A DNA stretch of 64,000 nucleotides, taken from contig NZ_JAGQBA010000002.1 of assembly GCF_024345395.1 (NCBI RefSeq), positions 186,001 through 250,000 of the forward strand, read 5' to 3'. The translations under genes were made by a program, and so were the position numbers. Shown here piece by piece: positions 1-64,000 of this stretch. A model generated the notes under the pieces. That model had not been told where the DNA came from. It did not search any database and saw only the letters and a program-made list of their open reading frames with translations. Numbering within the stretch: position 1 is the stretch's first letter; every line of letters begins with the position of its first letter. This DNA comes from Cyanobium sp. Tous-M-B4. Its GTDB lineage: Bacteria > Cyanobacteriota > Cyanobacteriia > PCC-6307 > Cyanobiaceae.

Positions 1-456
1 CCGCCTACCGGCGGCGAGCAGCTGCGCGAGCGGGTGCGCCAGCTACTGAGTGGGGAGGCCGCCTCGGGGCCAGAGCCCCTGCAGTTTCGCCGTGCCGGCA
101 GCATTGAGGCTCGCGGCTTGCCGCTGGCCACCGAGATCGATGCCAAGGGCAGCAGCTGGGCCCTGGCCACCGAACTGCTGGAGCGCTATGAGATGCCCTT
201 CCAGTGGGATGCCAGCCATCGCCGCATCCTGGTGGGTGCCCTTGATGTGGTGCCTCGCTTTCAAGACGACGCGGTGCAGGCATCGGTGGGCTGGCCCCTG
301 TTTGAGATGACCCTCGAGCGCAGCAGCGTCCCGGTGATCCTGCGGGGCATCGTGCGCCAGGACCGCGCCTGGTGCCGGGTGCTGGAATTTGCCGAGGAGC
401 TAGGCATCAGCGTGGCCTACGACCCCTTCCGCCTGCTGGAGCGGCGGGGCGGTTGA
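1..456 (+). CDS. Hypothetical protein, 5' end outside the window
   Basis: The reading frame is open from base 1, so the gene begins upstream and only the last ~151 residues are visible. The part seen is soluble, with no membrane segment or Cys cluster. It contains a segment LATEIDAKGSSWALATELL followed by a basic FQWDASHRRILVG stretch and ends RLLERRGG. I do not recognise the family. Codon use is strongly GC3-rich, like the core genes of the window, so it is probably the last core gene before the accessory stretch that follows. An internal GTG at 34 is the first possible start inside the window, but nothing marks it as real. Confidence 0.6.
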   Translation, partial: PPTGGEQLRERVRQLLSGEAASGPEPLQFRRAGSIEARGLPLATEIDAKGSSWALATELLERYEMPFQWDASHRRILVGALDVVPRFQDDAVQASVGWPLFEMTLERSSVPVILRGIVRQDRAWCRVLEFAEELGISVAYDPFRLLERRGG

Positions 457-512
457 AGACCGGCCCTGATCAAGCAGTCCGAGCAGGCTGAGCATGATTT
501 GATGAAAACTTA

Positions 513-550
513 AGTGGAAAACATCAGCCGCAGTGGAAGACATCAGCCGC
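513..550. repeat. 19-bp tandem direct repeat, two copies
   Basis: Copies at 513-531 and 532-550 differ at one base (AGTGGAAAACATCAGCCGC and AGTGGAAGACATCAGCCGC). The second copy leads into the remnant at 532-677. Such a short perfect-phase duplication suggests replication slippage in a gene that is no longer under selection. Confidence 0.85.
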
Positions 551-677
551 ACCGAATTCATCCTGCGCAGCCGCCAGGAGCGGGCCATGGCCAATGAGCG
601 CCAAGGTGATCGGCCTACGCCTGCCTGTCGGCGCTAGAGCATTGCTGGTGCACTCGATCGTCGAGCAGGCGGGCTGA
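532..677 (+). pseudogene. Eroded DUF1778/GNAT-type toxin-antitoxin remnant (tentative)
   Basis: Two short pieces in different frames resemble parts of a DUF1778 antitoxin and a GNAT toxin. The first (532-630) reads VEDISRTEFILRSRQERA, like the DUF1778 helix where a (K/S)RT-(D/E)F-(I/V)L pattern is usual. The second reads KVIGLRLPVGARALLVHSI and stops at 675-677; GARALLVH is typical of the C-terminal part of GNAT toxins. Neither has a complete domain and both are interrupted. The match is by eye over short stretches. The rest of the 457-744 gap holds nothing else I can support. Confidence 0.3.
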
Positions 678-744
678 TGACAACGGAGCCCTTCATTCCG
701 CGGATGGCGATGCCTCAAAGCCAGAATGAAACACGACTACAAAG

Positions 745-1655
745 TTGCATTTGTCACCTGCCGATCCGCTTCAGGAACAACTGCAGGCCTTGCAGCTAAA
801 GGTTCGAGCCGTGGTGCCCCAGGTGCAGCGCCTCACCTGCGAACGGGTGGATGGGGAGCTGCAGCGCCTCACACCGATTTACGACAGCAGACCACTGCCA
901 CCTGAAGCCTCATGGCGCGGTGGGTCGTCGGTGGTTTTGCCGGTGAGCCAGGACGGCAGGCTGGATTTTGTGGTGGGTTTCCATGCCCCCGAGGCGGCGG
1001 TCTTTTCAGATGCGGAGCAGGCCACCCTGGAGGCGTTGGCCGAGTTGATCGGCCTCACGGTGCGCAACCATTTCAATGCCACGGCTTCCCTCTATGTGGC
1101 CGTACCGGCGATCACCTCAACCGGGTGTCCCACTATTCGCGCTTGATCGCCGAGGGGCTAGCTGAGCGCCGGGGCCTCAGCGCCCATGCCGTCGATCAGA
1201 TCGCCCGTTTCTCCCGCCTGCACGACATTGGCAAGATCGGCATCCCCGATCGGATTCTGCTCAAGCAGGGCCCGCTCACGGACGAGGAGCGGCAGGTGAT
1301 GAACACCCATGTGCAGCTGGGGCTGGAGATGATCGGCAAGGTGCTTGGTCAATACGACCTAAGCGCCCTGCCCGGCGCCCAGGTGCTCTGCAATGTGATC
1401 CGCCACCACCATGAGCGCCTTGATGGCTCCGGCTATCCCGAGGGGCTCAAGGGTGAAGCGATTTCCCTGGAGGGCCGAATCGTGGCGGTAGCCGATGTGT
1501 TTGATGCGTTGGTGAGCCGCCGCCCTTACCACAACAGCTGCACGATCCAGGAGGGGCTGGCGGTGGTGCAGCAGCAGGCGGATGATGGCCGGCTTGATGG
1601 CGATTGTGTGGCGGAGTTGGAGCAGGTGCTGGCTGAAACGGGGATCAGCCCGTGA
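745..1655 (+). pseudogene. HD-GYP domain phosphodiesterase, frameshifted
   Basis: Two overlapping reading frames together form one protein. The first (745 to ~1100, TTG start) reads like the end of a GAF-type sensor domain, closing with FSDAEQATLEALAELIGLTV. The second frame (from ~1105 to 1655) carries an HD-GYP domain: GDHLNRVSHYSRLIA, the HD pair in RLHDIGKIGIP, then HHHERLDGSGYP and GRIVAVADVFDALVSRRPY. HD-GYP proteins hydrolyse cyclic di-GMP. The frame switch lies near 1085-1110, just where the linker into the HD helix should be, and a few residues appear missing there. A pseudogene fits best; a sequencing error cannot be excluded. The gene also begins abruptly, so the 5' part of the sensor domain may be lost. 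Confidence 0.75.
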
Positions 1656-1812
1656 TCGAGCGCACCCGGCGCTGGGCGCCATTGGCGCTACCAGTTTTAT
1701 AGATGACGCCGTTTGAATCCTGCACGCTGAGCTGGTAATTGGGCTGGCGGGGATTGTTGGTGTCCACATCAAAGTAGACTACGCTTTCCACCACCAGGGC
1801 ATCATTGCTGGA
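1645..1812 (-). pseudogene. Possible 3' fragment of a pilus-associated gene
   Basis: The minus-strand frame ending at 1645 reads VVYFDVDTNNPRQPNYQLSV then DSNGVIYKTGSANGAQRRVRSITG at its end. This alternates beta-strand-like residues as secreted or pilus proteins do. It overlaps the end of the HD-GYP pseudogene by 11 bases and sits directly downstream of two pilin genes on the same strand. Upstream of about 1812 the frame loses protein-like character. The family is not recognised; the link to pili rests on position. Confidence 0.25.
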
Positions 1813-1960
1813 ATCCGCCAATAGCTTCGTATCGGATCGGTGCGGCAAGCAGCGAGTAGCAAGACAGGGACCCTGTGACGCTTCCGCACAATCTGTCCGG
1901 GGCCTTGCCGATCCCACTGGAGCTTGAAGCTGCGCTATGAGGCGTGAATCGAATCGCTCA

Positions 1961-2464
1961 TCATTGCGTTGCTTGGCATCTGGGTGGTTCTCCTTGCGTC
2001 CATCCACTGGCCTCTGCACATTGGGTGAGAGCGACGGCACCATTGGCGGTCACGGTTGCCTGGGCTTCTTGAGTTGTACTAAACGCGTCTCTGCTGGAAG
2101 TGAAAATGCTCTCCGTGCCCGCGGGTTCGCATTCGCCGGTGGTTGCTGCCGAAGCGGCTGGGGTTGCTGTGGTGAAATCGCCCGTGATCTGGGCTGCGGC
2201 ACAAGCTCGCGCGGTTGACATGGCGCTCTTTTGCGCTGCATTGATTCGGGCCCTTCCCTGCTGATTCAGAAAGGCTGGCAGGGCAATAGCTGCCAAAACG
2301 CCGATGATTATCACCACGATTAGCAACTCCACCAATGTGAAGCCAGCTACTGCAGCTGGAATGCCGAACTTCCTGATTGCGATCTGGCCCAACTTGCCAT
2401 TCTGAAGTGCTTGGCCTGCAGGGTGCTTCTTGGCAGGGCCACCCCGAAGCCGTGCCAATGTCAC
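1961..2464 (-). CDS. Type IV pilin-like protein (second copy)
   Basis: A prepilin with the class III signal: a Gly followed by FTLVELLIVVIIIGVLAAIA, with Glu at mature position 5, which prepilin peptidase PilD cleaves and methylates. The hydrophobic N-terminal helix then packs in the pilus core. The C-terminal part has two Cys pairs, as in the neighbouring pilin, with which it shares the pattern ALPAFLNQQGRA-(R/K)-(I/V)-N and ARACAAAQ-TGD. The start is unclear: GTG at 2464 and TTG at 2458 give leaders of about 40 residues, longer than usual, while an open frame runs up to 2542. It lies downstream of the other pilin on the same strand, separated by a terminator, so it probably has its own promoter. 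It looks like a diverged duplicate. Confidence 0.85.
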   Translation of the reverse strand: MTLARLRGGPAKKHPAGQALQNGKLGQIAIRKFGIPAAVAGFTLVELLIVVIIIGVLAAIALPAFLNQQGRARINAAQKSAMSTARACAAAQITGDFTTATPAASAATTGECEPAGTESIFTSSRDAFSTTQEAQATVTANGAVALTQCAEASGWTQGEPPRCQATQ

Positions 2465-2654
2465 TGAAAAATGCTCAAGGCCGATCAAGAGAGTTTCGAG
2501 CAACAACCCACTCCTCGTCCAGCAATTTTGCGGAATTAGCATAATTATGCATGTTTAGCATGATTGGGCACGGTGTTCGCCCAATTTTGAGAATGGGTCT
2601 CAGGCGTGGGGCCCGAGCCTGGAATGCATGCTTCGAGATAATTATTGGTTGGCA

Positions 2655-2680
2655 ATAAAAAGCTCCCCGAAGGGAGCTTG
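2655..2680 (-). terminator. Rho-independent terminator of the first pilin gene
   Basis: Read on the minus strand, a perfect 8-bp stem (2679-2672 with 2667-2660) closes a 4-base TTCG loop and is followed by a T run (2661-2657). It lies 41 bases past the stop of the pilin gene at 2721. The UUCG tetraloop and U tract are the textbook form. Confidence 0.85.
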
Positions 2681-2720
2681 ATATTTTAATTGTCAAACGC
2701 AAAGATTGGACTGTTAATAA

Positions 2721-3182
2721 CTAGGATTTAACAGGAACGCATGCAGGTACGGTACCTGCAGTCCAACCAGATGCTGCGGCGCATGTGGTGAGAGCGGCAG
2801 ATCCGTCGGAAGCAACTGTGGCTATGGCATCTGCAGTTGTGCCAAAAGCAGCTTGAGGTGATGTGAATGTACTAGGCGTTCCTGCTGCGTTGCAGGTTCC
2901 GTTGGTGCCACTTCCGGTAACGGTTGCAGAAGCCTGATCTCCGGTGACCTGAGCGGCGGCGCAAGCGCGGGCAGCTGACATGGCGCTGTTTTGAGCACCA
3001 TTCACCTTGGCGCGGCCCTGCTGGTTCAGGAAGGCAGGTAGGGCAATGGCTGCGAGGATGCCGATGATGATCACAACGATCAGCAGTTCCACCAAGGTGA
3101 AGCCGGCCTGCAGGGCGTTGCGCTTCTTGGAGCTGTTGAGGCGTTGGATCAGGGAGCGCTGCGCGAGCAGCTTGGCTGCCAT
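2721..3182 (-). CDS. Type IV major pilin-like protein
   Basis: A prepilin of 153 residues from ATG 3182. The leader is about 27 residues, basic, and ends in LQAG; the mature protein starts FTLVELLIVVIIIGILAAIA with the conserved Glu5. Cleavage and N-methylation by PilD are expected, with assembly into a type IV pilus. The C-terminal half is Ala/Thr/Ser-rich with four Cys (AARACAAAQ, GTCNAAG, LTTCAAASG, and a final PACVPVKS), the last pair probably forming the usual pilin disulphide loop. A GTG at 3194 would add four residues. The gene ends at its own terminator (2655-2680). No pilus assembly ATPase or platform gene is in this window, so the machinery must be encoded elsewhere. In cyanobacteria such pilins serve twitching, DNA uptake (see comEC at 28867) or floating. 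Confidence 0.93.
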   Translation of the reverse strand: MAAKLLAQRSLIQRLNSSKKRNALQAGFTLVELLIVVIIIGILAAIALPAFLNQQGRAKVNGAQNSAMSAARACAAAQVTGDQASATVTGSGTNGTCNAAGTPSTFTSPQAAFGTTADAIATVASDGSAALTTCAAASGWTAGTVPACVPVKS

Positions 3183-3299
3183 GGAAGATGCCACGGTTCA
3201 GAGTGATCTATGAGTTCGAACTGATCATCACAGCTATCAATTCGGTTGTATTGAGTCAGGGGTGAGCAGAATCTGAGGATTGCCTGAAGAAGGCGTTCT

Positions 3300-4643
3300 A
3301 TGGACCGTTGGCCCATGCGCATTTCGCCCCTGCGGCTCTGGCTGCAGAGCACCTCCCTACTGGCGGTGCTGGCTGGCTACAGCCTGCTGCTGCTGTTCAA
3401 CCAGGGCTTGGCTGGTCTGCAGCGGGGCACTGCCCACCAGCAACTGGTGCAGCAGCTGGAAACCACCCTGGCGGCCCGGGCCCGCAGCCGCGGCCAGCTG
3501 CAGGCTCTGACTGATTCCTCCCTGCTGCCAGGCCTGGAGCTGCGGCTGCGGCCTGCTGCTGCGCCAGCCCCGGCTGGAGCCCAACCCACCGAGCAAGGCC
3601 GCCAAGGGCAGGAATTGTTGGTGAGCACCACAGCCATTTCCTTGCTGGATGGCAGCACCGCAAGCTTGGAGGTGCTGCAGAACGTGTCGGCCTCGGTGCG
3701 GCAGGAGCGCCTGGCCTTCTGGCTGCTGGCGGTGGCGGCTGGTCTATCCAGCCTGTTCACCAGTGCCCTGTTGCGCCTGGTGTTGCAGCGCGGCCTGGTG
3801 CAGCCCCTGCAGGAATTCACCACCCAGCTCTCCGCCACCCAGGCGCCGCCGCTGGCTTCCGATCAGATCCCCGTGGCCGAGCAGCCAGAAGAGCTGCAGC
3901 CCATCGCCCTCGCTTTCAACGACCTGCAGCAGCGCCTATCGGTTTCCTGGGAGCGGCAGCGCTCCTTTGTTGATGGCGTTGCCCATGAGCTGCGCACGCC
4001 GATCACCCTGATCTCCGGCCACGCCCAGCGCCTGCTGCGTCAGCCCGGCTTGGAGGCCACAGCGCCCTCGCTGCGCTTGATCCAGCAGGAGGCCCAGCGC
4101 ATGGGCAGCCTGGTGAGCGATCTGCTCGATCTGGCCCGCCAGGATTCCGGCCGGTTGCAGTTGCGGCGGCGGCCGATCCTGGCTGATGAGGCCCTGGTGC
4201 AGGCCTATGAGCGGCTGGCCTCCAGCAGCGGCTGGCGCTTGCACCTAGACACGCCAGCTGCGGAGCTGCCAGTGGCGATGGGCGATCCGGAGCGGTTGCA
4301 GCAGTGCCTGGCCGCCCTGATCGAAAACGCTCTTCACTACAGCCCCACGCCGCTGCCGGTCACCCTTGCTGCCGACCAGCAGGGTGATTCCCTGGTGCTG
4401 CATGTGCGCGACCAGGGCCCCGGCGTGGACCCCAGCGAGCGCGATGCAATCTTTGGCCGCTTCGCCCGCGGCAGCGCCGCCATCAATGCCAACAGCCGCG
4501 GCAGTGGTATCGGCCTGGCCGTGGTGCGGCTGCTGATGGAGGCGATGGGTGGCTCTGTGGTGGTGGCCGAGGCGCCAGGGGGTGGGGCTGATTTTCAGTT
4601 GCATCTGCCCTTGGTTAGGTCCTTGGGGGTGGTCAGCCCGTAG
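3300..4643 (+). CDS. Sensor histidine kinase
   Basis: A membrane-bound two-component kinase of 447 residues. TM1 is near residues 17-35 and TM2 near 138-160, enclosing a periplasmic domain of about 100 residues with an Ala/Pro-rich part. A HAMP-like linker follows, then HisKA with the phospho-acceptor His229 in VAHELRTPITL, the N box IENALHYSPT near 342, G1 DQGPGVD near 371 and G2 GSGIGLAVV near 402. All catalytic motifs are intact. ATG 3300 is the longest start; ATG 3315 (MRISPLRLW) would also do. Its likely partner is the OmpR-type regulator at 5680-6378, but that gene is convergent and separated by a toxin-antitoxin pair. The periplasmic domain is not recognised, so the signal is unknown. 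Confidence 0.93.
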   Translation: MDRWPMRISPLRLWLQSTSLLAVLAGYSLLLLFNQGLAGLQRGTAHQQLVQQLETTLAARARSRGQLQALTDSSLLPGLELRLRPAAAPAPAGAQPTEQGRQGQELLVSTTAISLLDGSTASLEVLQNVSASVRQERLAFWLLAVAAGLSSLFTSALLRLVLQRGLVQPLQEFTTQLSATQAPPLASDQIPVAEQPEELQPIALAFNDLQQRLSVSWERQRSFVDGVAHELRTPITLISGHAQRLLRQPGLEATAPSLRLIQQEAQRMGSLVSDLLDLARQDSGRLQLRRRPILADEALVQAYERLASSSGWRLHLDTPAAELPVAMGDPERLQQCLAALIENALHYSPTPLPVTLAADQQGDSLVLHVRDQGPGVDPSERDAIFGRFARGSAAINANSRGSGIGLAVVRLLMEAMGGSVVVAEAPGGGADFQLHLPLVRSLGVVSP

Positions 4644-4686
4644 CAGATTGCTACGATCAAATTCGGTTTCTCTGGCGAGCTGGGCT

Positions 4687-5103
4687 ATGGCGAAATCCCC
4701 ATCCCCGGTGCGTCTGCAGGAGGAGCTGATGCAAAGCGCCACCCAGGCCGGGGCCCGGCACCATCGCAGCGCCGCCGAGCAGATCGAATACTGGGCGGCG
4801 CTGGGCCGGCAGGTTTGTCGTTTTGTCGACCCCGACAGCCTGCTGGATGTGGAAGCTGGGCTGGCGCGGCTGCAGGTGGAGCCGGTTGTGGCCCAGCCCG
4901 TGGCGCCAGAAGCGGTGTTCTCCGCCGTGGAACTGGCAAGGCAGAGCGGGGAGCTGCCCCACTTGGTGAGTAAGGCCGCCATCCGCTATCAGGCTTCCGC
5001 CAGCCAGCCCGGAGCGCTGGAGCGCATCGCGGCCGATGGCAGCCGCAGCACCGGCAGCTTTAGCAACGGCATCTTCATCCCTTTTGAGCCGGAGCCGGGT
5101 TGA
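4687..5103 (+). CDS. ParD-like antitoxin of a zeta-toxin pair
   Basis: A 138-residue protein. The N-terminal half (LQEELMQSATQAGARHHRSA then EQIEYWAALGRQVCRF) matches the pattern of ParD-like antitoxins, in which a short HRSAAEQIEYWA helix precedes the toxin-binding part. Its stop overlaps the start of the downstream zeta-type toxin by four bases (TTGA), the coupling typical of type II modules. The C-terminal part is acidic and ends in FIPFEPEPG. By analogy it should neutralise the kinase-like toxin and may repress its own promoter; no operator was identified. It is inserted between a histidine kinase and the probable partner regulator. Confidence 0.75.
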   Translation: MAKSPSPVRLQEELMQSATQAGARHHRSAAEQIEYWAALGRQVCRFVDPDSLLDVEAGLARLQVEPVVAQPVAPEAVFSAVELARQSGELPHLVSKAAIRYQASASQPGALERIAADGSRSTGSFSNGIFIPFEPEPG

Positions 5104-5711
5104 GCGGGCGCACGGTTTCTGGCAAACAGCTCTGGTTGCTGGTGGGCGGTAATGGCGCCGGCAAAAGCACCTTTCACCGGCTGTTTCTGGAGCCGCTGGG
5201 TCTTCCCTTTGTGAATGCCGACAACCTCGCCAAACTCATTGCGCCGGATAGCCCGGAAGCCCATGGGTTTGAGGCGGCCCTGCTGGCTGAGCAGCAGCGT
5301 GAATCCTTGCTGCTGAGGGGTTTCAGTTTCTGCTTTGAAACGGTCTATTCCCATCCCTCCAAAGTCGACTTCGTTGCCCGCGCCAAGGCACTTGGTTATG
5401 AGGTGGTCTTGGTGCTGCTTCATCTCAATGACGCCTCCCTAAATCAGGCGCGGATCGCCCAGAGAATCTCAGAGGGTGGTCATCACGTGCCGGCTGAAAA
5501 GGTGATCAGCCGTATCCCCCGATTATTAAACAACGTCCAAGCATCTTTACCCTTATGCGATCAAGTGCGGCTTGTTGATAATTCCTCCACCGATCATCCC
5601 TTTTTGCCCGTAGCCACGATCATCGCTGGCCTTGAGCAGCGCCACCAAGATCCACTGCCTCCTTGGGCACACGAGCTGCTTATGCCCTTGGGGGTGCCTC
5701 CTTCAGCATGA
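5100..5711 (+). CDS. Zeta-toxin family P-loop kinase
   Basis: A 203-residue P-loop protein. Walker A is GGNGAGKST at residues 16-24, followed by PFVNADNLAKLI, the region where zeta toxins carry their catalytic acid. After that come an Arg/Lys-bearing lid (LNQARIAQRISEGGHHVPAEKVISRI) and the DNSSTDHPF end common to this family. Zeta toxins phosphorylate UDP-N-acetylglucosamine and block cell-wall synthesis; related proteins lack this activity, so the function here is inferred. The TTG start overlaps the antitoxin stop by four bases, implying translational coupling. The 3' end overlaps the convergent response regulator by 32 bases. Confidence 0.85.
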   Translation: MSGRTVSGKQLWLLVGGNGAGKSTFHRLFLEPLGLPFVNADNLAKLIAPDSPEAHGFEAALLAEQQRESLLLRGFSFCFETVYSHPSKVDFVARAKALGYEVVLVLLHLNDASLNQARIAQRISEGGHHVPAEKVISRIPRLLNNVQASLPLCDQVRLVDNSSTDHPFLPVATIIAGLEQRHQDPLPPWAHELLMPLGVPPSA

Positions 5712-6378
5712 AGCCCACGCCGCGGATGGTCTGAATCAGGGTTGGCCGGCCTTCTCGCTCCAGCTTGCGGCGCAGTGCCCGGATATACACATCGAGCACG
5801 TTGTCGTCGCCCACCCACTGCTCGCCCCACACCGCGTTGAGAATCGCCTCGCGGCCATGCACCTGATTGGGCTGGCGCAGTAATAGGTGCAACAGCTCAA
5901 ATTCCCTGCCGGTGAGGCTGATGCTTTCGCCGCCGCGGCTCACCTCCCGGCTGGCTGCAGTGAGCTGCAGATCCGCCAGCTGCAGGGTTTCAGGCTCGCT
6001 GCTGGCTTTGCTGGCGCTGCGCAGCCTGGCCCGCACCCGGGCCAGCAGCTCCTCGATTGAGAAGGGTTTGGTGAGGTAGTCGTCGGCGCCGGCATCTAGC
6101 GCCTCCACCCGTTCGCGCACGTCATCGCGGGCGGTGAGCATCAGCACCGGCGTGTGATCGTCGCTGCCCCGCAAGCGCCGGCAGATCTCCACACCGCTGA
6201 AATCCGGCAGGGTCCAATCCAGCAGCAGCAGGTCCCAGCGGCTCTCCCGCAGCTGCACCAGCGCCTGCTGGCCGCTGGCTGCCTCGGCGCAGGCGTAGCC
6301 CTCGATCTCCAGCTCGGTGCGCAGGAAGTGGCGCAGCTCCGGGTCGTCGTCGACGATCAGCAGGCGGGGGCTGGGCAT
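5680..6378 (-). CDS. OmpR/PhoB-family response regulator
   Basis: A 232-residue DNA-binding regulator. The receiver domain has the acidic pocket VDDDPE (residues 9-14), phospho-acceptor Asp54 in LLLLDWTLP, the conserved Thr in MLTARDD and Lys in YLTKPF. The C-terminal winged helix contains LTGREFELLHLLLRQPNQV, then VDVYIRALRRKLE-type recognition (LDVYIRALRRKLE) and IRGVGFML. The start is ATG 6378, whose first base is shared with the stop of the short upstream frame (TAATG), so the two are probably translationally coupled. The partner is probably the kinase at 3300-4643. The gene's last 32 bases overlap the zeta-toxin gene on the other strand. Confidence 0.94.
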   Translation of the reverse strand: MPSPRLLIVDDDPELRHFLRTELEIEGYACAEAASGQQALVQLRESRWDLLLLDWTLPDFSGVEICRRLRGSDDHTPVLMLTARDDVRERVEALDAGADDYLTKPFSIEELLARVRARLRSASKASSEPETLQLADLQLTAASREVSRGGESISLTGREFELLHLLLRQPNQVHGREAILNAVWGEQWVGDDNVLDVYIRALRRKLEREGRPTLIQTIRGVGFMLKEAPPRA

Positions 6379-6542
6379 TAGCGCTCCCGGTCGGCCCGGA
6401 TCAGCTCTTCCGGCGACTGGGGCCACTTCAGGGGAGGGCTCTGCGACCAGCGCTGTTCGATGCGCTCCAAGGCCGCTTGGCGCCGCATAGGGAGATCGTC
6501 GCCCGCCTGGTTTTCCAGGTCGCGAATCTGCAGCGACGGCAT
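6378..6542 (-). pseudogene. Internally shortened VapB-type antitoxin, 54 codons
   Basis: The frame starts MPSLQIRDL, the opening of the FitA/VapB ribbon-helix-helix antitoxins of cyanobacteria, and ends RRQAALERIEQRW through PEELIRADRER, which matches their toxin-binding tail ending in (R/S/E)DR-(D/E)-R. The ~30 residues that should form the two DNA-binding helices between these parts are missing. What remains could bind a toxin but probably not DNA. The expected cognate PIN toxin is not the next gene; instead the stop overlaps the start of the response regulator as TAATG. It may be a fossil kept because it leads translation of that gene. Family assignment rests on the two ends only. Confidence 0.5.
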
Positions 6543-6601
6543 TGACAGCAGTCCAGGCTTTGGTGGCAATTTAGTGCGAGTGCCTGCCAACCCTGGCGCC
6601 A

Positions 6602-6644
6602 AATCCTGCCAATGCTGCGATGGGATCGAACGATTGGCAGGATT
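6602..6644. repeat. Perfect 12-bp inverted repeat past vapC
   Basis: Arms AATCCTGCCAAT (6602-6613) and ATTGGCAGGATT (6633-6644) are exact reverse complements with a 19-base spacer. The repeat lies 6 bases beyond the stop of the PIN toxin gene and upstream of the shortened antitoxin. There is no T run, so it could be a 3' hairpin, a weak terminator, or the operator of the following genes. Confidence 0.8.
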
Positions 6645-6649
6645 GGTGG

Positions 6650-7099
6650 CTAGGAGCCTGCGTTGGCAATCAGCTCGAGGGCGCCCTGCCCGCCTGCCAC
6701 GGCAACGGTGCTGAGGCGTTGGTCGAGGCTGGCCAGCACCCCTCCCTGCTGCACCGCCAGAGCCAGGAGATAGGTGTCCGTGATCTGGCCCGAGTCCACC
6801 AGGGCCCTGGGGTTGACATGGCCAAGGCCCAGCAGGCTCGGGGCGTCTGCCCAGAACCGGTGCTGCGGATGGCCAACCAGCTCCTGCAGGATCCTGCTCA
6901 CGACCGCCGGCGATCCCGGGGAATTCGGGTAGCGCGGATGCCCCACGATGCGCAGCACTGCGTTTTGGGTGATCGCACAACTGGCCCAATCGGCCCCTTC
7001 TCGGCTCGAAAACCAGCGGTGGCAGCTCTCGTGGTGGACATGCCTTGGGTCGATTAAGGCGATCAGCACGTTGGCATCGAGCAAGGCGACCGGAATCAC
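6650..7099 (-). CDS. PIN-domain ribonuclease toxin (VapC family)
   Basis: A 149-residue PIN-domain protein. The metal-binding acids are visible: Asp8 in LLDANVLIALID, a Glu/Asp-containing helix start (HHESCHRWF), Asp near 109 in SGQITDTYLLALA and Asp near 125 in VLASLDQRL. NAVLRIVGHPRYPNSPGSP is typical of the TA-associated PIN subgroup. VapC toxins cleave tRNA or rRNA; the target here is unknown. Its start overlaps the antitoxin stop by four bases (7096-7099). A 12-bp inverted repeat follows the stop. Confidence 0.9.
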   Translation of the reverse strand: MIPVALLDANVLIALIDPRHVHHESCHRWFSSREGADWASCAITQNAVLRIVGHPRYPNSPGSPAVVSRILQELVGHPQHRFWADAPSLLGLGHVNPRALVDSGQITDTYLLALAVQQGGVLASLDQRLSTVAVAGGQGALELIANAGS

Positions 7100-7368
7100 T
7101 CCCCGTCCCCCCGCAGGCTGTTGACGAGCTCAAGATCTACTGGGCCTCCGCTGGGTTGCAGGGGCAGCAACGGAAACCCATTGCGCTGCTCCGGCGGCGG
7201 GCTGCCGGGAACTGCTGGCCCTGGGGTGGTTAGGGCGCGGCGTAGCAATTCGCTGACCACGTTGCCAATGGGTTGGCGCCGTTCGCGAGCCAATACCCGC
7301 GCTGCAGAGAGCACGTCGTCATCCAGCCGCAGGGTGGTGCGCATCTGGTGTGAGGCATCAATCATCAA
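7096..7368 (-). CDS. Ribbon-helix-helix antitoxin (VapB-like)
   Basis: A 90-residue protein whose N-terminal part, MRTTLRLDDDVLSAARVLA followed by ERRQPIGNVVSELLRRAL, is a ribbon-helix-helix DNA-binding domain of the CopG/Arc type. The C-terminal, Pro-rich part ending GPVDLELVNSLRGDGE should wrap around the PIN toxin encoded immediately downstream with a four-base overlap. It probably autoregulates the pair. The start at 7368 gives MMIDASHQ before the beta strand; a start at the inner Met (MRTTLRL) is possible. Confidence 0.85.
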   Translation of the reverse strand: MMIDASHQMRTTLRLDDDVLSAARVLARERRQPIGNVVSELLRRALTTPGPAVPGSPPPEQRNGFPLLPLQPSGGPVDLELVNSLRGDGE

Positions 7369-7395
7369 CCCTAGCCGCGATCGTCAGCGTCGTTC

Positions 7396-7731
7396 TCAGT
7401 CCACCAATTGGTGCAGCTGGGCTGCGACTCCATCTCGATCGGGCGGGGCCAGGTGTCCCAGGGTCTTCAGGATCAGGCGTTCATCCAGCGTGAACACCTT
7501 GAAGCGCACCAGGCAGGGCTGGGGCAGGCCGGCGGCCTGATGGTTCTGGATCGTCCAATCCAGGGGCCACGCGGATTGCTTGGCCGACGTCACCATCGCC
7601 AGCAGCACGTGGCCTGAGGCGCGCTGGAAGTCGGGTGGAGACAGCACCACCGCCGGGCGCCGCTTCTGGGTGGCGCGATCCGTGAAGGGGAACGGCACCA
7701 GCACCAGCGAATGACGGTCAAACGGCTTCAT
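7396..7731 (-). CDS. MazF/PemK-type endoribonuclease toxin
   Basis: A 111-residue toxin with the PemK/MazF fold signature: LVLVPFPFTDRATQKRRPAVVLS at the N-terminus (the F-P-F-T-D and K-R-R-P-A-(V/L)-V-L elements), then HVLLAMVTSA and the KVFTLDERLILKTLG region. MazF enzymes cut mRNA at short sequences; the recognition sequence cannot be read from the gene. Its start overlaps the stop of the AbrB-type antitoxin by four bases. This is the third TA pair in 4 kb. Confidence 0.9.
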   Translation of the reverse strand: MKPFDRHSLVLVPFPFTDRATQKRRPAVVLSPPDFQRASGHVLLAMVTSAKQSAWPLDWTIQNHQAAGLPQPCLVRFKVFTLDERLILKTLGHLAPPDRDGVAAQLHQLVD

Positions 7732-7964
7732 AGCCCTGCGAAGGCTTCCTCATCCGCCGGGCTGCTCCATTCCTGCAGGCTGGCGTCGAGGCTGCGCAGG
7801 TAGGCCAGATCCAGCGGCGCAATCGCCCGCACCCGTACTGAGCCATCCTCCAGCTCCCAGCTGAGTTGATCCCCCTGTCGCAGCCCCAAGGCTTCGCGCA
7901 CCGCCTTGGGCACGGTCACCTGCCCCTTGGCCGTCAGGGTTGCCACTTCCATGGCCCTTGCCAT
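7728..7964 (-). CDS. AbrB/MazE-type antitoxin
   Basis: A 78-residue swapped-hairpin AbrB domain: VATLTAKGQVTVPKAVREA then GLRQGDQLSWELEDGSVRV, the standard (T/S)-x-K-G-Q-(V/I)-T-(V/I)-P-K pattern. The C-terminal tail LQEWSSPADEEAFAGL is the toxin-binding region. It is the first gene of a pair with the MazF-like toxin, with four-base overlap. A start at the internal ATG 7952 (MEVATLTAKG) is also plausible. Autoregulation is expected, though no clear operator was found in the 100 bases upstream. Confidence 0.88.
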   Translation of the reverse strand: MARAMEVATLTAKGQVTVPKAVREALGLRQGDQLSWELEDGSVRVRAIAPLDLAYLRSLDASLQEWSSPADEEAFAGL

Positions 7965-8072
7965 CGTTTTTATCCAAAACTCACTTTAGCGCGGAGCTCT
8001 CCTTACGGTAAGGAAGCCTTGTTGGTGGATCGAGCTGTTGCAGCCCGCCGCCTAGCTGCGTAAGGTCGCGCC

Positions 8073-8936
8073 ATGCTTTTGTCGTTGCGCCGCGCCCCCA
8101 GCCTCTCGGTCCGCATGGCCCGCTGGGGTTTGGTGATCGTGGTGGCCTACGCCCTGGTGGCCCTGCTCACGCCGCTGCTGGTGCATGCCGGCTGGCTTAG
8201 TGATCCCAACGCCGGCCTGCAAAATCCGATCTATGCCCAGCCCTCGCTGAGCCACTGGTGCGGCACCGATCGTTTAGGCCGCGACGTGTGCGTGCGCACC
8301 CTCGCCGGCAGTGGCGTGGCCCTGCAGGTGGTGCTGCTGGCCCTGGTGATCGCCCTGTTGATCGGTGTGCCCCTTGGCATGGTGAGCGGCTACTTGGGCG
8401 GCTGGGTGGATCGGGTGCTGGTGCTGCTGATGGACACCCTCTACACCCTGCCGGTGCTGCTGCTCTCGGTGGTGCTTGCCTTCCTGCTGGGCCGGGGCCT
8501 GCCCAATGCCGCCGCCGCCCTTTGCGTCGTCTACATCCCCCAATACTTCCGGGTGGTGCGCAACCAAACCGCCCAGGTGAAGGCTGAGTTGTTTGTGGAG
8601 GCGGCCCAGTCGCTTGGCGCCGGCCCGATCTGGATCCTGCGCCGCTACCTGCTGCGCAACGTGATCACCTCGGTGCCGGTGCTGCTCACCCTCAACGCCG
8701 CCGATGCCGTGCTGGTGCTCGGTGGCCTCGGCTTTCTGGGCCTTGGCCTGCCCGAAACCATCCCCGAGTGGGGCGGCGACCTGCAGCAGGCCCTCACCGC
8801 CGTGCCCACCGGCATCTGGTGGACCGCCCTCTACCCGGGCTTGGCCATGTTTGTGCTGGTTCTGGGGCTGTCGTTTTTAGGCGAAGGCCTCGAGAGCTGG
8901 CTCAGCGGCGGCAGCGCTCAGCGCACCGGATCCTGA
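8073..8936 (+). CDS. ABC transporter permease, DppC/OppC type
   Basis: An inner-membrane permease of 287 residues with about six hydrophobic segments. GTDRLGRDVCVRTLAGS near residues 69-85 is the N-terminal signature of the DppC/OppC family. The EAA-like loop that docks with the ATPase is ELFVEAAQSLGAGPIWILRR near 173-192, followed by ITSVPVLLTL. It would carry peptides, nickel or similar solutes together with a DppB-type partner, ATPases and a binding protein, none of which is adjacent, so the gene is an orphan in this window. The substrate cannot be named. Its codon use is core-like, in contrast to the TA region before it. Confidence 0.9.
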   Translation: MLLSLRRAPSLSVRMARWGLVIVVAYALVALLTPLLVHAGWLSDPNAGLQNPIYAQPSLSHWCGTDRLGRDVCVRTLAGSGVALQVVLLALVIALLIGVPLGMVSGYLGGWVDRVLVLLMDTLYTLPVLLLSVVLAFLLGRGLPNAAAALCVVYIPQYFRVVRNQTAQVKAELFVEAAQSLGAGPIWILRRYLLRNVITSVPVLLTLNAADAVLVLGGLGFLGLGLPETIPEWGGDLQQALTAVPTGIWWTALYPGLAMFVLVLGLSFLGEGLESWLSGGSAQRTGS

Positions 8937-8958
8937 AGGTCGGAGCCGAAGCCCGTCG

Positions 8959-10098
8959 TTAGGGGCGCAGTTGTCTCAACCAGGCTTCCAGCGGTTCACA
9001 GCGGATGCCATCGATCAGCAGCGGTTCTGGGCACAAGGAGAGCAGCAAGCGCTCTGCCTCTGGGTAGTCCTCACCGAAGGCCCGCAGCGCCTTGAGGTCG
9101 CTGCGATCGATGCGACGGCTGTGTTTCACCTCGATGGCCATAAATAAGTCTGGGCCATACACGACGAAATCCACCTCCAGTCCAGATCGGGTGCGCCAGA
9201 AGCTGAGTTGGGCCCCTCCTGGCCGCAGCTGGCAGAGCGCCCGCAGGTGCTGGGCCACCAGGGATTCCAAAGCGATGCCGCCAATCTCTTCCGGCCCATC
9301 AAGCGGGCCGCGGGGCCTGAGGGAGCGAAAAACTCCGGCATCGAAGCAGAAAAACTTCTGGTGCTGCACCAGCTGCCGCTGGGCTCGCCGTTGAAACACC
9401 GGCAGCCGAAAGCTGATCAACAGATCCTCAAGAATTCCCAGATAGCTTTCAGCCCTTTTGCGGGGTATCTCGGTTTCCCGGGCCAGGTTTGCCAGGTTGA
9501 GCAGGGTGCCCTGCGAAAAGCTGATCACCTCCAGAAACCTTGCGAAATCGCCGATCTGACGCACCAGGGCTTCTGCCTGCACCTCTTCCTGCAGATACAG
9601 CGAGGCATAGGCCGCCAAGGTGGCCTGGGGATCCACGGCTTGCCACACAAGGGGCACCAGTCCGTTGGCCTGGGCCCGCATCAGATCAAAATCCTGGCCG
9701 AGCTCAGCAGCCATGAAGGGCCCCATGTGCACGGCCACCAGCCGCCCACCGAGCAGGTTGGCGGCCCCGTGGCGCAGCTTGCGGGCACTCGAACCGGTGA
9801 GCACAAAACGCAGATCCCGCCGCTGCTCCACCAGGGCATGCACCACGTCGAGCAACTGGGGGGCTTTCTGGATTTCGTCGATCACCACCGTCTGAGCGGA
9901 TTTGCCAGCGGCAGCAATGAATTCCGACAGCCGCTCTGGCCGGGCCTGGTAGGCCCTCAGTACATCCGGTGCCAGCAGATCCAGCCGCAGGGCTTCGGGG
10001 AACACCTGTGCCAGCCAGGTCGACTTGCCGGTGCCGCGGGGGCCAAACAGGAAGAAGCTGCCAGGAGGTGGCTGCAAAAATCGCCGCACTGCCGCCAT
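8959..10098 (-). CDS. AAA ATPase with DUF4143 domain
   Basis: A 379-residue protein. Walker A is GPRGTGKST (residues 19-27), Walker B is TVVIDEIQKAP near 69-79 and sensor FVLTGSSARKL near 98. The C-terminal DUF4143 part carries GLEVDFVVYGPDLFMAIEVK, a nuclease-like motif whose Asp and E-x-K would fit a degenerate PD-(D/E)XK core. Proteins of this kind are common in bacteria, often in variable regions, and their role is unknown. It is convergent with the permease gene (22-base gap). It is the kind of gene that moves horizontally, though its base composition here is core-like. Confidence 0.92.
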   Translation of the reverse strand: MAAVRRFLQPPPGSFFLFGPRGTGKSTWLAQVFPEALRLDLLAPDVLRAYQARPERLSEFIAAAGKSAQTVVIDEIQKAPQLLDVVHALVEQRRDLRFVLTGSSARKLRHGAANLLGGRLVAVHMGPFMAAELGQDFDLMRAQANGLVPLVWQAVDPQATLAAYASLYLQEEVQAEALVRQIGDFARFLEVISFSQGTLLNLANLARETEIPRKRAESYLGILEDLLISFRLPVFQRRAQRQLVQHQKFFCFDAGVFRSLRPRGPLDGPEEIGGIALESLVAQHLRALCQLRPGGAQLSFWRTRSGLEVDFVVYGPDLFMAIEVKHSRRIDRSDLKALRAFGEDYPEAERLLLSLCPEPLLIDGIRCEPLEAWLRQLRP

Positions 10099-10122
10099 AT
10101 ACGCAGCCGAAATGGAGTTTTG

Positions 10123-10584
10123 CTAGCCATTTTGCATGGGAATTAGGCGTTCGCTCGCTTGATTCCCATCGCCATAGCTGGCGTAGAGCTTCTCTTCCAC
10201 AATCGCTGAACCGTGGCGCTCGTTGATGGCGCGTTTCACGGCGGCCCGTTCGTCGTTGCTGAAATACACCGCTCGCGCCAGGGCGACGAAATCGTCGCTG
10301 AAGTCCTGCTTGGCCTCAAGGGCGCGGATGTCGTCTTCGATGGCCCAGAGCTTGGCGTTGATCTGGCGCAGGGCGTCAAACAGGTCTTCTGCCACCGCCA
10401 GGCCCGCTGCCTCCAGACAACCCAGCAGTAGCTGCCGCTCCCGCTCCACGTTCGCTAGCCGCTCGCCACTGAGCCGCGCGGCCTTGAGTTCCAGGATCGT
10501 GATCTTGTCGACCACCTCCCCGATCGAAGCCGGAATCTGCAAGTTGGCAGGGCTAGGGGACACGGCCTGCGAGGAGAGGCCCAC
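10123..10584 (-). CDS. DUF6165 family protein
   Basis: A 153-residue soluble protein. The conserved core begins PASIGEVVDKITILELKAAR and continues with ERERQLL and WAIEDDIRALEAKQDF, a set of charged helices I recognise as the DUF6165 family, found in bacteria near glycan or sugar-processing genes. The end (HGSAIVEEKLYASYGDG) is also typical. Function unknown. It is divergent from the small membrane protein at 10617 with a 32-base gap, so the promoters must overlap. A shorter start after the Ser/Pro-rich leader is possible. Confidence 0.8.
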   Translation of the reverse strand: MGLSSQAVSPSPANLQIPASIGEVVDKITILELKAARLSGERLANVERERQLLLGCLEAAGLAVAEDLFDALRQINAKLWAIEDDIRALEAKQDFSDDFVALARAVYFSNDERAAVKRAINERHGSAIVEEKLYASYGDGNQASERLIPMQNG

Positions 10585-10616
10585 AATGGAAGCACCCCGT
10601 CACCCTGTGGATAGTC

Positions 10617-10829
10617 GTGCCCTGGTGGTTGGATCTGCTCCTGCTCTCTGCTGCTGCGGCGCTTTGGTGCAGCGGCAATGCCAATGACGACGACGTTTGG
10701 AGCCTGTTCCAGAAGTTTCTTGCTGCCGTTGCCCTGGCGGTGGTGCTGCTCGGCGGCCGTCAGATTTTTCTTGAGCTGCTGGGCCTCGGCCTGGCCCTGT
10801 GGCTTCCCAGTGCCCGCAGATATCAGTAA
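10617..10829 (+). CDS. Small membrane protein, unknown
   Basis: A 70-residue protein from GTG 10617. Two hydrophobic stretches (WWLDLLLLSAAAALW and FLAAVALAVVLLGG then LELLGLGLALWL) flank an acidic NANDDDVW segment, suggesting two or three membrane passes with a short loop. I do not recognise it. It fills the space between DUF6165 and trmH, and its stop is 7 bases from the convergent trmH end. The GC3-rich codon use and the tight fit support it being a real core gene. Confidence 0.6.
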   Translation: MPWWLDLLLLSAAAALWCSGNANDDDVWSLFQKFLAAVALAVVLLGGRQIFLELLGLGLALWLPSARRYQ

Positions 10830-10836
10830 CCGAGCA

Positions 10837-11532
10837 TCAGCAGCGCAGCTTGATCGTGCGAGGCAGGGTTTCGCTGATGGCCCCCTCGGCATCAAGGCTT
10901 GGATAGGGGCGGCCTTCACGCTGGCACCAGGCCGCCACCTCCGGATAGGCCCACTCAAATAGCAGGGTGTCGTAGCGCCCGTCCGGCACCCCTTCGCCGT
11001 GGCGTGGCAGCACCCCGGCCACCTGCCGCTGACGCAGCGCCTCAAACAGCAGCGTGGCGCAGGCCACGCTCACATTCAGCGACTGCACCATGCCGTGCAT
11101 CGGGATCACGATCGGCTGATCTACCAATGCCGCCGCTTCAGCGCTTAAGCCCCACTTCTCCGCCCCCAGCACCAGGGCGCTTGGGCCGGTGAAGTCGCAC
11201 TGGCGGTAGTCAACCGCTTCCACCGACAGGTGGGTGCCATAGAGCCGAAAGCCCTGGTCCTTGAGTTGGCGCAGCAGGGCCACGCTGTCGCCGTCGCTAT
11301 GGCGATGCAGCGGCACCCACTTTTCGCTGCCCTTAGAGGTGCAATTGAAGGTGGGCGTGCGGCCCGCCAGGCTCACCACATGGGCCTCAAGCACCCCCAC
11401 CGCATCGCAGCTGCGCAGGATCGCCGAGAGGTTGTGGGGCTTATCCACGTGCTCGAGCACCACGGTGAGATCGCCCATGCGGCGATCGAGCACGGCCTTG
11501 AGCCGCTCAAAGCGGCGGGGCAGCAGGGTCAT
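10837..11532 (-). CDS. trmH: tRNA (guanosine-2'-O)-methyltransferase TrmH
   Basis: A 231-residue SPOUT methyltransferase that methylates the ribose of G18 in tRNA, using SAM bound in a trefoil knot. Motif 1 is HNLSAILRSCDAVGV near residues 33-47, motif 2 is LVLGAEKWGLS and motif 3 is IPMHGMVQSLNVSVACAT with the C-terminal LFEALRQR. The C-terminal extension (residues ~170-231) is the TrmH-type extra domain. It is convergent with the small membrane gene. A second, distinct SpoU enzyme is at 60339. Confidence 0.92.
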   Translation of the reverse strand: MTLLPRRFERLKAVLDRRMGDLTVVLEHVDKPHNLSAILRSCDAVGVLEAHVVSLAGRTPTFNCTSKGSEKWVPLHRHSDGDSVALLRQLKDQGFRLYGTHLSVEAVDYRQCDFTGPSALVLGAEKWGLSAEAAALVDQPIVIPMHGMVQSLNVSVACATLLFEALRQRQVAGVLPRHGEGVPDGRYDTLLFEWAYPEVAAWCQREGRPYPSLDAEGAISETLPRTIKLRC

Positions 11533-11726
11533 GGCGTCGGGCTCAGTTGAGGTGCGGAATCACGGGCATCTCCCGAATGCCCAGTCTCCCCAATGACAAG
11601 TCGCCTGCATTACGAGTCGAACGCATGACAAGTGCCCTTGGGCAGTCACTTTTTTGTTTTTAGGCTGGGTTCAACACCCGGTTGCCCAAGCTCAAACCAG
11701 CTTTGTTTCCTCCCGCTCGGCGCTCG

Positions 11727-12062
11727 ATGCAAGCTCCCGCCCCCACCTTTGATCAGCGGGTTTACGCCGTCGTGGCCCAGATCCCTTGCGGACAGCTGGC
11801 CACCTACGGCCAGATCGCTGAGCTGGTTGGGGTCTGGGGCGCCGCCCGCCAGGTGGGCTGGGCCCTGCGGCGGTTGCCCCTGCCGTCGGAGATCCCGTGG
11901 CAGCGGGTTGTTAATGCCAAAGGGCAGATCAGCTTCAACCCCAGCCGCGAAGGCAGCGACTGGATCCAGCGTGATCTGCTGCTCGCTGAAGGCATACCCG
12001 TAGATGCAGCGGGCCAGTTGCCCCTGGCCCAGCACCGTTGGCGGGCAAAAGAAAATTTGTGA
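11727..12062 (+). CDS. Alkyltransferase-like protein (ATL, MGMT family)
   Basis: A 111-residue DNA-binding domain of O6-alkylguanine-DNA alkyltransferases. FDQRVYAVVAQIPCGQLATY and GQIAELVG fit the winged-helix start and WALRRLPLP the arginine finger region. In place of the catalytic PCHR the protein has PWQRVVNAKG, so it cannot accept an alkyl group. Such ATLs flag O6-alkylguanine for nucleotide excision repair. ATG 11727 (MQAPAPTFD) is preferred to TTG 11682. The last 53 bases before the variable end (11991-12043) are nearly repeated at 18501-18553 and mark an insertion. The native C-terminus may therefore have been replaced: it is now RWRAKENL, against RWRAGVDDFAN in the far copy. Confidence 0.9.
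   Translation: MQAPAPTFDQRVYAVVAQIPCGQLATYGQIAELVGVWGAARQVGWALRRLPLPSEIPWQRVVNAKGQISFNPSREGSDWIQRDLLLAEGIPVDAAGQLPLAQHRWRAKENL
11991..12043 (+). repeat. Left copy of 53-bp direct repeat bounding the 12-18.5 kb island
   Basis: This 3' part of the ATL gene matches 18501-18553 in the same orientation with three mismatches (at 11996, 12002 and 12008), and 12009-12043 is identical over 35 bases. Homology stops abruptly at both ends. A direct repeat of a gene's 3' end on both sides of foreign-looking DNA is the pattern left by site-specific integration; no integrase was found inside. Confidence 0.9.
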
Positions 12063-12952
12063 ATTTGCTGGGATAAAGGCGCGTCTGAATCGACGCATTG
12101 AGGGAGGCGTCAACGGCAGTTGAAATTTGATATGAGGCCATTTTTGCGGCCATTTTGGAATTCAGTTGGTTCAGTGGGTCTGTTGGCGGGAGCTTCGTCC
12201 CACCTCGAGAGTGGCCCTAAAAGGCATTCATCGCTCATAGGGTGGCAATCGAGTTGGCCATGTCCCTCGGCACGCCGAGCAGATGCTTGACCAAGTCAAA
12301 TCACTTAGGGCCACAAGTGTTGTGCTGCGCCAAGCCGTGCGCCAAGTGGTTGGTGCGCTGGAAATGGATAGGCGCATGCCGTCATAGAGAGACCCCCAGC
12401 GGCGTCCTGTAGCCCTCTCCAAGCCCCCGCTGGCCGCCTGATGGGTTTGCCTGGCTGCTGCCCAGCCTGGCCCGTTGCAGCCGGTCAGGGAAGGGTTTGG
12501 TGGGAACAGTTGCGAACTCGTACGGGTAAGCCTGGCCGGCAATGCGGGCGCGGTACTGGAGGGCAGTGTTCCCGTAGTGGGGTGGGGGGGGGACCCGGTG
12601 ACGGTTCTGGTTGCTGCCCGACAAAGTGGAGGAGATGACCTCAGAACAGCTTTAGAGCCTTGCTGTCCTTGTACTGGCGATGGTGCCGGTGTCTCTGCTG
12701 TGGCGGGTCTGGATCCAGATGCTGGACTGATTGCTGCGCCGCTGGTAGCCGCACTGTTGGTTTTAGCTCCTGCCTGACGGTGTCGGCGGTGTCGCTGCCC
12801 TATTTCTGAACCGACCACCTAGGGCATTAGCAAGGGTCAGCGTGGTCGATGCAGCGCAGCCTTGCGGTACTGGACTCGTGTCACACCAAGCAGACACCGC
12901 TGCGCTGATGGGGCACAGTGGAAGAGGTCCAACCGTTTGACAGGAGGTCGTC
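12063..12952. other. 890 bases without a convincing gene (island left part)
   Basis: Several reading frames are open on both strands, but none reads as a known protein. The plus frame 12475-12777 (TTG start) ends in a hydrophobic tail (GLIAAPLVAALLVLAPA) and lies opposite a Pro/Arg-rich minus frame at 12382-12624. A G run (12584-12593) lies in the middle. I consider the stretch decayed DNA. An AGGAGG at 12942-12947 belongs to the next gene. Confidence 0.5.
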
Positions 12953-13282
12953 GTGCCCCGCTCCAACCGCCTCAGCCTTTCCCTGGCAAGCACTGCCGCT
13001 GTGGCACTGGCATCGCTGCCCCTTGGCATCACCCCTGCAAGTGCTGCCAAGGTCGCCGAAGGAACCACCTCAAGCATCGGGGTGGTGGAGACTTCGCCTA
13101 ATGCCCAGCAGTTCAACCTGAAGACTCAGGGTGCATCAACTGTCTTAGTGGCAAGAGGCGGTAATGATGGAAGAAAATTTGTAGTGCCAGCATTCCTTCA
13201 GCAACTACTGGGAGTTCTTGGAATCCAACCCCAAGGTTCTCCATTTTGTGAAATCTGCTTGGGTTCTTGGAATCCAGACTGA
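12953..13282 (+). CDS. Small secreted protein, unknown (island)
   Basis: A 109-residue protein from GTG 12953, preceded by a strong AGGAGG ribosome site (12942-12947, 5-base spacing), unusual among the genes here. A Sec signal peptide is clear: basic PRSNR, a hydrophobic run to about residue 25, and cleavage after ITPASA (about residue 31). The mature part is Ser/Thr/Gly-rich, followed by FVVPAFLQQLLGVLGI and PFCEICLGSWNPD, with a CEIC pair near the end. A terminator follows at 13318. It is not recognised. A possible relation to the secreted peptide at 13766 is discussed in the findings. Confidence 0.7.
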   Translation: MPRSNRLSLSLASTAAVALASLPLGITPASAAKVAEGTTSSIGVVETSPNAQQFNLKTQGASTVLVARGGNDGRKFVVPAFLQQLLGVLGIQPQGSPFCEICLGSWNPD

Positions 13283-13317
13283 CAACACGGTGCTACTCCT
13301 ACCTACAACTTACCAAG

Positions 13318-13342
13318 CCCCTGCCATTACAGGGGTTTTTTA
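13318..13342 (+). terminator. Rho-independent terminator
   Basis: CCCCTG (13318-13323), a 6-base loop and CAGGGG (13330-13335) form a perfect stem followed by six T (13336-13341). It closes the secreted-protein gene 36 bases upstream. The presence of a neat promoter-less unit of ribosome site, signal peptide and terminator supports that gene being real. Confidence 0.85.
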
Positions 13343-13765
13343 TTGTCTCGATATACCCAACAGCACTCTTTATGAGCGCCTACAACTTGGAACAATCGGC
13401 ATCCGCAGCCGTTCCCGTGCGCATTCGGCGAAGCACCATCCTCGCTCACCCCTCCCCCCTGACCCACGCAGCCAGCAGCTTGTGGAGGTCCTGGCCGTCG
13501 GGCAGCTCAGTCGGCGCTGCTGACAGCCTTCCCATGGGGTGCTGCGCTCGGGCGATGTCATGTGCGTGGGCTGCGTCCAGCGCCTGCACCATCTCGATGC
13601 CGAAGCATGCATCCGCAGGGAACAAAACGGCGAACTGGGGAATGGCGGTCAGCGCTGGCTGGGTGATGCTGGTTGATCGGGGCGCAGCGCTTAGCCAACT
13701 TTCAGCAAGCTCTCATGCCAGTGGGCAGCACCCTCAGCTAGAAAGGAAAAGAGCATCCAAATCCC
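13343..13765. other. Gap with a decayed minus-strand frame and repeat R1
   Basis: On the minus strand a frame ending at 13446 runs back to about 13710 without ATG start near its beginning. It reads ITQPALTAIPQFAVLFPAD, then MVQALDAAHAHDIARAQHP, and ends LPDGQDLHKLLAAWVRGEG. It is protein-like but not recognised, and part of it recurs at 14202-14258. I regard it as the tail of a broken gene. No promoter or RNA was recognised for the peptide gene at 13766. Confidence 0.4.
13537..13593 (-). repeat. 57-bp dispersed repeat, copy R1
   Basis: Matches 14202-14258 in the same orientation with five mismatches. In both copies the minus strand reads MVQALDAAH-x-x-DI-x-RAQHP-x-GR in an open frame. Flanking sequence differs. 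See copy R2. Confidence 0.85.
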
Positions 13766-13990
13766 ATGATTCGCCGTATTGCTGCGCCTGCCCTGGCGGC
13801 GCTTACCCTCGCCGCATCCACTGCCATGCCTCTGGCGGCTGGGGCTGCGCCTAAAGATGTAGCGGCAATCGCTGAAAAGCGGACGGTACCTCTTTTAAGA
13901 GAGTGCGGTCAGCAAGAGTTTCTACCCTTTTGCCTTGCTATATTAGGAATTATAGAACGTCAGATTGAAGAGTTTAAAAACAGGTTTTGA
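13766..13990 (+). CDS. Small secreted peptide precursor, unknown (island)
   Basis: A 74-residue protein from ATG 13766. The signal peptide is RRIAAPALAALTLAAST then AMPLAAGAA, with cleavage about residue 27, leaving a mature peptide of ~47 residues: PKDVAAIAEKRTVPLLREC, then QQEFLPFCLAILGI and a charged ERQIEEFKNRF tail. Two Cys could form a disulphide. Like the secreted protein at 12953 it combines a Sec signal, a VP-LL or VPAFLQQLL patch and a Cys near a hydrophobic L-x-I-L-G-I stretch. Function unknown. AT content rises sharply in its 3' half, which suggests foreign origin. Confidence 0.6.
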   Translation: MIRRIAAPALAALTLAASTAMPLAAGAAPKDVAAIAEKRTVPLLRECGQQEFLPFCLAILGIIERQIEEFKNRF

Positions 13991-14359
13991 TCGCAGTTCT
14001 TTAGGTAGGCAGCCAGCTTCGATTGCAGCCATTCCCTGAGTGCCTGGCATGGTAAATGTCTTGCTTTAGGTGCTGTATTGAAGCTGCGTGCGCGAGAAAT
14101 TCCCTTTTCGCGCATGCCGTTTCACTCCGAGGCCAGACGACGCCCCTCACCCCACCATCCGCAGTCTTTGCCGTGCCGGCAATGCCGACATCCGCCCTGA
14201 CGGGTGCTGCGCTCGGGTGATGTCCTGTTCATGGGCAGCGTCCAGCGCCTGCACCATCAACAGGCTCGCCAGGTGTGACTTTCCGCTGTAGCGCCCGATT
14301 CCGACGCCCATGGCAGCGGTTGCTAAAGCGCGGGCCGCTAGGGGAATCGTTTTGGGCGA
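13991..14359. other. Gap with repeat R2 and a 54-codon minus frame
   Basis: The minus frame 14147-14311 starts ATG and reads MGVGIGRYSGKSHLASLL then MVQALDAAHEQDITRAQHP. GRYSGKSHLA recalls a P-loop but lacks the usual spacing. It shares repeat R2 with the broken frame at 13446-13710. I cannot support a function. An imperfect hairpin lies at 14089-14114 without a T run. Confidence 0.35.
14202..14258 (-). repeat. 57-bp dispersed repeat, copy R2
   Basis: Second copy of the repeat at 13537-13593, 609 bases away, in direct orientation. Most of the five base differences change amino acids in the shared minus frame, so the copies do not look like two selected versions of one protein. Confidence 0.85.
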
Positions 14360-16135
14360 TCAAGCAGCAAATGTGGCAACACCATTGGCGTTCACTGTGA
14401 GGGTGCCGTCTGCGAAGTTAAAGATCCCACCTTTCGATCCACCGATCTTTTCAAATTCGTTGACAGTCATGGAGACACCTTCAGAGGTGATATTGCTGCC
14501 AATAATGGTGTAAGTTCCTTGGCCAAATAGGATCTTATCAACACCAGATCCACCAGAAAATTCGCCGTCGCCAAAGCCAAGAAGGCGATCATTGCCATCT
14601 CCAAGGGATGTCTTGCCGAGGCGGCCAACGAACCCTCCATTCAACGCATCGACAGTGTCATCTCCAGCCCCCGTATCGATGAAGCCTTGATTAAAAATTC
14701 CTATTCCCCCAATGCCACGAATGCTGTCTTTGCCCGACCCGCCATTGATTGTGCCAAGATTTTGAATCCCAATTACTCCAGCCCCCGTAATGGTGTCATT
14801 TCCCTCGCCGCCATTAATTATGCCAAAATTATTTACCCCAGTACTCGAATCGCTCTTGCCCGTGACGAGGTCGTTCCCACTACCGCAGTCTATTAAATAA
14901 TCGCCAACTTCAGGACCAATCAACGAGGCATTGAAAATGCCAGATCCATCCTTGCTCTCCCCGTTGATGGTGTCACGACCGGAGCCGCCAATGATGCTGC
15001 CTTCGTTGATGATTCCTTTTTCGGTGCCTCCTTTACCCTCGACAGTGTCATCTCCGGTACCACCATTAATGGTGCCTTTGTTGATGATTCCATCGTTGCC
15101 ACCTTTACCGAGGATGGAGTCTCTTCCGTCGCCGCCCAATATGTTGCCGCCATTACCGATTCCGGTACTGGCGCTTTTACCAACTATGGAGTCATTACCT
15201 GAGCCCCCCTCAATGAGGAAGTCGACGCCAACGCTTAAGTCAAATAAACTGTTCAGGATTCCGTAGTCCGCCCCCTCGCCACGGATGGTGTCATTCCCAG
15301 AATCTGCATTAATGGTGGCGTTATTAACGATTCCCTCGTTGCCGCCTTGGCCCTCAACGATATCGTTTCCTTTGCCGGCCGTGATAAGGGCACGGCTTCC
15401 ATTGGCGATACCAGCAAATCCTCCTATTCCAGAAATGAAATCGCTTCCTTTGCCTCCATCAATTGTGCCGGTGCTGAAGATTCCATATGAATCTGCTTCT
15501 CCCTTAACGGTGTCTTTTCCTTTGCCTAGCTGAATGACTTGTGACCCGTTTGAAATTCCTGTGGCGATAAAGACCTCGCCTTCTTGATCAATGTCGCCAC
15601 CACCACGGGCTACGCCTTCGATGGTGTCTGCTCCGCTGCCCGTATCAATGGAGCCATCGTTGCTAACACCAAAATCTGGGCCTGAGCCACGGATTGTATC
15701 GTTACCAGATCTTGTATTTATAATACCAAGGTTCTCAATACCACCACCGTTTTCTTTGTTCCCATTTTGCTTTATGCTGCCCTCGATGGTGTCTGCTCCA
15801 CTGCTCGTATCGATGGAGCCAGTGTTGACAAATCCGACTACTTTCCCGACGCCAGTGATGGTGTCGATGCCGGATCCAGTATCGAGAGTGCCAGCAACGC
15901 TGTAAATGCCATATTTTCCACCGCCTTTGCCTAAAACAATGTCGTTGCCAGATCCAGTATCGAGGGTGCCAACGATTTCAATGCCTACATTTTCAGCAGC
16001 AGAAATGCCAACAATGGTATCGCCCCCAGCTAGCGCCTCGACCGCCTCACCCGAAACGACATACCATCCACCATCGGAAATCGCTGTATTTGGTTGATTG
16101 TTAAACGGGAAGGCTGCAAGGTTGCGAAATGACAT
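14360..16135 (-). CDS. 591-aa protein of ~24-residue Asp/Gly repeats (RTX-like)
   Basis: The protein begins MSFRNLAAFPFNNQPNTAIS and then consists almost entirely of some 17 repeats of about 24 residues. The consensus is GI-x-N-x-G-x-I-x-GGSG-x-DTI-x-G, with loops such as GGSGNDTI and GGTGDDTVEGKGG. It ends in a non-repeat block (FEKIGGSKGGIFNFADGTLTVN). The G-G-x-G-x-D element is that of haemolysin-type calcium-binding (RTX) repeats, but the unit is 24 residues rather than 9 and alternates with a hydrophobic GI-x-N strand, suggesting a regular beta-solenoid that binds calcium. There is no Sec signal; RTX proteins leave by type I secretion with a C-terminal signal. No exporter is nearby. Lower GC than the neighbours fits foreign origin. 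Confidence 0.88.
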   Translation of the reverse strand: MSFRNLAAFPFNNQPNTAISDGGWYVVSGEAVEALAGGDTIVGISAAENVGIEIVGTLDTGSGNDIVLGKGGGKYGIYSVAGTLDTGSGIDTITGVGKVVGFVNTGSIDTSSGADTIEGSIKQNGNKENGGGIENLGIINTRSGNDTIRGSGPDFGVSNDGSIDTGSGADTIEGVARGGGDIDQEGEVFIATGISNGSQVIQLGKGKDTVKGEADSYGIFSTGTIDGGKGSDFISGIGGFAGIANGSRALITAGKGNDIVEGQGGNEGIVNNATINADSGNDTIRGEGADYGILNSLFDLSVGVDFLIEGGSGNDSIVGKSASTGIGNGGNILGGDGRDSILGKGGNDGIINKGTINGGTGDDTVEGKGGTEKGIINEGSIIGGSGRDTINGESKDGSGIFNASLIGPEVGDYLIDCGSGNDLVTGKSDSSTGVNNFGIINGGEGNDTITGAGVIGIQNLGTINGGSGKDSIRGIGGIGIFNQGFIDTGAGDDTVDALNGGFVGRLGKTSLGDGNDRLLGFGDGEFSGGSGVDKILFGQGTYTIIGSNITSEGVSMTVNEFEKIGGSKGGIFNFADGTLTVNANGVATFAA

Positions 16136-16473
16136 TGGCTATTGTTGTCTGAGGTTGATGTTTACATCTTAGCAGCTCTGCCACTCCTTCAGCTCCGTCG
16201 CTGTGGGGAGTTCATAGTTCATCGCCTTGCTGGTCTGTGCACCTTCCAAGTGGGGGTCGAGGGACTCTTGCCCGCCAACTTGATTGATGCAAAGCGCGCG
16301 CTTAGGCAGTTGACACCGGAGATAAACAGTTTGACACTATTTTGTTATCGCAAGACGGCTAGAGCGCCATTCGCAAGATCCCGTACCTCGCTTTGATCGA
16401 GACCAGGGACATCAATTAGCGAGTCAGTCAAGGCATGTTAAGCTGGTAGGAGGTTGTATCAATTTTTAAGGTC
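16136..16473. other. Intergenic, 338 bases, divergent promoter region
   Basis: Lies between the divergent repeat-protein gene and the 293-aa gene, so it should hold promoters for both. TTGACA occurs at about 16309 and again at 16330 on the plus strand, but neither has a good -10 at proper spacing. A plus frame at 16142-16396 (LLPANLIDAKRALRQL) is open but has no recognised content. Confidence 0.4.
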
Positions 16474-17355
16474 ATGGTTGCTGCTGATGCTCCCATTCTG
16501 ACAAAGAATCAGCTTGACGACTTATTCAATTTTTCCAGTCTAAATCAATCTGTAGAGCTCGCTTGCCAATTGGCGGTTCAACATCCAAGGCTGCTCTACT
16601 TATTCATGCAGAGATATGCCCATTTCAACGGTTATGCAGGCAGCTTAGTGGCTCGCTTGGCAAGCTCGGTTGGTCTTTCCCGCGACCTGTTTAAAAGCTC
16701 TTCTGCTGTTGTTGCAGACGAAGCAGATAGAGGACTTGAAATTGCGGCAAGAATATTGGCAGCAACTATTGATGAGCATGCGGATAAAGGTCAGAAATGC
16801 GCCCCTCATCGAGCGCTAGCTCAAGCAACTCTAAAATCCATAGGTGACTATGCAGTCTTGACCGTAGAAGAGAGAAACCATCTTTCCATTCTCCCCAATT
16901 GGATGCAAGGAACCTTGGAAAATACCGTCCAAGGATATCAAGGCGTGCCTGGCGATGTTCGTTCGCTGATTCGCGCGTTGGGATTTCACGCAGCATCTGA
17001 AATCCTCGCCAGCTTTGAATACTCAATTATAGATAAAGTTGTTAGGCATGATAACCGTAATATCGGTTATGATGCTTATCTTCGCGGGATCCATGAAAGG
17101 GTTGAAGTCGAGCAAGGGTTATTTAGCGCCTGGTACTGGATTGTCATTCATGGCAAGCATAAAGGTTCGGGGGTTGAAGATGAACATTTTCAGTCGGCTC
17201 TTGAAGCGCTTGATCTAGCTTCATGCTATCGAACTGAGTCGGCACAGCAAATACAACAATGGGCTCTGCAGGGTTTCTCAGACTTTGTTGAGATCCAGCA
17301 AAGACTTTTCAAAGAGATTGTACGAGAGGGCTCTGAGTATCTCCAACAGCTGTAG
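16474..17355 (+). CDS. Unknown protein, possibly haem-oxygenase-like fold (island)
   Basis: A 293-residue all-helical, soluble protein from ATG 16474, of clearly lower GC than the core genes. I do not recognise the family with certainty. Three stretches recall haem-oxygenase-like diiron proteins: QRYAHFNGYAGSLVARLA near the start, SEILASFEYSIIDKVVRHD, and IHERVEVEQGLF followed by GVEDEHFQSALEALDLA, where His and Glu/Asp recur at helix spacing (H-E-x3-E, D-E-H). If so it may be a metal-dependent oxidase. The next gene, 102 bases on in the same direction, is an SMR transporter, and the two could be co-transcribed. The resemblance is by eye and a structure prediction would settle it. Confidence 0.8.
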   Translation: MVAADAPILTKNQLDDLFNFSSLNQSVELACQLAVQHPRLLYLFMQRYAHFNGYAGSLVARLASSVGLSRDLFKSSSAVVADEADRGLEIAARILAATIDEHADKGQKCAPHRALAQATLKSIGDYAVLTVEERNHLSILPNWMQGTLENTVQGYQGVPGDVRSLIRALGFHAASEILASFEYSIIDKVVRHDNRNIGYDAYLRGIHERVEVEQGLFSAWYWIVIHGKHKGSGVEDEHFQSALEALDLASCYRTESAQQIQQWALQGFSDFVEIQQRLFKEIVREGSEYLQQL

Positions 17356-17457
17356 TCACTTAATTGCCTTCTTGACTTAAGCAAAGCCAAGCGCTGAAGC
17401 TGCCCCTCGCCTTTCTGGCAATTCCAAAATACTTAGCAGTTTATCCACGATTGATCT

Positions 17458-17784
17458 ATGGGATGGTTTCTTTTAGTGGCGGCAATCGTCCCGGAAGTGA
17501 TAGGCACGATTCTGTCTAAGCAAACAAATGGCTTTCAAAATCTCAATACATCAGCTCTGATGGTTATTTGTTATTGTTTGTCCTTGAGTGGTTTGACACT
17601 CGCTATGAAAACCATTGAAATGAGCATCGCTTATTCTGTTTGGACGGGATGCTCGATCTTGGCGATTTCGATCCTGGGTGTCGGCATCTTCAATGAGGCA
17701 ATGAGCTTTGCCAAAGGGTTTTCAATTGTCCTGTTAGTGATAGGGCTTGTAGGCCTAATGGCGGAACATCAGCCTCGCGCCTGA
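17458..17784 (+). CDS. Small multidrug resistance (SMR) family transporter
   Basis: A 108-residue protein with four membrane helices, an EmrE/QacE relative. The essential proton/substrate-binding Glu is in helix 1 (AAIVPEVIGTILSKQTNGF, Glu13). Helix 3 has MSIAYSVWTGCSILAIS, the family's A-Y-(A/S)-(V/I)-W-(S/T)-G pattern, and helix 4 starts NEAMSFAKG. SMR proteins work as antiparallel dimers exchanging protons for cationic drugs or guanidinium; the substrate class is not clear here. It follows the 293-aa unknown gene in the same direction. AT-rich codon use matches the island. Confidence 0.92.
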   Translation: MGWFLLVAAIVPEVIGTILSKQTNGFQNLNTSALMVICYCLSLSGLTLAMKTIEMSIAYSVWTGCSILAISILGVGIFNEAMSFAKGFSIVLLVIGLVGLMAEHQPRA

Positions 17785-18102
17785 GCGAAATATTTCCCTT
17801 CTTGCTTGCTAATCGGCTATTTTGGTGACAGCTTGAGGTCGGCCGCCAAAATTGCTCGCAATCAGTATTTTAAATCTTCACATATTTCAGAGAATAGACT
17901 CAACTAGCGCCATGGTAATTCTATTCCCATTTAAATGGACTGGCTCAGCCGTGTGATCGTGCAGATCATCCCTATATGACCCCTTTTCTTCAAGTTATTG
18001 GTAATGCTAGCGTTGTCCGCATATATTTAGTTGCCTATATCCCTCTTCGCTCGATTCCGGTAGCTGTCAGGAAAGATGACTTCTCTGCTGCCATTCAAGT
18101 AG
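17785..18102. other. Intergenic, nothing supported
   Basis: AT-rich sequence downstream of the SMR gene. No frame with protein character, no hairpin with a T run and no RNA was recognised. It leads into the downstream end of the transposase remnant. Confidence 0.4.
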
Positions 18103-18500
18103 TTATGGCAAGTGCAGCTGGTCTTGGGTCGATTTCCGGTCGTGGAGGATTGATCCAAAGCGACTTGGATTCTGCTGGCGTGCCTGTTCATAGATGTGGG
18201 CACGATTCCGGCAGAGGTCAACGGCCTCGCCACTTTGGCGTTGGTGGGGCGTCATGCACTTGATGCTGCTGTGGCGGTGTCGGTGGTTGTACCAATCCAC
18301 AAATGACGCCACCCAAAGGCATGACTCCTCCACGCTGGCGAATGGCCCCTTGGGTAATTGGGCCGGTATTTTGCTGTGCGGACAAGCGATTCGGAATAGG
18401 GTTAGTCGTTGCTAACCCTTGGTCTGGAGAAGGACTGCACCGCGCCCAGTTCTTCCAGCCGGCTTTCCAGCGTGGCGGCGCGCATTGCGTTGCCGTTATC
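18103..18500 (-). mobile_element. Truncated IS3-family transposase (OrfB, C-terminal part)
   Basis: Read on the minus strand from 18500, the sequence gives DNGNAMRAATLESRLEELG, then SFSRPRVSND, YSESLVRTAKY, ASVEESCLWVASFVDWYNHRH, HRHSSIKCMTPHQRQSGEAV and RAHIYEQARQQNPSRFG. This is the C-terminal half of an IS3-group integrase, including the last catalytic region. An in-frame TAA replaces a codon after VSND, and a one-base shift is needed between NYP and FASVEE, so it is dead. The 5' part, including the first two catalytic acids, is missing: homology ends exactly at 18500, where the ATL repeat begins. No terminal inverted repeat was identified. Confidence 0.88.
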
Positions 18501-18581
18501 GGCATCCCCGTGGATGCCGCGGGCCAGTTGCCCCTGGCCCAGCACCGTTGGCGTGCTGGGGTTGATGACTTTGCAAATTAG
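18501..18581 (+). pseudogene. 3' fragment of the ATL gene (right copy of 53-bp repeat)
   Basis: 18501-18553 repeats 11991-12043 (three mismatches), coding GIPVDAAGQLPLAQHRWRA, then continues in frame GVDDFAN and stops at 18579-18581. As no ATL body precedes it, this is a gene fragment. It may be the original 3' end of the ATL gene, displaced by the island, since the next gene (rsmB) is core. The transposase remnant abuts its left edge without a gap. Confidence 0.85.
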
Positions 18582-18655
18582 TTCTTCTTAGCTAACTACC
18601 AAAAAACATCCACCACCTCCTCCTCTCCCCTGCCGCTTCCCCCTGCGCGCTAGTT

Positions 18656-20029
18656 GTGGAGCCTTGCCCTCCGCCGCCCCACGCCCTGGCACCCGCCCCC
18701 GCAACCGAAACTCCCGCGATTGGCCTGGCGCCGCGCCAGCTCGCCTGGCAGGTGTTGCTGGCGGTGGGCGCTGGCGCCTACGCCGATCTGGCGCTGGAGC
18801 GGGAGCTGCAGCGCCATCCCCTTGAGGGCGCCGACCGGGCCCTAGCCACCGAACTGGCCTACGGCGCCATTCGCCAGCGACGCCTGCTCGATGCCTGGCT
18901 TGATGCCCTCGGCAAGGTTCCCGCCGCCCGCCAGCCACCCAAGTTGCGCTGGCTGCTGCACCTAGGGCTCTACCAGCTGCTGTTCAGCAGCCGGGTGCCG
19001 GCCTCTGCGGCGGTGAGCACCACCGTGGAATTGGCAAAACGGGGTGGACTCGGCCGGCTGGCGCCGGTGGCCAATGGCCTGCTGCGGGCCTGCGGGCGCC
19101 GGCGCGCGGAGGCCGGGCCTGAGTCCTGGGATGGTCTGGGCCCCCTGCCCAGCGACCCCGCCGCCAGCTATGGCCTGCGCCATTCCCTGCCCGCCTGGCT
19201 CGCTGAGCTGGCGTTGCAATGGCCTGATCCCGAGGCCTTCGGTCTGGCCTGCAACCAACCCCCCGCCCTCGACCTGCGCCTCAACCTGCTGTGCACCACG
19301 CCTGCTGCTGCTTTGGAGGCCTTCACTGCCGCCGGGATCGAGGCGGCCCCCCTGCCGGATCTGCCCGGGGGCCTCACGCTCCTGGGCCGCAGCGGTGAGT
19401 TGCGCGCCCTGCCCGGCTACGCCGAGGGCCACTGGTGCGTGCAAGACCGCGCTGCCCAGGCGGTGGGTTTGCTGCTCGATCCCCAGCCCGGCGAGCGGAT
19501 CCTCGATGCCTGCGCCGCCCCGGGTGGCAAGAGCACCCATCTCGCTGAGCTGATGGCAAACCAGGGTGAGGTGTGGGCCGTGGATCGCTCCGAGGGGCGC
19601 CTGCGCCGGGTGGGCGTCAATGCCGCCCGCCTTGGCCTGCAGTGCATCCACACCCTGGCCGCCGATGCCACCGCCCTAGCGGCTGAGAAGCCTGAGTGGC
19701 TCGGCTGGTTTGATCGCATCCTGCTGGATGCCCCCTGTTCGGGCCTTGGCACCCTGGCCCGCCACGCCGATGCCCGCTGGCGGATCAGCCCTGAAACGAT
19801 CACCGAGTTGGTGCCGCTGCAGCGGTCCCTGCTGGAGTCCCTGCTGCCCCTGCTCAAGCCGGGCGGCCAGCTGGTGTATGCCACCTGCACCGTGCATCCG
19901 GCTGAAAACGGCCAGCTGCTCGCTGGCTTCCTTGCCGATCACCCCGGCTTGCAGCTGCAGCAGAGCTGGCAGCGTTGGCCAGCCGCCAGCGGTGGCGACG
20001 GCTTTTTTGCCGCTCTGCTGCAGGCTTAA
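18656..20029 (+). CDS. rsmB: 16S rRNA (cytosine-967 C5)-methyltransferase RsmB
   Basis: A 457-residue enzyme that methylates C967 of 16S rRNA. The N-terminal NusB-like domain (ARQLAWQVLLAVGAGAY; DRALATELAYGAIRQRRLLD) runs to about residue 160. The C-terminal Rossmann domain has SAM motif I DACAAPGGKSTHLAEL, then LLDAPCSGLGTLARHADARW with one catalytic Cys and YATCTVHPAENG with the second. The GTG start at 18656 follows the ATL fragment and is the first core gene after the island. It is convergent with the PBP gene, leaving only 7 bases between the stops. Confidence 0.92.
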   Translation: MEPCPPPPHALAPAPATETPAIGLAPRQLAWQVLLAVGAGAYADLALERELQRHPLEGADRALATELAYGAIRQRRLLDAWLDALGKVPAARQPPKLRWLLHLGLYQLLFSSRVPASAAVSTTVELAKRGGLGRLAPVANGLLRACGRRRAEAGPESWDGLGPLPSDPAASYGLRHSLPAWLAELALQWPDPEAFGLACNQPPALDLRLNLLCTTPAAALEAFTAAGIEAAPLPDLPGGLTLLGRSGELRALPGYAEGHWCVQDRAAQAVGLLLDPQPGERILDACAAPGGKSTHLAELMANQGEVWAVDRSEGRLRRVGVNAARLGLQCIHTLAADATALAAEKPEWLGWFDRILLDAPCSGLGTLARHADARWRISPETITELVPLQRSLLESLLPLLKPGGQLVYATCTVHPAENGQLLAGFLADHPGLQLQQSWQRWPAASGGDGFFAALLQA

Positions 20030-20036
20030 GGCGGGG

Positions 20037-22151
20037 TTAGGGGGGTGGTGGTGGCGCCACCACCGGGGGTGGTGGGGCTTCCAGCGGCGGTGGTGTGGCG
20101 GGCGCCGGGCTGGGGGCAGCAGGGGTGCTTGGTGTTTGCGCCTGGGGGGCGGCAGGGCTGGCCGGCGCGGCTGGTGTGTAGGGCTGCTCGTTGAGACTGG
20201 GGGTGGGATCAAGCTCCAACGGCTGGGGTGCCGGCTCACGCCAGCTTTCGGTGCTGGCTGCCGGTTCACGGCGGCGCTCGGCTTGCTTTTTGTCCAGCCG
20301 GTAGGTGTCCTCTAGCTGCGGCTTGGGCGGAAACTGGCGCACTGGCAGGTCCTTGCTGATCGGCGCCATAAAGGCCCTCCAGGCGTAGGTGGCCACCACG
20401 CTGGTGTCCTTGGTGGTGCGGCTGTCGTCGTAGCCGAGCCACACCCCGGTGGTGAGCTGGGGGATCGAACCGATAAACCACAGGTCGCGGCCCCCCTCTG
20501 AGGTGCCCGTCTTACCGGCCACGGGCCGGTCCGGCAGGGCCGCGCCGCCGCCCGTGCCCGACCGCACCGCCCGCTCCAGCATCCACAGCATCAGGGCCGC
20601 GATGTCGCTATTGACGGCCCGGCGACCTTGATCGCCATCCACCCGGCGGCTCCACAGCAGCTCGCCATCGGGGCCGAGGATCTCCTCAAACGGTGTGGGT
20701 TTCACGTAGATGCCACCGTTATTGATGGCGGCGTAGGCGGCGGTCATGTCCACCACCGTTTGCTCGGTGGCGCCGAGGGCGAGGGGGTAGAAGCGCCCCA
20801 GCTCTCGGGTGATGCCGAGGCTCTTGGCCGTTTCGATCACCTTGTCGAAGCCCAGCTCCTGCAGCAACCCCACCGCCACTGTGTTGAGCGAGTTCTGCAG
20901 CGCCATCACCATCGACACCGAACCGAAGTAACGGTTGCCGAAATTCTTGGGGCAGTAGCCGGCGAAGCAGCGGGCCGAATCGCGGAATAGCCGCTCCGGC
21001 AGCATCCCCTGCTGCAGGGCCGTGAGATACACAAACAACTTGAAGGTGGAGCCGGGTGAGCGCAGGGCCTGGGCTGCCCGATTGAACTGGCTGTCCTTGA
21101 AGTCGGTGCCGCCCACCATCGCCCGCACCAGGCCTGTTCCGGGCTCCATCGCCACCAGAGCGCCCTGCATGCTGCCGCTGGCATAGCTGTTCACGGCCGA
21201 CTGGGCCTTCTCCTGCCAGGCCAAATTGACGCTGCTGCGCACTGTCAAACCACCCACCTCGAGCTGCTCGGGGCTGAGCACCTTGGGCAGTTCCTGCTGC
21301 ACCCAGCCGCTGAAGTAGGGGGCTCGGCTGTCCCAGTATTTGGGTTCGGCTGGCTTGAGTTGCAGCGGTGCCGCTTCAGCCTGCTGTTGCTCACTGACAC
21401 TGATGAAGCCCGCCTCCTCCATGCGGCGCAGCACCACGGCCCGCCGCTCCAGGGCCAGGTCAGGATTCACCAGGGGTGAATAAACCGAGGGAGCCGGTGG
21501 TAGCCCTGCGATCAGGGCGGCTTCCGCAAGGGTTAGCTGTTCCGGGGTTTTTGTGAAATACACCCAGGCCGCGTCGGCAACGCCGTAGGCGCTCGAGCCG
21601 AGATAAACAACGTTGAGGTATTCGGTGAGGATCTGCGGTTTGCTGAGCTGGCGCTCGAGCTTGCCGGCCAGGGCGGCCTCTTTGAGCTTACGAATCAGGG
21701 TGCGGTCCTGGCTCAGAAATACGGTGCGGGCCAGCTGCTGGGTGATTGTGCTTGCCCCCTCCTCCACCGAGCCCTTGCGCAGGTTGCGCACCATGGCCCG
21801 GCCGATCCCCACCGGGTCAATGCCGTTGTGCTGATAGAAGCGCCGGTCTTCCGCGGCGATAAAAGCCTGCTGCACCAACGGCGGCATCGTTTCGGGCGTC
21901 AGCTTCTCGCGAGTTACCGGTCCGATTTTGTGCACCACCTGGCCGTCGGCCGAGAGGATGGTGAGGGTGCCTGGGCGGTTGAAGTGGTTGATGCCACGGG
22001 CGTCGGGCAGCAGGCTGTCAAAGCCCGCCACTAGCGCCGCCTGGCCGCAGGCAACGCCGCCGCCAATCAGGGCGGCAAGCAGCCCTACTCCCACCAGGTT
22101 CGTGCGGCGGGGCTGGGGAGCTTTGCCGGTGGCGGGGCGCTGGCGGTTCAC
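20037..22151 (-). CDS. Class A penicillin-binding protein
   Basis: A 704-residue bifunctional peptidoglycan synthase anchored by one helix (about residues 19-43). The glycosyltransferase domain has the catalytic Glu in AAEDRRFYQHNGIDP (near 100) and ASTITQQLARTVFLS. The transpeptidase domain has the SxxK motif SPGSTFKLF (near 365), the SxN motif in NSLNTVAVG and KTGTSEGG (near 546), so both activities look intact. The last ~90 residues are an unstructured tail that turns into Pro/Ala-rich low complexity and ends in six Pro. It lies head-to-tail behind chlG with a one-base gap between stop and start, suggesting co-transcription with it. Confidence 0.95.
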   Translation of the reverse strand: MNRQRPATGKAPQPRRTNLVGVGLLAALIGGGVACGQAALVAGFDSLLPDARGINHFNRPGTLTILSADGQVVHKIGPVTREKLTPETMPPLVQQAFIAAEDRRFYQHNGIDPVGIGRAMVRNLRKGSVEEGASTITQQLARTVFLSQDRTLIRKLKEAALAGKLERQLSKPQILTEYLNVVYLGSSAYGVADAAWVYFTKTPEQLTLAEAALIAGLPPAPSVYSPLVNPDLALERRAVVLRRMEEAGFISVSEQQQAEAAPLQLKPAEPKYWDSRAPYFSGWVQQELPKVLSPEQLEVGGLTVRSSVNLAWQEKAQSAVNSYASGSMQGALVAMEPGTGLVRAMVGGTDFKDSQFNRAAQALRSPGSTFKLFVYLTALQQGMLPERLFRDSARCFAGYCPKNFGNRYFGSVSMVMALQNSLNTVAVGLLQELGFDKVIETAKSLGITRELGRFYPLALGATEQTVVDMTAAYAAINNGGIYVKPTPFEEILGPDGELLWSRRVDGDQGRRAVNSDIAALMLWMLERAVRSGTGGGAALPDRPVAGKTGTSEGGRDLWFIGSIPQLTTGVWLGYDDSRTTKDTSVVATYAWRAFMAPISKDLPVRQFPPKPQLEDTYRLDKKQAERRREPAASTESWREPAPQPLELDPTPSLNEQPYTPAAPASPAAPQAQTPSTPAAPSPAPATPPPLEAPPPPVVAPPPPP

Positions 22152-22152
22152 C

Positions 22153-23133
22153 TCAGCTAACGAGGGAGCTGTGGCCGATTGCCAGGGCGGTCACGAGCAT
22201 GCCGAGCACCAGGAATGGTTGGGCGCTTGCCTGGTATTTGACATCGAATGCGACTGGATCACGCAGCAGCCAGATGTCCTGGAAGGTGATCTGGGGAATG
22301 ATCAGCAGCACCAACAACACCGACGCGAAGTGCTGGCCGATGGCAATCAGCACGGCCACCATCGCCAGTTGAAACACATCGATCATGCCGGCGCTGATCC
22401 AGCTTGCTTTCTCGATACCGAAAGCCACCGGAAGGGATTGCAGGCCCATGGCCCGGTCGCCCTCGACGCTCTTGAAGTCGTTGACCACGGCTATGCCTAG
22501 GCCGGCTAGGGAGTAGGCCAGGGTGAGCAGGGCGGTGGTCCAGGTGAGCTGGCCAAAAAGAGCCTGGCCGGCCCACCAGGGCAGGGCGATGTAGCTGGCG
22601 CCAAGGGCGTAGTTGCCAAGCCAACCGTTTTGCTTGAGCTTCAGCGGCGGAGCTGAATAGATGAAGCTCACAAAGGAGCCACCTAGGGCAAGCAGCAGCA
22701 GCACCGGGGTGGTGTGAGCGGCCCAGAGATCAAGGCCGTAGGCCACTCCTAGCCCTGACAGCAGCAGAATCCAGATCTGGGCCTTCACCTGGCCTAAAGG
22801 AATCGCTCCTGAAGGAATCGGCCGGTAGGGCTCGTTGATCGCGTCGATTTCGCGGTCGTAGTAGTCGTTGATCGTTTGGGTGTAGCCGGCCAGCAGGGGC
22901 CCGCTCATCAGCATGCAGGCGATCGAGGCGCCCACCTCGCTGATGCTCCAGTGGAAATTGCCTGAGGCGGCAGCACCGCACAACACACCCCAAATCAGGG
23001 GTATCCAGGTGACCGGCTTCATCAGCTGCAGCCGGATTTTCCAGATACTGCTGGTGCCGCTGGCACCCTTCATGCCGAGCAGCTGACGGGCACCGCCGCC
23101 GCTGGCCGCTTCGGGATTGGGGGTGTTGCTCAA
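22153..23133 (-). CDS. chlG: Chlorophyll synthase ChlG
   Basis: A 326-residue integral membrane prenyltransferase that attaches phytyl or geranylgeranyl diphosphate to chlorophyllide, the last step of chlorophyll a synthesis at the thylakoid. It has about eight to nine membrane helices of the UbiA fold. The two Asp-rich motifs are NDYYDREIDAINEPYRPIP (near residue 90) and NDFKSVEGDRAMG (near 220). The N-terminal leader up to KIRLQLMKPVTWIPLIWG is typical of the cyanobacterial enzyme. It is followed on the same strand by the PBP gene and preceded by the PetP-like gene. Confidence 0.97.
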   Translation of the reverse strand: MSNTPNPEAASGGGARQLLGMKGASGTSSIWKIRLQLMKPVTWIPLIWGVLCGAAASGNFHWSISEVGASIACMLMSGPLLAGYTQTINDYYDREIDAINEPYRPIPSGAIPLGQVKAQIWILLLSGLGVAYGLDLWAAHTTPVLLLLALGGSFVSFIYSAPPLKLKQNGWLGNYALGASYIALPWWAGQALFGQLTWTTALLTLAYSLAGLGIAVVNDFKSVEGDRAMGLQSLPVAFGIEKASWISAGMIDVFQLAMVAVLIAIGQHFASVLLVLLIIPQITFQDIWLLRDPVAFDVKYQASAQPFLVLGMLVTALAIGHSSLVS

Positions 23134-23144
23134 CGGCCTAGGCC

Positions 23145-23360
23145 TCAGGCGAGGGTGAGTTCGTCGTCAAAGAACCAGGCGATTTCACCATCGCTTAGTT
23201 CAACAACCACGCCGATGCCCTTGCCATCCACCGTGCGGAAACCGGTTACGGTGCCGATGGAGTCTGCCTTCAGGGAGTCAACCATTTTGCTTGAGATGCG
23301 ATCCCGAACCCGGGTGACCCGCACCTTCGAGCCGATGTTGATGGTGGCAGCCTGGGACAT
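23145..23360 (-). CDS. petP: DUF2862 protein, PetP-like cytochrome b6f-associated
   Basis: A 71-residue SH3-like protein. After MSQAATINIGSKVRVTRVRD the sequence RISSKMVDSL, IGTVTGFRTVDGKGIGVVVE and IAWFFDDELTLA follow the DUF2862 pattern. The Synechocystis member Ssr2998 (PetP) binds the cytochrome b6f complex at the cytoplasmic side and affects cyclic electron flow; transfer of that role here is inference from family. ATG 23360 is preferred: an open frame upstream runs into hisF's divergent leader. It lies 11 bases upstream of chlG and is divergent from hisF with a 57-base gap. Confidence 0.8.
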   Translation of the reverse strand: MSQAATINIGSKVRVTRVRDRISSKMVDSLKADSIGTVTGFRTVDGKGIGVVVELSDGEIAWFFDDELTLA

Positions 23361-23417
23361 GGCCGGCGCGACTGGAAAGTGGCGCAACCTTAACAGTGCC
23401 CTACGGAGCTCGAGTCC

Positions 23418-24203
23418 ATGGTTGCCAAGCGGATCATTCCTTGTCTCGACGTGGCCGATGGCCGGGTGGTGAAGGGGGTGAATTTTGTTGGGCTGCGCGA
23501 TGCCGGTGATCCGGTGGAGCTGGCCTGTCGCTACAGCGCCGCTGGAGCCGATGAGCTGGTTTTTCTCGACATCGCCGCCAGCCACCAGGGCCGCGGCACC
23601 CTGGTGGAGCTGGTGCAACGCACCGCTGAGGCGGTCACGATCCCCTTCACCGTGGGCGGTGGCATCAGCAGCGTTGAGGGCATCACCGAGCTGCTGCGCG
23701 CCGGCGCCGACAAGGTGAGCCTCAACTCATCGGCCGTGCGCGATCCCGAGCTGGTGGCCCGCGGCGCCGAGCGCTTTGGCTGCCAATGCATCGTGGTGGC
23801 CATTGATGCCCGCGCCAGAGCTGGTGGGGGTTGGGATGTTTATGTCAAAGGTGGCCGCGAGAACACGGGCCTCGATGCGGTGGCCTGGGCCCGGCAGGTG
23901 GTGGCCCTCGGAGCTGGCGAGATCCTGCTCACCTCCATGGATGGAGATGGCACCCAGGCGGGCTACGCCCTGGAGCTCACCCGGGCCGTGGCCGATGCGG
24001 TGGAGGTGCCAGTGATCGCCTCCGGCGGTGCCGGCTGCATCGACCACCTGGCTGAGGCCCTCGACCCCGGGCCGGCGGGTGGCCACGCCTCAGCAGCCCT
24101 ATTGGCCTCCTTGCTCCACGATGGGATCCTCAGCGTCGAGCAGATCAAAACGGAGCTGCTGGGTCGTGGTTTGCCAATCCGGCCCCTCGCATCGAGTTGT
24201 TAA
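23418..24203 (+). CDS. hisF: Imidazole glycerol phosphate synthase subunit HisF
   Basis: A 261-residue TIM barrel, the cyclase that with HisH makes imidazole glycerol phosphate and AICAR in histidine synthesis. Catalytic Asp in [17 protein letters not shown] (Asp11) and the second Asp in VVAIDARAR (near 130) are present, as are the phosphate sites [14 protein letters not shown] and ASGGAG. Ammonia is channelled through the barrel from HisH, which is not encoded here. The end ([15 protein letters not shown]) is slightly longer than usual. Confidence 0.96.
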
Positions 24204-24248
24204 GCCTCGTTACATTGCTTAAAGACTTTCATTTGACACGGCCAGAGC

Positions 24249-24539
24249 TTGTTTTCCGCCCTTCCCGTACTTCCGCCTCCCGCCTCCACCGCAATTGCCC
24301 TCGGCATGGTGGCGGCGGTGGTGGCTTTGATTGCTTGGGCGCTGCAGCTGATGCAGGCCGCCAGTGATCGCCGGGAATTTTCGCTAATGCTGGCTGGCTG
24401 CATGGTGTGCTCAGCGGCAGTTGGCCTGGCCACCGTGATGGTGCTCACCTTCACCAGCCCCAGCCCCAGCCTGCTGCCTGCTGTGGATGCGGGCATCAGC
24501 CTCGATTCGATTGTGTTGCCCTGGGATGGCCAGCTTTAG
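24249..24539 (+). CDS. Small membrane protein, unknown
   Basis: A 96-residue protein from TTG 24249 with two hydrophobic helices (STAIALGMVAAVVALIAWAL and LMLAGCMVCSAAVGLATVMV) and a C-terminal tail that ends LDSIVLPWDGQL. Its last 14 bases overlap the start of menG, pointing to translational coupling. The family is not recognised. Position between hisF and menG suggests a core gene of picocyanobacteria. The unusual TTG start is the only one giving a complete first helix. Confidence 0.6.
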   Translation: MFSALPVLPPPASTAIALGMVAAVVALIAWALQLMQAASDRREFSLMLAGCMVCSAAVGLATVMVLTFTSPSPSLLPAVDAGISLDSIVLPWDGQL

Positions 24540-25230
24540 GCCCGGAGATCCACAGGCGGTTCAGGAGCTGTTCGAGCAGATCGCGCCCCGCTACGACCAG
24601 CTCAACGACCTGCTCAGTTTTGGCCTGCATCGCCTCTGGAAACGTCAGGCGATTGCTTGGTTGCAGCCCCAGCCTGGCCAGCGTCTTTTAGATCTCTGTT
24701 GCGGCACCGGCGATCTAGCCCTAGTGCTGGCTTCCCGGGTGCGCCCAGGTGGCAGCGTGCTCGGCATAGATGCGGCGGCTGCCCCCCTGGCAGTGGCGGC
24801 CAGGCGGGCAGCCGCCCAGCCCTGGCTAGCGGTGAGCTGGCAGCAGGGCGATGCCCTGGCCACGGGCTTGGCGAGCGCTAGTTGCGATGGGGCCGTGATC
24901 GCCTACGGATTGCGCAACCTTGCTGATCCAGGTGCGGGCCTGCTGGAGTTGCGGCGACTGTTGCGCGATGGCGGCCGAGCCGCAGTGCTTGATTTCAACC
25001 GCACATCTGGGGCGGTAGCGAGCTTTCAGCGCTTTTATCTACGCCGGTTGGTGGTGCCCACCGCAGAGCGGTTCGGCATTCCCGAGCACTACGCCTACCT
25101 GGAGGAGAGCCTGCAGCGCTTTCCCACCGGCTCCGAGCAGCAGCAGCTGGCGCGGCGGGCGGGCTTCAGAGAAGTGCGGCATCGGCCCTTAGCAGGTGGC
25201 CTGATGGGTTTGCTGGAGCTGGTGGCCTGA
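24526..25230 (+). CDS. menG: Quinone methyltransferase MenG/UbiE
   Basis: A 234-residue class I methyltransferase. FEQIAPRYDQLNDLLSFGLH (about 14-33) and WKRQAI are the family start, LLDLCCGTGDLALVLA is SAM motif I, and AYGLRNLADPGAGLLELRRL with FYLRRLVVP the later UbiE signatures. In cyanobacteria this enzyme methylates 2-phytyl-1,4-naphthoquinone to phylloquinone, the photosystem I cofactor A1. ATG 24526 overlaps the small membrane gene by 14 bases. Confidence 0.92.
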   Translation: MASFRPGDPQAVQELFEQIAPRYDQLNDLLSFGLHRLWKRQAIAWLQPQPGQRLLDLCCGTGDLALVLASRVRPGGSVLGIDAAAAPLAVAARRAAAQPWLAVSWQQGDALATGLASASCDGAVIAYGLRNLADPGAGLLELRRLLRDGGRAAVLDFNRTSGAVASFQRFYLRRLVVPTAERFGIPEHYAYLEESLQRFPTGSEQQQLARRAGFREVRHRPLAGGLMGLLELVA

Positions 25231-25329
25231 GGCCAGTGGACAGCTTGGTTCCTGGCTGCTGGTGCGCGGCCCAATTGTGATTAAGGTTGAGCTGTCTCTT
25301 TTGCGTAGGGGTTAAATCCCCCCAGGGTT

Positions 25330-26076
25330 TTGGAAAACTTTTACATCCAGCCCATTATCGACCTTTCCTCAGGCCGGGTTTGCGGCGGCGAGGTGCTTTG
25401 GCGTCCCAACGACAACGTGCCAAGCGCTGAGGAGATTCAGGCTCTAGACGAAGATCCCGCTCTCAATATCTCGGTTACCCAAGATTCTTTCGTATTTGCT
25501 CTGCGGGCCCTCGACCGGATGCAGTCGAACGTGTGGCTGTCGGTGAATCTCTCCTGCCAATACGTTGGCTCAGGCAAGATGTTTTTCCGGCCGATCTCTA
25601 AGGCGGTTGGCGATCTCGACACCCTGCGCCGCAAGGTTGGTCGCCGCTTGGTGGTCGAAGTCACGGAGAAGGGCGTTGCGGGTCAGCACGAGTCGTCGTT
25701 CATCAACGAGCTCACCTCCTTGCACACCATCGCCGTCGACGACTTCGGTACCGGCGATGCGCCTCTCTCCCACATGCTGAACCTCAACTTCAGCAAGGTG
25801 AAGGTGGATCGCTCGATCGTCTCCGGTATCGATGCCGATTCCTTCCGCCAGCGTTTCCTCAAGTGGCTGGTGTCCGGGTGTCACGCCATCAATGTCGATG
25901 TCTGCGCCGAGGGCGTGGAAACGGAATCGGAGGCCACCTTCCTGCGCCGCATCGGCGTTAACCAGGGCCAGGGCTGGCTGTGGAGCAAGGCCATACCGGC
26001 TGAGCAGTTTGAAAACCTCACCGTGCCCAGCACAGCCGTCACCGAGTCGCTCGGCCGGATGCTCAACGCGTCCTGA
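25330..26076 (+). CDS. EAL-domain cyclic di-GMP phosphodiesterase
   Basis: A stand-alone EAL domain of 248 residues with no sensor part. The catalytic positions are mostly intact: GGEVLWRP (EVL in place of EAL), Asn in SVNLSCQY, Glu in VVEVTEKG, the paired Asp in AVDDFGTGDAPL, Lys in KVKVDRSIV, Glu in CAEGVETESEA, and Gln-Gly near the end in NQGQGWLW. It is therefore probably active in hydrolysing c-di-GMP to pGpG, although the second residue change (Ala to Val) is seen also in some weak enzymes. The start is TTG 25330. The next gene downstream is a GGDEF protein. Confidence 0.9.
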   Translation: MENFYIQPIIDLSSGRVCGGEVLWRPNDNVPSAEEIQALDEDPALNISVTQDSFVFALRALDRMQSNVWLSVNLSCQYVGSGKMFFRPISKAVGDLDTLRRKVGRRLVVEVTEKGVAGQHESSFINELTSLHTIAVDDFGTGDAPLSHMLNLNFSKVKVDRSIVSGIDADSFRQRFLKWLVSGCHAINVDVCAEGVETESEATFLRRIGVNQGQGWLWSKAIPAEQFENLTVPSTAVTESLGRMLNAS

Positions 26077-26194
26077 ATAAAAAAACCACCGCTGGCATAG
26101 CAAATACTTTTAACAAAAACAGTTTAAAAAGATACTTGTAATTCTACCCTTTGATGGGTAACTTGGCGTTAAGCGCTATAGAATCCTGCCTTGA

Positions 26195-27724
26195 TTGAGG
26201 TGCTTTTTTGTGGGGCCTGTTTCGGTGCGAGCTGGGAGGCGCTTTCGGTTTTTACCCACCATGGGGCTGCTGCTGCTCTGCGGTTTTGGTGCCTCCAGCG
26301 CCTTCAGCTACTTCAGTGCCCGCGGCATCCTGGACCGCCAGCTGGCAACCACCCTGCCGTTAACGGCCCAGGCGCTCTCCGGTGAAGTGGAGCGCTATCT
26401 CACCCGGCCGGCGCTGCTTTCGTCTTCGATGGCCCGCAACACCTTCCTGGAGCGCTGGGTTGCCGCCGGGGAGCGGGACCAATCCGAAATGGTGGGCTAT
26501 CTCCGCAATATCCAGGCCGAACACGGCGCCACCACCGCCTTTTTTGTGTCCGATCGCACCGGTCGCTATTACCACCCAAGCGGGGTGCTCAAGTCTGACT
26601 CCTCCAGCGATCCCAACGACCGCTGGTTTTACCGGGTGCAGGCCAGTGCCGATCCCTTTGAAGTCAACATCGATCGCGATACGGCCGATCCCAACCGGGT
26701 AACCGCCTTCACCAACTTTCGGGTGCTGGATCAGGCGGGTGGCTTCATCGGCGCTATCGGCTTAGGTATCGACGTGCGCGAGTTGGCTCGGGAGCTGAAT
26801 CGCTATCAGGATCGCTATGGCGCCCAAGTGCTCTTGGTGACCCATGCAGGTCAGGTGGTGCTCTCCCCCGGCGCCCACTCTGGGGCAACCCTGAAGGAGG
26901 TGCCAGGGCTGGCTCCTTACGTTTCCCGGATCCTCGAGCAGCCCGCCACCTCCCTGCAGCTCCCCCACGGTGAGGGCCAGCTGTTCGTGAACAGTCGCCA
27001 GATCCCTGAGCTCGGTTGGGTGATTGTGGTGCTGCAGCAAAACGATCCGAGCAAGGCAGCGCTGCTGCCGATCCTTGGTCAGAATCTGCTTATTGCCCTG
27101 GGGGTGTCAGCAGTGGTGCTGCTGCTGGCCAATGCCACCGTGGGCAATTACCAGCGCCGGCTGCAGCAGCTGGCGATCACAGACAAGCTCACCGGGCTGC
27201 TCAACCGCACCGCCTTCGACACCCTATTTGCCCGTCTGGTGAAAGACGCGCTACGGCGGCAGGAGCCGTTGGCAGTGATGTTGTTTGACATCGATTTCTT
27301 CAAGCTGATTAATGACAGCCACGGCCACGCGGTGGGCGACCAGATGATTCAGCACGTTGCTGCTGTGCTCCAGCGGTCGACGCGTGGCAGTGATCTGTTG
27401 TTTCGCTGGGGTGGGGAGGAGTTTCTGCTGCTTTTGCCGGCGTGCTCGGCGGTCCAGGCGGTGGAGCGGGCGGAGCGGCAACGGCAGATCCTGCGATCGC
27501 AGCCCCTGGCCATTTCCCCCAGCTTGGCTGAGCCCATTGCCCCACCCACCCTCAGCTGCGGCGTCACCACCTATCAGCATGGTGAAACCCTTAAGGAGCT
27601 GCTGCTGCGGGCTGATCAGGCCCTCTACACGGCCAAGCGTGGGGGGCGTGATCGGGTGGTGTGCCTGGAGGCTGAGGCCCCCCTACTGGGCAGAATCGAT
27701 CCAAAGCCCAGCACAGCAGCGTGA
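26195..27724 (+). CDS. Membrane GGDEF diguanylate cyclase with extracytoplasmic sensor
   Basis: Up to 509 residues. TM1 (about 22-40: [18 protein letters not shown]) and TM2 (about 292-312: [16 protein letters not shown]) enclose a dCache-type sensor of ~250 residues with the [28 protein letters not shown] and GIGLGIDV elements. The GGDEF domain follows: [35 protein letters not shown] and the active site [12 protein letters not shown] (GGEEF). The upstream inhibitory RxxD is RSTRGSD-like. It makes c-di-GMP in response to an unknown ligand. TTG 26195 is the longest start; GTG 26210 or 26225 is at least as likely. The stop overlaps the glyQ start by four bases. Confidence 0.93.
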
Positions 27725-28611
27725 ACTTCCAGGACATCATCAGCACCCTGAACCGCTTTTGGGCCGACCAGGGCTGCCTGCTCCTGCAGCCCTACGACAC
27801 CGAAAAGGGCGCCGGCACGATGAGCCCCCACACGGTGCTGCGGGCGATCGGTCCCGAGCCCTGGGCCGTGGCCTACCCCGAACCCTGTCGCCGCCCCACC
27901 GATGGCCGCTACGGCGACAACCCCAACCGGGCCCAGCACTATTTCCAATATCAGGTGCTGATCAAGCCCAGCCCCGATGGCATCCAGGAGACCTATCTGG
28001 CCTCGCTGGAAGCGCTGGGCATCCGCGCCAAGGATCACGACATCCGCTTCGTAGAAGACAACTGGGAATCGCCGACGCTGGGCGCCTGGGGTGTGGGCTG
28101 GGAGGTGTGGCTTGACGGCATGGAGGTCACCCAGTTCACCTATTTCCAGCAGTGCGGCGGCCTCGATTGCCGGCCGGTGTCGATTGAAATCACCTACGGC
28201 CTGGAGCGCCTGGCCATGTATCTCCAGGATGTGGAGAGCATCTGGGATCTGAGCTGGGATGGCAATCGCTCCTATGGCGATATCTGGCTGCCATTTGAGA
28301 AGGGCCACTGCGCCTACAACTTCGAAGCCTCCAACCCCGAGCGGCTCAAGCAGCTGTTTGCCATCTATGAGGCGGAGGCGGCAGATCTGGTGGCCAAGCA
28401 GCTACCCGCTCCAGCCCTGGATTTCGTGCTCAAGTGCAGCCACACCTTCAACCTGCTGGAGGCCCGCGGCGTGATCTCTGTCACGGAGCGCACCGCCACG
28501 ATCGGTCGCATCCGCACCCTGGCCCGTCAGGTGGCGGAGGCCTGGCTGGCCGAACGCGAAGCCCTCGGTTTTCCTTTGCTGAGCGAGGCCAAGCGCCCCG
28601 TGGTGGTGTGA
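27721..28611 (+). CDS. glyQ: Glycine-tRNA ligase alpha subunit
   Basis: A 296-residue class II synthetase catalytic chain of the bacterial alpha2beta2 Gly[22 protein letters not shown] (about 2-21) is the family start, [17 protein letters not shown] carries motif 2-like residues, and [30 protein letters not shown] the remaining signatures. It charges tRNA-Gly with GlyS, encoded elsewhere. GTG 27721 shares four bases with the GGDEF stop (GTGA), and a small gene begins at 28608 with another four-base overlap, so translation across all three is probably coupled. Confidence 0.96.
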
Positions 28612-28802
28612 AGAGGCTGCTCCAGCGCAGCTTGCTGGTGGTGGTGCTGGCCGGCGGCAGCTTCCAGTTGGGGCGCTTAAGTGAGCGGGCCGTGTGGCCC
28701 TGTCGCTTGCGCCCGGTGGCCAAGCTGGTGGCACCGCTATTGGGCCAGGAGATGCCGAGCCGGGAGCTCTGCGAGCTGTTGCTGCAGCTTCCGCGCCTCT
28801 AA
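28608..28802 (+). CDS. Small protein with N-terminal membrane helix, unknown
   Basis: A 64-residue protein from GTG 28608, overlapping the glyQ stop by four bases. It starts [19 protein letters not shown], one hydrophobic helix or signal, then a basic and Leu-rich part with two Cys (WPCRLRP and [11 protein letters not shown]). It is not recognised. The overlap and placement between glyQ and comEC argue for a genuine core gene. The next gene, comEC, starts about 65 bases after its end. Confidence 0.55.
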
Positions 28803-28866
28803 CTCCAGCCCGTGTGGGAACCCTGGCTGGGTTCATGCGGAGTGGCCAGTGGGCTGTTGTGGAGGT

Positions 28867-30867
28867 GTGGCGGACACTGCCGGCGCAGCCGGGCCGCGCC
28901 TAAAGCCGCTTTTGTGGGGCCTGCTTTTGGCCCTGCTGCTGCTGCGGGTGGGCTGGCTGGCGTTCACGCCGCCCCAGCCGGCGGCCGGTGATCCAGTGCT
29001 TCAACTCCAGGCAGCCGGTGGTCCGCTGGACCTGACGCTGCGGGGAGTTCTGCTCAGTGATCCGGTGCCCAGCGGTGCTCCGGTGCTCAGTGGTGGTGGT
29101 GCCTGCCGGGCCCTGCTGCAGCTGCCCGTGGGCCGCACCGAACTGCGCTTCGGCGATTGCCCGGAGCTGCAACAGGGTTGGCGCCTGCAGGTGCAGGGCC
29201 GCCTGCGGCGCCCCCAGGTGTCACCCCATCCGCTGCTGGCCGCACCAGCAGAGCGACTGGCGCGTCAGGGAAGCTTCAGCCAGCTGCAGGTGCAGGATTT
29301 TGAGGTGCTGCAGCGTGCGGCAACGCCGGTGGCAGACCTGCGCCGCCGCATGGCCCAGGCGCTGGTGCAGCATGCTGGCCCAAACAACGGCAGCGTGCTG
29401 GCGGCCCTGGTGCTCGGGAGCGCCGTGGTGCCCGTGCCGGCGGAGCTGCGCGAGGCGTTTCGGGCAGCGGGGCTATCCCATGCCCTGGCGGCTTCCGGCT
29501 TCCATTTGTCGGTGCTGCTGGGCGTGGTGCTGCCCCTGGGCGCGCGCTTGCCGCGGCTGGGGCGGCTCACCTTGGCGGCGGCGGCGATGGGCCTGTTTGT
29601 GCTGTTGGCAGGCCCCCAGCCCTCCGTGCTCAGGGCAGTGCTGATGGGGGCCCTGGCCCTGGGGGTGGTGGAGTGCGGCTACCGCGGTAGGCCCTTGGGC
29701 ATCCTGGTCGCCAGCGCCCTGGTGTTGCTGCTGGCGCGGCCCGACTGGCTGCTCGATGTGGGCTTCCAGCTCAGCGTTGTGGCGACTGCTGCGCTGGTGG
29801 TGTCGGCCCGACCGCTGGAGCTGGGCCTGCGCCGCTGGCTGCCGGGTTGGTTGGCCGTGGCCACGGCGGTGCCGCTGGCGGCTTCGCTCTACACCCTGCC
29901 ACTTCAGCTGCTGCACTTCGGCGTGGTGCCCCTCTATGCGGTACCGGCCAATTTGGTGGTGGCACCCCTGCTCACACCCCTCACCCTCGGGGCGATGGCC
30001 CTGGCCTGCCTGGCGGTGCTGCTGCCGCCGCTGCTACCGCTTGCCACCGTGCCCGTGGCCTGGCTTGCCAATGTGTTGGTGGCGGTGGTCAAGGTGTTTG
30101 CGGCGCTGCCCATGGCCCAGTGGCAATTGGGCCGCCCCGCCCCGGGCCTGGTGCTGCTGTTCAGTGTGGCGTTGCTGGCTCTGGCCTGGCCTGCCCTGGC
30201 CCGGCGCTGGCGCCTGCTTGGTGCTGCCCTGTTTGCGCTGGTGGTGGCGGTGCAGTTCAGCTTGCTAAGCGCCGACCAGTTGTTGCTGGTGCACCAGGGG
30301 CGGCTGGATCTGCTGGTGGCGCGGCACCAGGGCCGGGCGGTGCTGGTGAGCAGTTCAGGTGATGGCTTCAGTTGCAGCCAGGCCAGCCAGCTGGCCCGGG
30401 GTCTGGGGGTGCAGCGCTACGACTGGGCCTTACTGCTAGATCCGCTGGCGCCCGAGCAGCCGCACTGCTGGCAGGGGCAGGCCGGTCTGGTGATGGCCAG
30501 TGCCGATGGCAGTTTGCCGTTTCAGCCTGGCCAAAGGCTGGCTAGCCCTGGGCTGAGCGCCGCACCGGTGGCGATCGAGAGCCGGGCCATTCAGCTGCAG
30601 CTGGGCCGCTGGCGCTGGTTGCTGTTGCCCGACCGCCAGGCGCTCTGGGCCTGGCGGCAGCTGGCCGCCGATGGCTCAGAGCCAAGCGTGCTGCGCGGCC
30701 GGCTTGATGGCGTCTGGCTGGGTTTTGCACCCTCCGCCCGCGAGCGCCGCCACCTCAAGGAGCTTGGCGCCAAGTGGCTGTGGCTCAGTGGCGCCACCCC
30801 GGCGGGCTTGCCAGCGGCCTGGGCGGCCAGCGGTCCCAGTGGATACCTGCAGGCCGCCCTCGGCTGA
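28867..30867 (+). CDS. comEC: DNA uptake channel protein ComEC/Rec2
   Basis: About 666 residues from GTG 28867; an open frame reaches back to 28681 but reads unlike protein before PRLKPLLWGLLLALLLL. The N-terminal helix and an OB-like domain (to about 160) precede the competence domain, marked by ALVLGSAVVPVPAELREAFR, GLSHALAASGFHLSVLLGV and DWLLDVGFQLSVVATAALVV, with about ten membrane helices. The C-terminal part is a shortened beta-lactamase-like domain (LLLVHQGRLDLLVAR) that lacks a clear HxHxDH motif, so nuclease activity is doubtful. ComEC transports single-stranded DNA across the inner membrane and needs type IV pili; pilins are at the window start. Confidence 0.92.
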   Translation: MADTAGAAGPRLKPLLWGLLLALLLLRVGWLAFTPPQPAAGDPVLQLQAAGGPLDLTLRGVLLSDPVPSGAPVLSGGGACRALLQLPVGRTELRFGDCPELQQGWRLQVQGRLRRPQVSPHPLLAAPAERLARQGSFSQLQVQDFEVLQRAATPVADLRRRMAQALVQHAGPNNGSVLAALVLGSAVVPVPAELREAFRAAGLSHALAASGFHLSVLLGVVLPLGARLPRLGRLTLAAAAMGLFVLLAGPQPSVLRAVLMGALALGVVECGYRGRPLGILVASALVLLLARPDWLLDVGFQLSVVATAALVVSARPLELGLRRWLPGWLAVATAVPLAASLYTLPLQLLHFGVVPLYAVPANLVVAPLLTPLTLGAMALACLAVLLPPLLPLATVPVAWLANVLVAVVKVFAALPMAQWQLGRPAPGLVLLFSVALLALAWPALARRWRLLGAALFALVVAVQFSLLSADQLLLVHQGRLDLLVARHQGRAVLVSSSGDGFSCSQASQLARGLGVQRYDWALLLDPLAPEQPHCWQGQAGLVMASADGSLPFQPGQRLASPGLSAAPVAIESRAIQLQLGRWRWLLLPDRQALWAWRQLAADGSEPSVLRGRLDGVWLGFAPSARERRHLKELGAKWLWLSGATPAGLPAAWAASGPSGYLQAALG

Positions 30868-30903
30868 CCGATCCTTAGAGTGACGCAGGCCCAGCGGGTC
30901 TTT

Positions 30904-30988
30904 GGAGAGGTGGCTGAGTGGTCGAAAGCGAACGACTCGAAATCGTTTGAAGGGAAACCTTCCGTGGGTTCGAATCCCACCCTCTCCG
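30904..30988 (+). tRNA. tRNA-Ser (anticodon CGA)
   Basis: Acceptor GGAGAGG (30904-30910) pairs with CCTCTCC (30981-30987), discriminator G. The anticodon loop CTCGAAA (30936-30942) gives CGA at 30938-30940, reading UCG. A long variable arm and TTCGAAT T-loop fit a class II tRNA. CCA is not encoded. The accessory region 31-36.4 kb begins just beyond it. Confidence 0.97.
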
Positions 30989-31004
30989 CTTCTCAATAGT
31001 TTTC

Positions 31005-31031
31005 AAAGGGTCTGATTCGTCCAGACCCTTT
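31005..31031 (+). terminator. Hairpin downstream of tRNA-Ser
   Basis: AAAGGGTCTG (31005-31014) and CAGACCCTTT (31022-31031) form a perfect 10-bp stem with a 7-base loop, 16 bases past the tRNA. The 3' arm ends in TTT but no longer T run follows, so termination may be partial. Confidence 0.65.
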
Positions 31032-31257
31032 GCTGTAACTGGGTTCTTGGTGGGTGGGTGGTCCAGGTGGATCCGCCCGAAAACAAGGGTCTCTGCCTGT
31101 TGTGTTGTTGGACTGCTGATATGCCCTTCTCTGACGCGCAGGTCCGCACTCTGAAGGCAGGTCATTGCAGACGGGTCATTGCAGACAGAGCGAATCTGTC
31201 GGGGATTCCGCTAGAAGCCCTCTGGCGCAAGGGCGTATCGACTGTAGATGATGTTGA

Positions 31258-31440
31258 TTACGCCTCTTTTGAAAACCGCTCTAGAAGGTGGGATGCAAGG
31301 TTGCTAAGCGACCGCCCCTCGCAATCGCTTTTCGTCAGCAAATATCTATAAACGGTATGGGGGATGGTGACGCTGATTCGTTGTGGTTTTCTAAAGGCAA
31401 CTGGAGTTTGATCGCTCCCTTGGGATTCGTGAGTGCCCAT
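31258..31440 (-). CDS. Ribbon-helix-helix DNA-binding protein
   Basis: A 60-residue protein from ATG 31440. After a polar leader the core reads KPQRISVTIPHTVYRYLLTK followed by SDCEGRSLSNLASHLLERF, a CopG/Arc-type ribbon-helix-helix with the (R/K)-(I/V)-(S/T)-(V/I)-(T/S) beta strand and the GRSLSNLA turn common in cyanobacterial members. Such proteins act as small repressors or antitoxins; no toxin is adjacent. An opposite-strand frame (31058-31351) overlaps but shows no protein features. AT-rich codon use marks it as accessory. Confidence 0.7.
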   Translation of the reverse strand: MGTHESQGSDQTPVAFRKPQRISVTIPHTVYRYLLTKSDCEGRSLSNLASHLLERFSKEA

Positions 31441-31522
31441 GGTTGGTAGGTCGTGCCTGGATTTAGCGACCCCCACATTATCCTGAAAGTGAATTAGCGC
31501 AACCTCGCCAATGCTGTGACCC

Positions 31523-31562
31523 GCATTATGCAGTCCCTGCATTATGCAGTCCCTGCATTATG
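31523..31562. repeat. 16-bp tandem repeat, 2.5 copies
   Basis: GCATTATGCAGTCCCT occurs at 31523-31538 and 31539-31554, with a partial third copy to 31562. It lies between the RHH gene and the broken RHH gene, in the upstream region of the former, and could hold its binding sites. Confidence 0.85.
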
Positions 31563-31599
31563 TCGTTTCTGCATCATTTTTCGCTTTTTGTCTAAACTG

Positions 31600-31770
31600 C
31601 TACTGCGACTCGTCTTTGGAAAGAATATCTTTGGCTACTTCTGAGAATGAGCGACTAGTTTTCTCTGCAATCTTGCTAATTTTTCCACGATCTCGTCGCT
31701 TAATTCCAGCTCTATTCGCTTGGGAAAGTCTCTTGGGTCAAGGCGAAAAAAAGTTGTCGCATTGTCTTTC
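31600..31770 (-). pseudogene. Frameshifted ribbon-helix-helix gene
   Basis: On the minus strand one frame reads TTFFRLDPRDFPKRIELELS then DEIVEKLARL; the next frame picks up IAEKTSRSFSEVAKDILSKD and stops at 31600. Joined, they make a typical RHH domain (beta strand RIELELS, helix DEIVEKLARIAEKT, turn SRSFSEVAKDIL). The shift is at the run around GCAAGATTGCAGAG. No ATG is found at the beginning. It is probably a dead relative of the RHH protein upstream. Confidence 0.4.
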
Positions 31771-32163
31771 GTCGTTGCTTGTAAAATTGTGAAAAATGGA
31801 TATAAAGAATCTTTGTTATTGCCTTATTCCTTTTCAATCCTAACTATTTTGCCCTCCCTTCGCTGTTCTGTTTTTCGGAAATCAACAGATAGGCGCTCAG
31901 CAGCGGTTGTGCTATTCCATCCCGTTGTGCCTGACCTTGAAGACTCTTGATGGCATCACTAACTTCTGTGTCGTATTCCCAACTGGTTTGTGACCGCTCC
32001 TTCTACTGAGAAGAACATCAGGATGATCGTTTGCCATTTCCGCTTGGGGTGAGTGGATGATGGGGCGCCGGGCGATTGTGCCAGGGCGCAGTTGAGGCGA
32101 CCTCAGCAACAGGCGATCCCACTATTTAACAATCGCTGCTTGCCTAAAAATATTGTGATTCTG
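31771..32163. other. Intergenic, no supported gene
   Basis: A short open stretch on the minus strand near 31850-32000 reads EYDTEVSDAIKSLQGQAQ and continues to a stop, but it follows directly on a stop codon and has no start. I see no RNA or hairpin with T run. Base composition is lower in GC than the core. Confidence 0.35.
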
Positions 32164-32625
32164 TCAGGCAAATCGCGATATCTGCCATTCGGCATTGCCT
32201 TTACTCTGCGTAAGATGAATGATGTTTTCAAAATCTTTCTCGCCCCTCCACTTTAGTTCAGCATTAATGCCAAGATTATCGGACGAAGTATTGTTATTTA
32301 GCCTTAAGCGTGCCACCGCAAATTCCAATATTTTTAATGTGTGGGGCAGCTGGGCGGCCCATCGGTGGTGTTTATTTTCGTATTTTATCTCTATTGAAAG
32401 ATTCTTGATTGCAGCATTTAGCGCAGTTGGATCGTCAATTAATTCTTCTTTGCTTTGATTGCCATCGCTGCAAGAATTGACATAGAAGTATATGCTTCCT
32501 TTGATTGCAGGCGCTTTTAGGATGCTATCGCTGCCAATCTTGGCAAGAAGTTCCTTATTCTCATCAATCGTCTCCTCGCCAATGTGTCTGCCCAACAGCT
32601 TTGGAGCGCCTGGCTGTTCGTTCAT
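32164..32625 (-). CDS. Hypothetical protein (accessory region)
   Basis: A 153-residue soluble protein from ATG 32625 (MNEQPGAPKLLGRHIGEE). It has alternating charged and hydrophobic segments, e.g. IKGSIYFYVNSCSDGNQSKE, LNAAIKNLSIEIKYENKHH and LKILEFAVARLRLNNNT, and ends GNAEWQISRFA. No membrane segment or signal. Codon use is AT-rich, unlike the core genes. I do not recognise it. The longer start at 32697 adds a leader that looks non-coding. Confidence 0.55.
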   Translation of the reverse strand: MNEQPGAPKLLGRHIGEETIDENKELLAKIGSDSILKAPAIKGSIYFYVNSCSDGNQSKEELIDDPTALNAAIKNLSIEIKYENKHHRWAAQLPHTLKILEFAVARLRLNNNTSSDNLGINAELKWRGEKDFENIIHLTQSKGNAEWQISRFA

Positions 32626-32714
32626 TGCTGCTGGGTCGTGTGGTTGAAGTGTGGCAGGGGATTGCCCCAGTAGAGGCAGGCAGAGTCCTGTTCCCACTGG
32701 CAGCTGCAGTCACG

Positions 32715-32873
32715 ATGAGCGGCAACCATCACGCTCTGGGCGGCATTGAGGTTTGCCAGGTCAATGGTGGAGAAGTCGGTTGGCATTGGTCTGAACCTAT
32801 TGGATCTGCACTCGGGACCTTGCGGAATATTCCACTGGGTTCGGCTGTATATATCGCTACGGCATTCTTATGA
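32715..32873 (+). CDS. Possible 52-residue protein
   Basis: From ATG 32715 a short frame reads MSGNHHALGGIEVCQVNGGE then VGWHWSEPIG and ends GSAVYIATAFL. The residue mix (Gly turns, Trp, alternating hydrophobics) is protein-like. A longer open frame upstream overlaps the hypothetical gene on the other strand. No ribosome site is visible and the family is unknown, so this is weak. Confidence 0.25.
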   Translation: MSGNHHALGGIEVCQVNGGEVGWHWSEPIGSALGTLRNIPLGSAVYIATAFL

Positions 32874-33328
32874 ATTTGCTTTAGAAATGGCAGATTCAGC
32901 GGAGTCGGTATGGATTTCTCTGGTTCGCCTTTCCTTCTTGCCTTTGTCGCCCTGGTGGGGTTTGTTGTGGTTGAAGTAGTACTTAAGTTTGGTGCCTGAC
33001 ATTCTGGTGCCTTTGCTGGGCAGGGAAGCAATAGGTGATTAGCAGTGCTTTGCTCTACTAAGGTGCTTGACGTATTGTTTTTGGCTTAAATCAACCACAG
33101 TAATATACAACCCAGAAGATCCCGCTAGCCCCCTTGTTGCGACAAACCTCGGCGGGCTTTTCTCTGTCGTCCTTGTTCTTGCGGCACTTTAATTATTATT
33201 CTTGTCCTAGGTGTGCTGCAAAAATGCTTAAGCGAGTTAATGGCAAATCTTCTCTTGTGCTGAGGGTCTTTATTGGGGTTGTTGTCTGGTGGATCTGGAA
33301 GCTGGTTCGGATGTAGTCCAAGAATGCT
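32874..33328. other. Intergenic with a possible 30-codon hydrophobic peptide
   Basis: Mostly non-coding, AT-rich. On the plus strand ATG near 33223 opens a 30-codon frame with a basic start and one membrane-type helix (VLRVFIGVVVWWIWKLVRM). It ends just before the convergent small membrane gene at 33329. This size and build recalls type I toxin peptides, but nothing else supports that. Confidence 0.3.
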
Positions 33329-33499
33329 TCAGGACTTTTTCTTCCAGATTCGCTCCAGTGTTTTGCGGAACTCCCCACTGCTTTGTGGTCGTGCCAGGTC
33401 ACGCTTCCAAAAGACGCTGCTAATCCACCACACCTGAAGAGCGCCGAACGCAAGGGCGACCAGACCCAGTTGGATGTAACCCCAGTTGAGCTGCTCCAT
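33329..33499 (-). CDS. Small membrane protein, paralogue A (56 aa)
   Basis: ATG 33499 to TGA 33329-33331. The protein starts MEQLNWGYIQLGLVALAFGA, has one membrane helix continuing to VWWISSVFW, and a basic amphipathic tail WKRDLARPQSSGEFRKTLER then IWKKKS. A close paralogue lies at 34738-34917 on the same strand; about 150 bases are shared with differences concentrated at synonymous sites and at the tail, which argues that both are translated. The family is not recognised. They bracket a LprI-like gene and a methyltransferase. Confidence 0.7.
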   Translation of the reverse strand: MEQLNWGYIQLGLVALAFGALQVWWISSVFWKRDLARPQSSGEFRKTLERIWKKKS

Positions 33500-33518
33500 T
33501 GCGCCAGTGCTCCCCTGA

Positions 33519-33839
33519 TTAATTACCCATCCGCTTGAACTCTTCCAGCAGTGCCCGATTTAGGTGGTCATCGCATCCCACCACCAACTGCGGGTAGATG
33601 GTGCCGTCCTTGTAGGGGGCATAGGCGTGGGCACAGACCGCACGGGTGGCGTCCTGCCACTGTTGGAACATTGCCCTGGGGATCTTGCTTTGGAGTTGGT
33701 CGGTGGACTGCTGCCAGGACACCTCAGCGCAGTAGCGCATCTCCACCGTGTTCTCGCCAGGGCACCGGATCTGGGGTCCCTGGGCGTGGATCGCAGTGGG
33801 GAGTAGGACAAGGCCAGTGGCGACAAGTAGGTGCTTCAT
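33519..33839 (-). CDS. Secreted DUF1311/LprI-like protein
   Basis: A 106-residue protein with a Sec signal (KHLLVATGLVLLPTAIHAQG, cleavage about residue 19). The mature part has four Cys: RCPGENTVEMRYCAEVSWQQ and CAHAYAPYKDGTIYPQLV then GCDDHLNRALLEEF. The N-x-x-x-M-x-x-C-A start and paired Cys are those of DUF1311, the lysozyme-inhibitor LprI N-terminal domain. It would act in the periplasm; lysozyme inhibition is inference. The gene ends 19 bases upstream of the small membrane gene A, so the two may be co-transcribed. Confidence 0.78.
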   Translation of the reverse strand: MKHLLVATGLVLLPTAIHAQGPQIRCPGENTVEMRYCAEVSWQQSTDQLQSKIPRAMFQQWQDATRAVCAHAYAPYKDGTIYPQLVVGCDDHLNRALLEEFKRMGN

Positions 33840-33950
33840 CGGGATCTTCTGGCGCTGCTTGAAGGGTATGGGTGCTTTCTGCTGTTGGCGACTGCCTCGG
33901 CGACAAGGGACTCAATGGACTCCTTGCCTTCACCTCCCCAGCATTTGGCA

Positions 33951-34640
33951 TTATTGATGCAAATAAGTTCGCTTTTTCCAATCACAGTCTTTGCCAAGTA
34001 TTAGATTGCTTCCTTTCCATTCAAATACTTTTTTCAATTTAAGGTTGAATGGGTGTTGAGTCGGGTCAAGAGTTCTGAAGTCTCCTGTTTTTATTTCTCT
34101 GTTGTTTACGGGTGAAAATGGACGCCGCAGCTTTAGAAGAATTTCCCCGAAAGCGGATACGCAGGGAATGTCATTGGTAATTAATGCATATTTGAAGTTT
34201 GGAAGAATTGATAAAATATCTTGAACTTTCTTCGTGCTTAAATGCATTAGTACGTCTTTGCAAACCAGCAGTTCTGCGCGAGGGAGTTCATTGTAATCAT
34301 TTGGAAGACAGGCAAAGGAAACCCCTGGTCGTGAAAATGACTTCTGATTGTTTGCGATTACATTTTTAGATGCATCGATGCCAATATATGTTGCTCTGCC
34401 AAAGTCTAGAAATTGGGAGAACTGCCAGTCGCCGCAGCCAAGGTCAACGACTGATTTAATATCGTGTTGACGAATAAAGTTTTCTAGGAATATCTTGTAG
34501 GGCTGAGTTGCCTCAGGGGAACTTCCGCCCCCAGATCCCTTGCCCCAGTATGAATTTTCATAAATCTTATCAAAAATATCTGGATCGCCAAACTCAAGGC
34601 TCATAAAAAGTCGGTAAATTCTGAACTCTAAATTTAGCAC
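33951..34640 (-). CDS. Class I SAM-dependent methyltransferase
   Basis: A 229-residue protein of AT-rich codon use. SAM motif I is KSVVDLGCGDWQFSQFLDFG near residues 62-81, followed by YIGIDASKNVIANNQKSF, and motif LLVCKDVLMHLSTKKVQDIL near 120-139. The N-terminal part (FDKIYENSYWGKGSGGGSSP) is typical of glycan-locus methyltransferases. The substrate is unknown. Base composition and isolation suggest horizontal acquisition. It lies between the two small membrane paralogues. Confidence 0.88.
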   Translation of the reverse strand: MLNLEFRIYRLFMSLEFGDPDIFDKIYENSYWGKGSGGGSSPEATQPYKIFLENFIRQHDIKSVVDLGCGDWQFSQFLDFGRATYIGIDASKNVIANNQKSFSRPGVSFACLPNDYNELPRAELLVCKDVLMHLSTKKVQDILSILPNFKYALITNDIPCVSAFGEILLKLRRPFSPVNNREIKTGDFRTLDPTQHPFNLKLKKVFEWKGSNLILGKDCDWKKRTYLHQ

Positions 34641-34737
34641 TAAAGATGATTTTATGGTTGCAAACCATAACTCTTGATGTATAGCAGTTATTGCAGACGG
34701 TTTTTGGCAACTTCATAGATACGCAATTATTGCGCCG

Positions 34738-34917
34738 CTACCTCTGCCTCTGTTCCTTCTTCCAGATTTGCTCCAGTGTTTTGCGGAACTCCTCACCGCT
34801 TTGTGGTCGTGCTAGGTCACGCTTCCAAAAGACGCTGCTAATCCACCACACCTGAAGCCCGCCAAACGCCAGGGCGACCAGAGCCAGTTGGATATACCCC
34901 CAGTTCAAGTGCTCCAT
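34738..34917 (-). CDS. Small membrane protein, paralogue B (59 aa)
   Basis: ATG 34917 to TAG 34738-34740. It starts MEHLNWGYIQLALVALAFGG, continues VWWISSVFW and ends WKRDLARPQSGEEFRKTLEQ then IWKKEQRQR. It is a close paralogue of the 56-residue protein at 33329-33499: the helix and the RDLARPQS-x-x-EFRKTLE block are the same and only the ends vary. The duplication is 1.4 kb apart in direct orientation. Function unknown. Confidence 0.7.
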   Translation of the reverse strand: MEHLNWGYIQLALVALAFGGLQVWWISSVFWKRDLARPQSGEEFRKTLEQIWKKEQRQR

Positions 34918-35071
34918 TAGCGACTCAGCTGCAGGGCAGTTTTGATCGGCAGGTGGGCGGTGGGGATTCCCAATGCCACCATTGAAACATTGCCGCAGGT
35001 GTCCGCATGAACACTTGCGACAATCACTCCATGCCGTGAGTGTAAATGCCTAATAGCGTAAGGGAGTCGTG

Positions 35072-35260
35072 ATGAGCGACGGGAAGAATGTCCCTGGCGG
35101 AGTCGAACACGCTAGGGATTTTTTTGTGAACAAACCTTTGATCGCGTGTGTGGCTGCAACAGGTTTGGTCGCCAAGGTTGATGGATTTTTAAAATACGGC
35201 TGCATCAGTGAAGCAGTGTGGCAAGCAAAATGTAATTACAGTCCCCTTGCTTGTAAATAA
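35072..35260 (+). CDS. Small hypothetical protein
   Basis: A 62-residue frame from ATG 35072 with a ribosome site GGGAG at 35062-35066. It reads MSDGKNVPGGVEHARDFFVN then KPLIACVAATGLVAKVDGF and ends CNYSPLACK. A modest hydrophobic stretch is too short for a secure helix. Not recognised. The good ribosome site is the main support. Confidence 0.4.
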   Translation: MSDGKNVPGGVEHARDFFVNKPLIACVAATGLVAKVDGFLKYGCISEAVWQAKCNYSPLACK

Positions 35261-35403
35261 TGCCCCGCTTCTTCCTCCCCAGGATCGCATCCAACCGAAA
35301 CAGGCGCGGACGGGCCTTGCAGTAGCTGGTCTGTGGATTTGCAGGGGATTTCCTTTTCCTGCTTCCTGCGGCATCCTTGGGTTGAATTCCATCACAACTG
35401 AAG

Positions 35404-35625
35404 ATGAGGGACGACGACTTCTCTTTGAGCGACGACGATGCCAATGAGGTGGAGCTGCCTGTCTTTGATATGGGCGCCGATCACTGGCAGGAGGAGATTG
35501 ATTTTCTAGAACAGCGTCTTCGTGGCGAGCAGGGCGATATTGATAAGGACGATAGGGAGACCTGCACGGAAGCACTGGCAATCGCCAAGGAGAACCTTGC
35601 CAATTGCTTAAGGCGCAAAAAATGA
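35404..35625 (+). CDS. Small acidic protein, unknown
   Basis: A 73-residue, strongly acidic protein: MRDDDFSLSDDDANEVELPV then MGADHWQEEIDFLEQRLRGE and an alpha-helical TCTEALAIAKENLANCLRRKK. The central and C-terminal parts look like two helices, possibly a coiled coil. No family recognised. Acidic small proteins in accessory regions may be DNA mimics or antitoxins, but nothing here shows that. Confidence 0.45.
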   Translation: MRDDDFSLSDDDANEVELPVFDMGADHWQEEIDFLEQRLRGEQGDIDKDDRETCTEALAIAKENLANCLRRKK

Positions 35626-35667
35626 TATTTTTATACCCTGCATGTTATCGGGCCTCTTATTTAATGC

Positions 35668-35853
35668 TCAATAACTAGCCGCAATTGATTTTGCGGGTCG
35701 TGCGGAGATTTTTACTTTTCTATAAAGCGAACAGAATTCTTCTTTGCCGGAATCCATGGAATGAGCCATTGAATTGAGAACATGCTCAAGATCTTCCGTT
35801 GCTAGTTCGCCGAGCGAATTCCAGTTTAAGGCAAACAGAATTGAAGAGTCCAT
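35668..35853 (-). CDS. Small hypothetical protein
   Basis: A 61-residue frame from ATG 35853: MDSSILFALNWNSLGELATE then DLEHVLNSMAHSMDSGKEEF and CSLYRKVKISARPAKSIAASY. The mix of helix-forming residues is plausible for a small soluble protein. AT-rich codon use. It is not recognised and has no clear partner; convergent with the acidic protein gene. Confidence 0.4.
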   Translation of the reverse strand: MDSSILFALNWNSLGELATEDLEHVLNSMAHSMDSGKEEFCSLYRKVKISARPAKSIAASY

Positions 35854-36077
35854 GGCAGGGTATTGAGGCCACCCTGGTGCAAGGACGACTGATTAATTGT
35901 TTTCGAACCCTAACCCCATACCCTGTCAGAAGGGGGTTTCGGCACATCCTTTGGTGTTAAAAAATTAAGTAGATTGCAGTATGTTGTTGCGCTGCAATGC
36001 ATTTGGGGGTATTTGAAGTGCTTTTCTCAGTGAACTTAAAGATTATTCGAATTGTGGTTCTGCTTTGATACTTGTCT

Positions 36078-36377
36078 TTAGTAGTTGTCGCCGTACTTGA
36101 CTTCGGTTGATGCATTCATGAGTTCAACAGTCGTTTGGAAGCCCTGGGCCACAGTTACCTCGTGTTGAATGCCGATGTCCCTCAATGCAGTTACGTCGTA
36201 TTCAGGGGCGGTGATCCAGCTGAAGCCTTTGCCAAATGTGTTGTCGGGGTTGACTACATACCAATGGCAGGCGGTGTCTGGAACTGCCACCGAGCATTTG
36301 GTCCAGTCGTTGTCCCATTGGGGAACCTGAACAAAAGAAAGGGCGGCAAATAAGAAACCAAAAATGCTTAACAGCAT
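36078..36377 (-). CDS. Small secreted or anchored protein, unknown
   Basis: A 99-residue protein from ATG 36377 with an N-terminal hydrophobic segment MLLSIFGFLFAALSFVQVPQ, either a signal or an anchor. The rest contains two Cys (WTKCSVAVPDTACHWYVV) and aromatic, beta-rich sequence (TFGKGFSWITAPEYDVTAL; HEVTVAQGFQTTVELMNAST). It is not recognised. It is the last gene of the AT-rich stretch before core sequence resumes at 36500. Confidence 0.55.
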   Translation of the reverse strand: MLLSIFGFLFAALSFVQVPQWDNDWTKCSVAVPDTACHWYVVNPDNTFGKGFSWITAPEYDVTALRDIGIQHEVTVAQGFQTTVELMNASTEVKYGDNY

Positions 36378-36499
36378 GACCGCCTTATGAAATCTTCACA
36401 ATCCTACTATGGTTTGGTCGCTTTTTGTCGTTTCCCTGATTTGGATTTGGTTTCGGTTGCCTAAATTTCCCATCGCTGATCTGCGTCGAGCCCCTGGAG

Positions 36500-36646
36500 A
36501 TGCCCCACCACGAGAACCGTCCCACCAAAATCTGCCCTGTCTGTGAGCGGCCTTTTCAGTGGCGGCGCAAGTGGAAGGATGTTTGGGATGAGGTGCGCTA
36601 CTGCTCAGATAGGTGCCGCCGGCAACGCAGCGCCAAGGGGGTTTAG
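36500..36646 (+). CDS. DUF2256 zinc-finger-like small protein
   Basis: A 48-residue protein: [48 protein letters not shown]. The C-P-x-C and C-S-x-(R)-C pairs form a zinc-ribbon-like site and the pattern RPF-x-WR-(R/K)-KW-x-x-x-W-x-x-V-x-YCS is that of DUF2256. Function unknown. The stop is followed by AGGATG, so the next gene starts three bases later with the ribosome site overlapping this gene's end; the pair is surely an operon. Confidence 0.85.
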
Positions 36647-36649
36647 AGG

Positions 36650-36976
36650 ATGGGCCCTACCTTTGTGAAGCTTGAGCTGGGTCTGGTTTCTAAGCCCCAA
36701 TTTGACGCGGTGATTCCAGCTCACCTGGCTTGGCTGGCAGATCTCGAACGCAAGGGCCATGAGCCCCGCAGTGGTTATTGGGCCGATCGGGTCGGCCGCA
36801 GTGGTGATGGGGCTGGCGGCATGTTGCTGTTTAGGGCCGCCAGTTGGGAAGAAGCCGAGGCCCTTGTTCGAACAGATCCGCTGATCCTCCAGGGATGCGT
36901 CAGCTGGACGCTGCATCAATGGGCGCTGGTGTTTCCGCCAGCAGGCCTAGCTGTGAAACAGCAACACCAGGCCTGA
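36650..36976 (+). CDS. YciI-like (YCII) family protein
   Basis: A 108-residue ferredoxin-like fold protein. FVKLELGLVSKPQFDAVIPA, then HLAWLADLERKG, GMLLFRAASWEEAEALVRTD and PLILQGCVSWTLHQWALVF match the YCII domain, with the His in PAHLAWL and the D-P in RTDPLILQG at the places of the family's His-Asp pair. Related proteins are enzymes or small-molecule binders of uncertain role. It follows DUF2256 closely. Its 3' end overlaps the convergent small gene at 36947 by 30 bases. Confidence 0.85.
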   Translation: MGPTFVKLELGLVSKPQFDAVIPAHLAWLADLERKGHEPRSGYWADRVGRSGDGAGGMLLFRAASWEEAEALVRTDPLILQGCVSWTLHQWALVFPPAGLAVKQQHQA

Positions 36977-37189
36977 ATTGAGCTGGTGAAACTCCCGTTC
37001 TTCGCGACTTAGATCGAGCCCTACCTGCAGACCTTCCTTGAGGGCATCTTCATAGGGAGGAGCTGTTGGCGCTGCCCCGGCTTGCCAGAGGGCTGCAATC
37101 CCTACAGGTGTGGCGTGCCAGCGAAAGCAGGGGGTTAGGCCGATGTTCGGCTCCTTGAGGGCATCTTCAAGTAGTTCGCGAATCGCCAT
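36947..37189 (-). CDS. Small conserved-looking protein, unknown
   Basis: An 80-residue soluble protein from ATG 37189: MAIRELLEDALKEPNIGLTP, CFRWHATPVGIAALWQAGA, then YEDALKEGLQVGLDLSREER and ends LNSGLVLLFHS. GC3-rich codons and fit between neighbours suggest a core picocyanobacterial gene. No domain recognised. The end overlaps the YciI gene by 30 bases. Confidence 0.55.
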   Translation of the reverse strand: MAIRELLEDALKEPNIGLTPCFRWHATPVGIAALWQAGAAPTAPPYEDALKEGLQVGLDLSREEREFHQLNSGLVLLFHS

Positions 37190-37238
37190 GGTCCCAGTGA
37201 TCTGCGCGCAGCTTCGGCAGGGCCTGTGGCAGGGGCAA

Positions 37239-38177
37239 TCAGCTGAGAGTTTTCGTGATGAACGACCCGGCCGCGGCAGCAGTGAGCCATATCAGCTCAA
37301 GCCGCCGATTCAGTTGCAGCATTTGCAGCACTGCGGCTTGATCCGGCGCTGGCAGGCCTGCGCCAAGTAGGGGCTTGCTGCGTATTTGGCCGCCGTAGCT
37401 ATTGCTGCCTCCCAGCTGCACCCCCGTGACATGGGCATAGGCGGCTTGAGATAGCCCCGCATTGGGTGAGGGGTCGGCAGCTCCATCGCGCCGGGCCGCT
37501 GCCAGCACCCCGAGGCTGCGGCCTGGCTGGCCAGCTGCCAGCGGCAGGCTCACCGCCACCAGCCGGCAGGGCAGCCAAACCAGTAGGTCGTCGAGGCGGG
37601 CGCCTGCCGTGCCCAGCCAGCGCAGGCGCCCGCGGCGGTAGCCCAGCATTGAATCCAGCGTGCTGGCTGCTTTGAAGCCCCAAGCCAGGGCTAGGGGGCC
37701 GGGCCATGCGGGGTTGAGGCTCCACAGCCCAGCCCCAAGCAGCATCCAAAACAGTGGCGCAAACAGACCGTCCACGCCGTTCTCGCTGGCCGTTTCAGCC
37801 AGGGCCCGCAGGATCTCCGGGCCGTCGAGATCGGCCGTGTCGCGGCCCACTATCCAGGCAAGGGCTCGACGGGCGGGCTCAAGGGCTGTCTGGTTTTGTA
37901 CGGGCTGCCTCTGTACAGCTTGTACGGAATTTGGGAGAGCTTTCAGCACCCCAGCCACCGCCTGCTCGAGGCTGCGGCCGGCAAGGGCGCTGGCCAAGGC
38001 CACCACCAGCAGTGGCGTAGGAGCCAGCCGCTCCATTCCCCAACCCGCGAGGCCGCTGCCCCCCACTAGCACCAGCGTGATTAAGCCCCCCGCCAGCCGC
38101 AGCTTCCAGGCTCTGGTGCCCGCCCAGGCTTCGGCGCCGCGGCGTAGCAGGGTGATCCACCAGCCCATTACCACCAC
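37239..38177 (-). CDS. cbiB: Adenosylcobinamide-phosphate synthase CbiB/CobD
   Basis: An integral membrane protein of cobalamin synthesis that joins adenosylcobyric acid to aminopropanol (or its phosphate). Signature regions: TASENGVDGLFAPLFWMLLG, the ALAWGFKAASTLDSMLGY segment, RLDDLLVWLPCRL and SPNAGLSQAAYAHVTGVQLGG. GTG 38177 is the first standard start, but the conserved opening of the family, here LDRLVGDPRW and CPHPVVVMGWWI, lies upstream of it in the same frame with no ATG, GTG or TTG before ilvC. The true start is therefore probably a rare codon around 38225-38275, or the gene is coupled to ilvC. The function call itself is secure. Confidence 0.9.
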   Translation of the reverse strand: MVVMGWWITLLRRGAEAWAGTRAWKLRLAGGLITLVLVGGSGLAGWGMERLAPTPLLVVALASALAGRSLEQAVAGVLKALPNSVQAVQRQPVQNQTALEPARRALAWIVGRDTADLDGPEILRALAETASENGVDGLFAPLFWMLLGAGLWSLNPAWPGPLALAWGFKAASTLDSMLGYRRGRLRWLGTAGARLDDLLVWLPCRLVAVSLPLAAGQPGRSLGVLAAARRDGAADPSPNAGLSQAAYAHVTGVQLGGSNSYGGQIRSKPLLGAGLPAPDQAAVLQMLQLNRRLELIWLTAAAAGSFITKTLS

Positions 38178-38284
38178 CGGATGGGGACACCAGCGCGGGT
38201 CCCCGACTAGGCGATCGAGGCCGCAGGCGAGGACAACCAGCAGCAGGGGATTGCTGAGCAGTTGGTTGCTGAGCAGGGGTTGGA

Positions 38285-39289
<1,005 letters not shown>

Positions 39290-39326
39290 CTAGGCAGGGC
39301 AAAGATCGAGCTTACGCAAACGCCCT

Positions 39327-39929
39327 TCAGGCTTCGCTCGGATGGGCGATCACCCGATCGATCAGGCCATAATCCTTGGCCTCAGCGGCGCTGAGGAAGT
39401 AATCGCGGTCGGTGTCTTTTTCAATTTTTTCAAAGGGCTGGCCAGTCATGTCAGCCATCGAGTGGTTGAGCATGTCCTTGATGCGCAGGATCTCCTTAGC
39501 CTCAATCTCGATGTCACTGGCCTGGCGCTGGCTGGTGCCGCCCAGGGGCTGGTGAATCATGATCCGGCTGTGGGGCAGGGCCAGCCGCTTGCCCTTTGTG
39601 CCAGCGCCCAGCAGGAAGGCGCCCATCGAGGCGGCCAGACCCACGCAGATCGTCACCACGTCGCTCTTGACGTATTGCATGGTGTCGTAGATCGCCAGGC
39701 CCGCGGTCACCGAGCCGCCGGGGGAGTTGATGTACAGATAGATCGGCTTGGAGTTGTCTTCCGAATCCAGATAGAGCATCTGGGCCACCAGGGCGTTGGC
39801 GACTGCATCGGTGACCTCCGAGCCCAGAAAGAGGATCCGTTCCACGCCCAGACGGGTGTAGATGTCAACCCAGCGCTCGTACTGGCTGCCGGGGAGGCGG
39901 TAGGGAACGCTGGGGGTGCCGATGGGCAT
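39327..39929 (-). CDS. clpP3: ATP-dependent Clp protease subunit ClpP3
   Basis: A 200-residue serine protease subunit. The catalytic triad is complete: Ser in [16 protein letters not shown] (near 101), His in [20 protein letters not shown] (near 126) and Asp in [18 protein letters not shown] (near 175). In cyanobacteria ClpP3 forms a mixed ring with the inactive ClpR, works with ClpC and is essential. The neighbouring upstream gene is clpR, 51 bases away on the same strand. Naming as P3 follows this arrangement and the [20 protein letters not shown] start. Confidence 0.94.
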
Positions 39930-39980
39930 GGGTCGAGGGTGAGGACGGGGTGGGGAACTGGATTGGTCGCCTATGGCCCT

Positions 39981-40667
39981 TTAGCCAAGGCCGGCTGCCG
40001 TGGCTGGGGGGGCGGTTGGTAGGTCTTTCTGGCTCGTGAGTACCCGATCGATCAGTCCGTACTCCTTGGCTTCCTCAGCGGTGAAGTAAGTCATGCGATC
40101 GGAATCGCGGGATAGCTGCTCCACCGACTTGCCGGTGTTGAGAGAAAGCATCTCCAGCAGGGTGCGCTTGTTGTGCAGCACTTCCTGGGCCCGGATCTGG
40201 ATGTCGGTGGCCTGGCCGCGGGCGCCGCTGCGGGGCTGGTGCAGCACGATCGAGGCGTGGGGCAGGGCGGCCCGGTGGCCCTTGGTGCCAGCGCTGAGAA
40301 TCATGGCTGCAGTGCCCATCGCCTGGCCGATGCAGATGGTGTGTACGGGCGGCTTCACGTAACGGAGCGTGTCGGCGATGGCGAAGGCTTCGGTTTCAAA
40401 GCCAACGGCGTCGCCGGTGTACCAGCTGGTGCCGGTGGAGTTGATGTAGAAGAAAATTGGCTTCTCCGGATTGTCAAACTCCAGGTAGAGCAGCTGGGCA
40501 ATGATCAATTCGGTGACGTCAATGCCCATTTGGCGCTTGGCGTCGTCGTCGCTGAACAGGGGCAAGCCCAGATAAACGATTCGCTCCTTCAGCAGCAGGC
40601 TGGGCAGATCCGGGGGCGGCGTGCGCATAACCGCGGAATCGCCGTAGTAGGGGGCTGACACCGACAT
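39981..40667 (-). CDS. clpR: Inactive Clp protease subunit ClpR
   Basis: A 228-residue ClpP homologue without a catalytic site: where ClpP has S in G-x-(A/S)-SMG it reads ICIGQAMGTAAMILSAG, so the nucleophile is Gly. The His region is ASIVLHQPRSGARGQATDIQ. A handle insertion INSTGTSWYTGDAVGFETEA is typical of cyanobacterial ClpR. It assembles with ClpP3. ATG 40667 (MSVSAPYYGD) is chosen over an open frame reaching 40949, which overlaps the next gene. Confidence 0.94.
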   Translation of the reverse strand: MSVSAPYYGDSAVMRTPPPDLPSLLLKERIVYLGLPLFSDDDAKRQMGIDVTELIIAQLLYLEFDNPEKPIFFYINSTGTSWYTGDAVGFETEAFAIADTLRYVKPPVHTICIGQAMGTAAMILSAGTKGHRAALPHASIVLHQPRSGARGQATDIQIRAQEVLHNKRTLLEMLSLNTGKSVEQLSRDSDRMTYFTAEEAKEYGLIDRVLTSQKDLPTAPPATAAGLG

Positions 40668-40698
40668 CCGCGATTGATAGGAAGCACGTTTGCGGAGC

Positions 40699-41853
40699 CT
40701 AGCGGGGGCTGTCCGCTTGCGGATTGGCCTTGCTGCGCTCTTGCCGTGGTTTGCGCTTGGCGCTGGCCTCCCCATTGGCCTCGGCTGGGGCACCGTCGCC
40801 CCGGGCGAAAACGATCCGGCCAGTGGGGTTTTGCAGGGCTCCGGTGACCACCACTGGCAGCCGCTCGCCAATGCGGCCCCGGGCGCCTTCCACCACCACC
40901 ATGGTGCCGTCGTCGAGGTAGCCCACGCCCTGATCGGCCTCTTTGCCATCGCGGGCGATCTTGAGCAGCAGCTCGTCGCCAGGCTGCACCTCGGGCCGCA
41001 GGGCTATCACCAGCTCGCTGAGGTTGAGCACCTTGAGATCTTTCACCTCAGCCACCTTGGCCAGGTTGTAGTCGGCGGTGAGCAGGGTGCCGCCGGTGTC
41101 GGCGGTGAGCAGCAGCAGCTTGTCGTCGACGCCGTTGCCTTCGTAGCGGGTGCTGTTGACCACCAGCCGCCGGCCGTACTGGTCGCGCAGCTCGCTCAGC
41201 AGCTTGAGGCCGCGGCGTCCCCGGCCGCGCTTCTCGGCGTTGCCCGAGTCGGCTAGGGCCTGGAGCTCATCGATCACGCTCTGGGCCACGATCACCTGGC
41301 CCTCCAGCAGCCCTGAGGCGAGCAGGCCGCGGATGCGGCCGTCAATGATCACGCTGGTGTCGAGGATTTTGGCGCTGGCAGGTTGCAGAACCCCATCGGC
41401 CACCAACATCGCCTCGGTGCTGCTGGGGTTGAACAGGCGCAGCAGGGTGCGGCCATGCACTTCGGCCAGGTTGTAACCCGATACGCCGAAGAAGACGTTG
41501 CTGAGCACCGCCGCCAGCGGTTTGACGAAGATCACCTCCCAGGGCAGGGGCAGCAGCAGGATCGGCGCCAGCAGCAAGTTGGCCACCAGCAGGCCGAGGA
41601 TCAGGCCCACGGCGCGGCTTACCAGCAGGTCGGTGGGCATGGTGCGCACCTGCTGCATCAGCTTGCGCCGCAGCTGCTGGAAGAAAACTCCAGCGATCAC
41701 GCCAAAAAAGGCACCGAAGCCCCCCAGCACCGTGCGCAGCCCTTCTGGGTTGTCCACCTGCAGCAGCAGCTGCTCGGGCAGCAGGTCTACCCCCAGCCAG
41801 CCGGCGGCAGCGCCAGAGATCACAAACAGGATCAGGATGAGGGAGTCAACCAT
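40699..41853 (-). CDS. Membrane PIN-TRAM domain protein
   Basis: A 384-residue protein with about four N-terminal membrane helices (SLILILFVISGAAAGWLGV; LGGFGAFFGVIAGVFF; AVGLILGLLVANLLLAPILL and one more) followed by a cytoplasmic PIN nuclease domain (KILDTSVIIDGRIRGLLASG near residue 165; Asp residues also in VIDELQAL and LLTADYNLAKVA) and a C-terminal TRAM RNA-binding domain (GVGYLDDGTMVVVEGARGRI). It ends in a basic Lys/Arg tail. The same layout is found in Bacillus YacL and in most cyanobacteria; the RNA substrate is unknown. It is encoded upstream of clpR on the same strand. Confidence 0.93.
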   Translation of the reverse strand: MVDSLILILFVISGAAAGWLGVDLLPEQLLLQVDNPEGLRTVLGGFGAFFGVIAGVFFQQLRRKLMQQVRTMPTDLLVSRAVGLILGLLVANLLLAPILLLPLPWEVIFVKPLAAVLSNVFFGVSGYNLAEVHGRTLLRLFNPSSTEAMLVADGVLQPASAKILDTSVIIDGRIRGLLASGLLEGQVIVAQSVIDELQALADSGNAEKRGRGRRGLKLLSELRDQYGRRLVVNSTRYEGNGVDDKLLLLTADTGGTLLTADYNLAKVAEVKDLKVLNLSELVIALRPEVQPGDELLLKIARDGKEADQGVGYLDDGTMVVVEGARGRIGERLPVVVTGALQNPTGRIVFARGDGAPAEANGEASAKRKPRQERSKANPQADSPR

Positions 41854-41943
41854 TCCCGTCGTGCGTGGCTACCCAGCTGATCTGGGTTGCAGCATGCCTG
41901 ATTTCGGTGCCCTTGGCCTGAAGGGGTTTCCGCACCTGTCGTT

Positions 41944-43224
41944 GTGACTGCTCAATTTCCCCATCCAGTGCCAGTCCCAGTTCCAGTCCCAGCGCCAGCT
42001 CCAGTCCCGGCAGTCGCCCTGCCCTGGCCGCCACGCAGTGCCTATTTGCACATCCCCTTTTGTCACAGGCGTTGCTTTTATTGCGACTTTCCAGTGGTGC
42101 CCCTCGGCGACCGCGCCGGCGGCGAAGCGCCGGCGCCGGGGTCGGCCTCGATTGCGGCCTACCTCAGCTTGCTGCTGCAGGAGATTGCCGCCTCGCCCCC
42201 CGGCCCCCCGCTGGCCACGGTGTATTTCGGTGGCGGTACGCCCTCCCTGCTGACGCCCCCCCAGCTAGCGGCCCTGCTGGCGGCTCTGAGCTGCCGCTTT
42301 GGCCTGGCTCCTGGAGCTGAGATCAGCTTGGAGCTTGATCCAGCCAGTTTTGACCAGGATCGCCTGGCTGGCTATCTGCAGGCCGGGGTAAACCGGGTGA
42401 GCTTGGGCGGCCAGAGCTTTGACGATGCCGTGCTCGCCGGGCTGGGTCGCCGCCATCGCGGCGCGGACCTGCTGGAGGCCGCCGGCTGGCTGGCCCAAGC
42501 CCTGGCCGGCGGTGCCCTCAGCAGCTGGAGTCTGGATCTGATTCAGGGATTGCCGGGTCAGGACCTGGGCCACTGGCGCCAGCAACTGCGGCAAGCCATT
42601 GCCCTGGCACCACCCCACCTCTCCGTCTACGACCTCACCCTGGAGCCCGGCACCGTGTTTGCCCAGCGCCACGATCGCGGCCAGCTGCAGTTCCCCGATG
42701 CCGACCTAGGCGCCGACTTGATGGAGCTCACCTGGGCCGAGCTCAGCGCTGCTGGCTACGGCCACTACGAGATCTCCAACTACGCCCTCCCCGGCCACGC
42801 CTCCCGCCACAACCGCGTCTACTGGAGCGGCGCCGGCTGGTGGGGCTTTGGGATGGGAGCCACCGCGGCGCCCTGGGGTGAGCGCCTGGCCCGGCCGCGC
42901 ACCCGCGAGGCCTATGCCGACTGGTTGGCCCAGCCGGGCTCGCCGCCCGCTAGCGCTGGCCAGGCTTGCCCAGGCATGCCGCTGGATGAGCGCTTGCTGG
43001 TGGGGTTGCGCCGCCGCGAAGGGGTGTCCATGCCCGCCCTGCTGGCCCAGGCGGGGCTCGGGCCAGCAGCGCTTGTGGCCTTGCGTGGCCGCTTGGCGCC
43101 CTGGATCAGCGAGGGGCTGCTGCGGATTGAGGGGCCCCGCTGGCGACTCAGTGATCCAGCTGGCCTGGCCCTCAGCAATGGGGTGCTGCGGGAGCTACTG
43201 GCGTGGTGGCAGGAGCAGGAGTAG
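41944..43224 (+). CDS. hemW: Radical SAM haem chaperone HemW
   Basis: A 426-residue radical SAM protein. The iron-sulphur cluster Cys are C40, C44 and C47 in [37 protein letters not shown] and [11 protein letters not shown] follow, and the HemN C-terminal domain begins near 310. The Cys found in true HemN oxidases before the first cluster Cys is absent, as in HemW, which passes haem to target proteins. The N-terminus carries a [14 protein letters not shown] tract encoded by a near-perfect hexamer repeat, an oddity. GTG 41944 is the only start upstream. The 3' end overlaps panB by 53 bases on the opposite strand. Confidence 0.9.
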
Positions 43225-44050
43225 TTGCCTGGGCAGGGTGACGCTGGCTGGCGATCCAGCCCTGCAGTGCTGCCACCCCCAGGGCCCGACCCTGCAGCAG
43301 CGGCGGGCTGAAGGGGGGCTGGCGGCTGGTGAGCCCCAGCAGGTCTGCCGTGACCCGAACCTGGCCATCACAGCCCTCACCGGCGCCGATGCCTATTACC
43401 GGTAGATCCAATTCCTGTTGCAGCAAGGCGCCCAGATTGGCGGGCACGTGTTCAAGCACCAGGGCGAAGCAACCCGCTGCCTGCAGTGCCAGGCCTTGGC
43501 GCCGCAGCCGCTCGCGACTGACCTCATCATTGCCCTGGCGGCGGTAGCCCAGCCGATGCACCGACTGGGGGATCAGGCCGATGTGGCCCATTACCGGTAT
43601 GCCGCTGCGCACCAACCGGTCGATCACGGCCAGGGTCTCAGGCTCGGCGCCTTCAAGTTTCACAGCGGCGGCGGGGGTCTCCTTGAGCACCCGGCCGGCG
43701 GCGGCTACCGCGTCGTCTGGGCTGCACTGGTAGCTGAGGAAGGGCAGATCACAAATAAGCAGGGGCATTTGCCCGGGGCCGCAGCTGCTGGCCAGGCCGC
43801 GGGCCGTGGCCCGGGTGTGGTGCAGCATCTCCTCGAGGGTCACCGGCAGCGTGGTGGCGTGGCCCAGCACGGTCATCGCCAGGGAATCCCCCACCAGCAC
43901 CGCATCAGCTCCGGCCTCGGCCACCAGAGCGCCAGAGAGGGCATCCCAGGCCGTAAGCATCGTGATTGGTAGGCCAGCCTGCTTGCGGCTCGCCAGATCA
44001 GCGGGGCGCAGGGGCACGGGCTTCGGTGCGAGTGATGCCATTGCTAACAT
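43172..44050 (-). CDS. panB: 3-methyl-2-oxobutanoate hydroxymethyltransferase
   Basis: A 292-residue (beta-alpha)8 enzyme that makes ketopantoate from ketoisovalerate with methylene-THF, the first step to pantothenate. [40 protein letters not shown], the Mg-binding CDLPF and KLEGAE, then [20 protein letters not shown] and [13 protein letters not shown] are the PanB signatures. The tail after [11 protein letters not shown] is Pro/Ala/Thr-rich and is read antisense to the hemW end, so the overlap probably arose by loss of the stop. Starts at 44050 or 44041. Confidence 0.95.
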
Positions 44051-44060
44051 CTAACCGACT

Positions 44061-44152
44061 CGGACCCATGCGGCTCCGACGCCCAAATCTGGTCAGGACC
44101 GGAAGGGAGCAGCCACACGGGATGCTCAGGGCAGGCGTGGAATCCGGGTCAC
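44061..44152 (+). ncRNA. ffs: Signal recognition particle RNA (4.5S type)
   Basis: The conserved domain IV is GGTCAGGACCGGAAGGGAGC followed by AGCCAC and a closing GCAGGCGTGG. Supporting pairs: ACGCC (44079-44083) with GGCGT, and GACCC (44063-44067) with GGGTC (44146-44150). It binds Ffh and FtsY for membrane targeting. Ends are approximate. It lies in the gap between ftsZ and panB, antisense to both. Confidence 0.9.
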
Positions 44153-44171
44153 CCCAATCACAAACCGCTAG

Positions 44172-45353
44172 CTAGCTGTCCTGGCTCTGGCGGTTGAGCA
44201 GGAAGGGGGGGATTTTGGCGCCCCGTTCCTCCTGGCTGCTGCTGAACAGGGGGGTGCCGGCAAAGCTGACCACAGTGCGCTCGGTGCGGTATGGGGCGCC
44301 ACTTTCAAAGCCGGTGGCGATAACGGTCACATGGATTTCGCCCTCGAGGCGTTCATCCACCACGGCACCGACAATGATGTTGGCGTCAGGATCGACAACC
44401 TCGTAGATCACTTCAGATGCGGTGGTCATGTCCTCCAGGGTCATGTCTTTGCCGCCGCTGATGTTGATCACACAACCCTTGGCGCCATCGATGCGGGCCG
44501 ATTCCAGCAGGGGGCTGCTCATCGCCGCCTGAGCCGCCTCAAGAGCGCGGGAGCGGCCGGAGCCCACACCGATGCCGAGCAGGGCGGTGCCGGCGCCAGC
44601 CATCACCGAGCGCACGTCGGCGAAGTCGACGTTCACCAAGCCCGGCCTGGTGATGATGTCGCTGATGCCCTTAACGCCCATTCGCAGCACATCATCGGCG
44701 GCGCGGAAGGCCTCTTGCAGGGGGGCGCCGGCAATGGCATCGCGCAGGCGATCGTTGGGGATCACGATCAAGGTGTCGACGCTTTCGGCCAACCGGGCAA
44801 TGCCCTCTTCGGCCTGACGCAGCCGCTTGCGACCTTCAAACCCGAAGGGCTTGGTGACGATGCCTACGGTGAGGGCTCCAACTTCCTTGGCGACCTCGGC
44901 CAGGATTGGTGCTGCGCCGGTGCCGGTGCCGCCACCCATGCCAGCGGCGATGAAAACAAGGTCGGCACCCTGCAGTGATTCCTGCAGTTCGGCCCGGGAC
45001 TCTTCCGCAGCCTTTTGGCCGATTACCGGATTGCCGCCGGCACCCAGGCCGCGAGTCAGTTTTTGTCCGAGCTGGATGCGCTTCTGCGATGCCGACTGCA
45101 GCAGCGCCTGGGCGTCGGTGTTCAGCACCCGGTAGCCCACACCCTGAAGGTCGGAGGCAATCATCCGGTTCACCGCATTGCTGCCGCCACCGCCGACCCC
45201 GATCACTTCGATGCGTGCCGACTGGCTCGGCACAATCCCGCCTGAAACGCCGCCAAAGGACGGATCGTTTGAGGCCTGGACACCGTTTGACTGGGAGGAG
45301 CTTTGGGTCATAGCGGCATCGGGGGTGGCGGTGCGATCAATCGGCGACTGCAT
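44172..45353 (-). CDS. ftsZ: Cell division GTPase FtsZ
   Basis: A 393-residue tubulin homologue that builds the division ring. The GTP site is the T4 loop [20 protein letters not shown] near residues 125-144, with [14 protein letters not shown] at the start of the fold and the T7 catalytic loop [20 protein letters not shown]. The C-terminal conserved peptide is [10 protein letters not shown], which binds membrane partners. The N-terminal ~45 residues are a Ser/Gln-rich extension common in cyanobacteria. Starts at 45353 or 45311 are possible. It is the last gene of the miaB-ddl-ftsQ-ftsZ run. Confidence 0.98.
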
Positions 45354-45430
45354 TATGTCGACGTTTCCTTGCCTGGATCAGGCGAGTGTCTCACCTTTGC
45401 GGGTTTCCTGGCATGTCTCTGCTGGATTCC

Positions 45431-46264
45431 TTACGGCTCACTGCTGGCGGCAGCCAGTCCAGGGGTGGCGGGTAGGCCCAGCTCGGGTTGTTCTGGATCG
45501 CTGAGATCGATGGATTGCAGCCGGCGGCCCTTCACCTTTGCCGGCAGTTCCTGTTGCAGGTGACGGAGTACTTCAAGGCGCCGCCCCAATTGGGCATCAG
45601 CCGGCCCGAGGCGCACCTTGCCGAGCCGCTTGCTCTGCAGCCAGAGGCTGCTGTCTGGTTCAAAGCGGATCTGGCTGATGTCGCCACCAAGCCGCCCCCG
45701 TTGTTCGAGCACCAGGGCGAGGGCCGGGCGGTAGCGGGCCTGCCAACCCAGCACCAGCAATCCGGCACTGGCTTTTGCTGCGGCCCCCTGGCCCTGGCCA
45801 ATGCTCATCCAGTGGCCGAGTCGATCGACATAGCCCTGCTCGCTTCCCTTGGCGGTGCGTCGCTGGGCCCTGGCTACCGCCTGGCGGTCGACCAGTTCAA
45901 TCCGCAGCCGCGGCGGTGCCATCAGCCGACTCACCTGCACCTGTTCCACCGGCAGGGCACTGGCCAGCACCTCGGCGATGCGTTTGGGATGCAGGCCCAG
46001 CAGGGGTTGGGGAAAGGTCAGCCGGACGGCTTGCACCACCTGGTCGGTTCCCACCTGCTGGCTGCCCACCACCTCCACCTGGTCTGGACCGGTTAGCACC
46101 CATCCCTGACGCAGCAGGCCGTAGCCCAGGCCGCCGGCGAGGGCTAGCAGCACAAGGAAACGCCAAAGATTGCGCAGGCGCTCTCTTCGCCGCTGTTGGC
46201 GCAGTTGGCGCCGCCGCTCCGATCCAGGTGGGACAGGGGTGGCACTCACCGCAACAGGCTCCAC
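45431..46264 (-). CDS. ftsQ: Cell division protein FtsQ (POTRA domain)
   Basis: A 277-residue bitopic membrane protein. A basic stretch (SERRRQLRQQRRRERLRNLW) precedes one helix (RFLVLLALAGGLGYGLLR). The POTRA domain follows (QVEVVGSQQVGTDQVVQAV; LGLHPKRIAEVLASALPVEQ) and then a FtsQ/DivIB beta domain (RLRIELVDRQAVARAQRR; YVDRLGHWMSIGQGQG). It joins the early and late division proteins. It lies 8 bases downstream of the unknown gene and 77 upstream of ftsZ. Confidence 0.9.
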   Translation of the reverse strand: MEPVAVSATPVPPGSERRRQLRQQRRRERLRNLWRFLVLLALAGGLGYGLLRQGWVLTGPDQVEVVGSQQVGTDQVVQAVRLTFPQPLLGLHPKRIAEVLASALPVEQVQVSRLMAPPRLRIELVDRQAVARAQRRTAKGSEQGYVDRLGHWMSIGQGQGAAAKASAGLLVLGWQARYRPALALVLEQRGRLGGDISQIRFEPDSSLWLQSKRLGKVRLGPADAQLGRRLEVLRHLQQELPAKVKGRRLQSIDLSDPEQPELGLPATPGLAAASSEP

Positions 46265-46271
46265 TCCTGGC

Positions 46272-46682
46272 TCACAACTCGCAGCGCGAGCGCGACATCA
46301 GCTCAGCGATCCAGCGCCGGGCCCGCTCCGCATCGGCAAAGGGCAGGTCTTTTTGTTCGCCACCACCAACTAGGCGCAGGCGGCAGGCCCCCTGGCTCTC
46401 TTCCGTGAGGGGCGCCTCGCCCGAACCCAGCGACAGCAGCTCAACCAATTCGAGCTGCTTAATCACAAAAAAGTCATCCTGCTTGAGTTGGCCGGCTTCG
46501 AAGGAGCACCAACTCAGCACGCCATCCACCAGCCGGGCGCCGCCGCAGCTGTCGAGTTTGGCCAGCTCGGAGCCCTCGGCCCATTCGCGAAACAAGCGCT
46601 GCCGCCGCCGCTCTAGCCAGCCCAGGGCGGTGAGCAGCACGAAAACCAAAAGCAGTGGCAGCCAAAGCAGGCCGTGACTCAT
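46272..46682 (-). CDS. Membrane-anchored unknown protein of the division cluster
   Basis: A 136-residue protein with one N-terminal helix ([20 protein letters not shown]) and a soluble domain of ~110 residues with a basic linker [14 protein letters not shown]. The rest, e.g. [20 protein letters not shown] and [20 protein letters not shown], suggests a small beta-rich (PH-like) fold. It overlaps ddl by four bases and is followed by ftsQ after 7 bases, so its expression must be coupled to them. Not a known division gene by sequence; context suggests a cell-envelope role. Confidence 0.75.
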
Positions 46683-47776
46683 GTCGAAGGGCCTCCACTA
46701 GGTACCTGCGAGTGCCATTCTCGGGCCCCTTCGATCAATTCGCGCACCAAGGTGGGCAGGGCCACACCCGTGGCGGCCCAGAGCATCGGGTACATGCTCT
46801 GGCTGGTGAAGCCCGGCAGGGTGTTGATCTCGTTTAGCCACAGTTCGCCACTGGCTTCGCAGAAGAAGAAGTCAACCCGCGAAAGCCCCATGGCACCAAC
46901 GGCCTCACAGGCCTCGATCGCCATAGCCCGGCAGCGTTCAGCCATCGCCTCTGGCACCAGCGCCGGAATCACGGTGTGGCTTTTGCCCTCGCTGTATTTG
47001 GTGTCGTAGTCGTACCAATCGGCTTCAAAGCAGATTTCGCCCAGCACCGAGGCCTGCAGGGGCTGGTGGCCGCCGCCCCGCACCGCGCATTCCAGCTCGC
47101 GGGCCGTAACCCCCTGCTCCACCACCAGCCGGGGATCAAGGGCGGCGGCAAGCTTCAGCCCGGCCTGCATGCTGGCCCGATCAGTGGCCTTGCTGATGCC
47201 CACCGAAGAGCCCAGGTTGGCGGGTTTCACGAAGCAGGGGTAGCCGAGCTGGCTCTCCAGCTGGTCGAGCAGGGCGTCGTCGTTTTGCGCCACTGCGCTC
47301 GCTGACACGCAGGCATAGGGCACCTGGGGCAGGCCAGCGGCGGCGAAGGCGGCTTTCATCGCCTGCTTATCCATGCCCACCGCCGAGCCCAGCACGCCCG
47401 AACCCACATAGGGAACCTGCATCAGGGTGAACAGCCCCTGGATCGTGCCGTCTTCGCCGTTGGGGCCGTGCAATACCGGCAGCCATACATCAATCTCCAG
47501 GGCGCCGGCAGGTAAGCCCCGAAATCCAGGCGGCGGCAGCGGTTGGGGCAGTTGCTCGAGCCGGGCCGGGCTGCCCTGGCGCAACACAGCATCGGCCAAC
47601 TCAGCTCCCCACCAGCGCCCTTCGGGGTCGATGTAGAAGCAATGCAGCGAGTAGTGGGATGCGTTTTCGGCATCCCGCACGGCCGCCGCCACCGTGGCGG
47701 CGGAACGGATTGAGACGGCGTGTTCGCCGGAGGCTCCCCCAAAGATCAGACCAACGGCGATTGGGGTGGGAGTCAT
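46679..47776 (-). CDS. ddl: D-alanine-D-alanine ligase
   Basis: A 365-residue ATP-grasp enzyme that makes the D-Ala-D-Ala dipeptide for peptidoglycan. The N-terminal [18 protein letters not shown], the [19 protein letters not shown] region, [18 protein letters not shown] (P-loop) and [20 protein letters not shown] with the Mg-binding Glu and Asn are all present. [12 protein letters not shown]-like closing [12 protein letters not shown] is intact. ATG 47776 (MTPTPIAVG) is preferred over a start at 47806. The stop overlaps the unknown membrane gene by four bases. Confidence 0.95.
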
Positions 47777-47809
47777 GCCAGCCGGTATGGGACCCAGGGG
47801 GCCCAAAAC

Positions 47810-49171
47810 TCAGGCCAGTTTGCCGCTCAAGGAGAAGGCGCGCACCTCTTCGATTTGCACCGTCACTAGGTCGCCCGGTTTGATCGGGCTGCCATCGGGG
47901 TTTTGACCGGGGAAAAAGGTGAGCCGGTTGGTGCGGGTGCGGCCCATCACCTGACTGGAGTTTTTGGGATTGCTGCTTTCCACCAGGATCTCCTCACAGC
48001 GGCCGGCGTAGCGGTTGCTGCGCTGCTGGGCGGTGCGCTCCACCAGGGCGTTGAGCTCCTGCAGGCGCTCCACCTTCACCGCCTCGCTGAGCTGGTTGGG
48101 CCAGTCGGCCGCTGGGGTGTTGGGCCGCGGCGAGTAGGCGGCGGTATTCACCAGATCGAAGCCGATCTCCTCAATCAGGGCCAGGGTGCGGCGGTATTGG
48201 GCGTCGCTTTCGCCAGGGAAGGCCACGATCACATCGGCACTGATGGCGGCATCGGGCATGCGCTCGCGGATGCGTTCAACGATGCGGCGATAGCGATCCA
48301 CCGTGTAGCCGCGGGCCATGGCTTTGAGCACTTCGTCGTCGCCGCTCTGGAAGGGCACATGGAAGTGTTCGCACACCTTGGGTAGGTCGGCGCAGGCATC
48401 GATCAGCCGCTCGGTGAAGTAGCGCGGGTGGCTGGTGGCAAAGCGGATCCGCTCAATTCCGGCCACGTCGTGGACGTGATGGAGCAGGTCGGTGAGGGTG
48501 TGGGCGCGGCGGCCCTCCGGGCTGATGCCGGGCAGGTCGCGGCCGTAGGCATCGATGTTTTGGCCCAGCAGGGTGATCTCCTTAAAGCCGCGTGCCGCCA
48601 GGCCCTGCATTTCCAGCTTGATCGCTTCGGGCAGCCGCGACTGCTCCTGGCCGCGCACCGAGGGCACCACGCAGTAGGTGCAGCGCTCATTGCAGCCGTA
48701 GATCACATTCACCCAGCCGCATACCTGGCTATCGCGGCGCGCGGTGGTGATGTCTTCAAGAATGTGTTGCTCACCGGTGGCCAGCACCTGCTGACCCTGC
48801 TCCACCTGGGCCAGCAAGGTGTCGAGTCGGTTGGCGTGCTGGGGGCCCATCACCAGATCCAGCTCGGGCACGCGCCGCAGTAACGATTCGCCCTCCTGCT
48901 GGGCTACGCAGCCCGCCACCACTAGGGTGAGGTTGGGGTTGAGGCGCTTGCGTTGGGCCTGGCGGCCTAGGTAGCTGTAAACCTTCTGCTCGGCGCTATC
49001 GCGGATTGTGCAGGTGTTGTAGAGCACCAAATCGGCGCTGTGCTCGTCTGTGCCGGCCCGGTAGCCCATGGCTTCCAGGATCCCGGCCATGCGCTCGGAA
49101 TCCGCCTTGTTCATCTGGCAGCCAAAGGTGGTGATCCAGTAGCTGCCGCGCTGCGCTTGTGTCGCCGTCAT
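47810..49171 (-). CDS. miaB: tRNA-2-methylthio-N6-isopentenyladenosine synthase MiaB
   Basis: A 453-residue methylthiotransferase with two iron-sulphur clusters. The N-terminal UPF0004 domain has Cys in [29 protein letters not shown] and [12 protein letters not shown]. The radical SAM Cys are in [20 protein letters not shown] near residue 160. The C-terminal TRAM domain contains the [20 protein letters not shown] part. It thiomethylates A37 of tRNAs reading UNN codons. ATG 49171 (MTATQAQRG) is chosen over 49237. It heads the cluster leading to ddl, ftsQ and ftsZ. Confidence 0.96.
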
Positions 49172-49452
49172 CAACCCAGTTTCCGATATCGCTGGCCTAC
49201 TCAGAGATCTTCCACAAGGGTTAGCTGCTGTCCGCAAAGGGCCACCGCTCCCTCACGGCAGTCGCGCAGGTCTGCCAGCTGCTGCTCAAGCAGTTGTTGG
49301 ATCAGGGAGGAGCGGATCGGTGCGCTTGTGATATTCAGGATCGCGAGTTGCTCATGGTGATCCTGAGTTGTGTTGGCCCCAGTGGCTTGTTCACAGGCAA
49401 CCTTTGAGCCATGCCAGCTTGGAAGCCCATTCCAGGAAAGGCCGCTGAAGCC

Positions 49453-50550
49453 ATGCGCCTGAGCCTGCAACGCTTTCAGCTCACCAAGGCCGTGCCCCTG
49501 GCCATCAGCCGCGGCACGACCGCTGCGGTGGAGCACCTGCTGGTGAGCCTTGAGCACGACGGGCTCACGGGCATCGGCGAGACCGGCGGCTTCGATACCG
49601 GCCACCGCCATTACGACACCGATGCTGTTGCGGCGGAGCTGGAGGCGGTTGGCCCCCAGCTTGCGCTTCTGGCGCCTCAGCCCCTGCAGGCCCTGGAGCC
49701 CCTGCTGGCCGCCCTGAGCCCCCCGGCCCGTTGCGGCTTGGATCTGGCCCTGCACGACTGGTGGGGCAAAAGGTTGAACCAGCCGCTGCACCGGCTCTGG
49801 GGCCTGGATCCAGGCGCCTGTGTCGCCACCAGCGTCACCCTTGGCTTAGGTACGCCCGAGGCTGTGCTGGCGCGGCTCGAGCGCTGGTGGCTGCAGCTGC
49901 CTGCCACCCGCATCAAGCTCAAGCTGGGCAGCCCCGCTGGCATCGCCCACGACCTGGCCCTGCTGGAGGGGGTGGCTACCGCCCTCGAGCAGCGGCGCCA
50001 GCAGACAGGTAGCGCCTGTGAGCTGCAGGTGGATGCCAACGGCGGCTGGGATCTGGCCACAGCCCGGGCCATGCTCGAGCCCCTGGAGCGGGCCGGCGTG
50101 GTGCTGCTGGAGCAGCCCCTGGCGCCCCTGCTGGATCCGCAGCTGGATACCGCCGGCTTTGTAGCCCTGCGCGGGCTTTGCCCCCTGCCCCTGGTGGCCG
50201 ATGAGAGCTGCTGGCAGCTGGCCGATCTGCTGCGGCTGGCCCCCCACGTAGATGGCATCAACATCAAGTTGCTCAAGAGCGGTGGCCTCAGCGAGGCCCT
50301 GCTGCTGGCCCAGACAGCTCGCCGCTTGGGTTTAGGGGTGATGGTGGGGTGCTACTCGGATGGGGCCCTGCTCAATGGCGCCGCAGCCCAGCTGCTGCCC
50401 CTGGTGACCTGGCCCGATCTCGATAGCCACCTCAACCTGGTGGACGATCCCTTCACGGGGCTGCCTGTGGAGGGAGACGTGCTGATCCCGCCAGTGGGCC
50501 CCGGCCATGGCATCGATCTGGGTATCGCCATGGAGCAGGCGTCATGTTGA
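49453..50550 (+). CDS. Enolase-superfamily epimerase (DgcA / Ala-Glu epimerase type)
   Basis: A 365-residue mandelate-racemase/muconate-lactonising-type barrel. The K-x-K catalytic pair is RIKLKLGSPAG, metal ligands are Asp in VDANGGWDL, Glu in LLEQPLAP and Asp in VADESC, and the second catalytic Lys in NIKLLKSGGLSEA. The N-terminal capping domain starts RLSLQRFQLTKAVPLAISRG, the opening of L-Ala-D/L-Glu epimerases. The next gene, a DUF1611 protein, overlaps by seven bases. The same pair (DgcA and DgcN) converts D-glutamate to L-glutamate via N-acetyl-D-glutamate in marine bacteria; peptidoglycan-derived dipeptide epimerisation is the alternative. ATG 49453 preferred, 49411 possible. Confidence 0.88.
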   Translation: MRLSLQRFQLTKAVPLAISRGTTAAVEHLLVSLEHDGLTGIGETGGFDTGHRHYDTDAVAAELEAVGPQLALLAPQPLQALEPLLAALSPPARCGLDLALHDWWGKRLNQPLHRLWGLDPGACVATSVTLGLGTPEAVLARLERWWLQLPATRIKLKLGSPAGIAHDLALLEGVATALEQRRQQTGSACELQVDANGGWDLATARAMLEPLERAGVVLLEQPLAPLLDPQLDTAGFVALRGLCPLPLVADESCWQLADLLRLAPHVDGINIKLLKSGGLSEALLLAQTARRLGLGVMVGCYSDGALLNGAAAQLLPLVTWPDLDSHLNLVDDPFTGLPVEGDVLIPPVGPGHGIDLGIAMEQASC

Positions 50551-51605
50551 GCCCAAACGCTCCGGTCGTGCTGCTGCAACATGGCGGCCTCAACGACCTC
50601 AGCGGCAAGACCGGTTTGGCGATGTTGCGCTATCGCAGTGGGCCGATCGTGGCGGTGATCGATCCTGCTTTCGCTGGCTCCGACCTGCAGCAGGTGAGCG
50701 GCATTGAGCGGGCTGTGCCGGTGGTGGCTGACATGGCGGCAGCCCTTGCCTACGGGCCCGAGGTGGCGGTGGTGGGGCTGGCCCCCTCCGGTGGCCGCCT
50801 GCCACAAGCGATGCGGGCCGATCTGCTGGCGGCGCTGCAGGCGGGGCTAAACCTGGCCAGTGGCCTGCACAGCCGCCTTGGCGATGATCCCGAGCTGGCT
50901 GCCGCCTGCAGCCGAGCCGGTCAGTGGATCTGGGATCTGCGTCAGGAGCCGGCTGGCTTGGAGGTGGCCGCAGCGCGAGCCGCTGCTCTGCCCTGCCGCC
51001 GCGTTCTGGCTGTGGGTTCGGATATGGCCGTGGGCAAAATGAGCGCCTGCTTGGAGTTGCAGGCTGAGGCCAGGCGCCGCGGCCTTGATGCCCGCTTTGT
51101 GGGCACGGGGCAGGCGGGAATCTTGATCAGCGGCCAGGGCGTGGCCCTCGATGCCGTGCGGATTGATTACGCCGCCGGTGCCGTGGAGGCGGCCGTGCTG
51201 GCCGCCGCCGTTGGGGCCGGGCCGGAGGCGTTGCTGCTGGTGGAGGGCCAGGGGTCGCTTTGCCATCCGGGCTCCAGCGCCACCTTGCCCCTGCTGCGCG
51301 GCAGCCAGCCCACCGATTTGCTGCTGGTGCACCGCGCTGGCCAGAGCCACGTGCGCACCCGGCCAGGGGAGGTGCCGGTAGCGATCCCGCCCCTGCCCGA
51401 GTTGATCGCGGCGCTGGAGGCGCTGGCGGCCTTGGGGCGTCCCGATGGCCTGCGGCCGCGGGTGCGGGCCGTGGCGCTCAACACCGCCCGATTGGACGCC
51501 GCCGCAGCTCAGCTTGCTGTTGCCGCCACCGCGGCCGAGATCGGCTTGCCCTGCGCCGATCCGGTGCGGCATGGGGCTGCGGTTTTGCTGCAGGCGCTGC
51601 AGTAG
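50544..51605 (+). CDS. DUF1611 P-loop protein (DgcN type)
   Basis: A 353-residue protein. The N-terminal domain starts VVLLQHGGLNDLSGKTGLAM, and the C-terminal P-loop domain (DUF1611) has VLAVGSDMAVGKMSACLELQ, then RFVGTGQAGILISGQGVALD and LLVEGQGSLCHPGSSATLPL, with the conserved GQ(A/G)G-I-x-I-x-G-x-G and EGQG-S-L-x-H-P blocks. DgcN enzymes of this family N-acetylate D-glutamate. It overlaps the epimerase by seven bases, so the two are made together. The role in a cyanobacterium is inferred from the pairing. Confidence 0.87.
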   Translation: MLSPNAPVVLLQHGGLNDLSGKTGLAMLRYRSGPIVAVIDPAFAGSDLQQVSGIERAVPVVADMAAALAYGPEVAVVGLAPSGGRLPQAMRADLLAALQAGLNLASGLHSRLGDDPELAAACSRAGQWIWDLRQEPAGLEVAAARAAALPCRRVLAVGSDMAVGKMSACLELQAEARRRGLDARFVGTGQAGILISGQGVALDAVRIDYAAGAVEAAVLAAAVGAGPEALLLVEGQGSLCHPGSSATLPLLRGSQPTDLLLVHRAGQSHVRTRPGEVPVAIPPLPELIAALEALAALGRPDGLRPRVRAVALNTARLDAAAAQLAVAATAAEIGLPCADPVRHGAAVLLQALQ

Positions 51606-51610
51606 GTCAC

Positions 51611-51643
51611 AAAAAAGCCGCCCCAAAAGTGGTGGGGACGGCT
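51611..51643 (-). terminator. Terminator of tRNA-His
   Basis: Read on the minus strand, a stem AGCCG-x-CCCC (51643-51634) with GGGGCGGCT (51624-51616) encloses a 9-base loop and runs into TTTTTT (51616-51611). It lies 12 bases beyond the tRNA-His 3' end. On the plus strand it is just after the DUF1611 stop but lacks a T run there. Confidence 0.85.
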
Positions 51644-51654
51644 AGGGAATCAAG

Positions 51655-51728
51655 GGCGAGCGAGGGGATTCGAACCCCCGGATGGCGGCACCACAAGCCG
51701 CTGCCTTAACCGCTTGGCGACGCCCGCC
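51655..51728 (-). tRNA. tRNA-His (anticodon GTG)
   Basis: Read from 51728: the extra G-1 typical of tRNA-His, acceptor GCGGGCG paired to CGCTCGC and discriminator C opposite G-1. The anticodon stem GCGGC/GCCGC holds loop TTGTGGT, anticodon GTG. T-loop TTCGAAT. CCA is not encoded. Confidence 0.96.
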
Positions 51729-51800
51729 GCGCTTCTCGAATGTAGCAAGTCGTGGCCTGTTAAGGCTTCTCACCCGTTGCGGCGACCTGCTTCAGCACAG

Positions 51801-52013
51801 CTACCGCGGCCTCAGCCACATGATCGGAATTGCTACAAGGCAGAGAATCCCCGCGCCTGTTTGCAGTTCGGGCAGCACGCCGGCCACTGGTACCAGCAGC
51901 GGCGAGCGCAGCCAGGGCCCGACTAGGTCGCGTAGAAATGCTGCTGAGTCGGCGTCGAGCAGGGCTGCTGCCAGGGCAACCAGAAAGGCCGTGCCAATGA
52001 GCTTTTGGTCCAT
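51801..52013 (-). CDS. Small membrane protein, unknown
   Basis: A 70-residue protein from ATG 52013 with two membrane helices: MDQKLIGTAFLVALAAALLD and a second in GAGILCLVAIPIMWLRPR, joined by SAAFLRDLVGPWLRSPLLVP. The basic C-terminus LRPR suggests it is cytoplasmic. It is divergent from the DUF4359 gene and lies downstream of nothing obvious; the family is not recognised, though the GC3 and position suggest a core gene. Confidence 0.6.
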   Translation of the reverse strand: MDQKLIGTAFLVALAAALLDADSAAFLRDLVGPWLRSPLLVPVAGVLPELQTGAGILCLVAIPIMWLRPR

Positions 52014-52112
52014 GCCCTTGCTCCTGAGCTCGCATTAGACAGGACGTTGAGGGTTGGGGCAAGGCGCCCTGCCGTGGCTAGCAATAGGTGTCAACCTTGT
52101 TTGCCTGCAACT

Positions 52113-52547
52113 TTGCACCGTTTGGTTTGCCGTTTGGACACCCCGGCCCGCTTTGCATGGGCGCCTGGCTTGATCGTGCTCGCCCTGGCTGCTGGCGGGC
52201 TTGCCCTCACCAATCCATCGCCAGCCGATTTCCGTGCCTACGCCAGTGATCGCCTAGTGGAAGAGATCAGCGAGGAGCTCTGCGGCGATGGCGGCCTGCC
52301 GGTGCTGTTGCGGATGGCAATCAACAACTGTGTGGGGCTTGTTCAGGCCCAGCGAGAGGCCTTGGCGGCCGTGGTGCTCAGCTACACCCGCCGCCGCAAC
52401 TACGGCCTTTTGAGTGTTTTCGAAACTGAGCTGGGTGGTCAATCGCTGCTGCGCTGGCAGGTGCCGCGCTTTCGCTCCACCGTGGTGGGAGTAGCCGGTC
52501 AATTTGTATTGATCAGCGCTGCCACCGACCGTTCCGAGAGCCCCTAG
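52113..52547 (+). CDS. DUF4359 protein
   Basis: A ~144-residue protein anchored by one N-terminal helix (APGLIVLALAAGGLALT). After it comes NPSPADFRAYASDRLVEEIS then EELCGDG, LLRMAINNCVGLVQAQREAL and RNYGLLSVFETELGG, the DUF4359 pattern with two Cys. The TTG at 52113 is the most likely start given the helix; TTG 52122 is an alternative, and the open frame upstream to 52005 reads as non-coding. Its stop TAG shares one base with the GTG of the amidohydrolase (TAGTG). Function unknown. Confidence 0.75.
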   Translation: MHRLVCRLDTPARFAWAPGLIVLALAAGGLALTNPSPADFRAYASDRLVEEISEELCGDGGLPVLLRMAINNCVGLVQAQREALAAVVLSYTRRRNYGLLSVFETELGGQSLLRWQVPRFRSTVVGVAGQFVLISAATDRSESP

Positions 52548-53821
52548 TGGAGCTGCGCCTGCCCCGGGGACTGCTGGATCCGCGCCTGGGCGGAGCCGAG
52601 TTTCGCGCCGATGCGGATGGGCTGGTGTCCCTGTGCATCGCTTTCGAGGCGGGACGGATCACGGCCATTTCGCCCCGGCCCGCCCCGGCGGCCAGCCTGC
52701 CCCTGGCCCTAACTCCCCTAATTGAGCCCCATGCTCACTTGGATAAGGCTTTCAGCGCCGCCGCCTTTCCCAACCGGGAGGGCACGATGGCGGCGGCCTT
52801 AGCTGCTAATCAACGCGAATACGCTCAGCGCAGCGTTGAGCAGGTGGCTGAGCGAGCTGAGCGCGCCCTGGAGCGGGCCTGGCGCAACGGCGTGCGGGCT
52901 ATCCGCAGCCACATCGATAGCGTGGGGGTTGGGGCCGAGCCCAGCTGGGAAGCCCTGTTGGCGGCCCGTGAGCGCTGGCGCGATCGGCTGGAGCTGCAGC
53001 TGGTGGCCCTGGCACCGATGGCTCATTGGCTCACGGCGGAGGGGCAGGCCCTGGCCCGGCGGGTGGCCGCTGGCCAGGGCCTGCTGGGTGGGGTGATCGG
53101 GCCGCCCTATGGCCAGGGTGCCGCTCAGCGAAGCGCCGACCGCGAGGCCCTGCTGGCCCTGCTTGACCTGGCCGAGCGCCATGGTTGCGGTGTGGATCTG
53201 CACGTTGACGAAGCAGATGCCTGCCCTGGTGAGGGGGTGGCGATGGTGGCTCAGTTGGTGTTGGAGCAGCGCCGCGCCGTGGCGATCACCTGCAGCCACT
53301 CCAGCAGCATGGCCCTGTTGCCGCCACGCAACTGCGACCGGCTGGCGGATCGGCTGGCCGCCGCCAACATCGCCGTGGTGGCTCTGCCCACCTCCAATTT
53401 CTGGCTGCTGGGACGCCGGCCTGGGCGCACCCCCTGGCGGCGGCCCCTGGCGCCGATCCGCAGCCTGCAGCAGGCGGGCGTGCGGCTGGCTATCGGCGGC
53501 GACAACGTGCAAGACCCCTGGTATCCCGGCGGTGATTTCGATCCCATTGAGCTGCTGCGCTGGTCGGCGCCGCTCTGCCAATTGATGCCCTGGCAGCGGC
53601 TGGGACTTGCCCCCTTCAGCACCGCCGCCGCAGCGGTGCTGGAGCTGGCCTGGGATGGGGTGGTGCGGCTTGGGGCGCCCGCCGATTTAGTGCTGCTTGG
53701 GGCTGGTAGCTGGGGGGAGCTCCTGGCGCGGCCGCCCCAGCGCCGGGTCTTGCGTCAAGGCGTCTGGCTGCCGCCGCCCGAAGCTGAGTTGCTCTCCCCC
53801 CTATTACCACCCCATGGCTGA
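52547..53821 (+). CDS. Cytosine deaminase-like amidohydrolase
   Basis: A 424-residue metal-dependent hydrolase of the CodA group. LTPLIEPHAHLDKAFS carries the H-x-H metal pair, SHIDSVGVG follows, HVDEADACPGEG and VAITCSHSSSMALL hold the further His/Glu, and LAIGGDNVQDPWYPGGDFDP has the catalytic Asp. The C-terminus has the usual beta sandwich (LGAPADLVLLGAGSWGELLA). True cytosine deaminase is possible, but related proteins act on other cyclic amides or creatinine-like substrates. It starts GTG overlapping the DUF4359 stop and its own stop overlaps the next start by eight bases. Confidence 0.88.
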   Translation: MELRLPRGLLDPRLGGAEFRADADGLVSLCIAFEAGRITAISPRPAPAASLPLALTPLIEPHAHLDKAFSAAAFPNREGTMAAALAANQREYAQRSVEQVAERAERALERAWRNGVRAIRSHIDSVGVGAEPSWEALLAARERWRDRLELQLVALAPMAHWLTAEGQALARRVAAGQGLLGGVIGPPYGQGAAQRSADREALLALLDLAERHGCGVDLHVDEADACPGEGVAMVAQLVLEQRRAVAITCSHSSSMALLPPRNCDRLADRLAAANIAVVALPTSNFWLLGRRPGRTPWRRPLAPIRSLQQAGVRLAIGGDNVQDPWYPGGDFDPIELLRWSAPLCQLMPWQRLGLAPFSTAAAAVLELAWDGVVRLGAPADLVLLGAGSWGELLARPPQRRVLRQGVWLPPPEAELLSPLLPPHG

Positions 53822-55193
53822 GCGTTGCCCTGAGGCCCAGATCGCTGCCCTGGCAGCTGAGCTGCGCCGGTTGGATTCGGCCCTGCCGCTGCTCGGGGCC
53901 GAGTCGCCGCTGGAGCTGGAGCGGCTCTCCCGCGACTACTACGACTACTCGCCAGTGCTGGTGACACTGCTGCAGGGCTGCCGCGCCCAGTTAGTGGCCA
54001 GAGCCACCACGGTGGAGCAGGTGCTGCTGGTGGCAGGAGCCTGTGCTCGCCAGGGCGTGCCCTTGACGGTGCGGGGTGCCGGTACGGGCAACTACGGCCA
54101 GTGTGTGCCGCTGCAAGGCGGCCTGGTGCTGGATCTCAGCGGCCTCAATCAGCTGCGCCAGCTCGATGAAGCCACCGGCGTGCTCGAGGTGGAGGCAGGC
54201 GCCTTGATGGGCGCGATCGAGCAGCAGTTGGCCCCCAGGGGCCGGGCCCTGCGGTTGGTGCCCAGCACGGTGCGCAGTGCCAGCATCGGTGGCTTTATCG
54301 CCGGTGGCTCCGGCGGCATCGGCTCCCTGCGCTGGGGTTTTCTGCGCGATCCCGGCAACCTGCTGGGCCTGGAGGTGGTAACCCTCGAGCCCGAGCCGCG
54401 GCTGCTGCAGCTCGATGCCGCCGCCAGCGCCCCGCTCAACCATGCTTACGGCACCAATGGCATCATCACGGCCCTGCGGCTCCCTACCAGCGAGGCGGTG
54501 GTTTGGCAGCAGCTGGTGGTGGGCTTCGAGCAGTGGGGGCAGGCCCTGGCGGCGGCCCAGGCCCTTGCCAGCGCAGCCTTTGAGCTCAATGCCATCACCG
54601 TGCTGGAGGGGGCGCTGGCTAGCCAGCTCCCCTGGCCGGCGGGCTGTCCGGCGCCCGAACCTGGTGAGCAGCGCCTGTTGTTGCTGGCCGCCCCCGCCTC
54701 GCTGGAGGTGTTGCCGAGCTGGCTGGCGGCCAGGGGCGGAGCGCTGCGCTGGCAGGCCCCCCAGGGCCAGAGCCGGGGGCTGCCGCTGCGGGAGCTCAGC
54801 TGGAACCACACCACCCTGCATTGGCGCGCTAGGCATCCGGATTGGACCTACCTGCAGATGCTGCTTCCTCAGCCGGAGGCCCCCTGCCTGGAGCGCTTGC
54901 GGGAGCAATGGGGCGACGACCTGCTTTGGCACCTGGAGGCCGTGAGGCAGCAGGGTGCGGCTCGGCTGGCGGCCCTGCCGCTGCTGCGCTGGCGCGGCGA
55001 GGAGGCCCTGCAGCAGCTGCTAGACGATTGCCGCCGCTGCGGTGCCGTGTTGTTTAACCCCCACGTGATCAGCGTCGAAGATGGTGGCTTGGGTGTGATC
55101 GATGCCGACCAGGTGGCAGCAAAGGCCGCCTACGACCCGGCCGGCCTGCTCAACCCCGGCAAATTGCGCGGCTGGCTCAGCAGCCCAGGCTGA
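53814..55193 (+). CDS. FAD-linked oxidase (VAO/GlcD type)
   Basis: A 459-residue flavoprotein. The PCMH FAD domain has LVARATTVEQVLLVAGACAR, VPLTVRGAGTGNYGQCVPLQ and the SIGGFIAGGSGGIGSLRWGF binding block. The C-terminal part follows LNHAYGTNGIITALRLP and ends FNPHVISVEDGGL and AYDPAGLLNPGKLRGWL, the usual closing N-P-G-K-L. Substrate unknown; relatives oxidise 2-hydroxy acids or sugars. ATG 53814 overlaps the amidohydrolase by eight bases, so the two act in one unit. Its end overlaps the convergent pentapeptide gene by 17 bases. Confidence 0.9.
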   Translation: MAERCPEAQIAALAAELRRLDSALPLLGAESPLELERLSRDYYDYSPVLVTLLQGCRAQLVARATTVEQVLLVAGACARQGVPLTVRGAGTGNYGQCVPLQGGLVLDLSGLNQLRQLDEATGVLEVEAGALMGAIEQQLAPRGRALRLVPSTVRSASIGGFIAGGSGGIGSLRWGFLRDPGNLLGLEVVTLEPEPRLLQLDAAASAPLNHAYGTNGIITALRLPTSEAVVWQQLVVGFEQWGQALAAAQALASAAFELNAITVLEGALASQLPWPAGCPAPEPGEQRLLLLAAPASLEVLPSWLAARGGALRWQAPQGQSRGLPLRELSWNHTTLHWRARHPDWTYLQMLLPQPEAPCLERLREQWGDDLLWHLEAVRQQGAARLAALPLLRWRGEEALQQLLDDCRRCGAVLFNPHVISVEDGGLGVIDADQVAAKAAYDPAGLLNPGKLRGWLSSPG

Positions 55194-55752
55194 GGCGGGT
55201 GTCGGCGCCGGTGATCGGGTTGGTGCCTTCGGCATCGCGGCAGAGGGAGCGCTGGTCTACCCGGTCGATCAGGGCGTCGCTGAAGTCGGCATCGGTGACG
55301 TTGGCGCCGCGGAAGCTGCTGCCTGAAGCGATTGCCCCGGTGAGAATGGCCCCGCTGAGATCGGCTCCAGAGAGGTCCACCTTGTCCATCAGGGTGCCGC
55401 TGAGATCGGCGCCGGCGAAATTGGCATTGGGGAAGGCCGCCTGGGTGAGAATCGCCCCGTGCAGATCGGCGCCGCTGAAGTTGGCGTGCCGTCCCGTGGC
55501 CCCAGCGAAGGAGGTATTGGCTAGATCCTGGCCGCTGAAATCCTGCTCGTTTTGGTTGGTGAGCGTGTAGTCCACTCCGGAGAAGTCGGCCGCCGCCGGC
55601 AGTGGAGAAAGCAGTGGAGACAGCAGCAGCACCAGGGCTAGGGAAAGGGCTACTGATTCCGCCACTGATTTGGCAACTGATTTGGCAACTGATTTCGCTA
55701 TTGATTTGGCTCCTGACTGGGCCGCTGAGAGGAGCTCGACGAGGGGAGCCAT
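55177..55752 (-). CDS. Secreted pentapeptide-repeat protein (lumenal type)
   Basis: A 191-residue protein from ATG 55752. A run of AKS(I/V) tetrapeptides (residues ~15-33) precedes a hydrophobic signal (ALSLALVLLLSPLLSPLPAA, cleavage about AAA-D). The mature domain contains about twenty A(D/N)LSG-like pentapeptides, such as NFSGADLHGAILTQAAF and FAGADLSGTLMDKVDLSGAD, forming a right-handed quadrilateral helix, and ends in a cap with two Cys (RSLCRDAEGTNPITG; LSLGC). Cyanobacterial proteins of this build lie in the thylakoid lumen. The function is unknown. Confidence 0.9.
   Translation of the reverse strand: MAPLVELLSAAQSGAKSIAKSVAKSVAKSVAESVALSLALVLLLSPLLSPLPAAADFSGVDYTLTNQNEQDFSGQDLANTSFAGATGRHANFSGADLHGAILTQAAFPNANFAGADLSGTLMDKVDLSGADLSGAILTGAIASGSSFRGANVTDADFSDALIDRVDQRSLCRDAEGTNPITGADTRLSLGC
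55660..55707. repeat. 12-bp minisatellite in the pentapeptide gene leader
   Basis: Four units close to GGCAACTGATTT (55660-55671, 55672-55683, 55684-55695, 55696-55707), the middle two identical. They encode the AKSV tetrapeptide series before the signal. Variation in copy number would keep the frame. Confidence 0.85.
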
Positions 55753-55930
55753 GGGGATGGGCCGCGGGACCTCACTCTGGCCTGGATGGTGTGCGGTGGC
55801 AGCAGGGGGGGAGTAGGTGCGCGTTTTAAGACTTGACTTAGCCTTAGCTAAGCCAATAAGCAAAAACCTGCTTGAGCCTGATTGAGGGGGGTGGTTCGAG
55901 CCGTGCTGGTGGCGATGAGCAGCAGGCGAA

Positions 55931-57205
55931 TTAACCAAACTCAGAAGTCTTTGGGCTTGCAACTGGGGCTTGCTCTGATGTGGCTAGCTGGCCGAGTAGG
56001 TAGAGAGAGCCAGCGACTACCACGCGCTGCAAACCACTTCCCGCTTGGGCCAGCCCGGCCTCGAGGCTGGGGGCGCTGTGCAGCTGGCTAGCGAGTCTGG
56101 GACAGGCGGAAGTAAGGGCTTCAAGGCTCCAGCAGGCGTGCCCTGGCACCGGAACGATCCAGGCCCGGTCGTCCGGGGCCAGCAGGGCCGCGGCTATCTC
56201 AGGCCCCTGCTTATTGGCCAACATGCCGAGCAGCCAGTAGCGCGGGCCGGGGGCCAGGCCGTGGCGCGCGGGATGGGCGTCGAGTTCGGCGCGTAGGGCG
56301 AGGGCGGCCGGCAGGTTGTGGGCGCCATCGAGCAGTAGGGGTAGGCCGTGCCAGTTCAGTTGTTGCAATCGGCCTGGCCAGCGGGCTGCTGCGAAACCGC
56401 GGCGTATGGCTGGGTCGTTGACCGGCCAGCCCCGCTCCCCTAAGGCCCGCAGCAGGCCCAGGGCGACGGCGCCATTGGCGGCCTGCACTGCTCCTGAAAG
56501 CCCCAGGGTCCACTGGTTGAGGTCCAGGGGCTGCACCCAGCGCAGCTCGGCTCCCATCGCGGCAGCCCGCTCCACCAGCACCGCCTCCACCTCCGGGCTC
56601 TGGGGAGCGCTAATTGCCACGGCTCCCGGCTGGAGCACGCCGGCTTTTTCGGCGGCAATCGTGGCTGGATCCGGCCCGAGGAACTCAGCGTGGTCGAGCC
56701 CCACCGAGGCAAAGCCGATCACGGGCCGGTGGGGATGGCAGGTGGTGGCGTCGAGCCGGCCCCCCAGTCCCACCTCCAGCACCACCAGCTCACAGTTCGC
56801 CTCCGCGAAGGCCAGAAAGGCGGCGGCGGTGACCAGCTCAAAAGGGGTTAGCTGGTGGCGTTGGGCGACCGGCGTGGCGGTTTCAAGGTGGCGGCGCAGG
56901 CATGGCGCGGCGATTGGGTCATGGCCCAGCCGGATCCGCTCGGTCCAGCTCGCCAGGTGCGGCGAGGTGTAGAGGCCGGCGCGGATGCCGCTGGCCAGCA
57001 GGGCCTGGTGCACCAGGGTGCAGATCGAGCCCTTGCCGTTGGTGCCCGCCACTTGCACGGCGGCAAAGCGGCGCTCGGGGTTGCCAAACTCAGCCAAGGC
57101 GGCCTGGAGGCGATCGAGTCCCAGGTCGACGCCGCGGCGGCTGAAGGGCTCGATCAGGTCGGCGAAGTTGTCGGGTTTAGCGACCAAGGCTGTTTCAGCG
57201 CCCAA
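55931..57205 (-). CDS. folC: Folylpolyglutamate/dihydrofolate synthase
   Basis: A 424-residue Mur-ligase-like enzyme that adds glutamate to folates. The P-loop is VQVAGTNGKGSICTLVHQAL near residues 51-70; TSPHLASWTERIRLG, ELVVLEVGLGGRLDATTCH and VGLDHAEFLGPDPATIAAEK (carbamylated-Lys region) follow, and the C-terminal domain has LLLDGAHNLPAALALRAEL. ATG 57205 overlaps the argD end by 11 bases. Confidence 0.93.
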   Translation of the reverse strand: MGAETALVAKPDNFADLIEPFSRRGVDLGLDRLQAALAEFGNPERRFAAVQVAGTNGKGSICTLVHQALLASGIRAGLYTSPHLASWTERIRLGHDPIAAPCLRRHLETATPVAQRHQLTPFELVTAAAFLAFAEANCELVVLEVGLGGRLDATTCHPHRPVIGFASVGLDHAEFLGPDPATIAAEKAGVLQPGAVAISAPQSPEVEAVLVERAAAMGAELRWVQPLDLNQWTLGLSGAVQAANGAVALGLLRALGERGWPVNDPAIRRGFAAARWPGRLQQLNWHGLPLLLDGAHNLPAALALRAELDAHPARHGLAPGPRYWLLGMLANKQGPEIAAALLAPDDRAWIVPVPGHACWSLEALTSACPRLASQLHSAPSLEAGLAQAGSGLQRVVVAGSLYLLGQLATSEQAPVASPKTSEFG

Positions 57206-58391
57206 GGCTGACTAGGGCGCGCTCGAGGCGGTCGACGGCTAGGCGCAGGTGGCGGGGCTGGATTACCAGCGGGGGCACGAAGCGCACCACCCGTGGGCCG
57301 GCGGGCACCAGCAGCAGCCCCTGCTCCATGGCCGCCTTGACGATGTCCGGAGCGCTTGGGGCCTCTTCGCGCAGCACCAGGCCTTGCAGTAGCCCCCAGC
57401 CCCGCACCCCCTCCAGCAGGGTGGGGTGGCGGCTCACCAGCTGGGCCAGTAGCTCTTGCAGCAGTCCGCCCATCACCTGCACGTGGCTGAGCAGGTCGCG
57501 ACGCTCCAGCTCGGCCAGCACGGTGAGGCCGGCGCGGCAGGCGAAGGGGTTCCCGCCGAAGGTGCTGGCGTGTTCACCGGGGCGGAAGTGATCAACTGAG
57601 GCTTTCACCGCCAGGGCACCGATCGGGATGCCGCCGCCGAGGCCCTTGGCCAGGGTGATCGCATCGGGCTCCACCCCCAGCTGTTCGTAGCCCCAGAGCT
57701 GGCCGCTGCGGCCGACGCCGATCTGCACTTCATCGAAGATCAGCAGGATGTTGTGGGCGTCGCAGAGCTCGCGCACCCGCTGAAAAAAGGCCCTGTTGCC
57801 TGGATGCACGCCGCCTTCGCCTTGAATTGGTTCGAGCAGCACGGCGGCCACCCGCGGACCCTGAACTTCGCAGGTGGCGAGCAGGGCTTCAAAGGCGGCC
57901 GTGTCGTTGTAAGGGAAGTAGCGGAAGCCCTGCACCATCGGCTCAAAGCCCTGGTGGTACTTGGGCTGACCCGTGGCCGTAACCGCAGCCAGGGTGCGGC
58001 CGTGGAAGCTGGCCTGGGCGGTGAGAATTAGGGGCGCCTTGCCGTCGCCAGTGGCGATGCCCCTCACCGTGTGACCGTGCTTACGGGCCAGCTTGATGGC
58101 GGCCTCATTGGCCTCAGCGCCGGAGTTGCAGAAGAAAACCCGATCCAGGCAGCTGCTGGCGGTGATTGCAGCGGCGAGTTCCTCCTGCTCGGGGATTCGA
58201 TACAGATTGGATACGTGCTGCAGCTTGCCCAGCTGGCGGCTTAGGGCCCGCTTCAGCCGCCCGTCGCTGTGACCGAGGGTGCAGACGGCAATGCCGGCTA
58301 CGCAGTCGAGATAGCGCTTGCCATTGCTATCCCAAACCCAGACTCCCCGGCCCCGGGTGAGGCTGATCGGGAAGCGGGCATAGGTGTCCAT
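57195..58391 (-). CDS. argD: Acetylornithine aminotransferase
   Basis: A 398-residue fold-type I PLP enzyme of arginine synthesis. FISLTRGRG-type opening (PISLTRGRGVWVWDSNGKRY), PLP phosphate site NSGAEANEAAIKLARKHG, FHGRTLAAVTATGQPKYHQG, the Asp in LLIFDEVQIGVGRSG and the Schiff-base Lys in ITLAKGLGGGIPIGAL (near 245) are intact. It converts N-acetylglutamate semialdehyde to N-acetylornithine. ATG 58391 is chosen because the upstream frame runs through tRNA-Leu. It is followed by folC with 11-base overlap. Confidence 0.94.
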   Translation of the reverse strand: MDTYARFPISLTRGRGVWVWDSNGKRYLDCVAGIAVCTLGHSDGRLKRALSRQLGKLQHVSNLYRIPEQEELAAAITASSCLDRVFFCNSGAEANEAAIKLARKHGHTVRGIATGDGKAPLILTAQASFHGRTLAAVTATGQPKYHQGFEPMVQGFRYFPYNDTAAFEALLATCEVQGPRVAAVLLEPIQGEGGVHPGNRAFFQRVRELCDAHNILLIFDEVQIGVGRSGQLWGYEQLGVEPDAITLAKGLGGGIPIGALAVKASVDHFRPGEHASTFGGNPFACRAGLTVLAELERRDLLSHVQVMGGLLQELLAQLVSRHPTLLEGVRGWGLLQGLVLREEAPSAPDIVKAAMEQGLLLVPAGPRVVRFVPPLVIQPRHLRLAVDRLERALVSLGR

Positions 58392-58432
58392 CACGGCTGA
58401 GGCAGATATGCCTGAGGGGGTGATGGGCGAGA

Positions 58433-58514
58433 TGGGAGCGGTGGGACTCGAACCCACAAACCCGAAGGCGCTCGATTTTGAGTCGAGTCCGTCTACCAAT
58501 TCCGGCACGCTCCC
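58433..58514 (-). tRNA. tRNA-Leu (anticodon CAA)
   Basis: Acceptor GGGAGCG (from 58514) pairs with CGCTCCC (to 58434), discriminator A at 58433. Anticodon stem CTCGA/TCGAG with loop CTCAAAA gives CAA (UUG codon). A class II variable arm is present. It lies between argD and murA on their strand. Confidence 0.96.
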
Positions 58515-58526
58515 GCAGTTGAGAGC

Positions 58527-59873
58527 TTAAGCCGCCGAGCTGACACGCTCAATGCTGGCACCGGCCGCATTGAGCTTGCCCTCAAGATTTGCGTAGCCAC
58601 GGTCTAGGTATTCCAGGCCGCGCACGCTGGTGATGCCGTCGGCGGCTAGGCCGGCCAGCACCATGGCGGCGGAGGCGCGCAGGTCGCTGCCTTGCACTGG
58701 AGCACCGCTGAGGCGGGCCACCCCTTCCACAAAGGCGGTGTTGCCCTGCATGCGGATGGCCGCACCCATGCGTTGCAGTTCGCCCACGTGCTGCAAGCGA
58801 TTTTCAAAGATGTTTTCGGTGATGACGCTGGTACCCCGGGCCGTGGCCAGCAGGCTCATGAAAGGGGCTTGCAGGTCGGTGGGGAAGCCAGGGAATGGCT
58901 GGGTGCGCAGGTCGACTGCGTTGATCTGGTCGGCCTTGATGGTGAGCCCGACGCCGTCGTGCTCCAAGGTGCAACCCGCCTCCTCAAGCTTGGTGAGCAC
59001 GGCGCCAAGGTGATCTGGGATCACTGGGGTTACCCGCAAATGGGAGCGGGTGATGGCGGCTGCCAGTAGAAACGTGCCCGCTTCGATGCGATCTGGGATT
59101 ACGGCGTAGTCGGCGCCATGTAGGCGATCCACACCCACGATTGTGATCGTGGAAGTGCCGGCGCCGCGCACCTTGGCACCCATGGCGATCAGCAGGCCAG
59201 CCAGATCAACAACCTCTGGCTCTAGTGCGGCGTTGTCAATAACCGTCTCGCCATCGGCGAGCGCCGCCGCCATCATCAATGTCTCGGTGGCGCCAACGCT
59301 GGGGCAGTCCATATGGATGCGGCCGCCCGTGAGGCGATGGCCGCTGCCCGGTACCACCGCGGTAACGACCCCATGCTCAATGGTGACTTGGGCACCGAGG
59401 GCCTTTAGACCTTTGACATGCTCAACAACGGGCCGGGTGCCGATCTGGCAGCCGCCTGGCAGGGGCACCTTGGCCATGCCAGTGCGGGCCAGCAGGGGGC
59501 CGATGCAGAAGAAGCTGGCCCTCAGGCTGTTAACCAGCTCATAGGGGGCTGTAGAGCTATTGATTGAGTCGCCCTTTAATTCCAGCGCGTCACCATCACG
59601 GTGCACTTGGCCGCCAAGGCTGCTGAGCATTTCGCTCATGGCGGCGATGTCGGTGAGCGGAGGGACGTTTCTAAGTCGGATCGTTTCCCTAGTTAACAGA
59701 CAGGCAGCCATCAGCACCAATGCTGAATTCTTGGCACCACTCACCTGCAGCTCACCGGAGAGGCGCCGGCCGCCTCGGATTTCCAGCTGAGGATTTTGAA
59801 GAGAACGGGTCTTGTTAGGTGGCTGGACAGCGATCAGACCCATGGAACGACTGCCCGGCTCACGTCGCAGCAT
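58527..59873 (-). CDS. murA: UDP-N-acetylglucosamine 1-carboxyvinyltransferase
   Basis: A 448-residue EPSP-synthase-fold enzyme catalysing the first committed step of peptidoglycan synthesis. LQVSGAKNSALVLMAACLL has the conserved Lys-Asn; the active-site Cys, the target of fosfomycin, is in PLPGGCQIGTRPV near residue 140. DFPSVG-type CPSVGATETLMMAAALADG, IPDRIEAGTFLLAAA and QPFPGFPTDLQAPFMSLLA follow. The start may be 59873 or the inner ATG (MGLIAVQPP). tRNA-Leu(CAA) follows 12 bases after its stop. Confidence 0.96.
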   Translation of the reverse strand: MLRREPGSRSMGLIAVQPPNKTRSLQNPQLEIRGGRRLSGELQVSGAKNSALVLMAACLLTRETIRLRNVPPLTDIAAMSEMLSSLGGQVHRDGDALELKGDSINSSTAPYELVNSLRASFFCIGPLLARTGMAKVPLPGGCQIGTRPVVEHVKGLKALGAQVTIEHGVVTAVVPGSGHRLTGGRIHMDCPSVGATETLMMAAALADGETVIDNAALEPEVVDLAGLLIAMGAKVRGAGTSTITIVGVDRLHGADYAVIPDRIEAGTFLLAAAITRSHLRVTPVIPDHLGAVLTKLEEAGCTLEHDGVGLTIKADQINAVDLRTQPFPGFPTDLQAPFMSLLATARGTSVITENIFENRLQHVGELQRMGAAIRMQGNTAFVEGVARLSGAPVQGSDLRASAAMVLAGLAADGITSVRGLEYLDRGYANLEGKLNAAGASIERVSSAA

Positions 59874-59996
59874 ATTGACAACAAATGGTGAGACCGTCTA
59901 GACGGCCGCCGCCGGAACTGGCTCCGACCGCTGGTGCGGGTTGCCGATGGCGTATGTTTTCATCGTTGCAACGAGCCCAGCTCTAGCGACAGCCAC

Positions 59997-60080
59997 GCGG
60001 ATGTGGCGGAATTGGTAGACGCGCTAGTTTCAGGTACTAGTGGCAGCAATGTCGTGGGAGTTCAAGTCTCCCCATCCGCA
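59997..60080 (+). tRNA. tRNA-Leu (anticodon CAG)
   Basis: Acceptor GCGGATG (59997-60003) pairs with CATCCGC (60073-60079), discriminator A. Anticodon stem CTAGT/ACTAG holds loop TTCAGGT, anticodon CAG (CUG codon, the commonest Leu codon in these genes). Long variable arm. It is followed 8 bases later by the 82-residue gene. Confidence 0.96.
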
Positions 60081-60088
60081 CTCTTCTC

Positions 60089-60337
60089 ATGATAGTTCTC
60101 AAGATCTCAAACGCTTCCGAGGTGATGGCCTCGAAGTTAGGCAAATTCCTTGAGAGCCTTACTCCCGACAGCCTTGATCAATCCACGATCGAGGACATTG
60201 TCCTCAAGAAATTGGTCGAAAACCTGCATGCCGAAGGCTTGAAGGGTGAGGTTGCCTCAGTACGTGGGCTCGATTTAGACGGCAAGGAGCTCGTAGTGCA
60301 CGACGGTTTGAGTGTGCGCCGTCACCAGGCTTTCTGA
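60089..60337 (+). CDS. Small conserved-looking protein, unknown
   Basis: An 82-residue soluble protein from ATG 60089: MIVLKISNASEVMASKLGKF, LESLTPDSLDQSTIEDIVLK and KLVENLHAEGLKGEVASVRG, ending LDLDGKELVVHDGLSVRRHQ. The alternation of helix and strand suggests a compact alpha/beta fold. I do not recognise a named family. It lies directly after tRNA-Leu and its stop is one base before the likely GTG of the SpoU gene, so they are probably co-transcribed. Confidence 0.7.
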   Translation: MIVLKISNASEVMASKLGKFLESLTPDSLDQSTIEDIVLKKLVENLHAEGLKGEVASVRGLDLDGKELVVHDGLSVRRHQAF

Positions 60338-60338
60338 A

Positions 60339-61178
60339 GTGATCCATCGCGATGGCTTGAGTGCTGCTGAGCCGCTCACTAGCCGCCGCAACCCCCTGGT
60401 AAAGCAGCTGCGTCTGCTGCACGAGTCTCGCGGTCGCCGCGAGCAGGGTTTGCTGCTTCTGGAAGGCACCCACCTCCTGCAGGAGGCGGTCCGTTTAGGG
60501 CTTCAGCCCAGGGACTTGCTGGCTACCGCCGCTTGGCTGGCTGACCATGGCGAGCTGGTGGCAGCCCTGCCTCCAGGCTGCAGTTGGCGACTGGTGAGTG
60601 CTGAGGTGCTGGAGGCCATAGCCACTACCCAGCATCCCGACGGAGTGGTCGCCAGCCTGCTGCCTCCGACGGCAGCCGCTCCAGGCGTGGCCAGCTTTGT
60701 GCTGGCCCTTGATGGGATCCAGGATCCCGGCAACCTCGGCACCTTGATGCGCACTGCCTTGGCAGCGGGGGTTGGGGCCCTGTGGTTGGCCGATGGGGCT
60801 GACCCCTTTCAACCCAAGGTGTTGCGCGCCTCGGCGGGGGCTGCCTTGGCCCTGCCCCTGGTGCGAGAGAGCAGGCAGGAACTGGCGGAGCGGTTGCAGG
60901 CCGCAACGGCCGCCGGCCTGCAGCTGGTGGTTGCGGTGCGCCCCGAGACCGGATCGGTGGCTGCTACTTCGGCACCTATTCCCTATTGGAAGCTCGATTG
61001 GACCCGGCCCACGGTGTTGCTGCTTGGCAACGAGGGGGCCGGGGTGTCAGCGGAGCTCCAGGCCCTGGCCAGCCAGCGCGTCACCATTCCCCACAGCCCA
61101 GTGGTGGAATCCCTCAATGTGGCCGTGGCGGCAGCTCCGCTACTGCTCGAGCGTCTGCGCCAGCAGGCAGGAGCTTGA
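60339..61178 (+). CDS. SpoU-family rRNA/tRNA 2'-O-methyltransferase
   Basis: A ~279-residue SPOUT enzyme. The N-terminal substrate-binding domain (TSRRNPLVKQLRLLHESRGR and QGLLLLEGTHLLQEAVRLG) is followed by the knotted domain with FVLALDGIQDPGNLGTLMRT, VLLLGNEGAGVSAELQ and IPHSPVVESLNVAVAAAPLL. Such proteins methylate ribose in 23S rRNA (RlmB/TsnR-like); the target is not determined. GTG 60339 follows the previous stop by one base; GTG 60312 is possible. Confidence 0.88.
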   Translation: MIHRDGLSAAEPLTSRRNPLVKQLRLLHESRGRREQGLLLLEGTHLLQEAVRLGLQPRDLLATAAWLADHGELVAALPPGCSWRLVSAEVLEAIATTQHPDGVVASLLPPTAAAPGVASFVLALDGIQDPGNLGTLMRTALAAGVGALWLADGADPFQPKVLRASAGAALALPLVRESRQELAERLQAATAAGLQLVVAVRPETGSVAATSAPIPYWKLDWTRPTVLLLGNEGAGVSAELQALASQRVTIPHSPVVESLNVAVAAAPLLLERLRQQAGA

Positions 61179-61216
61179 CGGGGGAGAATGCCCGTCAACA
61201 ACCGCAGTGCTGCCCG

Positions 61217-62707
61217 GTGAGCGACGCCCCCCTCGACGGATCGCGTTTTGACGGATTCCGTTTTGATGGTTCGAGCTTCGATTACGACGTGATCGTGATC
61301 GGTGCCGGCTATGGCGGCTTCGATGCGGCGAAGCACGCTGCCGACCATGGCCTGCGGGTCGCCATTGTTGAGTCGCGCGACATGGGCGGCACCTGTGTGA
61401 ACAGGGGCTGTGTGCCTTCCAAGGCCCTGCTGGCGGCCAGTGGCCGGGTGCGGGAGCTGGCCGACGCCGAGCATCTGGCGGGCTTCGGCATCCACGCCGC
61501 CCCAGTGCGCTTTGAGCGCCAAAAGATCGCCGACCATGCAAACCAGCTGGTGGCAACTATCCGCAGCAATCTCACCAAAACCCTGGAGCGCGCCGGTGCC
61601 ACGATCCTGCGGGGGCAGGGCCGCCTGGCCGGCCTTCAGCAGGTCACGGTGCGCGAGAGCGGCAGTGGCATCGAGCGCACCATCAGCGCCCGCGATGTGA
61701 TTCTGGCTACCGGTTCCGAGCCTTTCGTGCCCCGCGGCATCGAGACCGATGGGCGCACCGTCTTCACCAGCGATGAGGCGGTGAACCTCGAGTGGCTGCC
61801 CCGCTGGCTGGCGATCATCGGCAGCGGCTACATCGGCCTGGAATTTGCCGATGTGTACACGGCCCTAGGCTGCGAGGTCACGATGATCGAGGCCCTGGAT
61901 CGGGTGATGCCCACCTTCGATCCCGACATCGCCAAGCTCGCCGCCCGCAAGCTGATCGACGGTCGCGACATCGATGCCCGCGCCGGCCTGCTGGCCCGCA
62001 AGGTGACCCCCGGCTGCCCGGTGAAGATCGAGCTGGCAGACATGGCCACCAAGGAGCTGGTGGAAACCCTGGAGGTGGATGCGGTGCTGGTGGCAACTGG
62101 GCGGGTGCCCTCTAGCGCCGAGCTCAACCTGGCTGCCGTTGGTGTGGAAACCGAGCGGGGCTTCGTGCCAGTCGACGAGCGGATGCGGGTGTTGGTGGGC
62201 GGTGAGCCGGTGCCGCACCTTTGGGCCGTAGGCGATGTGACCGGCAAGATGATGCTGGCCCACACCGCCGCCGCCCAAGGCACCGTGGCGGTAGACAACA
62301 TTCTTGGCCACAGCCGCCAGATCGACTACCGCTCAATCCCAGCGGCCACCTTCACCCACCCGGAGATCAGCTCGGTGGGCCTGAGCGAGGCAGACGCCAA
62401 AGTCCTGGCTGAGCAAGAGGGATTCGAGCTGGGCCTGGTGCGCAGCTACTTCAAGGCCAATTCCAAGGCCCTGGCTGAACTCGAGGGCGAAGGCCTGATG
62501 AAATTGCTATTCAACAAAGCCAGTGGTGAGGTGCTGGGCGCCCACATCTTTGGCTTGCATGCGGCGGACCTAATCCAGGAGATCGCTAACGCCGTGGCTC
62601 GCCGCCAGAGCGTGGTGCAACTGGCCACGGAGGTGCACACCCATCCGACCTTGAGCGAGGTGGTGGAAGTGGCCTACAAGCAAGCAGCCATGGCGGTGGC
62701 AGGCTGA
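61217..62707 (+). CDS. lpd: Dihydrolipoyl dehydrogenase
   Basis: A 496-residue flavoprotein, the E3 part of pyruvate dehydrogenase and the glycine cleavage system. FAD site [19 protein letters not shown], redox disulphide in [23 protein letters not shown] site [20 protein letters not shown], and the catalytic H-x4-E in [16 protein letters not shown] of the partner subunit. The start GTG 61217 gives an N-terminal extension with an internal repeat ([16 protein letters not shown]). It is followed after five bases by trpC, suggesting one transcript. Confidence 0.96.
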
Positions 62708-62712
62708 GCACC

Positions 62713-63600
62713 ATGGAGATCCGTCGCCGGCCGCCCAACCCCAAGGTGAAGGTGGCCTTTCTTGAATACGCCATCCGTCACGAGGACAGCGAGCCACGTC
62801 ACATTCTTGAGCAGATCCTCTGGGAGAAGGATCGGGAGATAACGGCCGCCCGGGAGAGGGTGCCCTTGGAGAAGCTCAAACAGCAGGTGGCTGAGCTGCC
62901 GGCGACCAGGGATTTTTTGGCGGCTCTGCGGGCCTCCTGCCGCAAGCCGGCGGTGATCGCCGAGGTGAAAAAGGCCAGCCCCAGCAAGGGCGTGATTCGC
63001 GAGGACTTCGATCCCGAAGCGATTGCCAAGGGCTACGCCGCCGGTGGCGCTAGCTGCCTCTCGGTGCTCACCGATAAGCAGTTTTTCCAGGGTGGCTTTG
63101 AGGTGCTGGTGCAGGTGCGCCAGGCGGTGGATCTGCCCCTGCTCTGCAAGGACTTCATCCTGAGCCCATATCAGCTCTATCAGGCCCGCGCCGCCGGGGC
63201 CGATGCTGCCCTGCTGATCGCTGCGATTCTCAGCGACCAGGATTTGGCTTACCTGCTCAAGGTGGCCAGGGCTCTGGGCCTGGCCGTGCTGGTGGAGGTG
63301 CACGACGGCGAGGAACTAGAGCGGGTGCTGGGCCTTGATGGCGTGCAACTTATCGGTATCAACAACCGCGATCTAGCCAGCTTCCATACCGATCTGGCCA
63401 CCACCGAGCAGCTCACTGCCGTTTACGGCGAACGCATCCGCGCCAAGGGCTGCCTGCTGGTGAGCGAGTCGGGCCTGTTCACCCGCGACGACCTCGACCG
63501 GGTACTGGGTGCTGGCGCCGAGGCGGTGCTGGTGGGCGAAGCGCTGATGCGTCAGGCCGATGTGACCGCCGCCCTGGAGACCTTGATCGGCAGCGACTGA
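62713..63600 (+). CDS. trpC: Indole-3-glycerol phosphate synthase
   Basis: A 295-residue TIM barrel of tryptophan synthesis, which closes CdRP to indole glycerol phosphate. Catalytic Glu/Lys are in [20 protein letters not shown] and [20 protein letters not shown], with [25 protein letters not shown] and [15 protein letters not shown] for phosphate binding. The N-terminal ~40 residues ([20 protein letters not shown]) form the cyanobacterial-type extension. A 17-bp tandem duplication spans its stop. Confidence 0.96.
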
Positions 63601-63617
63601 TGATCGGCAGCGACTGA
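63584..63617. repeat. 17-bp perfect tandem duplication over the trpC stop
   Basis: TGATCGGCAGCGACTGA occurs at 63584-63600 and again at 63601-63617. The first ends with the trpC stop TGA; the second adds an identical copy after it. The stop is unaffected. Confidence 0.95.
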
Positions 63618-63634
63618 TGTTTGTGTTTGCAAGA

Positions 63635-63660
63635 CTTAGCTAAGCCATGGTTTAGCTAAG
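63635..63660. repeat. 26-bp near-perfect palindrome
   Basis: CTTAGCTAAGCCA (63635-63647) and its reverse complement (63648-63660) differ at a single pair (63644/63651). The same 13 bases occur at 55843-55855. It lies between trpC and the rpsD terminator and may be an operator or a mobile small repeat; there is no T run. Confidence 0.85.
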
Positions 63661-63707
63661 AAGCGCGCAGGTTGGGCATTGCCGCCATTCCGGCCGCCAT
63701 CCCAGCC

Positions 63708-63731
63708 GCCACGCCGGTCGCCACGCCGGTC
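63708..63731. repeat. 12-bp tandem repeat, two copies
   Basis: GCCACGCCGGTC at 63708-63719 and 63720-63731, inside a GCCGCC-rich stretch (63681-63735). The gap 63601-63751 holds no gene I can support. Confidence 0.8.
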
Positions 63732-63751
63732 GCTATAAAAATGAATGCAAC

Positions 63752-63780
63752 AAAAAGCCCCCGCCACAGGGCGAGGGCTT
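63752..63780 (-). terminator. Terminator of rpsD
   Basis: On the minus strand a 9-bp stem (63778-63770 with 63765-63757, one G-T pair) closes a 4-base loop and is followed by TTTTTG (63756-63751). It lies about 35 bases past the rpsD stop. Confidence 0.88.
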
Positions 63781-63813
63781 GGGGAGTGCGGGGCTGCCGC
63801 AGCAGCCAGTCGC

Positions 63814-64000
63814 TCACACCTTGCGGGAGTAAAACTCAACCACCAGCAGTTCGTTGATCTCAAGGGCGACCCATTCGCGCTCGCATTTGCTGATCACCTT
63901 GGCGACGAGCTTGTTCTTATCGAGCTCCAGATGGGGCGGGATGTTGGCCAGACCCGGGAACGCCAAGTTGCCTTCAGCTAATTGCTTGCTCTGCTTGCGC
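63814..64000 (-). CDS. rpsD: 30S ribosomal protein S4, C-terminal part
   Basis: The last ~62 codons of a gene that begins beyond the window. The protein ends [51 protein letters not shown], the unmistakable C-terminus of ribosomal protein S4, a primary 16S rRNA binder. A terminator follows at 63752-63780. Confidence 0.96.

Follow-up and report, generated by a model that had tools for sequence, protein, structure and literature searches.

A previously unclassified family of small, predicted single-helix membrane proteins under selection in picocyanobacteria

Few phototrophs rival Prochlorococcus and Synechococcus in abundance, and no part of their genomes is less well annotated than the small proteins. 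A 64,000-nt window of the genome of their relative Cyanobium sp. Tous-M-B4 contains two short reading frames that are direct copies of one another and frame two longer genes. Are these short frames genes at all and, if so, what kind of protein do they encode and what might it do? The original prediction, made from the letters of the DNA, took them for a pair of paralogous membrane proteins under selection and suggested that they could be parts of one mobile unit or members of a membrane-acting peptide family.

Both frames and their translations are present, as are the LprI/DUF1311 and methyltransferase genes between them (Table 1), and both short genes are genuine members of a small membrane protein family. 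The codirectional copies A and B are separated by 1418 nt and share 91% DNA identity over 162 nt, with copy A starting 19 nt past the stop codon of the DUF1311 gene. A BLASTN comparison of their 1-kb surroundings returned a single alignment, which runs from the start codon of the ORF to a few codons short of its stop, and found no meaningful likeness in the flanks outside the two ORFs.

Table 1. Features in and around the interval between the two short genes; positions are those of the window.
Feature	Position	Strand	Basis or remark
Copy A: 56-aa A-type small membrane protein	33329..33499	minus	ORF translation, pair comparison, family profile, AlphaFold2 model
106-aa LprI/DUF1311-like protein with four conserved Cys and an N-terminus like a signal peptide	33519..33839	minus	PF07007 in homologues, adjacency
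Class I SAM methyltransferase gene	33951..34640	minus	PF13649 at 28.4 bits, above the cut-off of 27; synteny
Copy B: 59-aa A-type small membrane protein	34738..34917	minus	ORF translation, pair comparison, position beside methyltransferase gene as in G126 and G045
140-nt conserved element, two predicted hairpins and a T run	34999..35138	plus	Divergent from copy B; small-RNA- or terminator-like
c10, 99-aa protein (MLLSIFGFLFAALSFVQVPQWDND...)	36078..36377	minus	Recurrent neighbour of A- and B-type genes

The claim that differences between the copies favour synonymous sites was borne out by a count of both kinds of change. The 17 nucleotide differences in 165 nt fall on codon positions 1, 2 and 3 in the ratio 3/4/10 and cause seven amino acid changes, where a neutral simulation placing the same changes gave 11.8 ± 1.7 (P = 0.005); by the NG86 method, dN is 0.064 and dS 0.317. 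Each of the five other frames fares worse than the sense frame, with 11–13 amino acid changes as well as stops. Plus-strand antisense ORFs spanning both copies were discarded, being more divergent than the sense frame and carrying a stop in one copy. Selection on the protein was thus correctly predicted, and while the window pair alone offers 17 sites, the family data make the claim firm: median omega is 0.17 over 87 A-type pairs, and synonymous codons vary at L11, L13, F18, L21, Q22, W24, W25, I26, S28, F44, L48 and E49 (copy A numbering), residues that are kept, or nearly so, throughout the A-type set.

How far does the family reach? A tblastn-type search with a single sequence detected it in 137 of 300 Cyanobiaceae genomes. 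A profile built from 41 A-type and marine members, searched against 388 genomes of the class (64 Cyanobiaceae and 324 others, counted from the order of the result table), recovered it in 60 of the 64 Cyanobiaceae, and outside this group gave only two marginal matches, at E values of 5e-4 and 1e-3, both within longer reading frames. Absences are soft, since many of the surveyed genomes are drafts and some searches scored limited numbers of candidates. On these surveys, proteins of this family, 55–60 residues long, appear to be essentially confined to picocyanobacteria (Prochlorococcus, Synechococcus, Cyanobium and relatives). Profiles from Pfam, NCBIfam and PHROGs gave no consistent match, apart from single weak holin-profile hits; PDB sequences yielded no match either, the best E value being 0.41, to unrelated chains. 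Phage, plasmid and viral contigs held no relatives, and an origin from phages or plasmids was rejected, the phage hits being anti-sigma factors at E 0.05. No description of the family was found in the open-access papers searched, although databases such as Cyanorak may list it as a conserved hypothetical cluster.

In the family alignment, L21, W24 and W25 are invariant, and Q22, I26, L48, E49 and I51 nearly so. The first 10 residues are neutral to acidic (charge -1), residues 11–29 are hydrophobic, and the C-terminal part has a charge of +4 to +6, an amphipathic moment and the motif F-R-x-x-L-E-R-I-W/F. From hydropathy and charge asymmetry, an N-out, C-in topology is expected: one predicted membrane helix obeying the positive-inside asymmetry, a short N-terminus that would lie outside (in the periplasm or lumen) and a basic amphipathic helix that would lie on the cytoplasmic side. 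An AlphaFold2 model of copy A, built from 13 sequences, places helices at residues 3–35 and 41–55 (mean pLDDT 75.6, pTM 0.35); it supports the two predicted helices and is silent on how they pack. Transmembrane energetics are marginal on a crude scale, and the modelled helix is confident at residues 11–30. The linker between helix and tail is much longer in one family member (genome G029), which makes the two parts look modular. The architecture originally proposed, a single-helix membrane protein with a basic amphipathic tail, is therefore supported as a prediction by hydropathy, charge and structural model alike. That this is a real and selected family with the anatomy given here we regard as close to certain.

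When the fetched loci were searched with an iterated profile, there came to light a second, B-type, paralogue, not to be confused with copy B of the window, which is the second A-type copy. The B-type protein keeps the W-rich helix and an F-R-x-x-L-E-R-I-W tail, evolves with an omega of about 0.25 (five B-type pairs), and splits off in the tree as a group of its own with 100/99 support, in an alignment of few columns and with a midpoint root. At 13 loci from six genera, a B-type gene lies directly 5′ of an A-type gene in a bicistron-like arrangement, the two overlapping by 1 nt in nine loci and by 13 nt in four; among the nine, one has a truncated A gene, and one lacks an ATG, GTG or TTG where the B gene is expected to start. 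A 1-nt overlap of stop and start is the usual signature of translational coupling, and the A and B genes are probably coupled in this way. The TG that frequently precedes the ATG of lone A-type genes may be the relic of a lost B-type stop codon. Upstream ORFs overlapping the starts of lone A-type genes were also considered and proved for the most part to be frames left open by chance in DNA of high GC content. In the window species, the one B-type gene is on contig C1, and both A-type copies in the window stand without a B.

Within the genus, the B-type gene is the conserved core member: it is intact in all 11 genomes that are at least 90% complete and, in the five genomes examined for this, is followed by the same run of three genes, the last of them an ABC1-kinase gene. 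The A-type gene is accessory and has repeatedly been duplicated and lost, being found duplicated, moved, truncated or not at all. It is broken by an internal TAA in G045, by a TAG in G106 and by truncation in G158; G195 has three broken A-type loci, and G081 has no A-type gene. Homologues broken by stops had been named in the original prediction as evidence against a coding gene. Such copies are indeed common among the relatives' A-type genes, but intact, selected copies coexist with them, which argues that single copies are dispensable and not that the frame is noncoding.

Two further observations concern these broken copies. In one G195 locus (L087), a 379-aa ORF at 8158-9294 on the minus strand, which by eye resembles an IS5-type transposase, splits an A-type gene near codon 32. 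C-terminal fragments had also suggested an insertion hotspot at codons 27–28; on the DNA, breakpoints vary, and only the L087 case is an IS5-like insertion.

Among the neighbours, LprI/DUF1311 is a recurrent upstream partner, in five genera. The link to the methyltransferase is local to the genus; in G126 and G045, too, the methyltransferase gene lies downstream of an A-type copy. The window's DUF1311-like protein scores 20.1 bits against PF07007, below the cut-off of 22, but 14 of its 15 homologues match at E ≤ 0.01 (best 2.7e-7). When 30 loci were fetched by DUF1311 alone, six had a codirectional family gene or remnant no more than 450 nt downstream, against an expectation of about 0.01 (our estimate, taking a genome of 2.6 Mb to contain about three copies of the family); with the loci fetched by the family included, adjacency extends to nine loci in five genera, two of them with a stop/start overlap. 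The marine Synechococcus DUF1311 loci that were examined have no family gene nearby, and the marine Synechococcus family members lie near DoxX, SRAP or GNAT genes. The c10 protein, which matches no Pfam family, shows 98–100% identity between the closest species in the genus and occurs in 50 of 151 sampled Cyanobiaceae genomes. In 11 of 37 genomes its gene is no more than 5 kb away from one of the family, where about 0.24 would be expected, a figure that, like the other neighbour associations, is counted over related genomes and not over independent events. The 140-nt element (folding z -2.4 on the plus strand) is 81–94% conserved in the genus and has no match in Rfam; of its 12 copies in seven genomes, six lie upstream of a family or DUF1311 gene, at a distance of 55–424 nt and in divergent orientation.

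A different small protein of about 54 aa (MERTKWIPSDEERAVIEVVWIQIKG...) is encoded just upstream of the family gene in three Prochlorococcus-like loci (L097, 5816-5977 on the plus strand; also L094 and L102), and in L097 it overlaps the start of the family gene.

What might such proteins do? Proteins that combine a single membrane helix with an amphipathic helix in the cytoplasm often act by pairing in the membrane and binding a partner. We favour, at a probability of roughly 0.4 for the whole explanation, anatomy included, a membrane-anchored accessory protein of the cell envelope. The A and B products would be made together, their transmembrane helices would pair into a small membrane-anchored unit, and the cytoplasmic helix would dock either on a protein or on the face of the membrane; the A-type copies in the window would probably work together with the B-type protein of contig C1. 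The recurrent LprI/DUF1311 neighbour, predicted to be exported and with four conserved cysteines, suggests that the unit serves the envelope. ScwA, a periplasmic LprI-domain protein with two disulfides, affects cell-wall homeostasis without inhibiting lysozyme (PMC7933661), so that the label ‘lysozyme inhibitor’ should not be transferred. Against this explanation, the window copies are not in a B–A pair, and the frequent decay of A-type genes argues against an essential role for A. Since most members are not beside DUF1311 (those of marine Synechococcus, with the Prochlorococcus-like ones also elsewhere), the envelope link may be confined to freshwater lineages. The broader idea that the coupled microproteins, the exported LprI-like protein and c10 form an envelope or membrane assembly specific to picocyanobacteria and undescribed in other bacteria is speculative, and we think it improbable.

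Second in our ranking, and on balance unlikely, comes a role in a thylakoid or respiratory membrane complex, where the protein would be a small accessory subunit or an assembly factor restricted to the alpha-cyanobacterial lineage. Size and single span recall the 30–60 aa subunits of photosystems, cytochrome b6f and NDH-1, the family is near-universal in Cyanobiaceae, including streamlined genomes of Prochlorococcus size, and subunits of this kind are frequent in Synechococcus and Prochlorococcus (PMC10903887; PMC5126843). However, the examined neighbourhoods give no connection to photosynthesis or respiratory genes, with a single HLIP-like ORF downstream in L085/L124 as the exception, there is no sequence match to solved chains, photosystem structures included, and variable A-type copy number together with pseudogenes would be unusual for a stoichiometric subunit.

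The history of the locus bears on the next alternative. The tree places copy A, with weak support, outside a group formed by copy B and copies from other species, which would make the duplication about as old as the species splits. Copy B occupies a position common to G045 and G126 (element, A-type gene, methyltransferase), and copy A sits behind DUF1311 in a DUF1311/A-type unit that lies elsewhere in the G045 genome; with histories this different, the arrangement in the window is a composite and not one unit. Its surroundings, from tRNA-Ser(cga) at 30904-30989 to a conserved block beginning at about 35343, form a variable stretch (30904-35140) whose pieces, such as a 177-aa ORF at 32164-32697, are arranged differently at this locus in G045.

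It is accordingly doubtful, and low in our ranking, that the pair is the by-product of a mobile or recombination unit, whether because the ORF rides with methyltransferase and DUF1311 cargo or because it is itself a recombination or insertion site. Loci do differ among species, many copies are truncated, the region near tRNA-Ser is variable, one G195 copy is split by the IS5-like insertion, and a 60-nt stretch has a single mismatch between copies A and B (P about 0.05). Yet the repeats are the ORFs alone and stop with them; no repeats or terminal sequences beyond the ORF and no transposase, integrase or other recombinase were identified between the copies; relatives are absent from the phage, plasmid and viral contigs searched; truncated copies break at many codons; and omega is well below 1. 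The suggestion of one mobile unit thus had to be given up. Least probable of all, also low in the ranking, is a membrane-acting toxin (a type I toxin or holin-like peptide, possibly regulated by the 140-nt element): the short hydrophobic helix with its basic tail, the multiple and decaying copies, the adjacent hairpin element and the weak holin hits would suit it, but the B-type gene is intact in every near-complete genome of the genus, the paralogues are coupled in pairs that are not toxin–antitoxin pairs, the element is divergent instead of antisense, shows no more complementarity to the mRNA than shuffled sequence and belongs to no Rfam family, carriage by phages or plasmids was not seen and purifying selection acts family-wide, leaving no positive evidence for a membrane-acting peptide family in the toxin sense.

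Several known systems invite comparison. Among them are the one-helix microproteins of cyanobacteria, Norf4 and HliR1 (PMC5126843), which likewise have fewer than 80 residues and a single predicted helix, are conserved by lineage and easily escape gene callers. No similarity to them was noted, and the present family differs in its amphipathic helix at the C-terminus and in its coupled paralogue; moreover, marine picocyanobacteria lack Norf1 and Norf4 (PMC5126843), while the family described here occurs in Cyanobiaceae only. The LprI/DUF1311 proteins (PF07007), known from LprI of Mycobacterium tuberculosis and ScwA of Salmonella, resemble the neighbouring gene by the profile of its homologues and by its four cysteines; the small membrane protein itself is not an LprI, and there is no MliC domain. 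Type I toxins and holins share the size, the one helix and the basic tail, but the present family has neither an antisense RNA nor a profile match above cut-off, and consists of coupled paralogues with a B type that belongs to the core. A selected family found in nearly all sampled Cyanobiaceae and lacking an entry in Pfam, NCBIfam or PHROGs is a concrete target, for which the coupled pairs and recurrent neighbours supply testable partners.
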